Origin: Clostridiisalibacter paucivorans DSM 22131 | Lineage (GTDB): Bacteria > Bacillota > Clostridia > Tissierellales > Clostridiisalibacteraceae | Length of the DNA: 64,000 nt | Reading direction: 5' to 3' | NCBI RefSeq assembly: GCF_000620125.1 | Contig: NZ_JHVL01000004.1 | Span: forward strand, 62,001 to 126,000 | In this document: piece by piece, positions 1 through 64,000 of the stretch | Position numbering within the stretch: the stretch's first letter is position 1 | Layout: each line of letters begins with the position of its first letter | Made by a program: the position numbers and the translations under genes | Notes under the pieces: generated by a model | The model's input: only the letters and a program-made list of their open reading frames with translations | Told to the model about the DNA's origin: nothing | Databases searched by the model: none

Positions 1-1
1 A

Positions 2-799
2 TGTTCCCATAATAAATGTACTTTTTGTAAAATGTTTAAAGATAAAAAATTTAAAATCAGAAAATATGAGGATATTATAGAAGATTTAATCTCTGCACGA
101 AAATATTATAAAAGAGTAGATAGGATATTTCTAGCTGATGGTGATGCGTTGATTTTAAAAACAGAGGATTTAGAAAAAATCCTTTTAAAAATAAAAGAAT
201 TGTTTCCAGAATGTAGACGTGTTGGAATTTACGGTACACCTGGAGATATCATGAGAAAATCTATAGATGAACTCAAGAGATTAAAAGAGCTAGGATTAAA
301 AATATTATATCTTGGTGTAGAATCAGGTAGTGATAATATTCTTAAAAAGATCAATAAAGGGGCTACATCTGATGAAATGATATTAGCAGGAAAAAAAGTT
401 ATGGAATCTGGCATCAAACTGTCCATAACGATTATTTCTGGACTTGGCGGTATATCTATGTGGGAAGAACATGCCAAAGAAACTGGTAGAGTTATAAGTG
501 CCATAAATCCTGATTATTTAGGTTTACTTACTTTATTGGTAGAACCCAATACAGAATTATATGATGAAGTTCAAAGAGGACAATTCAAACTTCTTTCTCC
601 TAAAGAAATAGTTGCAGAGACAAAACTATTATTAGAACATTTAAATGTATCTAATTGTATATTTAGAAGTAATCATGCATCAAATTATATACCTCTAGCA
701 GGTACATTACCACAAGACAAAGAAAATTTAATATCTCTTCTAAATGAAGCTCTCAATAGTGAATTTGACTATAGAGATGAACACTTTAGAAGACTTTAA
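2..799 (+). CDS. Radical SAM protein, 5' end cut by window edge
   Basis: The reading frame is open to the left edge, so the real start lies outside the window. The first in-window codons read C-S-H-N-K-C-T-F-C, a cysteine cluster that should hold the [4Fe-4S] cluster of a radical SAM enzyme; the first ATG, at 32, comes after these cysteines and cannot be the true start. Later motifs fit the TIM-barrel part: LYLGVESGSDNIL at about 1 kb-family strand 4 position, and ISGLGG further on. About 265 residues are visible. The style resembles COG1032-type radical SAM proteins of unknown substrate. No partner gene is visible because the upstream side is missing. Confidence 0.85.
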   Translation, partial: CSHNKCTFCKMFKDKKFKIRKYEDIIEDLISARKYYKRVDRIFLADGDALILKTEDLEKILLKIKELFPECRRVGIYGTPGDIMRKSIDELKRLKELGLKILYLGVESGSDNILKKINKGATSDEMILAGKKVMESGIKLSITIISGLGGISMWEEHAKETGRVISAINPDYLGLLTLLVEPNTELYDEVQRGQFKLLSPKEIVAETKLLLEHLNVSNCIFRSNHASNYIPLAGTLPQDKENLISLLNEALNSEFDYRDEHFRRL

Positions 800-867
800 A
801 AAATAACAATATCTTTTACTAAGAATGTCTCATATTATTAACAATCATGTATTTATAATAAAAGAAA

Positions 868-955
868 AGTTAGTAGGTATTAGTTAGTAGTTTAATGATA
901 AAATCCATAGGGCTTCCACTATAAACTACTAACTACGTACTACCAACTACTAACT
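868..955. repeat. Long imperfect inverted repeat, possible dispersed element and accA terminator
   Basis: The left arm (868-894) and right arm (922-955) are inverted copies built from the unit AGTTAGTAG; the right arm has one extra 7-base unit. The 27-base spacer lies between them. On the minus strand the hairpin is followed by a U-rich stretch (about 867-852), so it can work as a Rho-independent terminator for accA. The right arm reaches into the accA gene and supplies its stop codon and last residue. Such iterated TAGTTAGTAG hairpins look like dispersed elements, but only one copy is in the window. Confidence 0.75.
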
Positions 956-1918
956 ATATTCACAATCAATCCCTGTTTTTCCCATTATTCTAAATTTATC
1001 ATATCTTCTTTTCATTAATTCTTCAACACGCAATTTTTTCAAATCTACTATCTCTTTTATTAAGTATTTTTTTACTTCGTAAGATATAAAGTCTATATCT
1101 TTATGGGCCCCACCTAATGGCTCCTTTATGACCTTATCTATTACTCCCAATTTCATAATATCTCGGGCAGTTAATTTCATAACCTCTGAAGCCTTTTTAG
1201 AAAGCTTGGCATCTTTCCAGAGTATACTTGCCAATCCCTCTGGAGATATAACTGAGTATATGGAGTTTTCCAGCATTGCTATACTATCAGCTATAGCTAG
1301 TCCCAATGCACCACCACTTCCTCCTTCTCCTATTACTACTGATACAATCGGCACCTTCAATGTACTCATTTCCATAAGATTTACAGCTATTGCCTGCCCT
1401 TGTCCCCTTTCTTCTGCACCTAAACCACAATATGCACCTGGAGTGTCAATTAAGGTTATAATGGGTCTATTAAATTTTTCTGCCTGTTTCATAAGTCTTA
1501 ATGCCTTCCTATATCCTTCAGGATGAGACATACCAAACTTCCTAGTGATATTTTCTTTGGTATCCTTACCCTTTTGATGTCCTATAATAGTAACAGCAAT
1601 ATCATCAATATACCCTATTCCTCCTATTACAGCACTGTCATCACCATATGCCCTATCTCCATGAAATTCAATAAAATCTGTGCATATATTATTAATATAA
1701 TCTAAAGTTGTAGGTCTATCAATCCTTCTAGCCAATTGAACCCTTTGCCATGATGAAAGATTATTATATGTATTTTCCTTCATCTCAATTAGTTTTTCCC
1801 TCATTTTTTTTATTTCCATAGATAAGTCCATATCATTTTGACTAGATATACTTTCCAGCTCTTTTATTTTCTCCTCTAATGCTATAAGGGGTTTTTCAAA
1901 ATCCATTGCATTATTCAT
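950..1918 (-). CDS. accA: Acetyl-CoA carboxylase carboxyltransferase subunit alpha
   Basis: Carboxyltransferase alpha subunit; with AccD it moves the carboxyl group from biotin to acetyl-CoA to give malonyl-CoA for fatty acid synthesis. Recognised from family blocks such as [43 protein letters not shown] and [10 protein letters not shown]. The chosen ATG at 1918 gives [10 protein letters not shown] (322 residues) and has a GGGGTG ribosome site 6 bases upstream inside the end of accD; an in-frame ATG at 1939 also exists but overlaps accD more. The start overlaps the accD stop by 8 bases, so translation is probably coupled. The C-terminus (CEYS-stop) ends inside the inverted repeat at 868-955. 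Confidence 0.95.
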
Positions 1919-2813
1919 TGTATGCACCCCCATATCCATGTATTTTCAATATCTTAAATAATATATCTTTTAGATCTTTTCTGTGAACAACTTTGTCCAC
2001 AAATCCCTTTTCCTTAAGAAATTCAGCCCTTTGAAATCCCTCAGGAAGTTTTTTCTTTATTGTTTGCTCAATAACTCTAGGACCTGCAAATCCTATTAAT
2101 GCACCCGGCTCAGATAATATTATATCTCCTAACATGGCAAAACTAGCAGTAACCCCTCCAGTAGTAGGATCAGTAAAAACAGACACATACAATAATCCTT
2201 TATCAGATAATCGCTTTAATGCTGCAGATGTCTTGGCCATTTGCATAAGAGATAGTATCCCTTCTTGCATTCTAGCTCCTCCCGAAGCCGAACATATAAT
2301 TATGGGTAATTCTTCTTTCATAGCCCTTTCTATGGCCATGGTAATCTTTTCTCCCACTACTATTCCCATACTACCCATTATAAAATCAGATTCCATAATA
2401 CATATAACAGTATCTATTCCATTTATTTGTCCAATACCACTAATAACCCCTTCATCGAGTCCAGTTTTATTTTTAGCATTAGTTATTTTTTCTTCATAAC
2501 CTGGAAAATCTAATGGATTATCATCATTTAAATTTTCTTCAAAACATATAAAAGAATCCTCATCTATTAGTATATTTATTCTATCCATTGCACTTACTTT
2601 ATAATGGAATCCACAATTATCACATGTATTCAAATGAGTTTTTAGTATATCTGTATTTAATTTTTTTCCACATTTTTTACATAATATTTCACCTTTGGAT
2701 AGAGGAGCTTGTTTATTGGTGCTTAAAGGTTTAGTTTTAATTTCTGTATTCTGCTTAGTTTGGGCTATATCCATAGTAGCATATTTTTTCTTTTTAAATA
2801 AGTCTTTTATCAT
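1911..2813 (-). CDS. accD: Acetyl-CoA carboxylase carboxyltransferase subunit beta
   Basis: Carboxyltransferase beta subunit of acetyl-CoA carboxylase, about 300 residues, partner of AccA. The N-terminal zinc ribbon is visible as C45-x2-C48 and C64-x2-C67. The crotonase-like core follows, with [11 protein letters not shown] and the [17 protein letters not shown] block. The first 40 residues are a Lys-rich linker. The ATG overlaps the accC stop codon by 4 bases (ATGA), a sign of coupled translation in the accBCDA operon. Confidence 0.96.
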
Positions 2814-4168
2814 ATGATACCTCCTCCTTCCAATAATTTGTCATTAATAAAGGAAGTATTTATTTCATTTTTTATATAATATTCATTAGACATAATTATC
2901 TTATGGAATCTGAGATTAGTTTTTACTCCTTCAATAACAGTTTCGTCTAATACCCTCTTCATTCTTGATATAGCTTCTTCTCTATTGTTTCCCCAAACAA
3001 TAAGCTTACCAATCATAGAGTCATAATAGGGTGGTATCTTATATCCACTATATATATGGGTATCTACCCTTACACCCATGCCCCCAGGAGAATAAAATAT
3101 ATCTATAGTTCCTGGTACTGGCCTAAAATTCTTTTCTATATCCTCTGCATTTATCCTACACTCTATGGCATGACCTGTAAGTTTAATATCTTTTTGCTTA
3201 TAAGAAATTTTTTCTCCATTTGCTATTCTAATCTGCTCTTTTACTATATCTATATTACTAACTAATTCTGTAACTGGATGTTCCACTTGTATTCTAGTAT
3301 TCATCTCTATAAAATAAAAATCATGATTTTTATCTAATAAAAACTCTACAGTGCCTACACTTATATAATCAACTGCTTTTGCTGCTTTTATTGCTGCTTT
3401 ACCCATATCTCTTCTCAATTCATGGTTTATGACTAAAGAAGGTGCTTCTTCAATTACTTTTTGATTTCTTCTCTGCAATGAACAATCTCTGTCTCCTAAA
3501 TGCACTACATTGCCATATCTATCTGCCAATATTTGAAATTCTATATGCCTAGGGTCTTCTATATACTTTTCTATATACATCCCATCATCACCAAAAGCTG
3601 CTAAAGATTCAGATTTAGCCATAGCAAAAAATTTATCGAACTCTTCTGCATCTTTTGCTATTCTCATACCTCTACCGCCACCACCACTGGCTGCTTTTAT
3701 CATAACAGGAAACCCTATATCCTTTGCAGTTTCTAGTGCCTTACTTTTATCATTAGTTGAACTTTCAGAACCTGGGATAACTGGAACACCATTTTTCATC
3801 ATTATTTCTCTAGCCACTGATTTATTTCCCATCATGCTTATGTGTTCCCCTTTAGGTCCTATAAATACAATATTATTGTCTTCACACATCTTTGCAAATT
3901 TAGGGTTTTCAGATAAAAACCCATAACCAGGGTGTATTGCATCACAGTTCTTAGCTAAAGCCGCACTTATTATATTTTCCATTTTTAAATAACTTTTAGT
4001 AGATGAAGGAGGGCCTATACATATAGATTCATCTGCCATATGTACATGTAATGAATCCATATCCGCCTGAGAATATATAGCAACTGTAGCTATACCCATT
4101 TCTTTACAAGCTCTTATTATTCTTACAGCAATTTCTCCTCTATTTGCTATTAGAATTTTATTTAACAT
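2810..4168 (-). CDS. accC: Biotin carboxylase subunit of acetyl-CoA carboxylase
   Basis: ATP-grasp enzyme that carboxylates the biotin on AccB using bicarbonate and ATP. The 452-residue length is normal. Visible blocks are the N-terminal [28 protein letters not shown], the Gly-rich ATP loop [11 protein letters not shown] (about 160-170), and the [16 protein letters not shown] active-site segment (about 285-300). It lies 7 bases downstream of accB and overlaps accD by 4 bases. Confidence 0.97.
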
Positions 4169-4175
4169 AAAATAT

Positions 4176-4613
4176 TTACCCCCTAATTTTCATAAGTGGT
4201 TGGCCATATTCTACCACATCTTCATTTTCTACTAATACTTCAACTATTTCTCCATTTATTTCACTTTGTATTTCATTCATCATTTTCATAGCTTCAATTA
4301 TACACAACGTATCTCCTTTGCTAACCTGATGGCCAATCTTCACAAACGGATCATCTTCAGGACTTGACGCTGCATAAAATGTGCCCACTATTGGAGATTT
4401 TACTATGTATAAATCCTCCATTTCTTTTTCATTTATTTCTTTATCTGTTTTTTCTTTTACTGTTTTTGTTTCTGATTCTACATTTTCCTTATTTTTGTAG
4501 TCTTCTTTTTCTTTAAAAATATTTATTTTTATATCATCCATTTCTATATTCACTTGTTTTATACTGGTTTTATCCACTGTTAAAATCAATTCTCTCAAAT
4601 CTTTGAAATCCAC
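4176..4613 (-). CDS. accB: Biotin carboxyl carrier protein of acetyl-CoA carboxylase
   Basis: Carrier protein that holds the biotin of acetyl-CoA carboxylase. The 145-residue chain has an N-terminal helix region (1-35), a Lys/Glu-rich linker (36-68) and a C-terminal biotinyl domain with the EAMKMMNEI motif; K110 is the expected biotinylated lysine. The start is GTG at 4613 with AGGAGG 7 bases upstream. It is the first gene of accBCDA; the promoter and a FapR-like operator lie just upstream. No biotin ligase gene is in the window. Confidence 0.95.
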   Translation of the reverse strand: MDFKDLRELILTVDKTSIKQVNIEMDDIKINIFKEKEDYKNKENVESETKTVKEKTDKEINEKEMEDLYIVKSPIVGTFYAASSPEDDPFVKIGHQVSKGDTLCIIEAMKMMNEIQSEINGEIVEVLVENEDVVEYGQPLMKIRG

Positions 4614-4640
4614 AATAACTCCTCCTATTAACGGTAAGTT

Positions 4641-4659
4641 TTATTATCTGGTACTAATA
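4641..4659 (-). promoter_or_regulatory. Putative FapR-like operator of the acc operon
   Basis: On the minus strand the site reads TATTAGTACCAGATAATAA, close to the FapR-type inverted repeat (TTAGTACC half-site, with a weaker second half). It lies about 10 bases downstream of the -10 box, where bound repressor would block transcription. FapR controls lipid synthesis genes in many Firmicutes and is released by malonyl-CoA, the acc product. The match is by eye from memory of the consensus. Confidence 0.45.
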
Positions 4660-4668
4660 TTTGATACT

Positions 4669-4696
4669 ATTATAACATAAGATGGTATTTTTGCAA
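4669..4696 (-). promoter_or_regulatory. Predicted sigma-A promoter of accBCDA
   Basis: Minus-strand -35 TTGCAA (4691-4696), 16-base spacer and perfect -10 TATAAT (4669-4674). It sits between the nitroreductase terminator and the accB start. Confidence 0.7.
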
Positions 4697-4724
4697 ATAA
4701 AAAAGCTTCGATTAAGATCGAAGC
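4697..4724 (-). terminator. Rho-independent terminator of the nitroreductase gene
   Basis: Minus strand: stem GCTTCGAT / ATCGAAGC with loop CTTA, followed by a run of T. It overlaps the last codons of the nitroreductase gene and separates it from accB. Confidence 0.85.
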
Positions 4725-5269
4725 CCTTGATTAGTAAAAGGTGTATTCCATTTATTAACGAATACATAGTCATTCACATTTTTTTTAGGATTATGTCCTT
4801 TAATCTCTGTACCTTCTCCTATTGGCGTCATTGCTACTACTCTATAGTCATTAGGTATTGATAATATCTCTCTTATTTTGTCCTCATCTATAGATGCTAT
4901 CCAGCATGTTCCATAGCCTTCGTTTGTAGCAGCCAACACAAAATGTTCCATAGCTATTGCACTATCTACTAAATAATACTGTCTATCTGCAACAACTCCT
5001 GAACTTGCAGGGTCTGCTACTACTACTGCAACCATAGGCGCTTCCGCTATAGCATTAGATGCCTCTGTAGTATCATTTATTACTGTCTTTGATAATTCTT
5101 CTTTTTTCAATTGATCGTCTACAAGTAAAAATTTATAAGATGACTTATCCTTCCACGATGGAGACATCATAGCAGCATTAATCATTCTAGCAAGTTTATC
5201 TTGTTTCAATGGAATATTCTTATATTTTTTTACACTAACCCTATTCTCAACCACATCATAAAATTGCAT
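4712..5269 (-). CDS. Nitroreductase family protein
   Basis: FMN-dependent NAD(P)H oxidoreductase of the nitroreductase fold, 185 residues. Visible are the N-terminal RVSVKKYKNIPL block (the usual R-x-S-x-R/K-x-F/Y FMN phosphate site), MMSPSWKDKSSYKFLLV, the AMEHFVLAATNEGYGTCWI block around residue 105-125, and the C-terminal PIGEGTE. The substrate cannot be read from sequence. Transcribed alone: own AGGAAG ribosome site and own terminator. Confidence 0.88.
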   Translation of the reverse strand: MQFYDVVENRVSVKKYKNIPLKQDKLARMINAAMMSPSWKDKSSYKFLLVDDQLKKEELSKTVINDTTEASNAIAEAPMVAVVVADPASSGVVADRQYYLVDSAIAMEHFVLAATNEGYGTCWIASIDEDKIREILSIPNDYRVVAMTPIGEGTEIKGHNPKKNVNDYVFVNKWNTPFTNQGLRS

Positions 5270-5525
5270 ATTGTAGCACTTCCTTTCTAAGTATTTAACT
5301 CATATCTTATTTTTTACATAAACAAATAATTTATTCTGATTGGCATATGTTTTTTGTTTCCTTTATTAGATTTTTAAATAACTGTAATGCTTTAAAACCC
5401 ATATATATTGTTATATAATAATGTGATAGAATTTTAATAACAAAATTTTCTATTAAAATATATTTTTGTACTAATTTCAATAAATAACATTTTACATAAA
5501 AACATTTTAGAGGAGGCTGTATATT

Positions 5526-6332
5526 TTGAATATCGCAATAGTAGGTGCAGGAAAGGGTGGAAAAGCCTTACTGCAATCATTGACAAAAATAGAGGATATA
5601 TCAGTATCTATAATAATAGACACAAATATTAATGCACTAGGTATATCATTAGCTAAAAAGTTAGGAGTCAAATATTCCAACGATTTAAACGATATGGAAT
5701 GTATTAATTTAGATATGATAATTGAAGCTACTGGAAATTCTGATCTAGTAAAAAAACTTAATAATGAATTCAGTAACAAATGTAAAATAATTGATTCCCA
5801 TGGAGCATATCTAATAATGACTCTAGTTGAAAAAAATAATCAAACCTTAGATAATTTGAATAGACATTTAGACTTAATTAATGATGCATCCTCTCATATT
5901 GAAACACAATTGATCAATATAAACACTTCTGTAGAACGTATTTATAATGTTAGTGAAAATCTGATTAATACCGCTGAAATTTCCAGTAAATACATAGAAA
6001 AAAGTGATAAAATTATTCAATATGTCAATAAAATAGCTAAGCAAACAAAAATATTAGGATTAAACGCCAATATAGAAGCTACTAGAGCTGGAGAACATGG
6101 AAAAGGTTTTTCTGTAGTTGCCAATGAAATACAAAAGATGGCATCAAGTAGCGAAGAATTTGCTAGTGAAATAAATGACATTTTGATGCATCTCTCAGAA
6201 GAAATTAAAAATATTAATAAAGAAACTGATAGCTTAAATACTTTATCTCAAAATCAGCTTAATTCTTCAGAACAAGTAAGTGCTCAAATCAAGAGGTTAA
6301 ACAGTCAAAAAGAAAATTTATCCATGTTTTAA
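5526..6332 (+). CDS. Soluble chemoreceptor-like protein with N-terminal Rossmann domain
   Basis: 268 residues with no membrane segment. Residues 1-100 form a Rossmann-type domain: [14 protein letters not shown] carries the G7-x-G9-x2-G12 dinucleotide loop, followed by IIIDTN and [15 protein letters not shown]. Residues 115-265 are a short methyl-accepting chemotaxis signalling domain with the conserved hairpin tip ([17 protein letters not shown], about 178-195) and GFSVVANEI. This suggests a cytoplasmic receptor that reports NAD(P)-type cofactor state or a related ligand to CheA/CheW. The start is TTG with AGGAGG 9 bases upstream. Similar Rossmann domains are known in sensor kinases. Ligand is inference. 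Confidence 0.8.
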
Positions 6333-6384
6333 AAAACATCTTTAGGGTAAAAATAAATAAATGCTCATTGGAGGAGGAATTTTA

Positions 6385-6864
6385 TTGTCAAAGTCATTTG
6401 ATGGAAAAAAACTCATTAAAACTATTATTTTAACAGAAAAAAAAATTTCTGATCTTTATGAATCGCTATCTGAAAAGACCAAAGACAAAAAGGCTGCAAA
6501 TTTATTTAAAACCCTAGCCAAAGATGAAAAAAGACATCAAAAAATATATCAGTCTTTACTTAACAAACTTCCTAATCAAGGTATTATAGAACTAGATGAC
6601 AATGATGCAGACTATATAGACTTACTTATAGAAACTAATATATTTAAAAATGAAGAGCTAAAAAAAAGCTATTCAAAATTAGATGCTTTAGAAATTGCTG
6701 AAAAAGTAGAAAGAGACGGTATACTATTTATAAATGAATTAAAGAATCTATATCCCGATTTGGCAAAGGATCAAATTAAAATTATTTTAACAGAAGAAAA
6801 AAAACATTTAAAACTAGTACTAGATAAAAAATTATACTCCACATCTTCATCTCTAATGTTATAG
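6385..6864 (+). CDS. Ferritin-like (rubrerythrin-type) diiron protein
   Basis: 159-residue all-helical protein with the ligand pattern of a four-helix-bundle diiron protein: E18 in the first helix, E48-K-R-H51, then a second E (in VERDG) and E-E-K-K-H near residue 143-147. This fits rubrerythrin-like domains that handle peroxide or oxygen in anaerobes, but no rubredoxin domain is present. The TTG at 6385 is chosen because GGAGGAGG lies 7 bases upstream; the ATG at 6361 would place this ribosome site inside the gene. It follows the Rossmann-chemoreceptor gene by 52 bases and may share its transcript. Confidence 0.8.
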   Translation: MSKSFDGKKLIKTIILTEKKISDLYESLSEKTKDKKAANLFKTLAKDEKRHQKIYQSLLNKLPNQGIIELDDNDADYIDLLIETNIFKNEELKKSYSKLDALEIAEKVERDGILFINELKNLYPDLAKDQIKIILTEEKKHLKLVLDKKLYSTSSSLML

Positions 6865-6867
6865 TCA

Positions 6868-6899
6868 TAAAAACACTGATTTTAAAATCAGTGTTTTTA
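6868..6899. terminator. Bidirectional terminator
   Basis: Near-perfect palindrome: AAAAACACTGATTTT and its complement, with A and T runs at both ends. It serves the diiron protein gene (+) and the convergent AlbA_2 gene (-). Confidence 0.9.
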
Positions 6900-8048
6900 T
6901 TTTCCTTTATATATTCCAGGAAGTATTACTTTAAAATAGTTTTTCTTTGCAGAACTAATAAACTTAACTTTTCCCCATCCTTCAAAGGCATTTTTAATTC
7001 TGTTAAGACCTGTTCCTGTCTTTATAAATCTTCCCTTATCATCTAAAACTAAGATTCTCTGATATAGCCAATTATTTCTTCTAAATGGATTTCTCTCTGA
7101 AATCATGTTATTAATTCTATCATTATAAGATACACTACCTGGGTTGCTGATCTCTACAGCACTTCTAGATATATTAACTACTATTTCCCTTTTGTAGTCA
7201 AAATAATCTCTATGTATTAGAGCATTAGATAAACATTCATTTAATCCACCCATGGGATAATTATATTTATCTAAAAGTGTAGTTAAAAATTCTGTACTAT
7301 TATCTAAAATTTCTAGAATATTACCATTAAATTTTTCAGCAATTTCCTCATCCTCTTTTTCATATATAAGTTTTAATCCCGTATGTGGCAAATAAATTTG
7401 AGGGTTTTTACAGAATAACAATAATCCACCAACGGTAGGACAGTAATTGTTACTATCTTCATCCATATGTATTATACCTAAATTACTTAATATAAGCTCA
7501 TCATATTCATGATTAGAAGTTATTTTCTCTATATATTTTTCTATGGTAGTTTTATCTAGTACATCTATACCTACATTATATACAGGTATTAACTCATTAT
7601 TTATAACCCCTGATTTTTGAAACATATTTGCAATCTCATCTCTTCTGGCCACATCTGTAGTTGACCCTCGCCTTATATAAAATGCCCCTGTTTGAAGCAT
7701 CTGATGAGGTTTTTTTCTACTTCTAAAGATAGTAATAACAGAAACCGTCTTTTCTTCTATATTAAAAAATTCTACTCTTATATTTACAGGTGGATCACAT
7801 CTAGAGCCTATTATTTGCTGTATTCTTTCCTCATTTATATTATTGGAATCTATCCCTACTATATCTTTAGTTTTGTCCTTTACTCCTATTATAAGATGTC
7901 CCCTCCCCCCTTGGCTATTAGCTATGGCAATTACATCCTTTACCAACTCTTTTTTATCCGATTCTGTTTCTAAGTCTAGCATCTCTTTATAATCCAATTT
8001 AGGTCCTTCCCCTTTGTTCAATAAAAGCTCTAATTTGCTTAAATCCAA
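6897..8048 (-). CDS. AlbA_2-domain putative transcriptional regulator with ATPase-like C-terminus
   Basis: 383 residues of the COG2865 type. The N-terminal half holds an AlbA_2 (Schlafen-like, DNA-binding) domain: LDYKEML, IANSQGGRGHLIIGV, RIQQIIGSRCDPP and the GAFYIRRGSTT block (about 120-130). The C-terminal half has a histidine-kinase-type ATP-binding domain signature: LNECLSNALIHRDY (N, H-R-D), VEISNPG, RNP and GTGLNRI. Members of this family are annotated as regulators or helicase-like proteins, and their targets are usually unknown. Some family members occur in phage defence, but no defence partner is seen here. Confidence 0.85.
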   Translation of the reverse strand: MDLSKLELLLNKGEGPKLDYKEMLDLETESDKKELVKDVIAIANSQGGRGHLIIGVKDKTKDIVGIDSNNINEERIQQIIGSRCDPPVNIRVEFFNIEEKTVSVITIFRSRKKPHQMLQTGAFYIRRGSTTDVARRDEIANMFQKSGVINNELIPVYNVGIDVLDKTTIEKYIEKITSNHEYDELILSNLGIIHMDEDSNNYCPTVGGLLLFCKNPQIYLPHTGLKLIYEKEDEEIAEKFNGNILEILDNSTEFLTTLLDKYNYPMGGLNECLSNALIHRDYFDYKREIVVNISRSAVEISNPGSVSYNDRINNMISERNPFRRNNWLYQRILVLDDKGRFIKTGTGLNRIKNAFEGWGKVKFISSAKKNYFKVILPGIYKGK

Positions 8049-8237
8049 ATTAAATCCCCCTCATATCCATATGTTTTTTATCAAATCCTACTAACATAGC
8101 TAATACTAGTTTCTTTATCTGGCTTTATGAAAACATTTTATATAATTATACACCTTTTATTTCTTTTATATGCCCTTTATAATTATTACATTTCATTTAC
8201 CTATATTATACCCTCTATTTATTAAAGAAATTATATA

Positions 8238-8270
8238 AAAAAGACCTCGAACAAAGTCAAGGCCTTTTTT
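8238..8270 (-). terminator. Terminator of the nrdDG operon
   Basis: Minus strand: AAAGGCCTTGA pairs (with G-U pairs) to TTCGAGGTCTTT across loop CTTTG, then T-rich. It lies just after the nrdG stop codon. Confidence 0.85.
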
Positions 8271-8272
8271 TA

Positions 8273-8959
8273 TCACTTTCTAATTATAATTTCATCACAA
8301 TATTCTCCCATACTTCTTTTAACTTCGTTTATTATATTATCTTTAAATGGAGTTAAAACTCCCTTTCCTATTATAACAGAATCCCCATCTCTAAAATTTT
8401 GTATGGCATATCTCTTAGAACCACTTAACATCTTACCTATATCTATTAAATCCTGCTGAGTCAATAATTCATTACAAACAGTAGTCCTAAATTCATAATC
8501 TATATCACTATTTTTTATTATATCAATGCTTTTATATATGGGTTTTATATCTAAATCTACATTAACTACATCTTTATATTTATCTAACGGTGCCTTTATA
8601 TCCATCGCTATATAATCTAAAAGCTCTTCATCTAAAAGTGTATTTAATAGTTCATAGTTGGTACCATTGGTATCTAATTTTACTAAAAAGCCCTTTTCTT
8701 TAATCTTTTTTATAAAACTATAAAGCCCTTGATGTAGTGTAGGTTCTCCTCCAGAAATACATAGAGCATTTATATATTTGTTTCTTTTTTCTAGATACGA
8801 TATTATAAACTTTTCTGATATTTCTTCACCAGTATTGTATACTAAATGGGAATTATGACAATATGAACACCTAAAATTACATCCTGCTGTAAATACTACC
8901 GTAGAAATCTTATCTGGATAATCTATAAATGATGACTTCTGCATCCCTTTAAATATCAA
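8273..8959 (-). CDS. nrdG: Anaerobic ribonucleotide reductase activating protein
   Basis: Radical SAM activase that makes the glycyl radical on NrdD. The SAM cluster motif is C27-x3-C31-x2-C34 (GCNFRCSYCHN), followed by CISGGEPTLH and DTNG, in a 228-residue chain. The start region (K-G-M-Q-K-S-S-F-I-D-Y-P) matches the NrdG2-type activase subfamily. The TTG at 8959 is chosen because GGGAG lies 8 bases upstream; a TTG at 8968 would have no spacing. It follows nrdD by 16 bases, so both are under the cobalamin riboswitch. Confidence 0.93.
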   Translation of the reverse strand: MIFKGMQKSSFIDYPDKISTVVFTAGCNFRCSYCHNSHLVYNTGEEISEKFIISYLEKRNKYINALCISGGEPTLHQGLYSFIKKIKEKGFLVKLDTNGTNYELLNTLLDEELLDYIAMDIKAPLDKYKDVVNVDLDIKPIYKSIDIIKNSDIDYEFRTTVCNELLTQQDLIDIGKMLSGSKRYAIQNFRDGDSVIIGKGVLTPFKDNIINEVKRSMGEYCDEIIIRK

Positions 8960-8975
8960 ATATCTCAACTCCCTA

Positions 8976-11063
8976 TTACAAAGCTTTACTTATTTCAAAT
9001 TCTAATCTATCTTTATATTCTTCTCTCTTTCCTTTATTCCAAGACTGTACAGGCCTGTGAAATCCTACAACTCTAGTCCACACTTCAGTTTCATTTCCAC
9101 ATTTAGGACATGTAAAATGCTCTCCTTTTATATATCCATGTTCACTACAAATACTATAAGTAGGAGTAACTGTAAAATATGGAATCCTACTATTTTCAAA
9201 AGCTTTTTTTATCAAATTTTTAGTAGCCTCAATACTGTGTATCTCTTCTCCAATAAATCCATGGAATACTGTTCCCCCTGTATATAATGTTTGTAATCTC
9301 TCTTGTAATTCTAATGCCTCAAAAACATCTTTAGTATGGTCCACTGGTAATTGGGTAGAATTAGTATAATATGGCTCATCATCTCCTTGCGTGACTATAT
9401 TCGGATACATTCTTTTATCCATCCTAGCAAATCTATATGCAGCACCTTCAGCAGGTGATGCCTCTAAATTCCAAAGACTACCAGTCTCTTCTTGAAATAT
9501 TTGTATTACTCTATTCATAAATTCCATTATATCTATAGCAAATTCTTGTCCTTCTTCACTAGTTATATCTTTGCTTAAAAAATTTAAGCAAGCTTCATTC
9601 ATTCCATTTAATCCTATGGTACTAAAATGATTTTTAAAGTACTCACCATGGGCATCCTTTATCCCTTGAAGATAGTATTTAGAATATGGATACAACCCAA
9701 CTTCCATATACCTTTCTAATACTTTTCTTTTGGATTCGCATATAGTCTTTGCCTTTTCCATAAGCATCTTTACTTTTCTTTTAAATTCTTCTTTAGTATT
9801 AGATAAATACCCTATTCTAGCCATATTTAATGTCACCACATTTATAGACCCTGTAAGAGGATTTGCTCCAAATAAGCCACCACCTCTTTTTCTCAATTCT
9901 CTATTATCTAATCTAAGTCTACAACACATGCTTCTAACATCTTCAGGCGAAAGATCACTATTTATAAAATTAGCAAAATATGGTGTCCCATATTTTCTAG
10001 TCATCTCCATTATTATATTTGATATTTCAGAATCCCAAGGAAAATCTCTAGTTATATTTATAGTGGGTATTGGAAAACTAAAGCATCTTCCAGCACCATC
10101 TCCCTCTATCATAACTTCACAGTATGCCCTATTGAACATATCCATCTCTTCTTGAAATTCCCCATATGTTTCCTCTTTTCTTTTTCCACCTATAATTACA
10201 GGTACATTTTTAAGCATTGGATGGGGAGCAATATCTAATGTTATATTTGTAAAAGGTGTTTGAAATCCTACTCTAGTAGGTATATTAAGATTAAATATAA
10301 ATCCTTGAACCGCATCCTTAACCTCATTATATGAAAGCCCATCATATCTAATAAATGGAGCTACATATGTATCCAAAGAACTTATGGCCTGTGCTCCAGC
10401 CGCCTCTCCTTGAAGTGTATATAACCAATTCACTATTTGTCCCAACAATGACCTAAAGTGTTTAGCTGGTTTTGATTCTATCTTTCCATTAGCTCCTTTA
10501 AACCCATTTATTAAAAGTCCTTCTAAATCCCATCCACAACAATATGGAGCCAATAGGCCTAAATCATGTATATGTAGATCTCCATTTGTATGGGCATCCC
10601 TAAGTTTTTTTGTATATATCTTTTGCAACCAATACTTTTTTGTCACAGCTTCAACTATATGATTATTAAGTCCCTGTAAACTAAAACCCATATTGGCATT
10701 TTCTTTTATTCTCCAATCATCTAAAGAGACATAATCATCTACCATCCTTTCTCCATCCATCAAAAGATTTTCAACTTCTCTGATTTCTTCATGTCTATTC
10801 CTATAGAGTATATATGCTTTAGCTGTCCTCGCATGTCCCTCTTCTATAAGTACCTTTTCTACTATATCTTGAATATCTTCAACAGTAGGTACTCCAGCTC
10901 CAAAGGCTTCTTCAGATATTTGTACTACCATATTAGCCAAATCTCTAGCCTTTTTTCTATCACTACCTCCAACAGATTTAGCTGCTTTAAAAATAGCATT
11001 TTCTATTTTCAATGGATCAAAATCTACTATACTACCATCCCTTTTTTGTACTTTTTTAGCCAT
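8976..11063 (-). CDS. nrdD: Anaerobic (class III) ribonucleoside-triphosphate reductase
   Basis: Oxygen-sensitive enzyme that reduces ribonucleoside triphosphates to deoxynucleotides. The 695-residue chain has an N-terminal ATP-cone (about 3-90, VQKRDGSIVDFDPLKIE), the core with DLHIHDLG, YCCGWDL and SSLDTYVAP, and a C-terminal zinc site (C639-x2-H642, C652-x2-C655). The glycyl radical site is G667 in RVVGF, followed by R-P-V-Q-S-W-N-K-G-K. The ribosome site is GGAGGAG. Its leader contains a cobalamin riboswitch and terminator, so it should be made when B12 is scarce, which suggests a B12-dependent class II reductase elsewhere in the genome. Confidence 0.97.
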   Translation of the reverse strand: MAKKVQKRDGSIVDFDPLKIENAIFKAAKSVGGSDRKKARDLANMVVQISEEAFGAGVPTVEDIQDIVEKVLIEEGHARTAKAYILYRNRHEEIREVENLLMDGERMVDDYVSLDDWRIKENANMGFSLQGLNNHIVEAVTKKYWLQKIYTKKLRDAHTNGDLHIHDLGLLAPYCCGWDLEGLLINGFKGANGKIESKPAKHFRSLLGQIVNWLYTLQGEAAGAQAISSLDTYVAPFIRYDGLSYNEVKDAVQGFIFNLNIPTRVGFQTPFTNITLDIAPHPMLKNVPVIIGGKRKEETYGEFQEEMDMFNRAYCEVMIEGDGAGRCFSFPIPTINITRDFPWDSEISNIIMEMTRKYGTPYFANFINSDLSPEDVRSMCCRLRLDNRELRKRGGGLFGANPLTGSINVVTLNMARIGYLSNTKEEFKRKVKMLMEKAKTICESKRKVLERYMEVGLYPYSKYYLQGIKDAHGEYFKNHFSTIGLNGMNEACLNFLSKDITSEEGQEFAIDIMEFMNRVIQIFQEETGSLWNLEASPAEGAAYRFARMDKRMYPNIVTQGDDEPYYTNSTQLPVDHTKDVFEALELQERLQTLYTGGTVFHGFIGEEIHSIEATKNLIKKAFENSRIPYFTVTPTYSICSEHGYIKGEHFTCPKCGNETEVWTRVVGFHRPVQSWNKGKREEYKDRLEFEISKAL

Positions 11064-11087
11064 AAAATCTCCTCCAAATTATATAAA

Positions 11088-11115
11088 ATAAAAAAAACCG
11101 GCAGAGTTCCGCCGG
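11088..11115 (-). terminator. Riboswitch expression-platform terminator upstream of nrdD
   Basis: Minus strand: CCGGCGG pairs with CTGCCGG across loop AACT, followed by a run of seven or more T. It stands between the cobalamin aptamer and the nrdD ribosome site, as expected for transcription control by B12. Confidence 0.9.
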
Positions 11116-11180
11116 AATGTACCATTAAAATGGCCATAACAATCCCATATTAAATTAGCCTTCCCTCCGAAGAATCTTAT

Positions 11181-11354
11181 CTCTTTTTTAGGCAGGTCTC
11201 CTGACTTAAGCATCATCCTACACTTTAACCTTCCCATGATAATACATAGTGGTATATAAAAGTTTCGTCAGCAATTACAGTAGCGGGGGCTGTAGAGGTT
11301 TTTCACCTCTTTCCCTTTTAATTTTTACTATTGTAAATCAAAACCTAAAAAAGC
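11181..11354 (-). promoter_or_regulatory. Cobalamin riboswitch controlling nrdD-nrdG
   Basis: Minus-strand leader with the hallmarks of a cobalamin aptamer: GCCCCCGCTACTGT core, GGGAAGG, and the B12 box AGTCAGGAGACCTGCC at 11191-11206. The P1 stem closes with CTTTTTTAGG at one end (near 11343-11354) and CCTAAAAAAG at the other (11182-11193). A promoter lies upstream and a terminator downstream. Confidence 0.95.
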
Positions 11355-11372
11355 TTGTTATCTTTTTCTATA

Positions 11373-11401
11373 ATTATAGCAAAAAAAATCTACAATAACA
11401 A
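11373..11401 (-). promoter_or_regulatory. Predicted sigma-A promoter of the riboswitch-nrdDG transcript
   Basis: Minus-strand -35 TTGTTA (11396-11401), 17-base spacer and perfect -10 TATAAT (11373-11378), placed to start just before the riboswitch P1 stem. Confidence 0.75.
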
Positions 11402-11437
11402 CATACTTAAATAACAATATTATAAAAATAGTGTTAT

Positions 11438-12697
11438 TTACATTAACCCTGGAACAAGCATAGGAATATAAAGCAATAGTAGTAAAACCACTACTAATCC
11501 TATAAGATAAGGTATGATTGCCTTTGTTATTTCTTCTAGTGAAAGATTTGTTATTGATGAAGCTACATAAAGATTAATTGCTACTGGTGGAGTTATCATG
11601 CCTATTGCTAATCCAACAACCATAACTAATCCAAAGTGTACTAAACTTATATCTAGCTGATTTATTAATGGCAAAAATACAGGTGTTAATATTATAAGGG
11701 CTGATGCTGTCTCCATAAATACTCCAGTTATTAATATTATCATAGTTATTAGTAGCATTATAATATATCTATTGGTAGACAATGATAATACGCCATTAGC
11801 TATAATAGTAGGAATATTCCAATTAGCCAATATCCAACTCAATATAGATGAAGTAGCTATTATAAACATTATCACAGCCATAGTCATAGCTGATTTACAA
11901 ATAATTCCATATAAATCCTTCAATTTCATATCTTTATATATAAATAAAGATACTATTAACGCGTAGTTCACTGCAATAACCGCTGCCTCCGATGGGGTGA
12001 AGAATCCTGAAAAAATACCTCCTAAAATTATCACAGGTGTCATAATTCCCCATATAGCATCTTTGAAAGTTCTAAATATATTTCTCGGTGAAAACTTAGC
12101 TCCTTTAGGATAATTTCTTTTATATGCTTGCACTATAGCAATTCCTATTAGCATTATTCCCATCATAACTCCAGGTATAAACCCATTTAAAAACAATTTA
12201 GCTACTGATTGATCGGATATTACTGCATATAATATCATAGGCACAGAAGGTGGTATCACTACTCCAATAGTTCCACTAGCTGCTATTAAAGCCGCTGAAG
12301 AAGCCTCATCATAACCCTTTTTCTTTAATTCGGGAACTAATGTTGTACCTACTGCAGCAGTAGTAGCAGCTCCTGAACCTGATATAGCAGCAAAAAACAT
12401 ACCTGCTAATACTGCCACTATAGAAAGTCCACCTTTTAAAAAACCAAATATTGCATCTGAAAATTCTACTAATTTTTCAGAAACTTTACCTTTTGCCAAT
12501 AAATCACCTGCCAATATAAAAAAAGGTACAGCAATTAATGGAAAGCTATCAGTTCCAGCAAACATCCTCTGAGTAATTATTACCAAAGGCATACCTTGGT
12601 CTATCAATACTACCATAGAAGATAATGCTATAGCAATTGCAACTGGGATACCCAATAAAATTAATACAAAAAAAGATAAAAATAATATAATAGCCAT
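11438..12697 (-). CDS. dctM: TRAP transporter large permease subunit
   Basis: Large membrane subunit of a tripartite ATP-independent periplasmic (TRAP) transporter; it forms the translocation path for a carboxylate-type substrate driven by an ion gradient. 419 residues with about 11-12 hydrophobic segments and DctM-family blocks: FILAGDLLAKG, FAAISGSGAATTAAVG, IPPSVPMILY, GFFTPSEAAVIAV and GLAIGMITPPVAINLYV. It starts one base inside the end of dctQ. Substrate is probably an organic or sugar acid by context. Confidence 0.94.
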   Translation of the reverse strand: MAIILFLSFFVLILLGIPVAIAIALSSMVVLIDQGMPLVIITQRMFAGTDSFPLIAVPFFILAGDLLAKGKVSEKLVEFSDAIFGFLKGGLSIVAVLAGMFFAAISGSGAATTAAVGTTLVPELKKKGYDEASSAALIAASGTIGVVIPPSVPMILYAVISDQSVAKLFLNGFIPGVMMGIMLIGIAIVQAYKRNYPKGAKFSPRNIFRTFKDAIWGIMTPVIILGGIFSGFFTPSEAAVIAVNYALIVSLFIYKDMKLKDLYGIICKSAMTMAVIMFIIATSSILSWILANWNIPTIIANGVLSLSTNRYIIMLLITMIILITGVFMETASALIILTPVFLPLINQLDISLVHFGLVMVVGLAIGMITPPVAINLYVASSITNLSLEEITKAIIPYLIGLVVVLLLLLYIPMLVPGLM

Positions 12698-13191
12698 TAT
12701 CTAGCCACCTCCTCTAACCCAAATACTTCTTCTAATATAGCAGTAATACCATGTATGATCATTATTATAAATCCTATTGGTATAACTAAATATACCCATC
12801 TCATAGAAACTCTTAAAGCTGCTGAGACTTGATGCGCTTGCATGTTCATGTATCTAAATCCGAATAATACTGACACTATAAAAAATATAATAGAAAACAA
12901 TATACTACATACAACAATAATTTTTCTGATGTTTTTAGGAAAACTATTAACTAAAAAGGTAACAGATATATGCATACCTCTCTTGTATGCCAATGTAGTT
13001 CCTAAAAATGTAGCCCATACAAGGAGATACCTGGCCAATTCTTCAGTCCATGTCAATGCATCAAAAAATACCCTGAAAATTATTTGAAGAGATATGGATA
13101 TTATCATACCTATTATAATTAAAAATACTATCTTATTTACCAATCTATCCATCCCATTGCTTAATCTTTTAAAAAACAATAATAAATCCAT
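12697..13191 (-). CDS. dctQ: TRAP transporter small permease subunit
   Basis: Small DctQ-type membrane subunit with four predicted membrane helices; it bridges the binding protein and DctM. Family features are SLQIIFRVFF, LTWTEELARYLLVWATFLG and a loop with KRGMHISV. The start ATG at 13191 (MDLLLFFKRL, 164 residues) is chosen because GAGGAG lies about 9 bases upstream; an in-frame start at 13230 would overlap the dctP-dctQ hairpin. Confidence 0.9.
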   Translation of the reverse strand: MDLLLFFKRLSNGMDRLVNKIVFLIIIGMIISISLQIIFRVFFDALTWTEELARYLLVWATFLGTTLAYKRGMHISVTFLVNSFPKNIRKIIVVCSILFSIIFFIVSVLFGFRYMNMQAHQVSAALRVSMRWVYLVIPIGFIIMIIHGITAILEEVFGLEEVAR

Positions 13192-13216
13192 AAACACACT
13201 CTCCTCACTTTTAATT

Positions 13217-13245
13217 AGAGCCCTGATCATCCAAGTCAGGGCTCT
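13217..13245 (-). terminator. Intercistronic hairpin between dctP and dctQ
   Basis: Perfect 10-bp stem AGAGCCCTGA / TCAGGGCTCT with a 9-base loop, with no T run after it. It probably stabilises or partly terminates the dctP message, giving more binding protein than permease. Confidence 0.65.
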
Positions 13246-13249
13246 CCAT

Positions 13250-14278
13250 TTATTGATTTAATTCTGATTGAATTCTTTCTATATATTGTCCATATTTTTC
13301 TCCATACTGTTGATAGACTGGCTTAACAGCCTCTTTAAATGCATCGATATCAGGATGAACTACCTTCATACCTTTTTCCTTTAATTCTTTTATCTGAGTT
13401 TCTTCATTTTCCTTATTAATTTTTCTTTCATATTCGGCAGCTTCTTGTGCTGATTCAGAAATAATATCTTGAACTTCCTTTGGTAGTTCCTCAAATTTAT
13501 TTAAACTCATTATTATAGTCGCAGGTGCATAGGTATGTCTAGTCATCGATAGATATTGTTGAGTTTCATATAGTTTAAATGAATAAATTACATTTACAGG
13601 ATTTTCTTGTCCATCTATAGTACCTTGTTGTAAAGCAGTTAAAGCCTCAGTCCATGCCATTGGTACTGCATTTGTCCCTAGATTTTTAAAAGTATCTATA
13701 TATACTGGATTTTCCATAACTCTTATCTTTAATCCTTCCATATCCGATGGTGTGTTTACAGGATTTTTTGAATTAGTCAAATTTCTAAATCCTCTTTCTG
13801 CATATGCTAAACCCTTTAAATTAACCTCCTCTAATTTATCAAGTAACTCTTTTCCCACTGGTCCATCTAAGATTTTATATGCTTCTTCAGGGCTTCCAAA
13901 TAAAAATGGCAATTCAAATACAGCTATATCTTCAACAAAGTTGGCTACTGGGCCATTGGTTATAACTCCCATATCTACAGTTCCCATTTGCATTCCCTCT
14001 AATAATGTTCTCTCGTCTCCCAATGTAGCATTTGGATATATCTCTATATTAACCTTACCTTCAGTTTTTGTTTCAACAAGCTCTTTAAATTTGCTAGCAG
14101 CTATATGAAATCCATCTTTTTCATTAACCACATGGGCTAGCTTAAGTGTTATAGGTTCTGTAATCTCACCTGTTGAATTATCTTCACTTGCATCTTTACT
14201 AGCTTTATCACTGCCACATCCTGATACTAATGTCAATACTATTACCATACTCAATATTAATGCTAATATTTTTTTCAT
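13250..14278 (-). CDS. dctP: TRAP transporter substrate-binding lipoprotein
   Basis: Extracytoplasmic solute-binding protein of a TRAP transporter, 342 residues. The signal peptide ends in the lipobox LVSGC (C21 expected lipidated), followed by a low-complexity tether. DctP blocks are LKLAHVVNEKD, YPNATLGDERTLLEGMQMGTVDMG, FELPFLF and GLKIRVMENPVY; the Arg in KIRVMENP is the usual salt-bridge residue for a substrate carboxylate. It sits just after the IlvD-family gene and is separated from dctQ by a strong hairpin. Confidence 0.94.
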   Translation of the reverse strand: MKKILALILSMVIVLTLVSGCGSDKASKDASEDNSTGEITEPITLKLAHVVNEKDGFHIAASKFKELVETKTEGKVNIEIYPNATLGDERTLLEGMQMGTVDMGVITNGPVANFVEDIAVFELPFLFGSPEEAYKILDGPVGKELLDKLEEVNLKGLAYAERGFRNLTNSKNPVNTPSDMEGLKIRVMENPVYIDTFKNLGTNAVPMAWTEALTALQQGTIDGQENPVNVIYSFKLYETQQYLSMTRHTYAPATIIMSLNKFEELPKEVQDIISESAQEAAEYERKINKENEETQIKELKEKGMKVVHPDIDAFKEAVKPVYQQYGEKYGQYIERIQSELNQ

Positions 14279-14295
14279 GCTAAATTCCCCCCTTA

Positions 14296-15960
14296 TTATC
14301 TTAAAACTGCACCTGTACTAGCCGATGTAACTAATTTACTATATCTATATAAATAACTGCCCTCCTCTGCTTTAGGTTTAGGCTGAGTCCAATTCTTTAA
14401 TCTATCTTTTATCTCTTGGTCTGAAAGTTCTACCTTCAGTACTCTATTAGGTATATCTATCTCTATAATATCTCCTTCTTGTATTATGGCTATAATACCA
14501 CCTTCACTGGCTTCAGGAGAAACGTGGCCTATACAAGGACCTCTAGTACCTCCTGAAAATCTTCCATCAGTAATCAATGCCACTGATTTTTCTAATCCCA
14601 TACCTGCAATGGCAGCGGTAGGACTTAACATTTCTCTCATTCCTGGTCCACCCTTTGGTCCTTCATATCTTATTACTACCACATCTCCTGACCTAATATC
14701 TTTTCTCATTATGGCTTCATATGCCTCTTCTTCTGATTCAAACACCCTAGCTGGTCCCCTATGAGTCATCATTTCAGATTCCACTGCGGACTGTTTAATT
14801 ACTGCACCATCTGGCGCTAAGTTTCCTTTGAGTATGGCTATTCCTCCTTCTTCTTTATAGGCATTATCTAATCCCCTTATAACTCTTTCATCTAATATAT
14901 TGTCATTTGCAAAATTCTGTTGGATTGTCTTTCCAGTTACAGTAATTTCATCAGTAGATATTAATCCAGCCTTGCTTAGCTCATTTAATACAGCAGAAAC
15001 ACCCCCAGCATTATCAAGATCTTGCATACTATGCACACCAGCTGGGCTAATTTTAGTTATATTAGGTACATCTCTACTTATAACATCAAAATCTTCCAAT
15101 GTTAAGTCTACTCTTGCTTCCTTAGCTATAGCTAATAAATGTAAGCAGGTATTTGTAGATCCACCTATGGCCATGTCCAATGTTATAGCGTTTTTAAATG
15201 CTCCTAACGTCATTATATCTCTAGGTTTAATATTATCTTTAACTAATTCTACAGCCCTCATACCTGCCTTTTTAGCTAATTGTTTTCTCCTTCCAAATGG
15301 AGCTGGTATAGTGCCATTTCCTGGCAATGCAATCCCCAATGCTTCAGCCAAAGAATTCATAGTATTTGCAGTAAATAATCCGGCGCAACTCCCACATGTT
15401 GGACAAGAGTGAGCTTCAATTTCATTAAGTTCATCAATGGAAATATCTCCATTGGCATAACCCCCTACTGCTTCAAATGACCCCCTTATTAAATCAACAG
15501 TCTTTCCCCTATGTTGACCAGTCAGCATTGGACCTCCACTTATATATATAGATGGTATATTCAATCTAGCAGCTCCCATAAGCATACCTGGTACTATCTT
15601 GTCACAATTGCCCACCAATACTAATCCATCAAATTTATGACCCATGGCCATAGCTTCTATAGAATCTGCTATAAGTTCCCTTGTAGAAAGGGGATACTTC
15701 ATTCCACTGTGATTCATAGCTATACCATCACAAATACCTATAACAGGGAATTCTACAGGAGTCCCTCCTCCAGCAGAAATACCCAGTTTAACCGCTTGAG
15801 CAATTTCATTTAAATGAAAATGTCCTGGTATTATTTCATTGTGAGCATTCACTACTCCTATCAAAGGTTTATTTAAATCTTCTGGCAAATAGCCCATTGC
15901 ATACATCAATGATCTATGGGGTGCACGGGCTACCCCCTTAGTAATTTCACTACTTCTCAT
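14296..15960 (-). CDS. ilvD: Dihydroxy-acid dehydratase / sugar-acid dehydratase (IlvD/Edd family)
   Basis: Iron-sulfur dehydratase of the IlvD/Edd family, 554 residues. Visible blocks are [62 protein letters not shown] (cluster cysteines), [13 protein letters not shown] and [21 protein letters not shown]. The ATG at 15960 has GGGAGG 7 bases upstream; the in-frame GTG at 15975 overlaps that site. By sequence it looks like true dihydroxy-acid dehydratase, but no other branched-chain amino acid gene is near; it sits with a TRAP transporter and sensor pair, so a sugar-acid dehydratase role (xylonate or gluconate type) is an alternative. Confidence 0.88.
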
Positions 15961-16116
15961 TGTCAAACCTCCCACTCTAATTTATTCAAATTTTAAACAC
16001 TTATATTTTTTACCACATATATTAGGTTATAGTTTAACAATAATATGGAAGGCTAACAATTAAATCTATTACTGAATTTTCTTAAAAATTTGCTCCTTAT
16101 CTTTTTGATTTTTTTG

Positions 16117-17190
16117 TCATATATTATGATTTTTTTGTTTTCTTTCCATTATCTTTTTTCTATATCTACTGGGCATACAATTTTTATATTTTTTAAACAT
16201 AACACTAAAATAGCTAAAATCTTCAAATCCTACCTTTTCTGATATTTCCTTTAATGTAAGCTGATAATTTTCCATATATTCAACCGCCTTATTAATTCTT
16301 GTTATATTTAGATATTCTGATAAATTTATCCCCTCAATTTTTTTAAACAATTTCGAAAAGTAATAAGGACTAAACCCTACATAGTCAGATATGTCTTTTA
16401 AATAAATTTTTTTATCTATGTTTTTATCTATATATCTTTTACTTATATAGATTTGTCTTTCATTGGGAGTCATCTTGTATTCTTTTAATACATCTAGTAT
16501 GTCTTTAACAAACTTTATTAAAATATTTTTAATAGAAACCATATTATCTTCTTTTAATATTTCTTTTTGCGACGAATCTTTTACTAAAATAGCTTTCTTC
16601 ATAGTCATCTCATCAAAGAATAATGATCTTATTATTACGCCTAATATCTCAATTAAATAATTTTTAACTTGAACTATGTCTGTAATGGAAAGTAAATAAT
16701 TGTCAAACATTTCTTCAACTGCATTTAATGCCCCTTCTTTATCTTCTACCTTAATATACTCCACAAATTTTGATTCAAAACTAATCATGTCCGTTGTTGA
16801 CCTTGTTGATTGTTTCCTTTCATCTGATTTTTTTAAATTATTATTTATTGTCTCTAATAATGTATTAGGTGCTATAGGTTTTAATAAATAGTCATCCGCA
16901 CCTAGCTTTATAGCCCTTTGGGCATATTTAAACTCATCATAGGCAGTGAGTATTATTATTTTGACCCAAGGCCAATCTTTTTTTATCTCTTCTGTTGCTT
17001 TAAGTCCATCCATTTCAGACATCTTTATATCCATAAATATTAAGTCAGGCTTAAATAGCCTGACTTTTTCGATTGCAGTTAAGCCATCATGGGCTTCATC
17101 AATATTTACTTTAATGTTTTCCCTTCTTAATACATATTTAAAATACTCTCTAGATATCTTTTCATCATCTACAATTAATAATCTATTCAC
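16117..17190 (-). CDS. Response regulator with AraC-type DNA-binding domain
   Basis: YesN-type response regulator, 357 residues. The receiver domain (1-120) has D8-D9, phospho-acceptor D54 (FMDIKM), the T in ILTAYDE and K in LLKP. A middle linker region follows, then an AraC-type double helix-turn-helix (about 255-350) with LKDISDYVGFSPYYFSKLFKK and the second helix pair EISEKVGFEDFSYFSVMFKK. The start is GTG, with AGGAG 8 bases upstream inside the kinase gene end; the two genes abut. It probably activates the downstream dehydratase-TRAP genes. Confidence 0.93.
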   Translation of the reverse strand: MNRLLIVDDEKISREYFKYVLRRENIKVNIDEAHDGLTAIEKVRLFKPDLIFMDIKMSEMDGLKATEEIKKDWPWVKIIILTAYDEFKYAQRAIKLGADDYLLKPIAPNTLLETINNNLKKSDERKQSTRSTTDMISFESKFVEYIKVEDKEGALNAVEEMFDNYLLSITDIVQVKNYLIEILGVIIRSLFFDEMTMKKAILVKDSSQKEILKEDNMVSIKNILIKFVKDILDVLKEYKMTPNERQIYISKRYIDKNIDKKIYLKDISDYVGFSPYYFSKLFKKIEGINLSEYLNITRINKAVEYMENYQLTLKEISEKVGFEDFSYFSVMFKKYKNCMPSRYRKKIMERKQKNHNI

Positions 17191-18789
17191 TTAAAACACT
17201 CCTTTTCTTATTATAGGAATAGTGATAAATACATCCGTACCTACGCCATAAACACTACTTATATCAATCTTAAAATTGTCCTTATAATAATATTTCAGCC
17301 TTTTTTTTAAATTCATAAGTCCTAATCCAGTACTTGTATCTGATATGTTATTTTCACAATTTTTTATCTTTATTAATTTTTCATCTTTTATTCCCATTCC
17401 ATTATCACTTACAGCTAAAAATATTTTTTCACATTTTTTCTTTATAGATATTTTTATTATCCCATTTCTATCTAAATTACTAAATCCATGAGCAATAGCA
17501 TTTTCCACCAAAGGTTGTATTGTCATAAAAGGAATACTTTCATTCATTATAGTATTATCAATATCCAGTATAATCTTTATACCTTCATCAAATCTCTTGT
17601 TTTGAATCAATATATAATCTTTTATATAGTTTATTTCCTCTTCCACAGTTATCAAATCTTGGGACTTAGATAAACTTGTTCTTAATAAATTAGAAAGAGC
17701 AAAAGTAGTATCTGCTGCTTCTTCTGCCCCCTTCATATATGCCAATTGTCCTATTACACTAAGGGTGTTAAATAAAAAATGTGGACTTATCTGTGCTTGT
17801 ATTAATTTCATTTTTGTATCTAACAATGCCTTTTCCATTTGATTTTGTATATTATTTTGATTCAATAATTCTAGAGTTTTTTTGTGCATTTCTTCATGTA
17901 TAAAACTTTTAATTCCCAGCTCTACTATAGATTTATTTATAACCTTCAAAAAATCCATTATTGCATATATCCGTCCCATTGTGACCTTTTTAATGCTTAA
18001 ATATGCATTCCTAATAGTATCGAAGTCTTTTTTATCTATATTTTTACCTATCTTATCTATAATTTCATGAGAATGCTCATTTAATATTACTGGACCACAT
18101 AATATACTCCCAATATACTTGTCATTAAAATATATAGGAGATTCTATTTTTACAAGATCATAACAACAGGGTACTATAATTGCTTCCTTACCTTCTGCCT
18201 TGATATCATTGTTTATCAGTTTACACTGATTATTATATTTTTTTATAAAACTACAAAATTCCAGTGTATTACTAGGCTTAGTTAGCATTTTTCCATCTTC
18301 ATCTCTTATAACAATACATAAATTCAGTGCATTTGCCAAACCATCTTGAGTATGCTGGAGCATATCTATATCTAATTTATCCATAACATTGTCTATAGCA
18401 TAATCAGACAAGAGGTCTATATCCGGAATAAAATTGTCCATTTTAAGGTTGTTAGCATTATATACTATAATCATCTCTAAAGGAGTATTTCCTAGATTCC
18501 TAATGTCATGTTCAATATAAGGTGGCATATGATATACAGTGCCAGGTATTAGGGGATAATACTTTTCATTTACCCAATGTTCTCCTCTTCCTGATATAGT
18601 ATATAAGATTTGTTCATCAGCAGTATGGAGGTGCTTTCCTTGACGCTTATTAGGTAAAAAAGTAACATGACCTACGGTCATTTTTCCAGTATTAAGGTTT
18701 TCTCTTTCATTTAACCATTTTACATTTCCCCAATCAAAATACTGTTTAACTGCCCTAAGACCATTAAAATATGAATTATTATTTTCCAA
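17191..18789 (-). CDS. Soluble sensor histidine kinase with cupin and PocR domains
   Basis: 532 residues without a membrane segment, so it senses inside the cell. Residues about 40-112 form a cupin with H53-x-H55-x3-E59 and H94. Residues about 140-290 look like a PocR ligand domain, with several Cys (158, 179, 189, 208, 209). A YesM-type kinase core follows: phospho-acceptor H337 in QISPHFLFNTL, N-box QPLVENAIAHG and G-boxes DNGMGI and GLGLMNLK. The start is TTG with GGAGG 7 bases upstream. Partner of the AraC-type regulator. The cupin and PocR combination suggests binding of a small polar metabolite such as a sugar acid or diol. Confidence 0.9.
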   Translation of the reverse strand: MENNNSYFNGLRAVKQYFDWGNVKWLNERENLNTGKMTVGHVTFLPNKRQGKHLHTADEQILYTISGRGEHWVNEKYYPLIPGTVYHMPPYIEHDIRNLGNTPLEMIIVYNANNLKMDNFIPDIDLLSDYAIDNVMDKLDIDMLQHTQDGLANALNLCIVIRDEDGKMLTKPSNTLEFCSFIKKYNNQCKLINNDIKAEGKEAIIVPCCYDLVKIESPIYFNDKYIGSILCGPVILNEHSHEIIDKIGKNIDKKDFDTIRNAYLSIKKVTMGRIYAIMDFLKVINKSIVELGIKSFIHEEMHKKTLELLNQNNIQNQMEKALLDTKMKLIQAQISPHFLFNTLSVIGQLAYMKGAEEAADTTFALSNLLRTSLSKSQDLITVEEEINYIKDYILIQNKRFDEGIKIILDIDNTIMNESIPFMTIQPLVENAIAHGFSNLDRNGIIKISIKKKCEKIFLAVSDNGMGIKDEKLIKIKNCENNISDTSTGLGLMNLKKRLKYYYKDNFKIDISSVYGVGTDVFITIPIIRKGVF

Positions 18790-19123
18790 AACAATACCTC
18801 CATTTTCAAATATTATATTTTGACATTTAGATAATAATTGTCCATAGTTTTTACTGATTATTCTGCTATATCAATAGCATATGTATTTTTTATATTTCAT
18901 ATAAATAGAACATCATTAATTATAAGTATATAATAATTTAGATATTTCTTTAAATACTTCTTTTTACTCCTGCAAAAATTCTTCAGCAGAGTATAATGCT
19001 ATTCCTTTTTTTATAATAGTTATAATTTTACCGCATCTCCAATATATTATTTGAGAAAAATATGAATTTTCCAAAAAAAATGTTAGAATATATTTATAAA
19101 CATTCTATTAATGGAGGGATATT
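18790..19123. other. Divergent intergenic region with an inverted repeat
   Basis: 334 bases without a gene, between the histidine kinase (-) and the hydrogenase-like gene (+). It holds the kinase ribosome site and a short inverted repeat TGCTAT-ATCA-ATAGCA at 18864-18879, a possible operator. No convincing promoter pair or RNA structure was found; the region is very AT-rich. Confidence 0.4.
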
Positions 19124-20395
19124 ATGTCAAGTTCTTTCCACTCAGTAATATTAAAAGATGATTTATGTATTGGTTGTACAAATTGTATAAAGGGATGTCC
19201 TACTGAGGCAATAAGAGTTCGTAATGAAAAGGCTAAAATAATTGAGAGTAAATGCATAGACTGTGGTGAGTGTATTAGAAGATGCCCTGAACATGCAAAA
19301 GACAGCGTATCTGATTCTATAGATGAATTAGACTCCTTTAAATATAAAATAGCACTTCCAGCCCCTAGCCTATATTCTCAATTTGGCAAAAATACAGATA
19401 TAGGAAAAATACTGTATTCTTTAAAACTAGTAGGATTTGACCACATATTTGAAGTCTCAAGAGCTGCAGATATTGTATCTGATTATACACAAAAAATAGT
19501 AGCTACATCTAGTATATCTCCCTTAATTTCTTCATCATGTCCAGTTGTCGTGAGACTAATACAAGTTAGATTCCCAAGCTTGATTAAACATATATTACCA
19601 CTGGAATCCCCTATGGAAATAGCAGGAAATATAGCTCGAAAAGAAGCCTGTCAAAGGATGAATCTTAAACCTTCTGATATTGGTATATTTTTTATCAGCC
19701 CTTGCCCAGCTAAGGTAACCAGTGTAAAAAATCCCATTGGATCTAATCATTCTTCTGTAGATAGAGTTATTTCTTTTAAAGATATATATCCATATATCCT
19801 TAAAAACTTGAAATCTTGCAAAGATACACTTCCATTCTATCTATCGGGAAAAGCCATAGGATGGGCACGTTCTGGAGGTGAAACCTATTCTTTGGGTATC
19901 AATGATTATATATGTGTAGATGGTATAGAAAATGTAATAAATATTTTAGATGACATAGAAGACCATAGGTTAACAGGAGTAAGATTTGCAGAACTATTAT
20001 CTTGCAGAAATGGGTGTGTTGGTGGAGTTTTATCATTAGAAAACTCTTTCATAGCTAGAAATTTGATAAGACAAATATCGGAAAGCTTCCAATATGCCAA
20101 TAGTTCTCAACAATATAATCTTTCAAAAGAAGATATCTTTTTAACTAATCCTATTCTGCCAAGAAAAAGTAATATATTTGGTGATGACGTTTCCATTGCC
20201 ATGGAAAAAATGTCAAAAGTTCTAGAAATAAAAGAACAGTTACCAGGACTTGACTGTGGTGCATGTGGTTCTCCATCATGTCAAGTTATGGCTGAAGACA
20301 TAGTTTTAGGAGAAACCACATTGGATGACTGTATGGTATTATTTAAAAAGAAATTAGAAGATGAATATAGTATAAATAAAAACTCTGAAGCATAA
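19124..20395 (+). CDS. [FeFe]-hydrogenase-like protein, sensory type
   Basis: 423 residues. Two N-terminal [4Fe-4S] motifs (C15, C18, C21, C25 and C44, C47, C50, C54) are followed by a hydrogenase large-subunit domain with all four H-cluster cysteines: C139 (SSCP), C194 (SPCPAK), C294 and C298 (SCRNGC). The Cys that normally precedes C139 and relays protons is Ser138, as in putative sensory rather than catalytic hydrogenases. A C-terminal Fe-S domain has C378, C381, C386 and C403. The gene is monocistronic with its own terminator. No maturase genes (hydE, hydF, hydG) are near. A role in sensing H2 or redox state is inference. Confidence 0.85.
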   Translation: MSSSFHSVILKDDLCIGCTNCIKGCPTEAIRVRNEKAKIIESKCIDCGECIRRCPEHAKDSVSDSIDELDSFKYKIALPAPSLYSQFGKNTDIGKILYSLKLVGFDHIFEVSRAADIVSDYTQKIVATSSISPLISSSCPVVVRLIQVRFPSLIKHILPLESPMEIAGNIARKEACQRMNLKPSDIGIFFISPCPAKVTSVKNPIGSNHSSVDRVISFKDIYPYILKNLKSCKDTLPFYLSGKAIGWARSGGETYSLGINDYICVDGIENVINILDDIEDHRLTGVRFAELLSCRNGCVGGVLSLENSFIARNLIRQISESFQYANSSQQYNLSKEDIFLTNPILPRKSNIFGDDVSIAMEKMSKVLEIKEQLPGLDCGACGSPSCQVMAEDIVLGETTLDDCMVLFKKKLEDEYSINKNSEA

Positions 20396-20413
20396 TGCTT
20401 CAGAGTTTTTATT
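20381..20413. terminator. Terminator after the hydrogenase-like gene
   Basis: Stem AACTCTGAAGCA / TGCTTCAGAGTT with loop TAA, followed by a T run on the plus strand; the T-rich flank on the other side allows use from the minus strand as well. The gene stop codon lies in the loop. Confidence 0.9.
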
Positions 20414-20452
20414 TATACACTTGTAATGCATAATATATGTTTTATGTAATGT

Positions 20453-21391
20453 CTACTTATCTTGCTTGGTGGAATAGTATGTATTACCACCATTTTTTTT
20501 GGCTATATACATAGCTTCATCTGCTTTAAATATAATAGAATCCATATTTTCACCATCTAAAGGAAAATAGCTTATACCTATACTTAAAGATATATTTATT
20601 TTAAAATTACCTAATTCTAATGTCTTATCTTTAGAATTAATTATTTTAGAAGCTATAGATTCGCAATTGCATTGCCTTGAAGTCAATGGTAATAATATTA
20701 AGAATTCATCTCCCCCAAATCTACAGACTATATCGTTATTTCTAACATTATTTTTTAATATATCAGCTACCCTTATCAAGACATTATCTCCAGATTTATG
20801 TCCATAAGTATCATTTATATTCTTGAATTTATCAATATCTATAAACATAAGGGCTAATATCTTATTTTCTTGTTTAGCCTTTTGACATAAGTCTTCGCCA
20901 ATCTTATAAAACATCATTCTATTTGCAACACCAGTTAAGCCATCATAATACGCAAGTTTATGTATAGTCCTTTCTTTTTCTTTAAGCTTTTCTGTAGTAA
21001 CTTTCAATTTGTTTATGTATTTTTTCAGCTGTTCTATCCTGATATACTGATTTATAATATCTATGAACTCAATTAATATGAAATTTTCATTGTCTTTTTC
21101 TATTCTACTTATCTTTATATTAACCTTTTTATTGAATATTATATTTTTGTGCATAGCCGCCGAAAAAAACATTTTATATCCATTCTTTAAGACATTATTT
21201 ATAGACTTTTTAAAATAATGTTTATTCATTCCTGATAAAACATCATATATATTCTTATTTATTACTTCTGTATAATATCTATTTGTAAGATATTCCATGG
21301 ATTTATTCCATAACACTATTTCTAAATCTTTATTTAATATTGTTATGCCTTCACTAATATTATTAAGCACATCATAAAATGCCCTATTCAA
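20453..21391 (-). CDS. Diguanylate cyclase with N-terminal PAS-like domain
   Basis: 312 residues. The N-terminal part (about 1-120) is PAS-like (ISEGITILNKDLEIVLWNKSMEYLT). After a coiled linker comes a GGDEF domain with YYDGLTGVANR, FIDIDKFKNINDTYGH and an intact FGGDEF motif, so it should make cyclic di-GMP. The TTG at 21391 has AGAGG 8 bases upstream; the in-frame ATG at 21400 has no room. It overlaps the cheC-like gene by 8 bases, a sign of coupling. Confidence 0.88.
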   Translation of the reverse strand: MNRAFYDVLNNISEGITILNKDLEIVLWNKSMEYLTNRYYTEVINKNIYDVLSGMNKHYFKKSINNVLKNGYKMFFSAAMHKNIIFNKKVNIKISRIEKDNENFILIEFIDIINQYIRIEQLKKYINKLKVTTEKLKEKERTIHKLAYYDGLTGVANRMMFYKIGEDLCQKAKQENKILALMFIDIDKFKNINDTYGHKSGDNVLIRVADILKNNVRNNDIVCRFGGDEFLILLPLTSRQCNCESIASKIINSKDKTLELGNFKINISLSIGISYFPLDGENMDSIIFKADEAMYIAKKNGGNTYYSTKQDK

Positions 21392-22019
21392 ATATATCAT
21401 CCTCTATCGTATTTATTTTGTCTAAAATCTCGTTTATAGAAGTCAATGTAAGATTCATTATTATAGCACCTCTTATTTCCATGTCATCTATATTGAATGT
21501 TATATATAATAATAATGTATGAGTATAATTATTTATGTCAAAAGTTTTCTTAAAATCAACTTTGTCGAATATTTTCACTTCAGGTAAAGTATAGTTTATG
21601 TCTAACTCAAGATAATTTGCTAATTCTCCTATAAGAGAGTTCAATATTATATTTCCAATTTCCTTTATTACATCAAAATCTACATCGTTAAACATTATAT
21701 CTTCATCGCAATTTTCTATATCATCCATATTCAAACATAAATTAATAAATGTTCTCATCTTGTCTGCTGGAAATATAAGATTGGCTTTTCCATTTAGTTT
21801 TTCCTTAAAACATATGGAAGATACCATCAATGTACCATCTAAAGTTTGATTTACATAATTATTGAATTCATCACTTTCTTTTATAACATCTAGTATCTTT
21901 ACAATTGGTACATCTAACAATATTTTTTTATTTATAATATCTGACAGTACACTGGCTGACTTTCCCACACTTATATTAAACAATTCCTTCAATATGTCTT
22001 CTGTATAGATATCACTCAT
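21384..22019 (-). CDS. cheC: CheC-like phosphatase
   Basis: 211 residues with two copies of the CheC active-site signature E-x2-N-x22-P: E12-N15-P38 near the N-terminus, and a second copy in EIGN...TLP about residue 122-148. Proteins of this family remove phosphate from CheY-P. The ATG at 22019 overlaps the stop of the upstream receiver gene by 8 bases; an ATG at 22031 is possible but less likely. Its neighbours, a CheY-like receiver and diguanylate cyclases, suggest local phosphate control of cyclic di-GMP output, which is inference. Confidence 0.85.
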   Translation of the reverse strand: MSDIYTEDILKELFNISVGKSASVLSDIINKKILLDVPIVKILDVIKESDEFNNYVNQTLDGTLMVSSICFKEKLNGKANLIFPADKMRTFINLCLNMDDIENCDEDIMFNDVDFDVIKEIGNIILNSLIGELANYLELDINYTLPEVKIFDKVDFKKTFDINNYTHTLLLYITFNIDDMEIRGAIIMNLTLTSINEILDKINTIEDDIFE

Positions 22020-22386
22020 TATTTTTATCATCCTTTATAACTTTTATTATTTCCTTTGCCTTCTCTTCATTAAAAGGCTTATTTATGAAACTTATAATAT
22101 TATACTCTTCCATTTCAATTTTCACAGACTTCTGTACATCCGCAGACAGTATAATTATCTTTGCTTCTGAATCATATTCTTTTATTGCCTTAGTAAGTTC
22201 TTTACCATTCATTCTAGGCATAAGCAGATCCACAAAAACATAATCTGGATCTATTAATCTAAACTTTTTAAACCCCTCTTCTCCGTCAGCTGCAAAATAT
22301 AATTCCACATCTTTTATCTCTTTTTTTAATAAAGTCCCTGTTATCTTTTGAGAAAAAATAGAATCATCAACTATCAAAATTTTCAT
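22012..22386 (-). CDS. Single-domain CheY-like response regulator
   Basis: 124 residues consisting of one receiver domain: D7-D8, phospho-acceptor D53 (VFVDLLMPRM), S81 and K103 (NKPF). There is no output domain, so it must act on partner proteins; the next gene encodes a CheC-type phosphatase, which likely acts on this receiver. First of three overlapping genes (receiver, CheC, diguanylate cyclase). Confidence 0.93.
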   Translation of the reverse strand: MKILIVDDSIFSQKITGTLLKKEIKDVELYFAADGEEGFKKFRLIDPDYVFVDLLMPRMNGKELTKAIKEYDSEAKIIILSADVQKSVKIEMEEYNIISFINKPFNEEKAKEIIKVIKDDKNNE

Positions 22387-22449
22387 AAAATATCCTCCTA
22401 TAATAAGATTCCCAGTTCACACTATATTTGTAATTATAACAAAAATTCT

Positions 22450-23826
22450 TTACATGTGATTGTTTTTATTAATACTTTTTTTATATACAGTATTTTTCAT
22501 TTCATACATATCCTTATCTGCCTGTCCTATGGCATCCAATAATTCAATACTATTTCTCACCTCTTTTAAACCATAAGATACAGATATTTGAAAGTCAAAT
22601 TTATCTACACCATTTAACTTTTCATTAATCCTATCCATTATTCTCCTAGCAACTAATTCATCACAGTTATATAATACTAATAGAAATTCATCTCCTCCAT
22701 ATCTAACAGCTATATCATTTTCTCTTATGGACCCTTTTAAAATTTTACTAATTTCTTTTAGTACATCATCTCCTATTACATGTCCGTATGTGTCATTTAT
22801 ATTTTTAAAACCATTTACATCTATCATTACTATGGTAAATAAGTTATTATCACAAATACCTTCTTCTTTATACATTCTTTCTATCCATTGATTAAAATAT
22901 GTTCTAGAATATAAATCTGTGAGCCCATCTTTAGTTGCCTGTTTTTTATATTTTTCCTTACTCATTTTCAGGTTTGTAATTAGTTCTCCAGTAGCCTTCA
23001 TAGCTATCAAATTTGTTATAAATATAAGGATTATTAATGCAATTATAAATCCTAATAAAGTAATTCTAGAGACATTTTGTATTGGTAAATACAATTTATT
23101 GTTTTCTATCTTTACAAGAAGTCTTTTATTTGTAAATGTTAAATCTTTAATATATCCTGTATACTCCTCTCCCTCTAAGATATCTATTCCATCAATCACA
23201 TATATTTTTTCTCCAAAATTTACCATCTCTTTTAAATGCATAGAATCATGTATACTAAATTCAATATCTCCACTATTTATATCTTTAAATACATATGCCA
23301 TATCATAGAATACCACATCATATCCTAGTAATCTATTATTATCTTTTATTGGAGAATATACAATAGTAGATATTTTATCCCCAATAATTTTTATATCTAA
23401 AAGTCTTTTTTGCATATCAGAAACATTACTTAATATATTTGTATCTACTATTCCATATTGAGTAACAATTTTTCCATCAACAACTCTACATGCACCTATT
23501 GAATTTTCTAATACATCATATCCCTCTTTATACAATTGAGCAGTATATTTAACTAAATCTTCAAACTCCACATCTCTATTTTTATATTTAATAATTTCTT
23601 TTTTTATCATACTTCTACTAGATAATCCTTGGGCTCCTTCTATGCATCTATTTAAAAACTGTTGTATATTCATTTCATTGGCCTTTGCTGTAAGTACAAA
23701 ATTTTTCAATGTAGCCTTTTTCAATTCATTCTTCATTGGAATATATATGCCTATGTATGTTATAGAAGCAATTAATATCAAAAATGCAATAATATATATT
23801 TTTATATTTCTTATATATTTATACAT
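22450..23826 (-). CDS. Membrane-anchored diguanylate cyclase
   Basis: 458 residues. A first membrane helix (about 8-28) is followed by an extracellular sensory region of about 220 residues (Cache-like by layout), a second helix (about 258-275, ITLLGFIIALIILIFI) and a cytoplasmic GGDEF domain with MIDVNGFKNINDTYGH and an intact YGGDEF motif. It should produce cyclic di-GMP in response to an outside signal. It ends 63 bases before the receiver gene on the same strand and is 4 bases downstream of the PAS-GGDEF-EAL gene. Confidence 0.92.
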   Translation of the reverse strand: MYKYIRNIKIYIIAFLILIASITYIGIYIPMKNELKKATLKNFVLTAKANEMNIQQFLNRCIEGAQGLSSRSMIKKEIIKYKNRDVEFEDLVKYTAQLYKEGYDVLENSIGACRVVDGKIVTQYGIVDTNILSNVSDMQKRLLDIKIIGDKISTIVYSPIKDNNRLLGYDVVFYDMAYVFKDINSGDIEFSIHDSMHLKEMVNFGEKIYVIDGIDILEGEEYTGYIKDLTFTNKRLLVKIENNKLYLPIQNVSRITLLGFIIALIILIFITNLIAMKATGELITNLKMSKEKYKKQATKDGLTDLYSRTYFNQWIERMYKEEGICDNNLFTIVMIDVNGFKNINDTYGHVIGDDVLKEISKILKGSIRENDIAVRYGGDEFLLVLYNCDELVARRIMDRINEKLNGVDKFDFQISVSYGLKEVRNSIELLDAIGQADKDMYEMKNTVYKKSINKNNHM

Positions 23827-23830
23827 CTAA

Positions 23831-26305
23831 TCACATCTTTCTTTCATAGATTCTTTCCGCATTTATTAAACTCTCTATTTCTTCAGCTGGTACCGCCCTA
23901 CTAAATAAATAACCTTGTCCTATATCACACCCATATTCCTTCAATATATTTAATTGTTCTTCAGTTTCTATTCCTTCTGCTACAACTTTTATATTTAATC
24001 CATGGGCCATATCTATTATTGACTTCACTATTATTTTATCCTCTTCATTATTCTCAAAATCCTTTATAAATTCTCTATCCATCTTCACTGTATCCATATT
24101 TATTTTTCTAAGATATGTTAATGAAGAATAGCCTGTACCAAAATCATCCAATGCTATATCTATACCTATGGTTTTAATTTTATTTAATAAATCAACTGCT
24201 AGATCCATATCTGATAGAATTGCCGTTTCTGTTATCTCCAATTCAAATTTTATGTCATCTATATTTTTGCAAGTAAATATATCCTCTATATCCTTTATCA
24301 ATCCTACCCTATTTAGCTGTTTACCTGATAGATTAATAGCTATCTTCAAATCATTATATCCTTTTTGTATCCACCTTTTCTTTTGTTTACAAACAGTTTT
24401 AAATACCCAAATACCTATATCATATATAAGTCCAGATTCCTCTGCTACAGGTATAAAATCCATAGGAGGCACAAAACCTTTCGTTGGATGTTTCCAACGA
24501 ATCAAAGCCTCAACCCCTGTAATTTTCCCCATTTTGAGGTCTATCTGTGGTTGATAATATAAAACAAATTCATTATTATCTATACCATATCTAATTTGTT
24601 TTACCATATCTATATAATTTAAAGTTTTCTCCTGTATTTTTTTAGAATAAAAGCTGAAATTGTCTTTACCATTTTCTTTTACTGAAAACATTGCTGTGTC
24701 TGCATTCTTTAAAAGAGTTATGCTATCCTTTCCATGTTCAGGATACAATGCTATGCCTATACTGTAAGATACAAAAAATTCTTGATTTTCTAGTCTCCAG
24801 TACCTTCTTAACACATTAATAAGCTTATCTAGCCTATTTATTACTTCTTTTCTATCTCTAATCTCTCTAAATACTATTATAAACTCATCCCCACTGGTTC
24901 TAGATATCAAATCTGGATATCTTACATTTTTACTCAATACATTAGAAACATAGATTAAAAATTTATCTCCTATTATATGTCCCAATACATCATTTATATG
25001 CTTAAAATCATCTATATCTACATAAACAAGTGCAAATGATTTTTCTTTCTTATCATTAATCAGTCTATCTATTTCTTTTTTTATCATTATTCTATTTGGT
25101 AATTTAGTCAAGTCATCATAATATGCTAATTTTTCTAAATTTTTTTCTAATTTTTTTATTTCTGTTATATTGACCCCTACAGAAATAATCTCACTCACTT
25201 TTCCGTCTTTCTGTTCCAAAACACTGCTATTCCATAATACATTTAAAATTTCATCTTTTTTCGATAAAATTCTACTTTCATGGTTCTTTAATATATTACC
25301 CTTTCTTATAGTATCAAAAACTTTTTTCATATAATATTTATCTTTTTTAGGTATGAATTTATCTATCCAAATTTTCCCTACTACTTCATCCTCTGTATAT
25401 CCTGTTATCCTCTCTGTATAAGGATTTATCCTCTTAATTCTTCCATCGTTATCCCATATAACTACAATTACAGATACATCATTTATAACATTATTTGATA
25501 ATAATTGCTCTTTTTGAAGTCTTTCTTTTAACTTCAATTGTTCAGTTATATCTGTATGGGAACCCGCTAATTTTAACGGGTTCCCAGCATTGTCCCATAT
25601 ACCTTTTCCTCTACTTAAAATCCATTTATACTCTCCATTTTTACATTTTAATCTATAGCTATTTTCGTACGTACATCCCATTCCACTTTTTAAATAATCA
25701 TTTATTTTATTTAATGCTCCCTTTTTATCCTTAGGATGAATTAATTTTTCCAATGTCTGAAATTTGTGCTCTAAATCCCCCTGCTGATATCCCAATATGC
25801 ATCTACCCTTAGGAGAAAAATAGTAATTATCATTTATAATATTCCATTCCCAGATACCATCATCGGATCCTTCAGTTATAAGATCATATCTTTGTTTACT
25901 TACCAAAAGAGCATCTCTATGCTTTTTGACCTCAGCAAATTGTCTTTTCAACTTTTCTTCCAAATAAGACAATTTATAATTATTTGTGATTAGATCTTCA
26001 TATCCTTTATATATTTTATCTATCTGTTTTTTAAACAATGAAATTCTATTATATATCAACGGATAAAGTATAATCAGGCTCGCAAATACATAAATCCATA
26101 ATTTATATCCGTGAATTTGTTCATAAACAGATTTATTAAATGTTAAACTATTCAAAATCGTATCTAATAAAAATAACAACAACATATACATGATAGCATA
26201 TATAATTATAAATTTAATCCCTTCTCTTTTAGGGTTTATATAATCCCTCTCTTTTATTGTTTTATATAAATTATTTTTATCAGATCTATTTAATCCCTTT
26301 TTCAA
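23831..26305 (-). CDS. PAS-PAS-GGDEF-EAL cyclic di-GMP enzyme
   Basis: 824 residues. Two N-terminal membrane helices (about 30-50 and 70-88) and a coiled coil precede two PAS domains with PAC-like ends (TDITEQ and VNITEIKKLE), a GGDEF domain and an EAL domain. The GGDEF signature is altered to SGDEF (TSGDEF). The EAL domain has EALIRW, the ELEITE strand, DDFGTGYSSL and VVAEGIET, so phosphodiesterase activity is likely; cyclase activity is possible but uncertain. Start is TTG with AGAGGT 7 bases upstream. It sits 4 bases before a diguanylate cyclase gene, so opposite activities probably share one transcript. Confidence 0.93.
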   Translation of the reverse strand: MKKGLNRSDKNNLYKTIKERDYINPKREGIKFIIIYAIMYMLLLFLLDTILNSLTFNKSVYEQIHGYKLWIYVFASLIILYPLIYNRISLFKKQIDKIYKGYEDLITNNYKLSYLEEKLKRQFAEVKKHRDALLVSKQRYDLITEGSDDGIWEWNIINDNYYFSPKGRCILGYQQGDLEHKFQTLEKLIHPKDKKGALNKINDYLKSGMGCTYENSYRLKCKNGEYKWILSRGKGIWDNAGNPLKLAGSHTDITEQLKLKERLQKEQLLSNNVINDVSVIVVIWDNDGRIKRINPYTERITGYTEDEVVGKIWIDKFIPKKDKYYMKKVFDTIRKGNILKNHESRILSKKDEILNVLWNSSVLEQKDGKVSEIISVGVNITEIKKLEKNLEKLAYYDDLTKLPNRIMIKKEIDRLINDKKEKSFALVYVDIDDFKHINDVLGHIIGDKFLIYVSNVLSKNVRYPDLISRTSGDEFIIVFREIRDRKEVINRLDKLINVLRRYWRLENQEFFVSYSIGIALYPEHGKDSITLLKNADTAMFSVKENGKDNFSFYSKKIQEKTLNYIDMVKQIRYGIDNNEFVLYYQPQIDLKMGKITGVEALIRWKHPTKGFVPPMDFIPVAEESGLIYDIGIWVFKTVCKQKKRWIQKGYNDLKIAINLSGKQLNRVGLIKDIEDIFTCKNIDDIKFELEITETAILSDMDLAVDLLNKIKTIGIDIALDDFGTGYSSLTYLRKINMDTVKMDREFIKDFENNEEDKIIVKSIIDMAHGLNIKVVAEGIETEEQLNILKEYGCDIGQGYLFSRAVPAEEIESLINAERIYERKM

Positions 26306-26414
26306 TTATAATACCTCTTTCTCAATGCAAATATGATAAGACATTTTGTTTTATATTATATTTTATCATATTTAATATGTATTTTTTGAATATGACTAAT
26401 ATTTTGTATATTAA

Positions 26415-26453
26415 ATAAAAAAATAATGAGATTTAAAATCCCATTATTTTTTA
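26415..26453 (-). terminator. Terminator of the pduL-deoC operon
   Basis: AT-rich stem around ATAATGGGATTTTAAATCTC on the minus strand followed by a T run; it overlaps the last codons of deoC. Confidence 0.8.
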
Positions 26454-27100
26454 TCACCCTTTGTTATATTTATAGAGGAACTAGCACCTATTCTAGATGC
26501 TCCAGCATCTAGCATTTTCTTAGCCTTATCATAATCTCTTATTCCTCCCGATGCCTTTACTCCCATGCTATCACCTACTATTTTACGCATAAGAGCTACA
26601 TCTTCAACTGTTGCACCTGCTGTACTAAAACCAGTAGATGTCTTCACATATTGAGCATTTGCCTTTTTAGCCAATTCACATGCCTTTATCTTCTCTTCTT
26701 CATTTAATAGACATGTTTCTATTATTACCTTTACCAATCCCTTTTCTTTCGCAATATCTACTACAGACTTTATATCATTAAGTACAACTTCATATGCTCT
26801 ATCTTTTAATGCCCCTATATTTATAACCATGTCCAATTCTGTAGCTCCATCCTCAATAGCCTTCATAGCTTCAAAGGCCTTTACCTCTTTTAAGGTACTT
26901 CCTAATGGAAAACCTATAACACAAGCCACATTTACATCAGTACCTTTTAACAATTCCTTTGCATATTTCACATAATATGGATTTACACATACCGATGAAA
27001 ACAAGTATTCCTTAGCTTCATCACATACTTTTCTGACCATTTCTTTTGTAGTTTCTGGTTTAAGGATTGTATGGTCTATATAAGAAGCAATATTATTCAT
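26444..27100 (-). CDS. deoC: Deoxyribose-phosphate aldolase
   Basis: Class I aldolase that splits 2-deoxyribose 5-phosphate into acetaldehyde and glyceraldehyde 3-phosphate. The 218 residues carry the family blocks [20 protein letters not shown], the Schiff-base lysine in YVKTSTGF (about K153) and [10 protein letters not shown] with the second active-site lysine. The ATG at 27100 has GGAGG 7 bases upstream. It is 14 bases after pduL, which could use the acetaldehyde once oxidised to an acyl-CoA. Confidence 0.96.
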
Positions 27101-27113
27101 CAAAAAACCTCCA

Positions 27114-27686
27114 CTATTTGATTAATTGAACAAGATCACAATTTTTTACTGCAGCTGCATTACCTTCATCCATATCTACATGCATTTCCAATGCATATTT
27201 AGGGCTTACCCTAACTAATACATTATCAAATATAAGTCCTCTAAATCCTCCAACCTGTACTTTTACTCTATCTTTATCTGAAACTCCAAATTCTTTTGCA
27301 TCTTCTGTATGCATATGGATATGTCTTGCTGCTGCTATTACTCCCTCTTCTATCTCAGCTTCTCCTTTTGGTCCTATTATTTTTGCTCCTGGACTTCCAT
27401 CTAAATCTCCTGAATCTCTTACTGGAGGTACTACCCCTAAAGCAAATCCATCGGCTAAAGAAATCTCTATTTGAGTTTTTGATCTTTCTGGTCCCAATAC
27501 TCTAACCCTCTTCAATGTACCCTTTGGACCAACTACATCAACAGTTTCCTCACAAGCAAATTGTCCAGGTTGAGACAAATCCTTTTTCTTTGTCAATTCA
27601 TGTCCCTTTCCAAAAAGAACTTCTATATGTTCTTTACTTAAATGTATGTGTTTGTTTGATAATGCTATTGGTAATTCTTTTTTCAT
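27114..27686 (-). CDS. pduL: Phosphate propanoyltransferase / phosphotransacetylase (PduL type)
   Basis: Zinc-dependent enzyme that exchanges CoA for phosphate on short acyl groups, so energy can be recovered as ATP by an acyl kinase. 190 residues with His clusters NKHIHLS near the N-terminus, [12 protein letters not shown] in the middle and [11 protein letters not shown] at the end, which are the family metal ligands. There are no shell-protein genes nearby, so this is likely a free cytoplasmic form. Paired with deoC in one operon, but no acylating aldehyde dehydrogenase is in the window. Confidence 0.92.
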
Positions 27687-27824
27687 TGTACGGCCTCCTC
27701 GATTATTTTAGTATTTATATAATTTAAACTCTACCTTTGTCCATTAAAATTATAATTGTTTTTATTATAAAAATCAAATAAGAATATTTTTTTTATATAG
27801 AATAATGGTATTTAATCCAATATT

Positions 27825-27833
27825 TGATATAAT
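27825..27833 (+). promoter_or_regulatory. Possible extended -10 promoter of the chemoreceptor gene
   Basis: TGATATAAT, an extended -10 element, lies 47 bases before the TTG start at 27880. A good -35 box was not seen. Confidence 0.4.
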
Positions 27834-27879
27834 TATGTTGTATATTGTTTTATTATTGAAATTAAAGGAGGTTTAAATA

Positions 27880-28701
27880 TTGTCTAAAATATTAAATAGT
27901 TTTATAGCCGTTGCTCCCTATATTAATGACCTCACATTTAACGACATAGGTATTACTATAACTGATAGAGAAAAATATCTTCTTTTTGTAGCTGGTGGTA
28001 ATATTCCTCAATTAGTAGAAACAGGACAAATGGTTCCTGAAGGTACTGTTGTTAAAGAGTGTATAAATACTGGTCAAAAGATTATAAAAAAAGTTTCAAA
28101 AGAGCTTTTTGGTTTTCCATATATAGCTTGTGGTATTCCTATAATAGAGGATAATGAAATAGTAGGATCTGTTTCCTTTGTAATATCTATTGATCAACAA
28201 GAAAAATTACAAGACTTAGCACAAGAACTTTCAGCTACATTTGAACATTTAACTAAATCGTCTCAATCTATAGATAACGATGCAGCACAGCTTTCAGATA
28301 TCAGTAAAAATTTATCTAACACATCAAAAAAATCAGTTGAACAAATTAACGAAACTGATAATATACTTAAAATGATTGAAAATATATCAAATAAAACCAA
28401 TTTACTGGGCTTAAATGCCTCTATCGAAGCCGCTAGAGCAGGTAAAGAAGGCCTTGGGTTTTCAGTGGTTGCCGAGGAAATAAGAAAACTATCCATAGAC
28501 AGTTCTGAATCGGTACAACAAATCGAAAAAATTTTAAAAGACATTAAATCTAATTCTTCTCAACAAGAAAAAACCATAAAAAATATAACTGAAATTATCA
28601 AATCCCAATCTGATGCAATGAATAATATAAATAGTAGTCTACAAGAATTGTATTCTTCAATCAACATCTTGGTAGAAGAAGCTGAAAACCTTACAAAATA
28701 A
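27880..28701 (+). CDS. Soluble methyl-accepting chemotaxis-like protein
   Basis: 273 residues without membrane helices. Residues about 1-115 form an alpha/beta ligand-binding-like domain ([35 protein letters not shown]) of a type often found in short cytoplasmic receptors. Residues about 120-270 are the signalling coiled coil with the hairpin tip [16 protein letters not shown] and [12 protein letters not shown]. The start is TTG with AGGAGG about 9 bases upstream. Size and layout match the Rossmann-type receptor at 5526, but the sensor domain is different. The ligand is unknown. Confidence 0.86.
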
Positions 28702-28706
28702 CAACT

Positions 28707-28743
28707 AAAAGCCATAGATTAAATTATTCAATCTATGGCTTTT
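28707..28743. terminator. Bidirectional terminator
   Basis: Stem AAAAGCCATAGATT / AATCTATGGCTTTT with a 9-base loop; it lies between the chemoreceptor (+) and the flavodoxin-like gene (-) and overlaps the end of the latter. Confidence 0.9.
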
Positions 28744-29309
28744 AACATTTCCTTTGTCATATCTTTTAAATAACTTAATTGTTCTTGCCTTTTGCCTACC
28801 CAGATTTTATCTGTATTAGACAATAAAAAATTATACTTATAATCTGTATTTATAGCTTTAAAAAACAAATCCATTACCATTGTACTACCTAAAAACTGGT
28901 CTTTTCTATAAGGTGCCCCGCCCACAGATATAAACATTCCAATTCTACTTTTACTTCTATCAATAGACGATTCTTTTAATATATATTTACTACTCCAAAA
29001 TACTTGGCACCTGTCAATCATAATTTTAGTCAAACTACTAACAGAGTTGAAGTACAAAGGAGATGCTACTATTATTACATCACTATTATTAAAATCATCA
29101 TATAAAGAAATCATATCATCCTCTATTATACAGCTTCCTTTAGTTTCACAATAACCACAAGCAGTACATGGAGATATCTTTAAATCTTTAAGGTTTACCT
29201 TTTTTATATTTATGTGATTGGATTCCATGATGGATAATACATAATCCAATAAATAATCTGTATTTTTCATAGTTCTAGGGCTGCCCATTATAGCTAACAC
29301 TTTTTTCAT
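28728..29309 (-). CDS. Flavodoxin-family NAD(P)H-dependent oxidoreductase
   Basis: 193 residues of the FMN reductase/iron-sulfur flavoprotein type. The FMN phosphate loop is MGSPRTMKNTD near the N-terminus, and VASPLYFNSVSSLTK is the second flavin loop. A Cys group CTACGYCETKGSC (about 48-60) resembles that of iron-sulfur flavoproteins. It has its own ribosome site and follows folT by about 18 bases, so it may be co-transcribed with the folate transporter gene. Confidence 0.88.
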   Translation of the reverse strand: MKKVLAIMGSPRTMKNTDYLLDYVLSIMESNHINIKKVNLKDLKISPCTACGYCETKGSCIIEDDMISLYDDFNNSDVIIVASPLYFNSVSSLTKIMIDRCQVFWSSKYILKESSIDRSKSRIGMFISVGGAPYRKDQFLGSTMVMDLFFKAINTDYKYNFLLSNTDKIWVGKRQEQLSYLKDMTKEMLKAID

Positions 29310-29327
29310 ATCTTAAAGTCACCCTTT

Positions 29328-30107
29328 CTAATCCTTTATATACTTAAAAAACTTAGAAATAGTATAAATAATAGTAGAATGAAGTGGTATGACAATCAAT
29401 CCAGCTAATATTCTACCAGGTAAAAATATCATATATCCTTTATTAAACATCATTGCTAACCAGAATGTATTAAGCCCTAAAGAAACTATTATATATGTCA
29501 ATGATTGTATAAAAATTATTTTATCTAAAGGATAACCTTCTTTTGAGTAATCTAACTTATTTCTTTTACTTATAAAAAAAGGTAATATTACCATAGTCAA
29601 AACTAATAAAATTACTAGAAAAAAAAGCTTATTAGACACTATATTATCGTAAAATAATATGATGCTATTATTAAACTTAAGGATACCATTTGATAATAAT
29701 ATACCAAATACCATAATAATAAATGTAGATATAGTTAATCCATTTATTATAGTAAATTTAAATCTCCTAAATAGCCTATTTTCAAACATTTTAACTAATA
29801 CACCTGGTATTATGCCCGTCAATGCCGCACTCAATGTGAACCCTGGAAAAAAGGCACCCTGCGGATTAATAATAACCCCTAATAAATCTGCAACTATACC
29901 TGTAAGCCCTCCTGCTATAGGTCCAAAGAGAATCCCTGATATCATTATTGGAATTGATCCAAATCCTATTCTTAATGCTGGTAATCCTACCAATGGAACT
30001 ATTACTGAAAAAAATCTAGTCAATATTATACTTATTCCAGTTAATAAACTAGATCCTACCAAATATTTGGTAGATAATACTTGTTTTTTATTACTTTCAC
30101 TTATCAT
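29328..30107 (-). CDS. folT: Folate ECF transporter S component
   Basis: Membrane substrate-capture subunit of an energy-coupling factor vitamin transporter, 259 residues with about 6-7 hydrophobic segments. The block LRIGFGSIPIMISGILFGP and GIVADLLGVIINPQGAFFPGF fits the FolT group. The ATG at 30107 has AAAGGGG 8 bases upstream; the in-frame ATG at 30125 has no ribosome site. The leader holds a tetrahydrofolate riboswitch, which supports folate as substrate. The shared ECF module genes (ecfA, ecfT) are not in the window. Confidence 0.9.
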   Translation of the reverse strand: MISESNKKQVLSTKYLVGSSLLTGISIILTRFFSVIVPLVGLPALRIGFGSIPIMISGILFGPIAGGLTGIVADLLGVIINPQGAFFPGFTLSAALTGIIPGVLVKMFENRLFRRFKFTIINGLTISTFIIMVFGILLSNGILKFNNSIILFYDNIVSNKLFFLVILLVLTMVILPFFISKRNKLDYSKEGYPLDKIIFIQSLTYIIVSLGLNTFWLAMMFNKGYMIFLPGRILAGLIVIPLHSTIIYTISKFFKYIKD

Positions 30108-30147
30108 ATTAAAAACCCCTTTCATTTTAGTATGACAGCTCTGCTAC

Positions 30148-30177
30148 CACACTAAAGAAAGAAGCTTCTTTAATGTG
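30148..30177 (-). promoter_or_regulatory. Hairpin next to the THF riboswitch, possible expression platform
   Basis: Minus strand: CACATTAAAG pairs with CTTTAGTGTG across a 10-base loop, directly after the aptamer P1. No strong T run follows, so translation control or a processed form is possible. Confidence 0.55.
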
Positions 30178-30276
30178 TCAGCGGATGCGATAAGGCATCG
30201 CGAAAAACAAAGTTTTTCTTCGTTTAAGGGCAACATCCCATCCCTTAACACTTCACGCACCTTATCTACTCTGTCG
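30178..30276 (-). promoter_or_regulatory. Tetrahydrofolate riboswitch upstream of folT
   Basis: Minus-strand leader matching the THF aptamer layout: AGAGTAGAT at the 5' side, GCGTGAAGTG, the GGGATG loop segment, ACGAA, and the 3' GCATCCGCT. P1 is closed by CAG/CTG. It lies downstream of a good promoter and upstream of a folate-type ECF S component, as known for this riboswitch class. Confidence 0.92.
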
Positions 30277-30291
30277 TTAAATCCAAATACT

Positions 30292-30320
30292 ATTCTACAA
30301 TATATCCTATACTTTGTAAA
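30292..30320 (-). promoter_or_regulatory. Predicted sigma-A promoter of the THF riboswitch-folT transcript
   Basis: Minus-strand -35 TTTACA (30315-30320), 17-base spacer, -10 TAGAAT (30292-30297), just before the aptamer. Confidence 0.7.
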
Positions 30321-30323
30321 ATA

Positions 30324-31289
30324 CTACTCTATTATATCCCTGTAACACTTATAATTAGATATTGCCTCTGCTCCCTTTATTGCTTCTATTATAGCCCTCT
30401 CCATCACATGTGCTGATAACATCCCTACTACATTTATATCTGCTTTAACCTTTCCTGTAGCAACTGTAAATATTGTATCTCCATCAAACATAGTATGGGC
30501 TGGTCTCATTGTTCTTCCATATCCATTGTGGGCCATAGATGCAATTTTATTAGCTTGAGCTTTGTCAAATATACCATTTGTAGCTATTATCCCTATAGTG
30601 GTATTGCCATTAAATACATTTTTATTGTTATCATAATTCTTGACAAGTATTTCTTCTGTACTAAGTATACAATTCTTCTCTTTATTTAAAACTCCAGCTA
30701 TAACCTCACCTGTATTGGGGTCTATTACATCTCCTAAACAATTTACAGCTACCATAGCTCCCACTTGTAAATCTCCTATCTGTAATGCATATGTACCTAA
30801 GCCACCCTTCATAGACCTTTCAGTTCCTAATATTTTTCCAACCGTAGCTCCTTTCCCAGCTCCCACATTTCCACTTAATTTCATTACATTATTGCTATTT
30901 AAGCATGCATTATATCCCATTTCTGCATTAGGCCTCACTTTAGGATTACCAATATTCAAATCGAACAGTACCGCTCCACATACTATGGGAACTCTAGTCA
31001 CCTTTACATCAAAACCTATATTTCTTTCCTCTAAATATTTCATTATTCCTGTTCCCACATCTAATCCAAAAGCACTTCCTCCACTTAGAAATATGGCATG
31101 GACTTTATCTACTAAATTTGTTGAATCTAATAAGGCTATTTCCCTAGTGCCTGGTGCCCCTCCTCTAACATCAACTCCTCCAGTAGCTCCGTCATGACAT
31201 AATACAACTGAGCAGCCTGTAATACCCTCTTCACTTTCAGCATGTCCTACAGCTATACCTTCTATATTATTAAACAAAATCTTGTCCAC
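30324..31289 (-). CDS. P1 (S58, DmpA-like) family peptidase
   Basis: 321 residues of the self-cleaving N-terminal-nucleophile aminopeptidase family. Visible are VGHAESEEGITGCSVVL, GGAPGTREIALLD, FLSGGSAFGLDVGTGIMKYLEE and the expected cleavage and nucleophile region GNTTIGIIATNG (about residue 228-239), where a Thr replaces the usual Ser. The DGDTIFTVATG block near the C-terminus is family typical. The GTG start has GGGAGGG 6 bases upstream. Substrate is unknown; members cleave N-terminal amino acids or act on small amides. Confidence 0.88.
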   Translation of the reverse strand: MDKILFNNIEGIAVGHAESEEGITGCSVVLCHDGATGGVDVRGGAPGTREIALLDSTNLVDKVHAIFLSGGSAFGLDVGTGIMKYLEERNIGFDVKVTRVPIVCGAVLFDLNIGNPKVRPNAEMGYNACLNSNNVMKLSGNVGAGKGATVGKILGTERSMKGGLGTYALQIGDLQVGAMVAVNCLGDVIDPNTGEVIAGVLNKEKNCILSTEEILVKNYDNNKNVFNGNTTIGIIATNGIFDKAQANKIASMAHNGYGRTMRPAHTMFDGDTIFTVATGKVKADINVVGMLSAHVMERAIIEAIKGAEAISNYKCYRDIIE

Positions 31290-31309
31290 ATTTTTCCCTC
31301 CCTCTAATA

Positions 31310-32239
31310 TTAAAAGTTATTAAAGATATCAAATTCTTCCTTTTTCTTTATTATACTATATATGTATTTAATAACTCCACCTATGGCTAAAAAAAGCAAA
31401 AACAAAGACATGTAAATATAGTAATTCTTAAATACTGTAATATCCTTGAGCAAATAAAGTATAAAAGAAATAATTACATATTTTAAAATTTTATCTTTAG
31501 AACATATGTATTTAGAATGATACTTTATATTGTCTTTCTTTTCTTCTAACTCCTCAAATATCATTTCTTCTAATTCTTTTTTAGAAGGGTATTGCTTAGT
31601 ATCCTTTATAATTAACATCATTTTATCTATATCTATTAAATTTATCCTAATCTCTTTATTGATTTTTTTAATAAACTCCTTACAGCTTATATCAAAGGAA
31701 GATATAGTTAAAATTATAGCTTTTTTAATACCTTTTTTTTTAATATTATAATAAATCTTTTTTATATCTCGTACATTTACTTTATATTCCTTATCACGCT
31801 GAAATATTTTTATACCAATAGACTCTCCTTTATACTGCGCAATAATATCTAATTTATTATCTTTTTCAATGTCTTCAATTTTAAATCCTTTAATAGTAAA
31901 CATTTCTATTATAAAATTTGAAAAATCTTCTTCTGACTTATTTGAAAGATTTATTAATAATTTTTTTTTTGCTAAATCCTTATGCACCTTTGATGCCCTT
32001 TTTTTATCTATTTTCATTAATATAAAATAGACTATACTAATATACACAGAAAAAATAATAATAAAAATAATTAATCCAATAACAAATGTATCTATAAGAA
32101 AATATATAGATAATATCAGCATAGTAGCTATTAAAATATGCATAAACAATCTATCAAAAAATAGTGCAATAACATTTCTACTTTCTCCAGATTTCTCTAT
32201 GTAATAATTTTTAATCTTTAATTTTTTAATACTATTCAT
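31310..32239 (-). CDS. Membrane protein with restriction-endonuclease-like (Mrr-type) domain
   Basis: 309 residues. Two membrane helices near the N-terminus (about 32-75), a cytoplasmic domain of roughly 130 residues, and two helices near the C-terminus. The cytoplasmic part has the Mrr-like pattern NFIIEMFTIKGFKIEDIEKDNKLDIIAQYKG then IGIKIF, i.e. a D followed by x-I-K in place of the usual (E/Q)-x-K, so cleavage activity is doubtful. ATG at 32239 is chosen from GGTGGAG 9 bases upstream. First of a three-gene run of membrane proteins. Function unknown. Confidence 0.6.
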   Translation of the reverse strand: MNSIKKLKIKNYYIEKSGESRNVIALFFDRLFMHILIATMLILSIYFLIDTFVIGLIIFIIIFSVYISIVYFILMKIDKKRASKVHKDLAKKKLLINLSNKSEEDFSNFIIEMFTIKGFKIEDIEKDNKLDIIAQYKGESIGIKIFQRDKEYKVNVRDIKKIYYNIKKKGIKKAIILTISSFDISCKEFIKKINKEIRINLIDIDKMMLIIKDTKQYPSKKELEEMIFEELEEKKDNIKYHSKYICSKDKILKYVIISFILYLLKDITVFKNYYIYMSLFLLFLAIGGVIKYIYSIIKKKEEFDIFNNF

Positions 32240-32267
32240 CAATTTAAACTCCACCTAAATTCCCATA

Positions 32268-32942
32268 TTAAAATTTATGCTTTTTCATAAGATAAATAGA
32301 TATACTCAGCAAAATAAATAATTCACTTATATATAATATAGATATATTTTTAGCTATACTATAAAAAAAATTCAATGGATACATTTTTATTAAAATATCA
32401 GTATTTGGATTTAGCTGCCATAGATCATTGGTAAAAAGTATCTCATGAAAATATACAAAATATTTATAAAAATCAGTATTTATAAGTATGGAACATACTA
32501 TCATGATTATCATAGGTAATATTGATGATATAAATAAGTACATATAAAATTTATTTTTTCTATATACTATAAAATAGAATAAAGAAATTAAGCTCAATAA
32601 TAAGGTAGTATTTTTTATTGTAAACCCATTTCTATAAAGAATTTTTACATCTCTTAAATGTAATAATTCTCTTTCTTCAAATACCATCTTCTTTATACCA
32701 TTTATATTCTTATATAATATAATATCCTCTCTTTCTCCTTTTAAATAATCTAATAATGCTTCAGTTACCTCTAATAAATCTTTATCTGATAAACCTGTTC
32801 TTTTAGATATATTATATTCTTCATACTTTTTTTCAAAAAAATCCATCTGAAATGAAGCTATTTCGATACTTAGCAATAATAGAAATATTGGTAATGATAT
32901 CACTAATAGCAGACCAAAAAAATTTCTATTTGAAATTTTCAA
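32268..32942 (-). CDS. TIGR01906/DUF1461 family membrane protein
   Basis: 224 residues with about four hydrophobic segments (N-terminal 8-30, then about 110, 130-150 and C-terminal). The C-terminal part carries the family pattern F-x2-I-L-F-T-N-D-L-W-x-L-N-P-x-T-D-x-L-I-x-M-Y-P. No enzymatic function is known for the family. It lies 12-28 bases from its neighbours in a run with the Mrr-like and DedA-like membrane proteins. Confidence 0.8.
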   Translation of the reverse strand: MKISNRNFFGLLLVISLPIFLLLLSIEIASFQMDFFEKKYEEYNISKRTGLSDKDLLEVTEALLDYLKGEREDIILYKNINGIKKMVFEERELLHLRDVKILYRNGFTIKNTTLLLSLISLFYFIVYRKNKFYMYLFISSILPMIIMIVCSILINTDFYKYFVYFHEILFTNDLWQLNPNTDILIKMYPLNFFYSIAKNISILYISELFILLSISIYLMKKHKF

Positions 32943-32965
32943 ATGATTTCCCCCTAGTATCTTTT

Positions 32966-33586
32966 TTATTCAAATAATTTTCTTTTTACTTTAATAAGAA
33001 TAAAATAAATAATTATTATAACAATTACCAATACAAATAAGTATTTATTATATATTTCTATCTTTTTTAATATTATTGTCCAATTTTCGCCCAATAATTT
33101 TCCTAGTCCTATCAATATTATATGATGAAGAGCAGTTATAGATAATATAGATAAATATGCCTTTCTTTTTTTTACCTTAAATATTCCAGCGGAAATTACA
33201 GTTATAGAAAAAATACCAGGAATAAATTTACTAATGATTATTACAAAAGCACCCATTTTAGTGAAAAGTTTTCTTAATTTATCTACTTTCTTAGTATCAA
33301 AAAGATATTTTACAATTTTAGAATTCAGTATTTTATATTCTTCCTTTTTGCCTATTCTATACAATAATACTGATGAAAAAAAAGTAGCCATTATAGCATT
33401 TATATTTACTAATATATAGTTCATACCAGCTAATTCCGAAAGATATCCCTCTAAAATTAGTACCATATCTCCTGGATATGGTGGAAATAGTATCTGAAGA
33501 GATTGTGATATGAAAAAGAAAATATAAGACAATAATATATTAGATTGTACTATATCTTTTGCAAATTCGATTATTATTTTCTCCAT
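32966..33586 (-). CDS. DedA/VTT-family membrane protein
   Basis: 206 residues with about five hydrophobic segments. The signature FPPYPGDMVLILEGYLS and the second re-entrant part SKFIPGIFSITVISAGIF are typical of DedA (SNARE-associated, VTT) proteins, which in bacteria are linked to flipping of undecaprenyl phosphate or phospholipids and to membrane homeostasis. It is the first gene of the run that leads to DUF1461 and Mrr-like proteins. Confidence 0.85.
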   Translation of the reverse strand: MEKIIIEFAKDIVQSNILLSYIFFFISQSLQILFPPYPGDMVLILEGYLSELAGMNYILVNINAIMATFFSSVLLYRIGKKEEYKILNSKIVKYLFDTKKVDKLRKLFTKMGAFVIIISKFIPGIFSITVISAGIFKVKKRKAYLSILSITALHHIILIGLGKLLGENWTIILKKIEIYNKYLFVLVIVIIIIYFILIKVKRKLFE

Positions 33587-33720
33587 TATACTTATGCTCC
33601 CATAAATTTATAATAATTATGTTTATATTTTATATACCCTTTCAACTATAAATTATTTTTATTAACCTATAATATATTATTATATGCATATATTATACAG
33701 AATTCAATCGTAAACACAAT

Positions 33721-33744
33721 AAAAGAAGAGCCATACATGGCTCC
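33721..33744 (-). terminator. Terminator of the 57-residue ORF gene
   Basis: Minus strand: GAGCCA / TGGCTC around loop TGTA followed by TTCTTTT. Confidence 0.75.
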
Positions 33745-33808
33745 TAAACTGTTAGTGAAATTATAACTTGGATGTGCATAGAATAAAGGAATATTTATAA
33801 TAATTCTT

Positions 33809-33982
33809 TTACGCCATTGCTTTTTCTAATTTATCTAAATGTTGAATAGGATATAGCCTTAAGAGTTCTTTAAATTGTTCTACTGTAAGACCTTGTGTAG
33901 ATGTATATATTCTTATTTTTTCATCTAAATTAGCTTTTTTAAAATTCTCCTTTATTTTTTGAAAATCCACATTATTATCCAT
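33809..33982 (-). CDS. Small conserved-looking protein, 57 residues
   Basis: Encodes MDNNVDFQK... ending HLDKLEKAMA. GGAGGG lies 11 bases before the ATG and a terminator follows the stop, so it looks like a real gene. Sequence is helical, with GLTVEQFKELLRLYPIQHL as the most distinctive part. No membrane segment and no Cys. Function unknown; it neighbours a second small gene 25 bases upstream on the same strand. Confidence 0.75.
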   Translation of the reverse strand: MDNNVDFQKIKENFKKANLDEKIRIYTSTQGLTVEQFKELLRLYPIQHLDKLEKAMA

Positions 33983-34007
33983 ATAAATCTCATCCCTCCT
34001 ATATTTG

Positions 34008-34181
34008 TTAAGTCATAAAAAGATTGTTCAAACTATTTCCAAATAACATTGTTTCTTCTTCATCTGATTCTGGCTCAATATTTTCTTCATCATATTTAAT
34101 ATTTTTAATTCCATACATATATACGTCATTATAATAATCTTTATTTGTCATTGTATTTATTTTATCTTTTTCATTACTCAT
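34008..34181 (-). CDS. Small acidic protein, 57 residues
   Basis: Encodes MSNEKDKINTMTNKD... with an acidic stretch (IEPESDEEET) and the end NLFMT. AAGGAGG is 6 bases before the ATG. No membrane segment. Function unknown; probably co-transcribed with the 57-residue gene downstream. Confidence 0.7.
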   Translation of the reverse strand: MSNEKDKINTMTNKDYYNDVYMYGIKNIKYDEENIEPESDEEETMLFGNSLNNLFMT

Positions 34182-34247
34182 AAAATCCTCCTTAAAACTA
34201 ATATAATATTATTTTTCTCATATATGATTTTTTTATTCTTTAAATAT

Positions 34248-34279
34248 AAGAAGAGATGTTATCAAAAACATCTCTTCTT
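34248..34279 (-). terminator. Hairpin after the 52-residue membrane-protein gene
   Basis: 13-bp perfect stem AAGAAGAGATGTT / AACATCTCTTCTT with a 6-base loop; the minus-strand side is followed by a weakly T-rich stretch. Confidence 0.6.
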
Positions 34280-34410
34280 GTTAAAAAAACTATTATTATG
34301 ACAAAAATATATAAACAGTCATAACTATTAGCTCTTTTATAAAATATGTATTATATATAATATCAACTAAAAATTATTTACTGCATTCTATATACACAAA
34401 AGTTAATTTG

Positions 34411-34569
34411 TCAATTTTTGCTTAATATAAATATAGCAAGTCCTAATATAGCAACAAATACTCCAATAACACTTAGTTTATTAGCTTCTTCCTTCTTAGT
34501 AAAATAAATAATACCACTACCTAGTAATATTAACATATAACCCATTAAAAGTATTATTTTTCCTGACAC
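34411..34569 (-). CDS. Small two-helix membrane protein, 52 residues
   Basis: GTG start with GGGGTG 5 bases upstream. Sequence has two hydrophobic helices (about 4-22 and 33-50) separated by a short charged loop (TKKEEANK). Length and layout are typical of small membrane proteins of unknown role. Confidence 0.65.
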   Translation of the reverse strand: MSGKIILLMGYMLILLGSGIIYFTKKEEANKLSVIGVFVAILGLAIFILSKN

Positions 34570-34677
34570 TAAAACACCCCATTCAGAATAATATATTTAA
34601 AATCAGTAACAGTAAATTAAAATTTTTCATACTATATAGTGTAAATAAGAATTCAGCTTTAAAGGAGGTAAGTAAGT

Positions 34678-34857
34678 ATGAATAAAAGAATGGTTCCCAT
34701 AGAAGACGAAAGTATAGAAATAGCACATGAACATGAACCTGAACTTGAATCTCAATTCATAGGATGCGGCGGAAGCAATCTATTACTTTGGATATTCTTC
34801 ATTGTAATTATTTTATTCTTATGTGGAGGAAGCGGATTTTGGTGTTTAGATAGATAA
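34678..34857 (+). CDS. Small YjcZ-like membrane protein, possible spore protein
   Basis: 59 residues, ATG with AAAGGAGG 9 bases upstream. An acidic N-terminal part (EHEPELESQ) is followed by CGGSNLLLWIFFIVIILFLCGGSGFWC, one membrane helix framed by C-G-G-S motifs. This recalls YjcZ-type sporulation proteins, which have a GCG/Gly-rich hydrophobic tail. Its stop overlaps the convergent DUF2284 gene by 12 bases. Confidence 0.7.
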   Translation: MNKRMVPIEDESIEIAHEHEPELESQFIGCGGSNLLLWIFFIVIILFLCGGSGFWCLDR

Positions 34858-35385
34858 AAATCCTATCCATATAACTTTATTATTACCAAACTTTACATCT
34901 ATGCCGAGGTTACTACATGTTTCTATTACATTTATACCAGCCGCCTCCATAGAAGTCCTACTTTTTTCGGGATATGGGCAATGCTCATATCCTATTTTTA
35001 TTTTGCAAGGAAAACATAATCTACAATTACCAGCAATATAAGCTCTAGTTATGGTATTACCAACTAAATTAGCTATCTTTTCTAACTTTAGCATGACTTT
35101 ATGAAATTCAATGGCAGATTTTTTTATAAAATGTTCCTTCTTTACATCCTGTGCATATACTTCATAAAATATTAAAAGCCCTTCTTTATGAGTCAATATC
35201 TCTTTTTTCATATCCTCTACTCTTCCTACTATAGGAGGGCACATGAAATTTTGTCCATATTTTCCGCATTTATTTTCAATGCAATATTCTCTTACTTTAG
35301 TATCAAATATAAGTTCCTTTGTATAAATGGGCACTATTTTATTTATACCTTCTTTGGATCCATATTCTATTATACTTTTTATCAT
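34846..35385 (-). CDS. DUF2284 putative metal-binding protein
   Basis: 179 residues with the family Cys pattern: NFMCPP near residue 47-52, C-R-L-C-x2-P-C in the middle, and HCPYPEKSRTSMEAAGINV. The arrangement suggests a metal or Fe-S site. Biochemical role is unknown. It may be transcribed with the MltG-N-domain gene upstream (15-base gap). Confidence 0.85.
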   Translation of the reverse strand: MIKSIIEYGSKEGINKIVPIYTKELIFDTKVREYCIENKCGKYGQNFMCPPIVGRVEDMKKEILTHKEGLLIFYEVYAQDVKKEHFIKKSAIEFHKVMLKLEKIANLVGNTITRAYIAGNCRLCFPCKIKIGYEHCPYPEKSRTSMEAAGINVIETCSNLGIDVKFGNNKVIWIGFLSI

Positions 35386-35399
35386 TATATACTTCCCCT

Positions 35400-35843
35400 T
35401 TATTTTATAGTTATTCTATCCAATAAAGAATCATAATCAATGGGAATAGTTACCTCATATATTCCATATTGAAACCTTTTCTGTAAGTTTCTTTCAACCA
35501 CCCTATCTGTAAAATCATCTACATTTTCTATTATGCCTTTTTCATAAAGTTTTTCTATCACTTCCTTGCTATTTTCTCCTTTATCAATTTCAAATTCAAT
35601 CTCCGTTATTTCTTCATTCGTATTGCTATCCTGTCTATCTACTTTTGTTTTTACACTTACTCTCTCCTCATCTCTATTTTCCCTCATCTCTTCTATCATA
35701 TATTCTCTAGCTAACATTTCAAGATCTTGTTGGGAATAATCCCTATATTTTATTACTGGATTTAAAATTGCTACTATGCTAGTCAGTACAATTCCAATTC
35801 CCATACCTAATAACATATAAATTAGTCTGTTTTTATTCGGCAT
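35400..35843 (-). CDS. Membrane-anchored MltG-like N-terminal domain protein
   Basis: 147 residues: one N-terminal membrane helix (about 8-28), a polar linker, and a C-terminal region with I-x-F-E-I-D-K-G-E-N-S-K-E-V-I-E-K-L-x-E-K-G-I-I, which looks like the LysM-like N-terminal domain of MltG/YceG. The transglycosylase catalytic domain is absent. The ATG at 35843 has GAGGAG 7 bases upstream. A cell-wall-related binding role is inferred from the domain. Confidence 0.65.
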   Translation of the reverse strand: MPNKNRLIYMLLGMGIGIVLTSIVAILNPVIKYRDYSQQDLEMLAREYMIEEMRENRDEERVSVKTKVDRQDSNTNEEITEIEFEIDKGENSKEVIEKLYEKGIIENVDDFTDRVVERNLQKRFQYGIYEVTIPIDYDSLLDRITIK

Positions 35844-35926
35844 AACTACTCTCCTCAATTATTGTATATTTTCTCAATTAATATTTTATCATTTAGTATT
35901 GTTTTTACAATGCCTTTCCCAAAAAA

Positions 35927-35953
35927 TTGACCTTTTTATTTTTTTGTTATAAT
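35927..35953 (+). promoter_or_regulatory. Possible promoter of the MATE exporter gene
   Basis: -35 TTGACC (35927-35932) and -10 TATAAT (35948-35953) with a short 15-base spacer; the -10 is strong, the spacing is not ideal. Confidence 0.5.
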
Positions 35954-36001
35954 GTATATGTATATAATTACATACGATATTTAATGAATGGAGGTAAAAT
36001 T

Positions 36002-37375
36002 TTGACAACAAACAACCTAAATAATAGATTAGGTACTGAACCAGTAGCTCCTTTGTTACTTAAACTCTCCATACCATCTATTATATCTATGCTTATTCAA
36101 GCATTATATAATGTGGTTGATAGTATTTATATAGGTCACCTAAATAGTGATGCATTAACTGGCCTATCTATTGCTTTTCCCATACAGATGATTCTTATAG
36201 CTATAGCTGTAGGTACTGGAGTCGGTACCAGTTCTCTCATATCCAGACTATTGGGGCAAGGCAACAACCAAAGGGCATCTAATGCTGCTGAACATATTCT
36301 TATAATATCTGTAATCTATGGAATATTACTTGGAATAATTGGTTCATTATTTTCAAAGGAATTAATCAGTTTATTTTCTAAAAATCCAGTTATAATAGAT
36401 TATGGAACAAGATATATAAGAATTATTTTTATCGGCTCTACAGCCCTATTTCTACCAATGATAAGTAATAATATACTTCGTGGTGAAGGAAACACCTTTA
36501 TACCTATGATTACAATGCTAATAGGCTCCGTTTTAAATATTATTTTTGACCCATTACTTATATTTGGATTATGGAAATTTCCAAAATTGGGCATTGAAGG
36601 TGCTGCAATTGCCACTGTGGGGTCAAGAATTATCAGTGGATCCTTTATAATAATTATGCTTCTAAGTAACAGAAATCAAGTCAAACTTAATATGAAAGCA
36701 TTTAAATTCGATTTTTCTATAATTAAAGATATATATGCTGTAGGGCTTCCTGCTATGACTATGCAATTTCTTGCTTCATTTATGATAGGTGGACTAAACA
36801 TAATAGTAGGAGGTTATAATGAAGCTGCCGTTGCTGCATTAGGTATATATTTTAGACTACAATCCTTTGTTTTTATGCCTGTATTTGGACTAAATCAAGG
36901 GTATATGCCAATAATAGGTTATAATTATGGCCACAATAACCCCAATAGAATGAAAAAAACTATGAAATACGGATTTATGATAGGATTTACATTTACATTT
37001 TTAGGATTTATATTATTTCAGATTATGCCCACACAATTGGTTACTCTATTTGTAGATGAATCTACTAAAAACAATGAAGAACTTATATCAATAGGTACCA
37101 ATGCTTTAAAAACCATAAGCCTAGCATTTCCAATAATTGGTCCTGCGATAATAGGCTCTACTACTTTCCAGGCAATAGGTAAAGGTGTCCCCAGTCTTAT
37201 ATTATCTTTTTCAAGACAAATTATATTACTATTGCCCTTTGCTTATATATTAGTAAGAATAGGTGGATTAGACTGGGTTTGGTACTCATTTCCCCTTTCT
37301 GAGGTAATATCTTTTATTCTTCTATTCTTTTGGCTGAAAAAAACTTTAAAAGATGTCTTTCTAGAAATGGAGTAG
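36002..37375 (+). CDS. MATE family efflux transporter
   Basis: Multidrug/toxin exporter of the MATE family, 457 residues with about 12 membrane helices. Visible blocks are LKLSIPSIISMLIQALYNVVDSIYIG, ALTGLSIAFPIQM, GTGVGTSSLISRLLGQG and FGLNQGYMPIIGYNYG. The TTG at 36002 is preceded by GGAGG 7-8 bases upstream; the long in-frame extension to 35927 is promoter sequence. Substrate unknown. Convergent with the DUF3006 gene. Confidence 0.93.
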   Translation: MTTNNLNNRLGTEPVAPLLLKLSIPSIISMLIQALYNVVDSIYIGHLNSDALTGLSIAFPIQMILIAIAVGTGVGTSSLISRLLGQGNNQRASNAAEHILIISVIYGILLGIIGSLFSKELISLFSKNPVIIDYGTRYIRIIFIGSTALFLPMISNNILRGEGNTFIPMITMLIGSVLNIIFDPLLIFGLWKFPKLGIEGAAIATVGSRIISGSFIIIMLLSNRNQVKLNMKAFKFDFSIIKDIYAVGLPAMTMQFLASFMIGGLNIIVGGYNEAAVAALGIYFRLQSFVFMPVFGLNQGYMPIIGYNYGHNNPNRMKKTMKYGFMIGFTFTFLGFILFQIMPTQLVTLFVDESTKNNEELISIGTNALKTISLAFPIIGPAIIGSTTFQAIGKGVPSLILSFSRQIILLLPFAYILVRIGGLDWVWYSFPLSEVISFILLFFWLKKTLKDVFLEME

Positions 37376-37390
37376 CGAACGCTACTCCAT
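37367..37390. terminator. Hairpin between convergent genes
   Basis: Perfect 10-bp stem ATGGAGTAGC / GCTACTCCAT with loop GAAC; it covers the MATE stop codon and the last codons of the DUF3006 gene. T runs are weak. Confidence 0.6.
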
Positions 37391-37594
37391 TAATTCATTC
37401 ATCAATCTTTCAATCCTCTTTTTTCTTCTCTTACTTTCTTGCTTATCTATAGAAATTTTGTCCTTCTCTATTATCAATATATCTCCTTCTGTAACACTTA
37501 ATGGAAGTTTTTCTATCAAAATATTTTTCATCTCTCCATTTTCCAATTCTATTACAGCATATAGGCCCTCAAATCTATCTATTACTCCCTTCAT
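37382..37594 (-). CDS. DUF3006 domain protein
   Basis: 70 residues: VIDRFEGLYAVIELENG then a basic C-terminus (SKRRKKRIERL). DUF3006 proteins are often encoded next to ComEC/MBL-fold hydrolases, as here (the hydrolase gene ends 14 bases upstream). Function unknown. Confidence 0.85.
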   Translation of the reverse strand: MKGVIDRFEGLYAVIELENGEMKNILIEKLPLSVTEGDILIIEKDKISIDKQESKRRKKRIERLMNELME

Positions 37595-37608
37595 ATTATA
37601 TCAATCTC

Positions 37609-38535
37609 CTAATCTATAAATATTTCTTCTCCATTTGATTTTATCACAACAGTTCCTATTTCATCAGTTCTCAAAATCTTTGTTCCTAAATCTTCTAGCC
37701 TATTTAATACCTCTTTATGGGGATGACCATAGGAATTACCCTTTTCTGTAGATATTACAGCATATCGAGGTTTTACCTTATCCAAAAAAGCATCTGTACT
37801 AGAAGTTCTCCCACCATGATGTCCTACTTTTAATACATCAGATTTTAAATTATATCCTCTATCTATCATTTCCTTTTCTGAGTCTTGCTCTGCATCTCCA
37901 GTAAATAAATATGATGTGTTTCCATAAACCACTTTAATTACTACAGAATATTCATTAGTTTCATCATAATTATCAGAATTTGGAGCTAAAATATTTACTT
38001 TCAAATTTTCATCATTTATTATATCCATTCCACCATATGCTCTCTCTATTTTTTTCCCTTTATCATTTATAGTATTTAGTAATGTTTCAAATATTTTAGT
38101 ATTAGCAGATTTCTTTGGCATATATATTTTTTCAATATTAAATTGAGAAATAACATCAGCTAATCCACCTATATGGTCTTCATGAGGGTGAGTTGCCACA
38201 ACATAATCTATTTTTTCTATTTCTCTATCTTTTATATATTTTACTACATCTGGTCCATCTCCTCTGTTGCCCCCATCTATTATCATATTTTGTTCATTGG
38301 GAAGTTCAATCAATATACAATCTGCTTGTCCCACATCTAAAAAACTTACAATTAGCTCAGATTGGATTTCTTCTGAATCTATATTAGCTTCATTTAAAAT
38401 AGTATCAGTGCTCTCTCGCCCAACTATTCTATCAATATCCTCTTGTGTAACTTTTTTATTAGAACATCCAGCAATTACAATAAGTATTAAAGTTATTATC
38501 ATAAGTATATTTCTTTTTTTTCTTCTGCTTACCAT
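37609..38535 (-). CDS. Lipoprotein MBL-fold hydrolase, ComEC C-terminal-like
   Basis: 308 residues. The signal peptide ends in a lipobox (VIAGC, about residue 23), so the protein should be anchored on the outer membrane face. The metallo-beta-lactamase domain follows with FLDVGQADCILI, IDGGNRG, the metal motif HPHEDHIGG, LFTGDAE, KVGHHGG and AVISTEKGNSYGHP. This is the extracellular nuclease-type domain of ComEC, found here as a separate protein. Role in DNA or nucleotide handling is inferred. Confidence 0.9.
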   Translation of the reverse strand: MVSRRKKRNILMIITLILIVIAGCSNKKVTQEDIDRIVGRESTDTILNEANIDSEEIQSELIVSFLDVGQADCILIELPNEQNMIIDGGNRGDGPDVVKYIKDREIEKIDYVVATHPHEDHIGGLADVISQFNIEKIYMPKKSANTKIFETLLNTINDKGKKIERAYGGMDIINDENLKVNILAPNSDNYDETNEYSVVIKVVYGNTSYLFTGDAEQDSEKEMIDRGYNLKSDVLKVGHHGGRTSSTDAFLDKVKPRYAVISTEKGNSYGHPHKEVLNRLEDLGTKILRTDEIGTVVIKSNGEEIFID

Positions 38536-38695
38536 CTTTGTCTCCCTTCTATAAATAATATCTTAATTTCTTTATACATTATACCATCATCTAATATATT
38601 GGGTTCTTCATCCTTTTAATCTCAAAATTTGTTAAGCAATCACCAACACCATTATAATTACATATCATTTTTATAAAGATAATATTAGATTTAAA

Positions 38696-38731
38696 AAAGA
38701 CCTATAGGTATACAATACCCATAAATCTTTT
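38696..38731 (-). terminator. Terminator of the D-cysteine desulfhydrase-family gene
   Basis: Minus strand: long stem AAAAGATTTATGGGTAT with G-U pairs to ATACCTATAGGTCTTTT around a 3-base loop, then T run. Confidence 0.8.
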
Positions 38732-38735
38732 CAAC

Positions 38736-39731
38736 TTACTTAAATTCCATAAGTTCTTTTTTGGGAAAAAGCCCAAACAGTCCTCCCGTATGTATAAATA
38801 AAATATTCTTTTTGTCTGTAAATCTTCCCTTTTTAATCTCTTGTACAAGTCCATACATAGCCTTTCCTGTATATACTGGGTCCAATATTACTCCTTCAAG
38901 CTTTGCCAAACTATATATAAACTCAAGCTCTTCTGGACGGCTAATTGCATATCCTCCCCCCACATAACCATCTATAATATTTATCTCTTCCTTATTAATT
39001 ATTATCTCATCATCAGTATAAGTAAAGCTTTCTTTTAAAATGTTTGATATGGCATCTTTAAAATGTTTTGCATCACCAGATACATTTACACCATATATCT
39101 CACAATCAGTATTATTAAGCTTATTGGCTAAAAACATACCTCCATATGTAGCCCCCGAACCCACTGGACACACTATCATATCAAATTTAACATTCATCTC
39201 TTTTTGTTGATCAAGTATTTCAAGTAATGCATTATAATATCCAAAATTACCTATACCATTTGATGCTCCTTCTGGTATAATATAACCTCTAAGTCCTTCT
39301 TTTTTTAAATTATCCTTTATGTCATTCATTATTTCTGTTCTTCTTTTACTATAGTCTTCAGAAGAAATAAATCTTATATCAGCTCCCAATAGCTTATCCA
39401 AAAAATAATTCCCATCTATATCTTCTTTTTCTTTATCAGTCCTTAATACTAAAACAGATTTTAACCCCAGTTTTGTAGCTATTGCAGCCGTTGCCCTAGC
39501 ATGATTTGATTGAATACCACCACATGTTATCAACACATCTGAATTTTCATCCAGTGCTTCTCTTATAGAAAACTCTAATTTTCTTATTTTATTTCCAGAT
39601 ATCTCTGTCCCCGTTTGGTCATCTCTTTTTATAAATATATTTGGACCACCTACTAATTTTTCAGAAAGTCTTTCTAACTTCTCTATTTTAGTAGGCAAAT
39701 TAGCTAAACTTAACTTCTTTGGTAATTTCAT
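38736..39731 (-). CDS. PLP enzyme, D-cysteine desulfhydrase/ACC deaminase family
   Basis: 331 residues of the tryptophan-synthase-beta-like fold. The PLP lysine is K48 in SGNKIRKLEF; QSNHARATAA, PEGASNGIG, PVGSGATYGG and FIHTGGLFGLF are family blocks. Likely reaction is beta-elimination from D-cysteine or deamination of a related amino acid; the exact substrate is not readable here. Confidence 0.9.
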   Translation of the reverse strand: MKLPKKLSLANLPTKIEKLERLSEKLVGGPNIFIKRDDQTGTEISGNKIRKLEFSIREALDENSDVLITCGGIQSNHARATAAIATKLGLKSVLVLRTDKEKEDIDGNYFLDKLLGADIRFISSEDYSKRRTEIMNDIKDNLKKEGLRGYIIPEGASNGIGNFGYYNALLEILDQQKEMNVKFDMIVCPVGSGATYGGMFLANKLNNTDCEIYGVNVSGDAKHFKDAISNILKESFTYTDDEIIINKEEINIIDGYVGGGYAISRPEELEFIYSLAKLEGVILDPVYTGKAMYGLVQEIKKGRFTDKKNILFIHTGGLFGLFPKKELMEFK

Positions 39732-39745
39732 TATATTCTCCCCTT

Positions 39746-40285
39746 TTAAAATATCTTTTTTCTTAACTTATTTATGTATAATGTTATAATTATGCTATAT
39801 ACATAATCATATACAATGAATATAATTTCACCTATAATTATATTAGTTATTATAAAGATTTTAGATATATCTACCTTTAATCCTATAGCATATAATACTA
39901 TCACATATATCAAAAACATCCCTAAATTAAATATAATTATCTTTATAACCCATTCTATTAAAATATTATTTAGCCTCTCTATATAATACTTTAATATACC
40001 ATAATAACCAAAAAATATAATATAAGCCACCATAATAAGCTTATTTGGGACTAATATTAGTCCCAGTATAGCAGATGACCCATACAATATTATGGATAAT
40101 CTAGTCCCATATTCTATCAATACAATAGATATAAATACTGTACTTAAGCAAAAGAAAAATATTCGATTTGTGGGAGTTATTGATGAAATATAAAGACCTA
40201 TTATAATTAAAACAGTTATTATACCACTAAAAGCTAACCCTTTGACTTTAGTATTTGAGTTGTTTCCATAAGGATTATTATTCAT
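39746..40285 (-). CDS. Membrane protein next to the J-domain gene
   Basis: 179 residues. A short polar start rich in Asn (MNNNPYGNNSN) is followed by about five or six hydrophobic helices. No known motif is seen. It lies 22 bases after the J-domain gene, in the same direction, and is probably the last gene of a DUF5685-J-membrane operon. Confidence 0.65.
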   Translation of the reverse strand: MNNNPYGNNSNTKVKGLAFSGIITVLIIIGLYISSITPTNRIFFFCLSTVFISIVLIEYGTRLSIILYGSSAILGLILVPNKLIMVAYIIFFGYYGILKYYIERLNNILIEWVIKIIIFNLGMFLIYVIVLYAIGLKVDISKIFIITNIIIGEIIFIVYDYVYSIIITLYINKLRKKIF

Positions 40286-40307
40286 AGAATTCCCCCATAT
40301 TCTAAAA

Positions 40308-40916
40308 TTAACAACAGGTCAATAAATCTCCCCCTAAACATTCACAACAGCAGTCAGAACAACATAAACATGTACACAAATCACATGTTGAAGCATTAGT
40401 ATATCCCCTTGTATTCCCCATAGTTCTATATCCCCTATTTCTAGATATTATATTATTAAGAACTGATTTATATTCCGCATTATGAGGATCCATATTGACT
40501 GCATTTTGTATATAATTTAATCCTTGATTATACCATCCGCTTTTCAAAAACACTATTCCCTTAAGAAAATGCCATTCTCCTTCTCTAACCTGTATGCTTT
40601 CTAAAAGAGCATCGGCACGTCTAATATCATTTACGTCTATGCATCGTCTAATATCATTATATATATTATTATCATTTGTATTCCATTGATTTCCTCTATT
40701 GTTTGTGCTATTAGTTCTTTCCGTATTTCCTCTATTATTTATCAATTTATTATATGCTTCATTTATATCTTTTAATTTTTCTTCTGCTAAATCAGACAAT
40801 GGATTATTTGCATATTGATCGGGATGATATTTTTTTACAAGTTTTTTATACGCTATTTTGATCTCTTCTTCACTAGCTCCTTCTCTCACACCCAAAACTT
40901 TATATGGATTTTCCAA
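40308..40916 (-). CDS. J-domain protein with Cys-rich tail
   Basis: 202 residues. Residues about 1-70 form a J domain ([23 protein letters not shown] and the HPD motif in YHPDQY), which would stimulate a DnaK-type ATPase. Residues about 95-165 look like TPR-type helices ([18 protein letters not shown]). The end is unusually Cys-rich ([16 protein letters not shown], then LLTCC), which could bind metal or be disulfide-linked. The TTG at 40916 is chosen because GGAGGG lies 7 bases upstream and it makes a normal J-domain start. It overlaps the DUF5685 gene by 17 bases. Confidence 0.85.
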
Positions 40917-41781
40917 TGTTACACCCTCCAATTCCAAGAATTTTTTCCATCTTTTTTCTAGTACCTAAATATAATATGTTTTCCAATATACCCTTATTAT
41001 AGTTTATATCTAATAATTCAAAGGATTTACCCATATTTTCCAAGGTGAATGTAAGAGAAAACAAAATATCTTCTTTCACTCTATCCTTAAATAACTCTAT
41101 TTCTTCTCCTGCATATTTATACTGCAATAATATTGGATTATAATTTTTTTTATTTATATCCAATTCCATGTCATTAAAAGCATCTAGTATATATATCCAC
41201 CTTCCTAGATTATATCCCAGCCATTTTAATATCCTTTTAGTACTTTCATCTGTTATATAAGGGGGATCCGCTAAAACCTCCATCAACTTCCCAAAGGTAT
41301 CAGCACTTTTATCTATTATATCACAATTTAATTTCTCTAATTTTGAAAGCTCGTTAATACATCTTTTTACTTCCTTATATTTATCATTATATAAATATAA
41401 CGATTTCTTAATAGATAATCTATAAGGCAACATAAATATCAGAGATTTTATACTCTTTTCATCTCTCCAATCATCTAATAATTTAAAATATGTCAATATA
41501 TTTCCCATATGTGCACTATATAACATACTTTCATTGTATAATACCACAGGTTTCTTTTTTATTGGATTAATTATACATCCTTGAGATACTATTTTAGGCC
41601 TCTCTTTTTGAATAGAAGATAATAGTATCGATAAAAATGTAATATCATAATTCAATCCCATTCTAATAAATTGATTAAATTCAGAACCTATAGTCTTACA
41701 CAGTCCACAATAATATCCTTTAAACATATTATATTCTCTTACTTTCAATTCATCTTTATATGGAAATACATACCCAAACAA
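40900..41781 (-). CDS. DUF5685 family protein
   Basis: 293 residues beginning [16 protein letters not shown], then [13 protein letters not shown] and [12 protein letters not shown], matching DUF5685. Mostly helical, with an aspartate-rich segment (LLDDWRD) and [21 protein letters not shown] reminiscent of isoprenoid-type helical enzymes. Function is not known. It starts the operon with the J-domain and membrane genes; TTG start with GAGG upstream. Confidence 0.85.
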
Positions 41782-41901
41782 AAAACTACCTCATTTCTTA
41801 AATAATTAGTTGTTTAACAAAGACCCACAAATATATTTTATTTTAAAATCTATCTGTAGGCAATGATTAGTTTATGATTTTTATACATTAATACACTGAT
41901 A

Positions 41902-43104
41902 TCAAAATAATACACTTAATATTTCATCAATTATTCTATCTTTAGCTACTTTAGTGAAAAAGTCATTTTTTCTTATGAACTCTGGTATATTTAATTTATT
42001 ATTTCTTTTATTTTCAAATCTTGACTTTTTTATAATGTTTAAAAAATCTTTTGCATTATATATTCTAAACCTATCAACTTCTATCCTTTCTGCCATCAGC
42101 TCCCATATATTTATTACTATGTCTGAATAGCCCATGTTCTCATCAATATCTAATATACTACATAGCTTAGGTACTATATATTCCAAGAGCATTCTTTTAT
42201 GAGCTATACCTTTAAACCCTAATATATTACCTAAATCTTCTATCTTTTCTTTTTCAATATTCAATAGATAATCTAAAAAGAAGTCCTCTTTCTCATTTGT
42301 TCTTACATAATACCTTCTACCTTTTAATCCTTCTATTACTTTAATGGCATCATAATATCCCAATTGAAGATTTTTCCTGGCACTGACTGTACTAAAGTCT
42401 AATACACCTCCCAAATCCTCTATAGGACTTATATAGGTTACATTTATTTGAGATTCATCTATCTTTTTATATCTACCAGGACCATAGGCCCTTATAGCTA
42501 TTAACTCTTTGTATCCCTTTGATACAAGCATGCTCAGTGGAAGATTATTGTATATTCCTCCATCTACAAATAATTTTTTTCCACTTTTTTCCCTTTTAAA
42601 TACTGGAAAGTTAGCACTTGCCATTAAATATTCAACTAATTTTCCCCTAGGAATGTCCTCAATAAATAGTTCTAAAGGCTTTAAATCAGAAATAGAAAAA
42701 GTCACCACTCCAAAATCTTTATTAGATTTCCTTATCTTCCTTTCATTTATATTATCTTTAAGCAATTCTCTAATTAACTTTGTATCTACACCTTTGTTAT
42801 ACAATACTGTTTTAGCTTTATTAATTATATAGCTTATATTATCTATATTTATGTCTAATTTTTTTATATCTTCTAATTGCTTTTCATCTATATCAAATAT
42901 TTTAGATGGACAAATATTATACCACATATCATAAGCCTTTTCTAAATCTCCTTGTACTATCATTGCCCCATTCAATGCACCTATTGAAGTTCCAGTTACT
43001 CCATTGATATTATACCCTTCTTTATAGATAGCCTTAGCAGCACCAATTTCATAAGCACCTCTGGCTCCACCACCCTCAAGGACTAATCCTATCATATTAC
43101 TCAC
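41902..43104 (-). CDS. Patatin-like phospholipase
   Basis: 400 residues. The oxyanion loop GGGARGAYEIG is at about 11-21, the nucleophile S40 sits in GTSIGALNG, and the catalytic Asp is in FVDGGIYNNLP (about 185-195). This is a Ser-Asp dyad lipid acyl hydrolase, expected in the cytoplasm or at the membrane. A long C-terminal helical part (about 250-400) has no recognised domain. Confidence 0.92.
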   Translation of the reverse strand: MSNMIGLVLEGGGARGAYEIGAAKAIYKEGYNINGVTGTSIGALNGAMIVQGDLEKAYDMWYNICPSKIFDIDEKQLEDIKKLDINIDNISYIINKAKTVLYNKGVDTKLIRELLKDNINERKIRKSNKDFGVVTFSISDLKPLELFIEDIPRGKLVEYLMASANFPVFKREKSGKKLFVDGGIYNNLPLSMLVSKGYKELIAIRAYGPGRYKKIDESQINVTYISPIEDLGGVLDFSTVSARKNLQLGYYDAIKVIEGLKGRRYYVRTNEKEDFFLDYLLNIEKEKIEDLGNILGFKGIAHKRMLLEYIVPKLCSILDIDENMGYSDIVINIWELMAERIEVDRFRIYNAKDFLNIIKKSRFENKRNNKLNIPEFIRKNDFFTKVAKDRIIDEILSVLF

Positions 43105-43135
43105 TTCCTTTAGTTATATTGATTATCTATAAGAA

Positions 43136-43159
43136 AACTGCAAGGTTAACCTTGCAGTT
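43136..43159 (-). terminator. Terminator of the nitroreductase-like gene
   Basis: 12-bp perfect palindrome stem AACTGCAAGGTT / AACCTTGCAGTT followed by TTCTTA on the minus strand. Confidence 0.75.
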
Positions 43160-43166
43160 AGATGTA

Positions 43167-43976
43167 TTATATATTATATTCTCCTACTATGCAGTATTCT
43201 ATATCTCCTGCTGCTTCTTTATTACAATCCAAAATATTCCATCTATTGTTAACGCCTATAGCCTTTGCCATTTCAGTAAAATAATACATTACTATTCCCA
43301 TATCTGTAAAATTTTCTACATTATCAGGGTTTACTACAGCTAACACCACTTTATCATTCTTAAGTATAAATCTCCAAGGCTGGTTATTTTTATTTGATGG
43401 CGCATACCTTACATAATAGAACAAATCGTTTAACCCTCTTTGTTCTAATAGATCCATATCGATGACATTGCCCCACTCCTGATAAAATACTATATCCTTT
43501 ATAGAAAGTCTTGAACTGGTTGATTTAAATATTTTGCTCTGCTCTTTAGGATATCCAATAGCCAATAGATAATCTATTTTCTTATTTTTGTCTTCAAGTA
43601 ATTCTGTCTTAACTTGTTCAGAAACTTCCATTAGATTTACCCAACACGTTCCTAATTTTAATTCTTCAGCTTTTGTAGATAACTCTTCCATAGAATATGC
43701 GGCCCTCATGACAGTTTCTTTATCTCTATCATCTATCTGAAGCCCTATATAATGAGGACTTTCTATCATAACACCTGCATATCCTCCTAATCCTTTTAAA
43801 CTACTATATACTTTATTACCTTCTTCAAATAATTTAAATTCTACCCTATCTTCACCATATTCTTCCTCTATCTTTTTTCCATAATACATCAATTGATCTA
43901 GTATATCTTTATCAACAACTTCTTTTTTAAACTTTCTTGTAGACCTTCTACCTTCCAAAAACTTTGTCAATAACAT
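43167..43976 (-). CDS. Nitroreductase-like protein, two-lobed type
   Basis: 269 residues, longer than a usual nitroreductase. It has an N-terminal RRSTRKFKKEVV motif and a second half with YYVRYAPSNKNNQPWRFIL, as in nitroreductases where one chain holds two half-domains (TM1586-like). The ATG at 43976 has AAGGAGG 8 bases upstream; the in-frame ATG at 43994 does not. Flavin binding is expected; substrate unknown. Confidence 0.85.
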   Translation of the reverse strand: MLLTKFLEGRRSTRKFKKEVVDKDILDQLMYYGKKIEEEYGEDRVEFKLFEEGNKVYSSLKGLGGYAGVMIESPHYIGLQIDDRDKETVMRAAYSMEELSTKAEELKLGTCWVNLMEVSEQVKTELLEDKNKKIDYLLAIGYPKEQSKIFKSTSSRLSIKDIVFYQEWGNVIDMDLLEQRGLNDLFYYVRYAPSNKNNQPWRFILKNDKVVLAVVNPDNVENFTDMGIVMYYFTEMAKAIGVNNRWNILDCNKEAAGDIEYCIVGEYNI

Positions 43977-44078
43977 TATAATGACCTCCTTCATATGTAA
44001 ATATATAATATATATACCACTACTTTATCTATAAAATCACAAATTATTATATTTTTATTAAAATTTATAATAATTTTT

Positions 44079-45908
44079 TCAACGCCTTCTTTTTTTAGCT
44101 TTCTTTTTTTTTGGCTTAATAAGTGATTTAGGACCAAATCCTATTAAATCTCTTCTTCCTGCTTTTATTAATGCCTTATACACTAAATTATAATTTTTTG
44201 GATTACTAAACTGCAATAATGCCCGTTGCATCTGCTTTTCTTCCTTTAATTTTGGTACATATACAGATTTCATAGTTCTCGGGTCTATACCAGTATAATA
44301 CATAGTAGTAGATAGTGTCCCCGGAGTAGGATAAAAATCTTGTACCTGTTCTGGCTGATAATGTAAATCCCTTAAGTACTCTGCCAATTCTATAGCAGAA
44401 TTTATAGTGCTTCCAGGATGACTAGACATTAGATAAGGTATATAATATTGCTCCTTGCCCAATGATTTATTAATTTTTTTATATTTACGTATAAATGCAT
44501 TAAATACTTCTTTATTAGGTTTGCCCATATAATATAATACATCTTTAGATATATGCTCAGGGGCTATCTTTAATTGACCACTTATATGATGCTTACAAAG
44601 TTCCTTTAAAAAGATATCTTCTCTATCAGCCATAATGTAATCATATCTTAACCCAGACCTTATAAATACTTTTTTTATTTCCTTTAATTCCCTTAATGAT
44701 CTTAATATATCTAAATATTCCCTGTGATCTACCTCCATATTTGTACATGGAGACGGATATAAACATTGTTTGTTTTTACAACTTCCCTTAGAAAGCTGTT
44801 TCTTACATGCAGGCCTTCTAAAATTAGCTGTAGGTCCTCCCACATCATGAATATATCCCTTAAAATCCTCATCCTCTACAATTTCTTCTGCCTCTCTAAT
44901 GATAGATTCTTTACTTCTGCTCTGTACTATCCTACCTTGGTGAAATGTTAATGCACAAAATGAACAACTCCCAAAACATCCCCTTGAACTGGTTATGCTA
45001 AATTTCACCTCTTCTATCGCAGGAATGCCACCCTGTTTTGTATATATGGGATGATATTTTCTAATATATGGAAGTGAATAGACTATATCTAACTCTTCTC
45101 TACTTAGAGGCTTGGCTGGAGGGTTTTGAACTACATATTTATTTCCATGCCTTTGAGCCAATGTATTTCCTATTATTGGGTCTTGCTCTTCATACTGAAT
45201 CTTAAATCCTTTGGCATATTCAATTTTATCTGTTGATACCTCTTCAAATCCTGGTATTTCAATATAATCATAAATTTCCTCTAAGCTATCTATTATAAAA
45301 CAAGTACCAGGTATATGTCTTATATACTTAACGTCTATACCAAACTCAAGATTTTCTGCTATTTCTACTATCTGCTTTTCTCCCATACCATATACTAGTA
45401 AATCAGCACTACTATCAAAGAGTATAGATTTCCTTACTCTATCGCTCCAATAATCATAGTGGGCAAACCTCCTGAGACTGGCCTCTACTCCACCTATTAT
45501 TATAGGCATATTATCAAAAACCTGTCTAATCATATTACAGTATACTATAGTAGCCCTATCAGGTCTTAATCCCCCTTTTCCTCCTGGAGAATATGAATCT
45601 TTTTTTCTTCTTTTCTTATTTACTGTATAATGATTTACCATAGAATCCATATTCCCTGCGGTAACTAAAAATGCCAGTCTAGGTCTACCAAATTTTTTAA
45701 AATCTCCAATATTAGTCCAACTAGGCTGTGCTATTATACCTACTTTGTATCCTGCATCTTCTAAAACTCTAGCTATTATAGCTGTACCAAAACTAGGATG
45801 GTCAACATAGGCATCTCCTGAAACGATTACAAAGTCCAACTGTTCCCATTGCCTCTTTCTCATATCAGATTTGTTAATAGGTAAAAAATCATTTTTCAAG
45901 TCTATCAC
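44079..45908 (-). CDS. YgiQ family radical SAM protein
   Basis: 609 residues. The N-terminal part (about 1-280) has the YgiQ block [20 protein letters not shown] and [16 protein letters not shown]. The radical SAM core follows with [20 protein letters not shown] (CX3CX2C), and the C-terminal Cys-containing region includes [14 protein letters not shown]. The end is highly basic ([12 protein letters not shown]). YgiQ substrate is unknown. It probably shares a transcript with the FmdE gene 15 bases upstream. Confidence 0.95.
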
Positions 45909-45923
45909 CCTGTCTACATTAAT

Positions 45924-46460
45924 CTAAAAATTTATATTACCGCCTCTATCGTAATGCTCATAACAATCTAAACACACCTTTTTTCCATCTTGTATTCTTA
46001 TTCTGCTTTCTGCTGCTAACTCACCACATGATTCACATACTATACTTTTAAATATTTTTGCCCTCTGTGGAACATTAAATTCAGGTTTTTTGATTTCAAA
46101 AAGCTTTGTAGCTGGGGTATTAAGTATAAAATTTTGTTTTCCTTCTTTATTACCATCATATTCAATACCTTTAAATACTAATCTTATGCTATCATCATTA
46201 TCTCTGTTGAAAAAGGAAAACGCCTGTTTACCTCTATCTTTAAATAAAAGATTTCCTTTACCAAAAGTACATCCTGTTATATATTGAACAGCATCTACTC
46301 CACATGCATCATTCTCAACTACACATACTATTTCTTCGTCATTGGAAAATCTTATATTCAGCTTCTCTATTGCCAATTCACATGCCTTAAATCCTATAGC
46401 AAGTCCAGGACACTTATGTCCGTGGAATCTAGCACATTCATTCCATAATTTATTATTCAT
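45924..46460 (-). CDS. FmdE family protein with C-terminal zinc ribbon
   Basis: 178 residues. The FmdE domain (residues 1-130) starts with ARFHGHKCPGLAIGFKA and has NDACGVDAVQYITGCTFGKGN, where C and H residues may bind metal. A C-terminal C-x2-C / C-x2-C zinc ribbon (VCESCG and CLDCYEH) is fused. In methanogens FmdE-like domains belong to formylmethanofuran dehydrogenase, but in Clostridia they are of unknown role, often with molybdopterin or metal genes. Confidence 0.88.
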   Translation of the reverse strand: MNNKLWNECARFHGHKCPGLAIGFKACELAIEKLNIRFSNDEEIVCVVENDACGVDAVQYITGCTFGKGNLLFKDRGKQAFSFFNRDNDDSIRLVFKGIEYDGNKEGKQNFILNTPATKLFEIKKPEFNVPQRAKIFKSIVCESCGELAAESRIRIQDGKKVCLDCYEHYDRGGNINF

Positions 46461-46508
46461 ACATATCTCTCCTTGAAAATATTTTCAATATATTATAGCA
46501 TATATCAA

Positions 46509-46540
46509 AGACAAAAGCATAGGAGTAAACCACCTATGCT
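46509..46540 (-). terminator. Terminator of the FAD oxidoreductase gene
   Basis: Minus strand: AGCATAGG / CCTATGCT stem with loop TGGTTTAC-like, followed by TTTTGTC. Confidence 0.65.
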
Positions 46541-46605
46541 CAGATTGTTACCAGACATGCAATTATAATAAAGGTATAAAATAAAAGTTGAAAATTAATC
46601 TCTCC

Positions 46606-47817
46606 TTAAAATTTACCTACTATATCCTTAAATCCCAATCCATTTTCTAAATCCTGTGATATATCTAAATTATTGTTAACTGCATTTTTTACCTTTACCA
46701 TTTTAGATATATCTCCTATAAGGGCTGCCCCGATTATTTTCTTATCTCTCAAGAATAGCTTATGGTATACAGCATTTTCGTCGTCATTAAACTCTACTAC
46801 ATCATCAAAATCTTTTACATCCCCTACAGAAAATAATGAGGTATCAGCTATATTTAACATTGTATATGGCTCTGGTAATTTATACTCCTTACTTCCACCT
46901 GTCATATTTATTCCCGCTATCTTTCCTTGTTCGTTTGCAGCTGTCCATAGTCCTAATGTTACACTGTTTACTTCTGCAATATCACCAGCAGCAAATACAT
47001 TGTCAATATTAGTTCTCAAGTAATTATCTACTTTTATACCCCGGCCAACATCAATTTTTGTCTTTTCTGCTATCCCTATATTAGATCTTATACCTGCTGA
47101 AAATAATATGGCATCAGTTTTTATCTCAGGACCATCTTTTATTTTTAATCCCTCTACTTTTTCTTCTCCCAGTACTTCTTCAGCAGCTGCACCTAAATAG
47201 AAATCTAGTCCTTTTTTTTCTAGGATATATTTAAATTTATTAGACAATTCTTCATCCAATTGTCTAGGTAATAAATATGGAAAAAATTCTACCACGTTAA
47301 CCTTTTTGCCCAATTCTTTTATCGCCCATGCAGCTTCAAGTCCTAAAAGTCCTCCACCAATAACTGTTACGCTATTACAATCTTCAAAATAATTCTTTAT
47401 ATATCTTAAATCTTTAAGTGTCCTAAGGGCCAATACACCCTTTTTATATTTTCCTGCAACTGGTGGTACAAAAGGTCTACTACCATTAGCTAACAACAGT
47501 TTTTCATATCTTAACTCTCTTCCATCATCTAATTTTACTACATTATTATCTGTATCTATATTTTCAACTATACTGCCCAATATTATATCTATATTTTTAT
47601 CTTTATACCAACCTTCTTTTTTTACCATTAACTCGTTATTGTCAAAGTTTTTACTTATATAATGAGATAGTTTTACTCTATAATAAGTCAAATATTCTTC
47701 CGAAGAAACTATAGTAACCTTTCCCTGTTCATCCCTTTTATAAATTTCTTGTGCTGCTGAAAGTCCTGCAATCCCATTTCCAATTATTAAATATTTAGTG
47801 TCTATTCTACTGTCCAT
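46606..47817 (-). CDS. FAD/NAD(P)-dependent oxidoreductase
   Basis: 403 residues. Two dinucleotide loops: IIGNGIAGLSAAQEI (FAD, about 12-26) and TVIGGGLLGLEAAWAI (NAD, about 150-165), plus FAAGDIAEV (about 275-285), typical of the nitrite-reductase NirB / rubredoxin-reductase-like family. Likely moves electrons from NAD(P)H to a small electron carrier; the partner is not visible. Confidence 0.9.
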   Translation of the reverse strand: MDSRIDTKYLIIGNGIAGLSAAQEIYKRDEQGKVTIVSSEEYLTYYRVKLSHYISKNFDNNELMVKKEGWYKDKNIDIILGSIVENIDTDNNVVKLDDGRELRYEKLLLANGSRPFVPPVAGKYKKGVLALRTLKDLRYIKNYFEDCNSVTVIGGGLLGLEAAWAIKELGKKVNVVEFFPYLLPRQLDEELSNKFKYILEKKGLDFYLGAAAEEVLGEEKVEGLKIKDGPEIKTDAILFSAGIRSNIGIAEKTKIDVGRGIKVDNYLRTNIDNVFAAGDIAEVNSVTLGLWTAANEQGKIAGINMTGGSKEYKLPEPYTMLNIADTSLFSVGDVKDFDDVVEFNDDENAVYHKLFLRDKKIIGAALIGDISKMVKVKNAVNNNLDISQDLENGLGFKDIVGKF

Positions 47818-47950
47818 TAGTTTACCTCCTATTTATGTATATTTATATTTTTTTCTAAGTTTTATTCAATTTTAAGTACATATTACTATTACCCTGTAAA
47901 CCCTATATTAATCATGTTTTTATTTTTTAAATAAAATTGCTCGTCCTTTA

Positions 47951-47959
47951 TGGTATAAT
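47951..47959 (+). promoter_or_regulatory. Possible extended -10 promoter of the Cys-rich gene
   Basis: TGGTATAAT, extended -10, about 43 bases before the TTG start at 48003. No good -35 seen. Confidence 0.45.
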
Positions 47960-48002
47960 CTTTATTAGATATATTTTATAAAAGTCAAAGGAGTTGATTA
48001 AA

Positions 48003-48260
48003 TTGAGTCATAATTATAAGTTTTTCCAAAATAAAAAATGTGAATATTTTCCATGTCATAAAGGTTTAAAGGAAGATGATTTTAATTGTTTATTCTGTTT
48101 CTGTCCATTATATGCCCTTAAAGATAAATGTGGCGGCAATTTCGACTATAAAGATGGCATTAAAGATTGTAGCAATTGTAATATCCCCCATAGTAAAAAG
48201 GGATATGACCATATAATGTCAAAAATAAAAGATGTCATAGCTCTTGGTAGTGAAAAATAA
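48003..48260 (+). CDS. Cysteine-rich small domain protein
   Basis: 85 residues, Cys pattern CEYFPC, CLFCFCPLYALKDKC and CSNCNIPH, matching the cysteine-rich small domain (PF04071) sometimes linked to cobalamin biosynthesis proteins. The TTG at 48003 is chosen from AGGAG 9 bases upstream; the first in-frame TTG at 47994 lies too close. Probably binds metal; role unknown. Confidence 0.82.
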   Translation: MSHNYKFFQNKKCEYFPCHKGLKEDDFNCLFCFCPLYALKDKCGGNFDYKDGIKDCSNCNIPHSKKGYDHIMSKIKDVIALGSEK

Positions 48261-48286
48261 GGTCTGATATATCAGACCTTATTTTT
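48253..48286. terminator. Bidirectional terminator
   Basis: Palindrome centred on GGTCTGATATATCAGACC with A and T flanks; serves the Cys-rich gene (+) and the rocB-like gene (-). Confidence 0.9.
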
Positions 48287-49943
48287 AATCTAAAAGTTTT
48301 TTTATAGCATTATAAGTTATATTGGGAACATTCTCAAAGGTATATTTCATATCTACCCTTTCTGTAATTTTATGACCATCCTTACCAAATGTACCTATAT
48401 TTACTACAGGAACATTTATTTCTAAAACATCATCAACATTATAAAAATATTTTGTCTTCCATGCAGGCATATTTTTACCAAGCTTATCTATACTTTCTAT
48501 ATCATCACTTAATGCCATAAAACTTGAGTCGGATATATAGGGATAAAACATACGAATCTTTATTGGGTTGTCACATTTTGACTGTACATAGTCTACTGAT
48601 TTTTCAACTGCATCTAATAATGATTTCTCTTTATTTGTCTTTCCTGTCATCTCTATTCTTGCAGAAAATGTAGAAGAAAAATATACTACTATTGCAGGCG
48701 ATTTATCTTTAGCCCATTTCCAGGCTTCCTCAATAACCCTTGTGCTAAATACCCTTAAATCTAACAATGGCTCATCTTTATTTAATTTTTCAGCAAAATT
48801 ATAGATATAATTAGTAAATTCCTCTCCATTTTCTTCTTTAAGCATATTATAAAATTCTTCCCAGGTATATACCCTTGTTTTCCATGGCAATTTTTTATAT
48901 TCTACTCCACTCATATCACAATATTTTTTGTAAGAATCATTAGTGTATTTTACTATATTATCAAATGCCTCTATTGCCTTTTTTTTGCTCACATTTATAA
49001 CATCTGCTGGAGACATACTATGGGTAAAAAAATTATAATATGAATATGCAGCTAATGACGTCTGTACAGTATATTTGTCTTTAAAATCTGACTGCTTCAA
49101 AGACATGGGAGGTATAGTTACTTCGCCCTGAGCTTCATCACATAAATCAGTATTCAGCTCCATTAATCTAGTAATCTCCGCCACTATAAGATTTGGATCT
49201 AAGCCACCATATGCTTGTCCCACATGGGTTTCTTTCCCTGTAACATAAAATGATGGTAATAACTTTCCTATACTTCCAAAATAAATATATCTATTAATAT
49301 CTTCTGATGTATATCCAGTAGAATAATCGGCATTTATACACGCTATATATTGAAAGTCTTCCTTTTCTTTTAATCTTTTAAACTCTTTTAATCCTGTTAT
49401 GATACCATGGGAATTATCTTCTTCATCACATTCAGCATAAGCAATTATATTACCGTCTAGTTCTTCAGGGTGTTTAGAAAAATATTCTATTAAATACATA
49501 TGTCCTGCTACCCCTGATTTCATATCTAAAGCTCCTCTTCCAAACATATATGCACCTGAACGAATATCTTCTTTCACTTCTTCACTTACATTTAGCTCAA
49601 TCAATTTTTCAGGTAATTCTTCAGGTGAAAATGCATAGTCCTTTATAGTACCAAAGTCATCTACTCCCACAGTATCTAAATGCCCTATTAGAATTATAGT
49701 CCTATTAGAATTACCTTTGGTACCCTTTACATATGCATAGGTACTATGTCTGTCTATTTCATCATTTTCTGTTTTTACCATCTTTACTCTGTCAGGATGC
49801 TCTTTAAAATAATTCAATGACATATAGTAATCATATATCTTTTGAGCACATTTACTCTCTCCCCCTGGCTCCCTTACTATACTAGGTATTTTTACTAATT
49901 GAGTAGTCAATTTTTTTATATCTTCATAACAATCTAAGTACAT
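48285..49943 (-). CDS. rocB: RocB-like M20-family peptidase
   Basis: 552 residues with LIGHLDTVGVDDFG, FGRGALDMKSGVAG and YAECDEEDNSHGI, the metal ligands of M20-type amidohydrolases (H and D, then E). Length and the PSIVREPGGE start are like the arginine utilization protein RocB rather than other M20 enzymes. No other arginine genes are in the window, so the substrate is uncertain. Confidence 0.88.
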   Translation of the reverse strand: MYLDCYEDIKKLTTQLVKIPSIVREPGGESKCAQKIYDYYMSLNYFKEHPDRVKMVKTENDEIDRHSTYAYVKGTKGNSNRTIILIGHLDTVGVDDFGTIKDYAFSPEELPEKLIELNVSEEVKEDIRSGAYMFGRGALDMKSGVAGHMYLIEYFSKHPEELDGNIIAYAECDEEDNSHGIITGLKEFKRLKEKEDFQYIACINADYSTGYTSEDINRYIYFGSIGKLLPSFYVTGKETHVGQAYGGLDPNLIVAEITRLMELNTDLCDEAQGEVTIPPMSLKQSDFKDKYTVQTSLAAYSYYNFFTHSMSPADVINVSKKKAIEAFDNIVKYTNDSYKKYCDMSGVEYKKLPWKTRVYTWEEFYNMLKEENGEEFTNYIYNFAEKLNKDEPLLDLRVFSTRVIEEAWKWAKDKSPAIVVYFSSTFSARIEMTGKTNKEKSLLDAVEKSVDYVQSKCDNPIKIRMFYPYISDSSFMALSDDIESIDKLGKNMPAWKTKYFYNVDDVLEINVPVVNIGTFGKDGHKITERVDMKYTFENVPNITYNAIKKLLD

Positions 49944-50171
49944 ATATGCTCCCCCTCATATAATAATATATTAAATTACACTTTTATATTTATTCTATAA
50001 ATATAATTGCTTTCCTGCTTTTATTTCCATAAAACATATTTGATTTGATTGGCATCATTACAATAATAGCCATATAATTTTATACATTTTAACTAAAACC
50101 TTCTATATCACTTTACATATTATATAAATAGTGTAAAATAGTTATGGAAATAAAAGAATAGGAGGATTTTT

Positions 50172-51017
50172 ATGACTGATAAAAAAAAGGGGATAATTCT
50201 TATATTGTTATCTGCTTTATTTTTTGCCATGATGGCAGCCACTGTTAAGGCTTTGGAAAATATCTCTGTAGTAGAAAAAATGTTTTTCAGAAATTTATTT
50301 GGGTTGTTTGTTGCTTCCTTTATACTATTTAGAAAAAAACAATCTCTAAAGGGAAACAATAAAAAGCTTTTATTACTCCGTAGTATTTTTGGGCTTATGG
50401 GAGTAGGACTATATTTTTATTCATTATCTTCTAAAATACCTTTGGCTAATGCTGTAATGCTGAATAAAATGTCTCCTTTTTTTGTAATAATTTTTTCATT
50501 TCTCTTCTTGAATGAAAAAATTAAAAAAACTCAGATTATTTCTCTTGTATTAGCTATCATTGGTGCTGGTTTTGTCATTAAACCACGACTGACATTGACA
50601 TTAGTCCCTTCATTATCAGCACTATTTTCTGCCCTCTTTGCAGGAGTGGCATACACTATCATAAGACATTTAAGGCATACTGATACATCTGAAATAATTG
50701 TTTTTTATTTTACTCTTTTATCTACAATAATAACTGGTCCCTTTGTTTTCTATGGAAATTTTGTTATGCCTACTGGCATTGAAATTCTACTACTATTTTT
50801 ATTAGGTTTATTTGCTACATTGGCTCAATTTTCAATGACCAATGCCTATAGATTTGCTCCAGCCGGTGAATTGTCCATATATACTTATAGTAATATAGTG
50901 TTTTCAACATTTATAGGCTTAACTATATGGGGTGAAATACCTGATAGCTTTAGCATATTAGGTGGAATAGCTATTATTGTAGCAGGCATCATTAACTATT
51001 ATTATGGAAAACAGTAA
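50172..51017 (+). CDS. DMT family (EamA) transporter
   Basis: 281 residues, ten predicted membrane helices in two EamA repeats (residues 1-140 and 145-280). N-terminal MTDKKKGIILILLSALFFAMMA and the paired VPSLSALFSALFAGVAYTIIR are typical. Likely exports amino acids or related metabolites; substrate not readable. ATG has AGGAGG upstream. Confidence 0.9.
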   Translation: MTDKKKGIILILLSALFFAMMAATVKALENISVVEKMFFRNLFGLFVASFILFRKKQSLKGNNKKLLLLRSIFGLMGVGLYFYSLSSKIPLANAVMLNKMSPFFVIIFSFLFLNEKIKKTQIISLVLAIIGAGFVIKPRLTLTLVPSLSALFSALFAGVAYTIIRHLRHTDTSEIIVFYFTLLSTIITGPFVFYGNFVMPTGIEILLLFLLGLFATLAQFSMTNAYRFAPAGELSIYTYSNIVFSTFIGLTIWGEIPDSFSILGGIAIIVAGIINYYYGKQ

Positions 51018-51030
51018 TAAATAATAATAT

Positions 51031-51070
51031 AAATAAAATATGGAAATCTTAAGATTTCCATATTTTATTT
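51031..51070. terminator. Bidirectional terminator
   Basis: Perfect 40-base palindrome (two 20-base arms) ending in T-rich tails on both sides; it separates the DMT gene (+) from the radical SAM gene (-). Confidence 0.9.
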
Positions 51071-52408
51071 ATCGTCTTCCTTCCACAATGAAGAAGCCGT
51101 TTCTGCCCATTGTTTTGATATCTCTATACATTTATTTGTCAAATCATTTACATCTTCTTTATCTATGGGTTGAGTAGAATATGCATTTACACTATTAACT
51201 ATCTTTCTCAATTCCTTAGGGTTATCCAATAATGGACAAGGTCTAAGATGATTTTTGTTAAATGGTTGATTAGACTTGTATGCTTTAAAAATAGGGGATT
51301 GTAGTCCTTCTAATAGACTTACATCCTTTATATTACAGTTTGAATAATGTATAAATGCACAAGGTTCTATATCTCCATTAGCATTTATGTGTAAATAATT
51401 TTTCCCACCTGCTATACAGCCATTTACATATTCTCCATCATTCCAAAAATCCAATACAAATATGGGTTTATTGCTTCTAAATTCTCTAACTTTGTGATAC
51501 ATATATTCCCGCTGTTCTGGTTGAGCTAATAAATCCAATACAGCATCTTTTCCAATAGGTATATATGTAAAATACCATCCAAACATACACCCCTTGTCTA
51601 TCAAAAAGTCTATATATCTAGAAGAACCTATTTCATCAGTATTGTATTTATGGTAGCATGTAGAAAATCCAAATATTACACCCTTTTCCTTTAATAATTC
51701 CATAGCTTTTACCACATTATTAAAGGTGCCCTTTCCCCTTCGCATATCGGTTTTTTCTTCAAAACCTTCTACACTTATAGCCAATGCAAAATTCCCCACC
51801 TCTGCTAATTCATCTGCAAACTCTTCATCTACCAATGTTCCATTGGTAAACGCCATAAACATACAGTCATTATGTATTCTAGCTAACTCAAGCAAGTCTT
51901 TTTTCCTCGTCAAAGGCTCTCCTCCTGAAAATATGTACATATAAATGCCTAATTTTTTGCCTTGTTTTACAATATTATTTAATAGCTCTTTTGATAAATA
52001 ATCTGTCTTTTCATATTCACTAGCCCAACACCCTGTACACTTTAAATTACAAGCACTGGTGGGATCCATCAGTATAGCCCAAGGAATATTGCATCCATAC
52101 TCTTCTTGTAGCCTTTCTTTCATAGGTATTCCACTAATAACAGAGTTCAAAAAAAAGTTTGTTAAAAACTTTTTTCTAACTTTAGGGTTAATGTCATTAA
52201 AAAATCTTTCTATCAATTTATACCAGTTGCTATTTTTGTCATTACAAATGTTCTTAAATACTTTAACTGCATTTTTATGTCTTTCTAACTCTACCAATTT
52301 ATCTGCCCAATTCAAAGCTTTTTCCAGATTTTCCATGGGATTTTTTTCAATATATCCTAATCCCTCTTCAATAACCATGGAACTCAACAATTTTTTTGCA
52401 GATTTCAT
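51065..52408 (-). CDS. Radical SAM/SPASM-like enzyme
   Basis: 447 residues. After a ~110-residue N-terminal helical region comes PTSACNLKCTGCWASEY (CX3CX2C), then FSGGEPLTRKKDLLELA. The C-terminal part has further cysteines (NGCIAGGKNYLHINANGDIEPCAFIHYSNC, RPCPLL), an auxiliary-cluster-like SPASM pattern. Likely modifies a peptide or small molecule; target unknown. The TetR gene lies 68 bases upstream on the same strand and may control it. Confidence 0.9.
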   Translation of the reverse strand: MKSAKKLLSSMVIEEGLGYIEKNPMENLEKALNWADKLVELERHKNAVKVFKNICNDKNSNWYKLIERFFNDINPKVRKKFLTNFFLNSVISGIPMKERLQEEYGCNIPWAILMDPTSACNLKCTGCWASEYEKTDYLSKELLNNIVKQGKKLGIYMYIFSGGEPLTRKKDLLELARIHNDCMFMAFTNGTLVDEEFADELAEVGNFALAISVEGFEEKTDMRRGKGTFNNVVKAMELLKEKGVIFGFSTCYHKYNTDEIGSSRYIDFLIDKGCMFGWYFTYIPIGKDAVLDLLAQPEQREYMYHKVREFRSNKPIFVLDFWNDGEYVNGCIAGGKNYLHINANGDIEPCAFIHYSNCNIKDVSLLEGLQSPIFKAYKSNQPFNKNHLRPCPLLDNPKELRKIVNSVNAYSTQPIDKEDVNDLTNKCIEISKQWAETASSLWKEDDK

Positions 52409-52476
52409 TATAATCCCCCTTTATTAAATCCTATTAATTTTTTATTGACACCTTTGTCTAAAAAAAGTTAAAAAAA

Positions 52477-53070
52477 TTAATTTTTCTTTAATCCATTGAT
52501 TAAAGTCTTTATAGATAATATATACTTATCCAAATCAATATTACTATTCCAGAACCTTTGAAGTGCTGAAGATTCTATCATAGCATACAATATTAAAGAC
52601 ATGGTCTCAGCATCTACATCTTTTATTTCCCCCTCTTCTTTAGCCTTTATTAATAAAGATTTAAATATATGTCTTAGCTCTTTTATATGTACTCTTAAAC
52701 TATCTTCTATTTCATTTTGCTCTCTTCTCAATATTAACCATAACTCAATAAATATTATCATAATACCGTCTCTACTTTTATCATTCACTACTGTAGATAC
52801 AAGTTCACTAATTTTATCTATATAATTTAATTCTTCATTATTAAGTATATTCTCATACTCTTCTTTAAATGCTTTTATTCCCTTTTTTACAACATAATAA
52901 AATATTTCATCCTTATTTTTAAAATATTGATATAAAGTAGTTCTCCCCATACCACACCGTTTAGCTATATTAGAAAAACGTGTCTTATGGTATCCCTTAT
53001 CAATAAATACATATAAAGCATTTTGAACAATTTCTTGTCTTTTTAAATTATAATCAATTATCTTGGGCAT
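52477..53070 (-). CDS. TetR family transcriptional regulator
   Basis: 197 residues. The N-terminal helix-turn-helix (residues about 8-55) has IVQNALYVFIDKGYHKTRFSNIAKRCGMGRTTLYQYFKNKDEIFY, the standard TetR motif. The C-terminal ligand-binding part is helical. Probably represses the radical SAM gene just downstream, or itself. Confidence 0.93.
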   Translation of the reverse strand: MPKIIDYNLKRQEIVQNALYVFIDKGYHKTRFSNIAKRCGMGRTTLYQYFKNKDEIFYYVVKKGIKAFKEEYENILNNEELNYIDKISELVSTVVNDKSRDGIMIIFIELWLILRREQNEIEDSLRVHIKELRHIFKSLLIKAKEEGEIKDVDAETMSLILYAMIESSALQRFWNSNIDLDKYILSIKTLINGLKKN

Positions 53071-53184
53071 TTTTTTCTTCCTTTATATATATGTATATTT
53101 ATTTCAATTTTATTTTATCACTTCCCTATCTTTTGTCAACAAACTATAATCTTCGACAAAAAATAGGGAAATATTTTTTAATTA

Positions 53185-54354
53185 TTATGGTTTTATTTTC
53201 ATTATTTTCATATTATTCAATGCATCATCTACTAATGATTCTATATCTAAACTTTTTTCTGAATCCTCTATATCTTCTAATTTAGGTCTCGTTACAGGGT
53301 GTTTAGGTAAAAATACTGTGCAACAATCCTCATAGGGTAATATTGAAGTTTCATATGTTTCTATATCATGGGATATATCCATTATTTGGGTTTTATCCAT
53401 TCCAATTAATGGCCGGAAAATAGGCATATGAACTATTGAATTAGTAACATTTAAAGATTTTATAGTCTGACTAGCCACCTGCCCGAGACTTTCTCCTGTC
53501 ACTAATGCATCTATGCCTTCCCTTTCTGCTACCCTTTCTGCTATTCTCATCATAAATCTTCTTGAAATAAGAGTCATTTCATCTTCAGGACAGTTTTTAT
53601 TTATTTCCTTTTGTATATTTAGCAAATTAATAGAATATAAATTAAACTCTCCACAATATCTTGCTATTATACTTCCTAAAGCCTTTACCTTTTCTTCTGC
53701 TCTTTCACTGGTAAAGGGATAACTATGATAGTGAATAGCATCTATCTTTACTCCCCTTTTTGCTATCATAAAACCTGCTACTGGACTATCAATGCCTCCT
53801 GAAAGTAAAAGAAGACCTCTACCATTGGTTCCTATAGGTAATCCCCCATAGGCCTTTATCTTTTCGGTATATAAATATACTTTATCTCTTATATCTATAT
53901 ACAAATACATATCTGGATTATGGACATCCACTTTTAAATCATCCACATTTTTTAGTATCTCTCCTCCTAATAACTTAGCTACATCCATAGATTTAATAGG
54001 AAATTTTTTATCTGCTCTTTTTACCTTAACTTTAAATGTTTTGAATCCCTTTTCTTTTATAATATCCTTTACTACCTTCACTGAAGCATTTTTTATTATA
54101 TCTATATCTTTATCTACTCTATATGCAGGATTTATGTGAACTATTCCAAATACTTTTACCAGTCTTTTTATTACATTGTCCATATTAATTTCATCTACTT
54201 CTACATAGGCTTTTCCCAGTTCTCTATATACCCTTGCCTTTCCTAAATCCTTTATAGAATTTTTTATATGTTTTATTAATTCTTTTTCGAAATAACCTCT
54301 ATTACCTCCCTTAAGCACTATTTCTCCAAAGCTAATACTTATTACTCTATCCAT
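53185..54354 (-). CDS. thiI: tRNA sulfurtransferase (4-thiouridine synthase)
   Basis: Makes 4-thiouridine at position 8 of tRNA and can supply sulfur for thiamine. 389 residues: N-terminal ferredoxin-like and THUMP region (about 60-165) and a PP-loop AANH domain with LLLSGGIDSPVAGFM (about 183-197). The C-terminal rhodanese domain of the Escherichia coli enzyme is missing, as usual in Firmicutes, where a NifS-type desulfurase donates sulfur. ATG at 54354 has AAGGAG 8 bases upstream. The nifS gene lies 13 bases upstream and is co-transcribed. Confidence 0.95.
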   Translation of the reverse strand: MDRVISISFGEIVLKGGNRGYFEKELIKHIKNSIKDLGKARVYRELGKAYVEVDEINMDNVIKRLVKVFGIVHINPAYRVDKDIDIIKNASVKVVKDIIKEKGFKTFKVKVKRADKKFPIKSMDVAKLLGGEILKNVDDLKVDVHNPDMYLYIDIRDKVYLYTEKIKAYGGLPIGTNGRGLLLLSGGIDSPVAGFMIAKRGVKIDAIHYHSYPFTSERAEEKVKALGSIIARYCGEFNLYSINLLNIQKEINKNCPEDEMTLISRRFMMRIAERVAEREGIDALVTGESLGQVASQTIKSLNVTNSIVHMPIFRPLIGMDKTQIMDISHDIETYETSILPYEDCCTVFLPKHPVTRPKLEDIEDSEKSLDIESLVDDALNNMKIMKIKP

Positions 54355-54367
54355 CAAATTCTCTCCT

Positions 54368-55525
54368 TTATCTCATAGTTATTTGTCTTATGTCTTCTAC
54401 TGATTCTTTTAATTTATCTATAGTATAATCTATATCCTTCTCAGTATTAAATTGACTAAAACTAAATCTTATAGCACCTTCTATTTTTTTCATATCTAGT
54501 CCCATTGCCCTAAGTACATGACTCCCTCTCTTACCCTTTGATGAACACGCTGAACCAGTAGATACATAAATGCCCTGTTGCTCCAGATAGTGTAAAAGTA
54601 CTTCTCCCCTTATTCCATTAAAGGATATATTTACTATATGTGGAGCACTATTATCATCAATAAATCCATTTATATTTATGTTTTTTATTTCAGATAATGC
54701 CTTTTCAATAAAATACTTCTTTATTTTTTTCATTTTCATGATATGAGTATCAAAACTATCTTTTATAATATCTACAGCCTTACCTAACCCTACTATCCCT
54801 GGAGTATTTTCCGTACCCGATCTTATTCCCCATTCTTGATTTCCTCCATAAATCATAGGATTTAAATTTAGCCCTTTTTTTATATAAAGTCCTCCTATTC
54901 CCTTTGGACCATGAATCTTATGTCCACTAAAAGAAAGAGTATCTATATTTAAAGTTTTTGGATATAATTCTATCTTTCCAAATCCTTGAACAGCATCAAC
55001 ATGAAATTTTATGCTTTCCTTTTTTCTCTTTATTATATCACTAATATATTTTAATGGTTGTATAGTCCCTACTTCGTTATTTACAGCCATTACAGATATC
55101 AATATTGTTTCATCAGTTATGCTATTTTCCAACTGTCTCAAATCTATAAGACCATTTTTATCCACTTTTAAATATGTTACTTTATATCCATTAGATTCAT
55201 ACTTTTTAAAAACATTTAACACAGATGGATGTTCTATATGGGAAGTTATTATATGTTTTCCCTGTTTAGAAAATCTATTTATTATACCTTGAATAGCTAT
55301 ATTATTGCTCTCTGTCCCCCCAGATGTAAAATATATCTCATCACTTTTTACTTTCAAAAATTCTGATATTATTTTTCTAGACTCTTTAATCTTCTTTTCT
55401 GCATTCAATCCCATCCTGTGAAGAGATGATGGATTCCCAAAACATTTAAATTGCATATAATTCATAGCATCAATTACTTCTTCTCTAGGTTTAGTAGTAG
55501 CACTATTATCTAAATAAACTTCCAT
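54368..55525 (-). CDS. nifS: Cysteine desulfurase (NifS/IscS type)
   Basis: PLP enzyme that takes sulfur from cysteine. 385 residues: YLDNSATTKP start, HVDAVQGFGK, PLP lysine in SFSGHKIHGPKGIGG (about K203) and the active Cys in GSACSSKGKRGSHVL (about C327). ATG at 55525 has AGAGGTG 6 bases upstream; the GTG at 55534 is inside it. Its position before thiI suggests it serves tRNA thiolation. Confidence 0.95.
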   Translation of the reverse strand: MEVYLDNSATTKPREEVIDAMNYMQFKCFGNPSSLHRMGLNAEKKIKESRKIISEFLKVKSDEIYFTSGGTESNNIAIQGIINRFSKQGKHIITSHIEHPSVLNVFKKYESNGYKVTYLKVDKNGLIDLRQLENSITDETILISVMAVNNEVGTIQPLKYISDIIKRKKESIKFHVDAVQGFGKIELYPKTLNIDTLSFSGHKIHGPKGIGGLYIKKGLNLNPMIYGGNQEWGIRSGTENTPGIVGLGKAVDIIKDSFDTHIMKMKKIKKYFIEKALSEIKNININGFIDDNSAPHIVNISFNGIRGEVLLHYLEQQGIYVSTGSACSSKGKRGSHVLRAMGLDMKKIEGAIRFSFSQFNTEKDIDYTIDKLKESVEDIRQITMR

Positions 55526-55547
55526 TTTTTTCACCTCTATTTCTAGA

Positions 55548-56159
55548 CTAAAAGCCTAATTTTTCATTTACCAATAAAATTTTTATTTCTATAGTTTTAG
55601 GACATTTCTCTACTATTACTGTTACATTGCACATCCTATCTTTCGATTGGCAATCATTACAAACTCCAGTATACCTACAAGGAGTATTCAAATCCAGTCT
55701 CTCTGCATTCTTTGGACATGCCTCCTCTTTTATCCTCTTTATAGCATCCTCTAGATTTGAAGTTATTTTATTCATACCTGCAATTATATATACTTTATTA
55801 TGACCATAAAACATAGATGACACCCTATTTCCAACTCCATCTATATTTACAAGTTTCCCATCCTCTGTTATAGCATTAGTACTTGTAATATATATTGTTG
55901 CGTTAGAAGCATTAATCCTTTCAGCATTTCTCTTATCTGGTGCAACCTTCCAATGCCAATATACTTCATTATTTCTATTTTTAAGCTCATCATAAATACC
56001 CGATTGTTCAATAGTCATAGAACCACCAAACCCTATTGAATCTTCAGAAGATATCTCTGATAATACTTTTTTCTTTACATCATCTAGACTTTCAAAAAAA
56101 CTTACATTAAAACCATTTTTATTTAATCTATCCATCGTATCTTTTATTGTATCACTCAT
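55548..56159 (-). CDS. LUD domain (lactate-utilization type) protein
   Basis: 203 residues. The LUD domain has GFGGSMTIEQSGIYDELKNRN and TGVCNDCQSKDRMCN, a Cys group near the C-terminus that may bind a cluster. Single LUD proteins without LutA/LutB are common and uncharacterised. It lies 22 bases before nifS on the same strand; this LUD-nifS-thiI order is recurrent in Clostridia by my recollection, but the functional link is unknown. Confidence 0.85.
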   Translation of the reverse strand: MSDTIKDTMDRLNKNGFNVSFFESLDDVKKKVLSEISSEDSIGFGGSMTIEQSGIYDELKNRNNEVYWHWKVAPDKRNAERINASNATIYITSTNAITEDGKLVNIDGVGNRVSSMFYGHNKVYIIAGMNKITSNLEDAIKRIKEEACPKNAERLDLNTPCRYTGVCNDCQSKDRMCNVTVIVEKCPKTIEIKILLVNEKLGF

Positions 56160-56290
56160 AATATCTACCTCCCATTTTCAAACTATATTATTATTATATA
56201 TAAAAAATTATAAACAATAAAGTAAACTTCATATATCCATTGATAATATGCTAATTAAATAATATTTAAATTTTATTTTTGAAAAACCCC

Positions 56291-56319
56291 TTGATTGTTC
56301 TGTCGTTTTTTGTTATAAT
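56291..56319 (+). promoter_or_regulatory. Predicted sigma-A promoter of the candidate small RNA
   Basis: Plus strand: -35 TTGATT (56291-56296), exact 17-base spacer, perfect -10 TATAAT (56314-56319). No coding gene follows on the plus strand. Confidence 0.75.
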
Positions 56320-56325
56320 CTGTAA

Positions 56326-56450
56326 TGGTTATCCCCCTGGTAACCTCAAAAATCTCTATTCCCAATACCCCTTTTGAACGGTTTTATAATCGTGTATATC
56401 TAATATTAGATGTACAAAACAAAAAAAGGCCACCGAGGCCTTTTTTTGTT
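56326..56450 (+). ncRNA. Candidate trans-acting small RNA with C-rich loops
   Basis: No reading frame starts after the promoter. From about 56326 the transcript would fold as: a hairpin GGTTA / TAACC whose loop is TCCCCCTGG; an unpaired part with ATTCCC and ATACCCC; a hairpin ACGGTT / AATCGT; a hairpin with TATCTAA / TTAGATG; and the strong terminator at 56411-56457. C-rich unpaired stretches can pair with AGGAGG-type ribosome sites, as in Firmicutes small RNAs such as RsaE/RoxS. It matches no family I know. Confidence 0.6.
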
Positions 56451-56457
56451 TTGTACA
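56411..56457. terminator. Strong bidirectional terminator
   Basis: Perfect 21-bp inverted repeat with loop ACCGA; the inner stem is AAAAAAAGGCC / GGCCTTTTTTT, so both strands end in U runs. It ends the candidate small RNA (+) and the 5'-nucleotidase gene (-). Confidence 0.92.
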
Positions 56458-56460
56458 AAT

Positions 56461-58209
56461 TTAATTTTGTGGAACTAATAGTTTTTGACCTATAAAAATC
56501 AAATGAGGATTTTTGAGTTCATTTATCTCAGCCAATCTCTCCCAAGTGATACCAAATTTTTCTGCTATTTTCCAAAGCACATCGTCTTTTTTTACATTAT
56601 AAGTATCCATTTCAACTGACTGTTCCTCTTTTTCTTCTTTAATCTCTTCTACCTTCTCTACTTCAATTTTATCTGCCTTTGCCTGTTGAGTAACTATTAT
56701 TCTAGAATCCTCTGATATATTCTCTGTACCAAATTCAGCAATATAATCCACTAAAATCTCATCCATCGCTTTATAAATCTTCAACTCAGGATACTTTTTA
56801 AACATCTCATAGCCATCTCCACCAGCTGCCATAAAATCATTAGTAGCTACTACATACATTTTATTATTGTCTAATTCTCTGCCATTAACCTTTATATTTA
56901 AAACCTTTTGACCTTCTGGTTTGTCTGGGTTGAATTCATATGTTAACCCAGATACCTGTGGAAATCCTCCATTCGTTTCTGGATATGCCTTTACTCCATA
57001 TTCTATAGCATTTTTTATATCTTCTCCCTTTATTTCTTTTGTTATTACATAATTTCCAAAGGGTAATACTGTCAAAACATCGCTTTTAGTTATATCTCCA
57101 GCCTTTATGCTGGCCCTTATACCTCCACCATTAGTTATTGCAATATCTGCATTTGTATGATATTTCATAGAATCTGTTATGAGATTAGCTAAATTACTTT
57201 CACCTCTTCTCACAACTTCTCTTTCTCCAACTAAAATAGAGGGTGTATTGCCTACTACCTGTGACGTTATTATAGAATTTTCATCTTTGATTTCTTTAAT
57301 TAAATTCAAAATTTCTTCATCTTTTTCTATATTAGATGCATCTTCCTTTGTGAATAAAGATGCATCCATAGTTATGTCTCCATCTTTATATGTCATTTTT
57401 ACTATGCCTAGCGCTTTATCATATTCATATGCTGAAACTATCAACGTACCATCAACTATCATTCCCTGTGGCAAATTAGTATGGGAATGTCCATCTATTA
57501 TTAAATCTATCCCATTAACATTCTTAGCTAAATAATCACTTCTCCATCCTTCTTTAGTATCTTCTCCCATCCCTAAATGGGATAACACTATTATTACATC
57601 TGACTTATCTTCTAATTCCTTTATTATATCTCTTGATGCCTCAACTGGATCTAAAAATTCAAGTCCTTCTGTATTTCTAGGATGGGATTTTATTTTTGTT
57701 TCTGGAGTAGCTAGGCCAAATATGCCTATTTTTACTCCATCTATTTCTTTAATAATATATTTTTTAGTAAAGTTATTTTTACTATCTTCTTCAACTACAT
57801 TAGAAGCCAAAATATCAAAATTAGAAATATCCATCAACTCTTTGGCTCTATCTTTTCCATAATTAAAATCATGATTCCCAAGAACCATACCATCATATCC
57901 GATTTTATTAAATACCTTCATTACGGATTCTCCCTTGGCTATGGTTGCCAAAGGATTCCCATGAAATGCATCACCAGCATCTAGCAATAATATATTATTA
58001 TTCTCTGTCTCTAATTGTTTCAGCTTAGTTGCAATTTTAGCGAACCCCATACCATCATAATTACCTTCTTCCAATCTAGCATGAGTATCATTAGTATGTA
58101 CTATTGTTATATTTACTGCCTCTTCTGAAGCCAAGGATTGATTCAATGGCATAACCATTGTAAATACAAGAGCTAAAATCAATATGATACTAATTCTTTT
58201 CTTAAACAC
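56461..58209 (-). CDS. Exported 5'-nucleotidase with C-terminal LysM
   Basis: 582 residues. A signal peptide (about 1-27, MVMPLNQSLASE cleavage region) is followed by a calcineurin-like phosphoesterase domain (IVHTNDTHARL, DAGDAFHGN, GNHDFNYG, SHLGMGED, DGHSHT), the 5'-nucleotidase C-terminal domain (NGGGIRASIKAGDIT), a Glu/Lys linker and a LysM domain at the end (WKIAEKFGITWERLAEINE). LysM suggests anchoring to peptidoglycan. The enzyme likely hydrolyses external nucleotides or cyclic nucleotides. GTG start. Confidence 0.93.
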   Translation of the reverse strand: MFKKRISIILILALVFTMVMPLNQSLASEEAVNITIVHTNDTHARLEEGNYDGMGFAKIATKLKQLETENNNILLLDAGDAFHGNPLATIAKGESVMKVFNKIGYDGMVLGNHDFNYGKDRAKELMDISNFDILASNVVEEDSKNNFTKKYIIKEIDGVKIGIFGLATPETKIKSHPRNTEGLEFLDPVEASRDIIKELEDKSDVIIVLSHLGMGEDTKEGWRSDYLAKNVNGIDLIIDGHSHTNLPQGMIVDGTLIVSAYEYDKALGIVKMTYKDGDITMDASLFTKEDASNIEKDEEILNLIKEIKDENSIITSQVVGNTPSILVGEREVVRRGESNLANLITDSMKYHTNADIAITNGGGIRASIKAGDITKSDVLTVLPFGNYVITKEIKGEDIKNAIEYGVKAYPETNGGFPQVSGLTYEFNPDKPEGQKVLNIKVNGRELDNNKMYVVATNDFMAAGGDGYEMFKKYPELKIYKAMDEILVDYIAEFGTENISEDSRIIVTQQAKADKIEVEKVEEIKEEKEEQSVEMDTYNVKKDDVLWKIAEKFGITWERLAEINELKNPHLIFIGQKLLVPQN

Positions 58210-58318
58210 TATTATCCAGCCTCCCTCTTTTTTTACCTAAACATTTGTATTATTTAAAACAATATATTTATACCCATTTTTATGTAAATATAACTATTTG
58301 TTCTACAAAAATTATATA

Positions 58319-59647
58319 TTAAAATCTAAAGGGTCCTCTTCTTTTTTTTCTCAAATATTCTTCTATTCTTGATATCCTTTCCTCTAGAGCATTAATCTTA
58401 TTATTGTCTTTTGATATTTCTGACACAACTTTTTTTATACTTTCTATTTCATACTCTAAGTCTACAGTATTTGTCTCTTCATCACTCAAAATTTCTATAT
58501 GATTTTTTCTTTCTACATATATATCATCCATATCATTATCCATATCATTATCCATATCATTTATATCATCCATATCATCATTTAAATTAAAACATATACT
58601 TTCATCAGCTTTATTTTTTTGTTTCAAGGGCACTTTTTCTACATTTTCTAATGCTCCAAATCCTAAAAAGGATATATCTGGATAGTCTAACCCAAATGAA
58701 TAGTTAAAATTATATTCTTGTTGATTATTAGAAATGAATTCATATCTTAAAAAGGCTTCTTGTCTAGTTTTTTTCCAGAGGTATATATCGCTCCATGTAT
58801 TACCATAATTTGTAGAGTATCTACTCATAAGATGATTATACTCCACCCATACTACCCATAATAGATCCTTAGTAAATATCAATGTAGGATATGTACAATT
58901 TTCCTTATTAGATAAAATTTCATGGCTTTGCAAAGTAAATTTTCCTTTGTTATATTGATATTTGTCTAAAATTACTGCTAAATTACCCTCTATAAACTCA
59001 CAGTAAGTTATAAAAACATAATCGTCTTTAAGTAACATATCCATATATATTTTATTTTTAAAGCTCTCTGTTAATTTAATCTCTTTATTCCACATGCCTT
59101 TAGACCAAGAATATACCTTTATAAATATTTGCTCATAACCATTTGATAAATCAAGATAACTACAAATTACCTCATCTCCATTTTCAACTAATATTATAGG
59201 ATGTATTATTTCTCTAAAATTAGATTGAAAGACTTCTTCCATCTCTATATTTTCATTATTGACCTTTATACATTTACATTTATAAGTCATGCTTGCATTT
59301 TCATCTAAAATTATATAAAAAATCATTATCTCTTCACCATTTATTGCAATCTTTATATCATGTATTTTTTCCTCATCAATTAGGTGTTTCGATTCAATTT
59401 TTTCTTCATCTTTATTTATTAATATAATCTGATTATTTAAATCCTGATAAGCTAAATATAACCTGTCATCAGAATCTATCTTTACATCAAAGTTCTTATT
59501 TGAATCATCTGCAATCAAATCTTCTTTTACATTACCTTGACTTTTATAAAAACTTATCAAATGTATATTATTTTTTGATTTGTAGAAATAGTATAGATTT
59601 CCATAACTGTCTACCACTACTTTCCTCAATATATCAGAAAAAGCCAT
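58319..59647 (-). CDS. Beta-propeller-like protein with acidic repeat and coiled coil
   Basis: 442 residues. The first ~330 residues show regularly spaced short beta-type segments with D-x-Y/N-L-Y and Y-S-T-N-Y-G-N-T-W motifs (sialidase-like Asp-box style), suggesting a beta-propeller. Then comes an acidic stretch of D-M-D-N type repeats (about 362-382) encoded by near-identical 12-base DNA repeats, and a C-terminal coiled coil (IESIKKVVSEI, LEERISRIEEYL) ending in basic RKKRRG. No signal peptide. Function unknown; the next plus-strand gene encodes a possible spore-coat-like protein. Confidence 0.6.
   Translation of the reverse strand: MAFSDILRKVVVDSYGNLYYFYKSKNNIHLISFYKSQGNVKEDLIADDSNKNFDVKIDSDDRLYLAYQDLNNQIILINKDEEKIESKHLIDEEKIHDIKIAINGEEIMIFYIILDENASMTYKCKCIKVNNENIEMEEVFQSNFREIIHPIILVENGDEVICSYLDLSNGYEQIFIKVYSWSKGMWNKEIKLTESFKNKIYMDMLLKDDYVFITYCEFIEGNLAVILDKYQYNKGKFTLQSHEILSNKENCTYPTLIFTKDLLWVVWVEYNHLMSRYSTNYGNTWSDIYLWKKTRQEAFLRYEFISNNQQEYNFNYSFGLDYPDISFLGFGALENVEKVPLKQKNKADESICFNLNDDMDDINDMDNDMDNDMDDIYVERKNHIEILSDEETNTVDLEYEIESIKKVVSEISKDNNKINALEERISRIEEYLRKKRRGPFRF
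58524..58580. repeat. 12-base tandem repeats inside the beta-propeller gene
   Basis: Copies of CCATATCATTAT at 58528, 58540 and (varied) 58552, extended by CATC variants; they encode the acidic D-M-D-N run. Such repeats can change length by slippage. Confidence 0.8.
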
Positions 59648-59829
59648 AGTTATATCCTCCTTTTAAAATATCCTCATATAAAAATATTTATTTTAAATTC
59701 ATATAAATATTACTAAAATAACTATTTTTTTATTTGTATTGTACTTCATAGTGTCACTATAAAGCCTTTATGAATATACTATAAATATGAAAAGGTATTT
59801 AATATGAAATTAATAAGGAGGAGATATTT

Positions 59830-60807
59830 GTGACTAGTTGCGGAAATAATTCAAATGATATAAATTTATCTTTGCCTGAAGAATGTTGTACTGCTAATAC
59901 TGGTTGTAGTTTTAATGGTTCCCTTCGTAATGTAAAGGCTGAACCCATATATGTACAGAAAGTCTATGATGCAGCACTTTTCAATCTTCAAGGATTAAGA
60001 ACTGTAGCAAATCTAAGCTTAAGCCCAGCATTAGGTAGAGGGGCAAGGATAATAAGGGTATTAGATATTAGGTGTAAAAAATTCTTTAACCCATGTAATA
60101 TAAAAGATCCTAAGAATCTAAGATTAAATCTTGACACAGAAATTTCAGGAGGAGAATTTGTAAAGAATGAACATGGTAAAGAAATAAGGGCTGTAGGTCC
60201 CGATGGATTTAGAAGTCAAAAACTTATATTTGCAGATACTGAAAACTGTGATGATAAATGCAAAGGAACTCCAATATTTGGAACTCAAAATGTTGAAATA
60301 TCAGGGGCTGTAATTGTTGAAATAGATGTATTATTTACTGATAACTGTGAAAAAAGATGTAGAGCTACCTTAACAGCAAGGGCACCAGTTGCACCTGTCA
60401 GTGATCCCCTTGTATTAACAAATTTCTTTGAATTATGTATCCCTTCAGTATATGATGGAGCATTTTTCCCAAGATTTGCTGAGTTCTGTAATGTCAGATG
60501 TGAACCTAGATTGGCAACAAATAATATTGCTAGAGATTTAATAGTAAATCCAGGAACTGGAGCAGTATCTGCTAATCTTTTATTATCTTTATGTATTACA
60601 TGTGAAAAGAAAATAATAGTACCTGTTCAACTTTGTGTATTGTCAACAGGATTCCCTCAATTATCTGCTGAGATTTCTCCAATTTGTAATACTTTCCCAA
60701 CACTATTCCCAAAACAGATAGATGAAAATAGTGTTAGGCATTGTAATGAATCTTGTAGCGTTCAATCTACTGAATTAGACGAAGAAGATGCTCCATTAGA
60801 TGAGTAA
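59830..60807 (+). CDS. Cys-rich protein, possible spore-coat protein
   Basis: 325 residues with about 24 Cys, many in pairs or close together (EECC, CEKRC, CITCEK, RHCNESC). No signal peptide and no membrane helix. The segment PIYVQKVYDAALFNLQGL recalls a motif of clostridial spore-associated proteins, and the C-terminus is acidic. The GTG start has AAGGAGG upstream. An upstream -10-like AATATACTA (59773-59781) may be a late-sporulation sigma-type element, but this is weak. Its role is not known. Confidence 0.5.
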   Translation: MTSCGNNSNDINLSLPEECCTANTGCSFNGSLRNVKAEPIYVQKVYDAALFNLQGLRTVANLSLSPALGRGARIIRVLDIRCKKFFNPCNIKDPKNLRLNLDTEISGGEFVKNEHGKEIRAVGPDGFRSQKLIFADTENCDDKCKGTPIFGTQNVEISGAVIVEIDVLFTDNCEKRCRATLTARAPVAPVSDPLVLTNFFELCIPSVYDGAFFPRFAEFCNVRCEPRLATNNIARDLIVNPGTGAVSANLLLSLCITCEKKIIVPVQLCVLSTGFPQLSAEISPICNTFPTLFPKQIDENSVRHCNESCSVQSTELDEEDAPLDE

Positions 60808-60813
60808 CAATTA

Positions 60814-60842
60814 AACCACAAATCAAAATGATTTGTGGTTTT
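60814..60842. terminator. Bidirectional terminator
   Basis: Stem AACCACAAATCA / TGATTTGTGGTT with a 3-base loop between the Cys-rich gene (+) and the ABC-class ATPase gene (-). Confidence 0.85.
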
Positions 60843-60843
60843 C

Positions 60844-62550
60844 TCATCTAATTTCAAGTTTTCTATATCTATTTATAGCAGCAACAATTTCATAAGGTCT
60901 AGGTTTAGCTAAATCACCTAATGGTGTATTAAATGGAGAAATTATATCTAAACCCTTTCTTTCTATGTCCTCCATTATATTATCTATTATTTCTTTTAAT
61001 GAATAATTTTTATCTAAATAGTCCCTATACATAAATCTAAGTATATTGGATATAGCGTTTGTTTGACTATTATCTACCAGTTGTTCAACAAATGATAAAT
61101 CTATAGACTCCCTTCCATAGAGTATTCTATGTATACCTTTTGTTTTTATTTTAGATTTACCCGATAATCTAAAACTACTCTTTATTGGAACTCTATGTTT
61201 TGTTTCTCCTATTCCTTGTATATTTTCTTTTTTTCTTACATTTTTATAAATGTTACAGATTTCTTTTGCTCTACTTGTAACCTCATAGGGTGTATAGTTT
61301 TCCATCATTATAATATTGTCAGAAACATCGAAATAATCTCCTGAACCCCCCACTACTAGTATCGTAGACACATTTTTTTCTTCATATAACTGTCTAACTC
61401 TATCTATAAATGGTGTTATTGGCTCCTTATCTTTAGAGACCAATGCCTGCATTCTTCCATCTCTTATCATAAAATTAGTAGCACTGGTATCTTCATCTAA
61501 CAGTAAAAGTCCTGAACCAATTTCTAATGCTTCCATAATATTAGCAGCTTGAGATGTACTACCACTGGCATTATCTGTTGTAAATTCATCTGTAGATATT
61601 TCATAGGGTAAATTAGATATAAAAGGTGTGATATTAACCTTTTCTACCTTTCTTCCATCTTCAGCCCTTATCTTTACAGCATCTTCTACTGTCAATACAA
61701 ACTCCCTTCCATCATAGGGTATATGGTTATATACCCCTCGTTCTATTGCATTTAATAGGGTAGATTTTCCATGGTATCCTCCCCCTACTATAAGGGTAAC
61801 CCCTTCCTTTATTCCCATGCCACTTATATGACCTCTATTGGGTAAGTTAAATTCATATTCCATAAACTTAGGCGATACAAACGGTACTACATTCTTTCCC
61901 TTCATAGGCTTATCACTTACACCACTTTCTCTGGGCAATATAGCTCCGTTGGCTATAAATGAAACTAAACCATTTTTTTTCATTTCATTTCTTAGATGCT
62001 CTTGATCTACTGCTAAATTTACATAATCCATAAGCAGTGTTTTGTTGATATTTTTATACATAATTGCATTTTTGCATATATGGGGAATTTCTTCAAAAAT
62101 CATCTTTATAGCCTGTAATCCTAATATTCTTCTGCCTTTTGCTGGAAGTCCTACACTAAATCTCACTTCAACATATTCATTATTTATCTCAACAGCTGTT
62201 CTGTTCAACATCTCTTGTCCACCACTGTCTATCATTATCATTCCACTTTTCCCTGTACCTCGATTACCATTTACAGTACTCCTGATCTCTCTATTAAAGG
62301 ATCTATTCAAAAAGTCTTCAACAGCTATTTTCTTAAACTTATTATCAAAAAATTCTTTAGGTATTCCTACTTTATTAATATTCATCCTTATCCTAAATCT
62401 ACTGGGTGATGCAAAAGGATCTCCCTGTACATAATCAACATATAAAATATAATCAGAAAAATTATAACTACCTTGTATGTCTTTATATGCCTTATATCCT
62501 CTACCATCAATTCCTTTAAGTTTTTGTCTTAAATTTTCCATATCCTTCAT
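60844..62550 (-). CDS. ABC-class predicted ATPase (PF09818 type)
   Basis: 568 residues. Walker A is VGGGYHGKSTLLNAI (about 249-263), the Walker B-type strand is LLLLDEDTSATNFMIRD (about 348), and DASGSTSQAANIMEA-like signature segment precedes it. The N-terminal ~230 residues have GRGYKAYKDIQGSY and RIRMN typical of this family. Substrate and partners are unknown; the protein is soluble. Confidence 0.9.
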   Translation of the reverse strand: MKDMENLRQKLKGIDGRGYKAYKDIQGSYNFSDYILYVDYVQGDPFASPSRFRIRMNINKVGIPKEFFDNKFKKIAVEDFLNRSFNREIRSTVNGNRGTGKSGMIMIDSGGQEMLNRTAVEINNEYVEVRFSVGLPAKGRRILGLQAIKMIFEEIPHICKNAIMYKNINKTLLMDYVNLAVDQEHLRNEMKKNGLVSFIANGAILPRESGVSDKPMKGKNVVPFVSPKFMEYEFNLPNRGHISGMGIKEGVTLIVGGGYHGKSTLLNAIERGVYNHIPYDGREFVLTVEDAVKIRAEDGRKVEKVNITPFISNLPYEISTDEFTTDNASGSTSQAANIMEALEIGSGLLLLDEDTSATNFMIRDGRMQALVSKDKEPITPFIDRVRQLYEEKNVSTILVVGGSGDYFDVSDNIIMMENYTPYEVTSRAKEICNIYKNVRKKENIQGIGETKHRVPIKSSFRLSGKSKIKTKGIHRILYGRESIDLSFVEQLVDNSQTNAISNILRFMYRDYLDKNYSLKEIIDNIMEDIERKGLDIISPFNTPLGDLAKPRPYEIVAAINRYRKLEIR

Positions 62551-62698
62551 TTAATAACACTCCCTTTGTTACTTTGTTTCATATTTCTGATATCTTTAAT
62601 ATATCTAAATCTATATATTTTTTCAAATTTATATATAAACATTTTAACAACAAATTTTATCTATATATTTATACTGCTATTTTATTTTTTAAAATTTA

Positions 62699-63163
62699 TT
62701 ACGACATTTCTTTATTGTTTTTTAATATCTTGTCTATATTTTTTGCAACAATAAAAGTAAATATTATAGCAGTTAATAGCCTTACAGTAATTAGAAACCA
62801 ACCATTTGCTCCTACAGCCACAAACACTAAAGTATCTTCCAATACAGAATGACAACAAACCAAAAATATTATTACTAGATATAAATCCTTCTTCTTCAAA
62901 TTCCCTTCATTAACAGCCTTAATTATTACTCCTGCACCATATGCTAAGCCCAATACAAGGCCTATAACTAGAGGTAATGTAGATTTTTTTGATATATTAA
63001 ATAATTTTGCTATAGGCCTCAATTTATCTGATATTTTATCCAAAACTTTATAGTCTTTTAATATTTCTATAACTATCATCATAGGAATAACTATTTTAGC
63101 TATTGTAAATACAGCTCTAAAGCTCTCTATAAAACTTTCCTTCATAAATAATCCTATATCCAC
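62699..63163 (-). CDS. Nucleoside-recognition (Gate) domain membrane protein, second of pair
   Basis: 154 residues, about four hydrophobic segments. The core IGLVLGLAYGAGVIIKAVNEG and FLVCCHSVLEDTLVF follow the Gate/nucleoside recognition pattern, also seen in SpmA/SpmB-like and FeoB-like proteins. It sits 14 bases after its sister gene, so the two halves probably form one membrane complex. Transported molecule unknown. Confidence 0.85.
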   Translation of the reverse strand: MDIGLFMKESFIESFRAVFTIAKIVIPMMIVIEILKDYKVLDKISDKLRPIAKLFNISKKSTLPLVIGLVLGLAYGAGVIIKAVNEGNLKKKDLYLVIIFLVCCHSVLEDTLVFVAVGANGWFLITVRLLTAIIFTFIVAKNIDKILKNNKEMS

Positions 63164-63177
63164 ATTTTCACCCCTCT

Positions 63178-63639
63178 TTAAATAAATATATTCAATAATA
63201 TACCCGAAATTAATGCTAGTCCTATCCTTATAAATAAAATAATTGCAACATTTACTCCTGCCTTTTTAACTACTGCTGTCTCCATAAAAAGACTATGGGA
63301 AAATGACAACATTATAGCAAGTATAGTAATCTGCTTTGATGTTAATGTTAAAGAAGCTATAGCCCCTATAGCTGCATATAAATTTAAAAAGTTCCCTAAA
63401 ACTAACACTAAAGCTGCCTCTCCTGGAAGCCCAAATAAATTCATAAGTGGTAAAAAAGCATTTGCCATCCAATCTAGAAAACCTGTATGTTTTAAAAATG
63501 TAATAAAAAAATATACTGGAACAACAATCTTGGCTAATATCCAAGTTGTATTAGTTCCAGTTTTAAATCCCGTTAATAAGGTATCATATAGATTTATGTT
63601 ATTTTTTCTTTTGCCATTTTGTGCATGATTACAGTGCAA
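63178..63639 (-). CDS. Nucleoside-recognition (Gate) domain membrane protein, first of pair
   Basis: 153 residues. It has TWILAKIVVPVYFFITFLKHTG, then LVLGNFLNLYAAIGAIASLTL and SHSLFMETAVVKKAGVN, complementary to the sister protein that follows. The TTG start has GGGGGAG 6 bases upstream. Probably a heteromeric membrane protein; the Cys/His-rich start (MHCNHAQ) is unusual. Confidence 0.85.
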   Translation of the reverse strand: MHCNHAQNGKRKNNINLYDTLLTGFKTGTNTTWILAKIVVPVYFFITFLKHTGFLDWMANAFLPLMNLFGLPGEAALVLVLGNFLNLYAAIGAIASLTLTSKQITILAIMLSFSHSLFMETAVVKKAGVNVAIILFIRIGLALISGILLNIFI

Positions 63640-63709
63640 TCTTTTCTCCCCCTTTAGTTCTACATATAGTGCTATTATACCACAGCATATATGTAAATTA
63701 CCACATCTT

Positions 63710-64000
63710 CTATGCTAATTTATGGTCATCTAAATCCATTGCATTTGTCCATTTGCCACATTTATCTCCCCACCTAGCTAATACTTTGCTTCCATCACAA
63801 ATTTCTACAATTTCACAGAGATTAGAACAACCACTGCATTCAAATCCCTTAATTTTATAGTTTATATCAGCAATATTGATTCCCCTAAATTTAGTTTTTT
63901 TCGTTTTCTTAACTTCTTCTCTAGCCAATATAGAAGCACCTATAGCCCCCATTACATCATAATGTTTTGGTACAAATATCTCGCTACCCAACTCCCGCTC
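63710..64000 (-). CDS. Acyl-CoA dehydratase activase (C-terminal part), cut by window edge
   Basis: The frame is open past the right edge (E-R-E-L-G-S-E-I precedes the listed start), so the N-terminus is missing. Visible are VPKHYDVMGAIGASILA, the end of an ASKHA-type ATPase fold, and a C-terminal FECSGCSNLCEI Cys group seen in the larger activase proteins of the 2-hydroxyacyl-CoA dehydratase system. Confidence 0.8.
   Translation of the reverse strand, partial: ERELGSEIFVPKHYDVMGAIGASILAREEVKKTKKTKFRGINIADINYKIKGFECSGCSNLCEIVEICDGSKVLARWGDKCGKWTNAMDLDDHKLA

Follow-up and report, generated by a model that had tools for sequence, protein, structure and literature searches.

What, if anything, is made from a stretch of clostridial DNA in which a promoter and a terminator enclose no recognizable gene? 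The stretch lies in a 64,000-nt window of Clostridiisalibacter paucivorans DSM 22131 (contig NZ_JHVL01000004.1, positions 62,001–126,000 of the forward strand; coordinates below are those of the window), where an initial annotation had proposed a C-rich small RNA (sRNA). The promoter that it described, TTGATT and TATAAT separated by 17 bases, is present on the + strand at 56291–56319, with the −35 element at 56291–56296 and the −10 element, recovered by both promoter scan and alignment, at 56314–56319, immediately preceded by TG (TTGTTATAAT). Promoter-like sites are no more frequent in the region than in shuffled sequence (31 found versus 32 expected), i.e., a match alone is at chance level, so that the case for this promoter rests on its conservation: the spacing between −35 and −10 is 17 in 83 of 83 distinct homologues, most of which read TTGC.. 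in the −35 element. The intrinsic terminator, a perfect 21-bp palindrome with a 5-base loop, is likewise found as described, at 56411–56457 (+). The next gene 3′ of the locus is convergent, ends at 56461, and may share this palindrome. The palindrome carries its own T-run, which puts the 3′ end of the RNA probably near 56444–56450; with the 5′ end taken from the −10 element and the 3′ end from the terminator U-run, conservation and fold point to an RNA of about 120–130 nt at 56325–56450 (+).

The predicted fold of this RNA is unusually stable (z = −7.15, with none of 200 shuffles as stable), much of which is supplied by the terminator. Near the 5′ end, it displays the anticipated hairpin with a C-rich loop (hairpin 1, GGUUAUC-CCCCU-GGUAACC, 56327–56345, +), followed on the 3′ side by an unpaired CCC and then an unpaired CCCC. 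A conserved C-rich single-stranded region, UCUCUAUUCCCAAUACCCCUUUUGAACGGUU, spans 56353–56383 (+) and includes CAAUACCC at 56363–56370.

We evaluated the spread of this element across genomes. Searches with promoter and core returned homologues in many other families, matching at 80–93% identity across some 90 bases. With a covariance model restricted to the RNA, the sRNA was detected in 128 of 249 Tissierellales genomes at E ≤ 0.1 (about 100 of these at <1e-9), and, at E ≤ 0.001, in 236 of 345 genomes of a second clostridial order, that of Alkaliphilus transvaalensis, which also holds Tepidibacter and probably Clostridioides; the carriers known by name include Tissierella, Anaerosalibacter, Schnuerera, Soehngenia, Gudongella, Alkaliphilus, Geosporobacter, Thermotalea, Tepidibacter, and Acetoanaerobium. 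In one small-genome family (f4), the model scored the sRNA as absent or merely marginal in nearly all genomes. One genus with genomes of 3.9–4.8 Mb (g292), which from its gene neighborhood is probably Clostridioides, carries one copy per genome, amid genes for cysteine desulfurase, thiI, crcB, a type IV pilin, and an amino-acid ABC transporter. Upstream of the sRNA, the succession of thiI (53185–54357 in the window), a cysteine desulfurase gene (54368–55534), and a LUD-domain protein gene (55548–56159, −, divergent from the sRNA) is widely shared.

Aligned copies share the TTGC of the −35 element, the spacer TGTCG, TTGYTATAAT, the hairpin GGUUAUCCCCCUGGUAACC, and the AUCUCUAUUCCCAAUACCCCUUUUGAACGGUU stretch, and differ in sequence beyond these. 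The second single-stranded stretch, UUCCCAAUACCCC, hardly varies, CAAUACCC shows no variation across 40 diverse sequences, and the near-invariant motif reads CCAAUACCC. Promoter and loops are thus both conserved, the opposite of the pattern that had been named as evidence against an sRNA (surrounding genes conserved, promoter and loops not), and the C-rich sRNA reading is supported.

Several further lines of evidence indicate that the element is a gene in its own right. Hairpin 1 covaries, with 6 of 10 pairs changed on both sides and a covariation score of 0.205, compared to 0.149 when shuffled (0/500) and ≤0.085 with slid partners. Of 82 copies, 76 have a terminator no more than 90 nt past the core, versus 0 of 82 shuffled tails; these terminators are built from 66 distinct stems and thus differ in sequence between copies. 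Two features by which C-rich, Shine-Dalgarno-pairing sRNAs can be recognized, an independent promoter with an intrinsic terminator and a conserved, accessible C-rich motif in a loop or unpaired, were both found here. The locus could instead be the 5′ leader or attenuator (riboswitch-like) of a downstream gene, since in most loci a co-oriented asparaginase gene begins about 110–440 nt past the core, with the terminator in between. However, the window, Clostridioides-like genomes, and several others have a convergent gene next, the genes downstream change between genomes, inspection by eye revealed no conserved anti-terminator pairing, and the tandem copies found about 200 nt apart in some genomes are complete units, each with promoter, TGTCG box, and terminator. 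With a downstream gene that is variable or convergent and tandem copies that are complete, we consider a leader very unlikely.

A small protein gene is a reading to which we give next to no credence: an ATG open reading frame of 56 codons does overlap the locus (56325–56495) and starts near the transcription start, but in homologues the same frame stops after 6–50 codons, no ribosome site lies 5′ of it, and core lengths differ by 1–2 nt among homologues, which argues against coding. The frame is not conserved. An RNA from the opposite strand was also considered and ruled out, the promoter and U-runs lying on the + strand in aligned homologues.

The claim that the element belongs to no known RNA family was borne out by a scan of the window with Rfam 15, in which the sRNA fell below the gathering threshold of every family. 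In a permissive scan, the best match scored 26.1 bits, the cut-off being 48, and low-scoring matches were mostly on the A/T-rich terminator; a literature search with CCCAATACCCC found nothing related to the sRNA. Elsewhere in the window, cobalamin and THF riboswitches were matched well above thresholds, at 11174–11363 (−) and 30177–30275 (−). Overall, the element very probably represents a genuine C-rich sRNA without an Rfam family, and very probably a trans-acting sRNA gene, to judge from its sequence features, rather than a leader or a small protein gene.

Beyond what the initial annotation had noted, the sRNA promoter contains the core of a Spo0A box. The core consensus is TGTCGAA, in which Spo0A contacts G2, C4, and G5 (PMC3485338). 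The window copy, TGTCGTT (56301–56307, +), is located between −35 and −10, and its last two bases deviate from the consensus. Across homologues, TGTCG starts at the identical position in 56 of 56 promoters that have it, while the flanking spacer bases vary; within the box, the three contacted bases never vary in these promoters, and base 7 is mostly A. A 0A box at the promoter, one mark of Spo0A regulon members, is found here as TGTCG at a single position. We also tried TGTCG as the mark of a general promoter class and rejected it: in a scan of 12 genomes, the sRNA accounted for 9 of the 11 matches, and the reversed control pattern gave 4.

Loss of spo0A usually goes with loss of the box. Scoring spo0A by PF08769, we counted 75 promoters with and 18 without the box in genomes that have the gene, as opposed to 4 with and 19 without in genomes that lack it (Fisher 2.5e-8, ignoring shared ancestry). 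Within one genus, G560 has both box and spo0A and G561 neither, and both are missing from G703 (a complete genome) and G015, though their relatives retain them. A box without spo0A was seen in G126, the remaining three such cases being incomplete assemblies; the 18 genomes with spo0A and no TGTCG, three of them one base off, belong mainly to families f19 and f20 and genus g337. In C. difficile, Spo0A represses the sin locus through direct binding (PMC7643835). Here, the box overlaps the region contacted by RNA polymerase, which suggests that Spo0A would bind and repress the sRNA promoter, both the binding and its sign being read from the DNA.

We then asked which ribosome binding sites the RNA could pair with. 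The initial annotation had envisaged AGGAGG; the C-rich loop does fit ribosome sites, but it favors runs of G (AGGGGG, CAGGGGGGUAA) instead. The proposed seed, UUAUCCCCCUG (11 bases in hairpin 1, 56329–56339, +), is complementary to the spo0A ribosome site, which is of the CAGGGGGGUAA type. In the 72 genomes where this site was read, it is a run of five or more G (a G5 site) in 65. In the first set, the proportion was 51 of 57, compared to 74 of 418 (18%) for other open reading frames from the same kind of loci (p 3e-27, likewise ignoring shared ancestry), and G5 sites in four neighboring gene families amounted to 0/43, 0/38, 5/52, and 19/46. The last of these is the divergent LUD-protein gene, which stands above the other neighbors and could be a further target, by the same sequence criterion. 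Complementarity to spo0A reaches beyond the G-run, as indicated by longer pairing and by enrichment of a specific context: among G5 sites, the mean complementary run is 10.2 for spo0A versus 8.0 for others, and CAGGGGG occurs in 25 of 65 versus 3 of 75. The spo0A site is often CAGGGGGGUAAUU, which pairs without interruption with UUAUCCCCCUG, and in G012 there are 15 contiguous pairs.

The spo0A site also varies with the promoter box: genomes with the box have 56 G5 sites and 1 other, versus 7 and 5 in genomes without it (Fisher 4e-4, ignoring shared ancestry). In 5 of these 12 box-less genomes the spo0A site is of the ordinary AGGAGG type, and three of the 7 with a G5 site differ from a box by one base. 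G037 has lost the hairpin and second motif and retains only the 11-base seed, the box, and a matching spo0A site; in G010 and G026, the spo0A site is G5 despite no detectable sRNA. For the window's own genome, where the spo0A G-run falls one base short of that in many relatives, spo0A ranked 5th of 58 by predicted interaction energy. Judged by complementarity and conservation, spo0A would be the best-supported conserved target.

These observations can be placed in one model. A sigma-A promoter would drive an independent sRNA of about 125 nt that acts in trans, with a 5′ hairpin loop and an unpaired C-rich stretch that would pair in the cell with G-rich ribosome binding sites. During growth, the sRNA would be on and Spo0A low, with the seed UUAUCCCCCUG paired to the spo0A site (AGGGGGGUAA type) and spo0A translation blocked; as phosphorylated Spo0A rises, it would occupy the TGTCG box in the promoter spacer and turn the sRNA off. 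Since sRNA and Spo0A would repress each other, the decision to sporulate would be switch-like. We lean toward this mutual repression, of spo0A translation by the sRNA and of the sRNA by Spo0A, as the best model. Probably, mRNAs of other genes with G5 sites are targeted as well, and as genomes without spo0A (asporogenous) keep the RNA with both C-rich motifs, spo0A would not be the sole target.

That same retention in spo0A-less genomes would also suit an RNA that represses many mRNAs with G-rich sites, in the manner of RoxS/RsaE, with spo0A an incidental target and TGTCG serving another regulator or promoter function. The G5 sites among other genes at these loci, the several window genes with lower interaction energies than spo0A, and a second motif more invariant than the seed would all fit such an RNA; however, it would not predict that spo0A sites are strongly enriched in G5 and in complementarity outside the G-run, nor that the box disappears together with spo0A and with the G5 site, and we regard it as rather unlikely. 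Mutual repression of sRNA and Spo0A remains our preferred reading. On its widest form we are evenly divided, namely that it is ancient, spans two orders of Clostridia as a double-negative toggle for sporulation entry in bacteria without the Bacillus phosphorelay, and broke down repeatedly, with box and spo0A site going together, in lineages that lost or rewired sporulation.

The proposed mechanism has a precedent in SpoY (nc020) of C. difficile, which represses spo0A via its ribosome site. The SpoY report (PMC10267692) describes it as bound by Hfq, preferring G-rich ribosome sites, and repressing the translation of spo0A; it is protected at nt 30–41 and lies in the 5′ UTR of CDIF630_00827, with a start site common to both. 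Unlike SpoY, the Clostridioides-like copy of our sRNA lies between cysteine desulfurase and amino-acid ABC transporter genes, adjoins thiI, has no co-oriented gene 3′, and carries its C-rich loop near nt 9–13 of the assumed start. Taking tcdA (CDIF630_00776) to be CD0663 and the sRNA locus to be CD0752/CD0753, numbers we assume to hold, the locus-tag offset would place the two about 40 genes apart. With locus position and anatomy both different, our sRNA is probably a distinct RNA from SpoY. RoxS/RsaE of Bacillales and other C-rich Firmicutes sRNAs combine a C-rich loop with an unpaired C-rich stretch complementary to the Shine-Dalgarno sequence; the present sRNA shares this layout but differs in sequence, architecture, lineage, and promoter signal, and it has no Rfam match at the gathering threshold. 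Sporulation sigma factors direct the synthesis of CsfG in the forespore, whereas the promoter here is of the sigma-A type, and the sRNA has no Rfam match to any CsfG family. The two are alike in being broadly conserved and, by prediction for ours, sporulation-linked, CsfG being mentioned in the same report as a broadly conserved, sporulation-linked sRNA of endospore formers (cited in PMC10267692). That report also describes eight further sRNAs in chimeras with spo0A in C. difficile (PMC10267692), and the present sRNA may be among them.

Most Gram-positive small RNAs are described as not extending beyond a single genus or species (PMC3649979), so that one conserved over hundreds of clostridial genomes, promoter motif included, would be unusual; it would also give annotators a new Rfam family. 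If the sRNA is one of those numbered in the C. difficile chimera study, its existence in one species would already be known, and even then the family, the Spo0A box, and the spread would be new as far as our searches show. Clostridia lack the Bacillus phosphorelay, which is why the start of sporulation in them is poorly understood, and a conserved sRNA-Spo0A toggle, if true, would be a directly testable part of the answer on how these bacteria enter sporulation.

Several variant loci were also seen. Three copies from family f8 (L104, L105, L107) have a decayed second C-rich motif and keep hairpin 1, the box, and a G-run spo0A site; the two C-rich motifs can therefore be lost separately. Loci L216 and L218 (G709) and L217 (G629) are divergent sibling RNAs, two of which retain CCCCCC and AUCCCAAUACCCCUUU with no evident box, and one the box and a GGUUAUUCCCCUGAUAACC hairpin. 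A further candidate, L117 (G039, near 1500), was rejected as a homologue. It appears to be the promoter of a glycine riboswitch, judged by eye, and has the same layout as the sRNA promoter (TTGCAAATTTTGTCGAATTTTATTATAAT); by this resemblance, Spo0A may also control the gene behind it.
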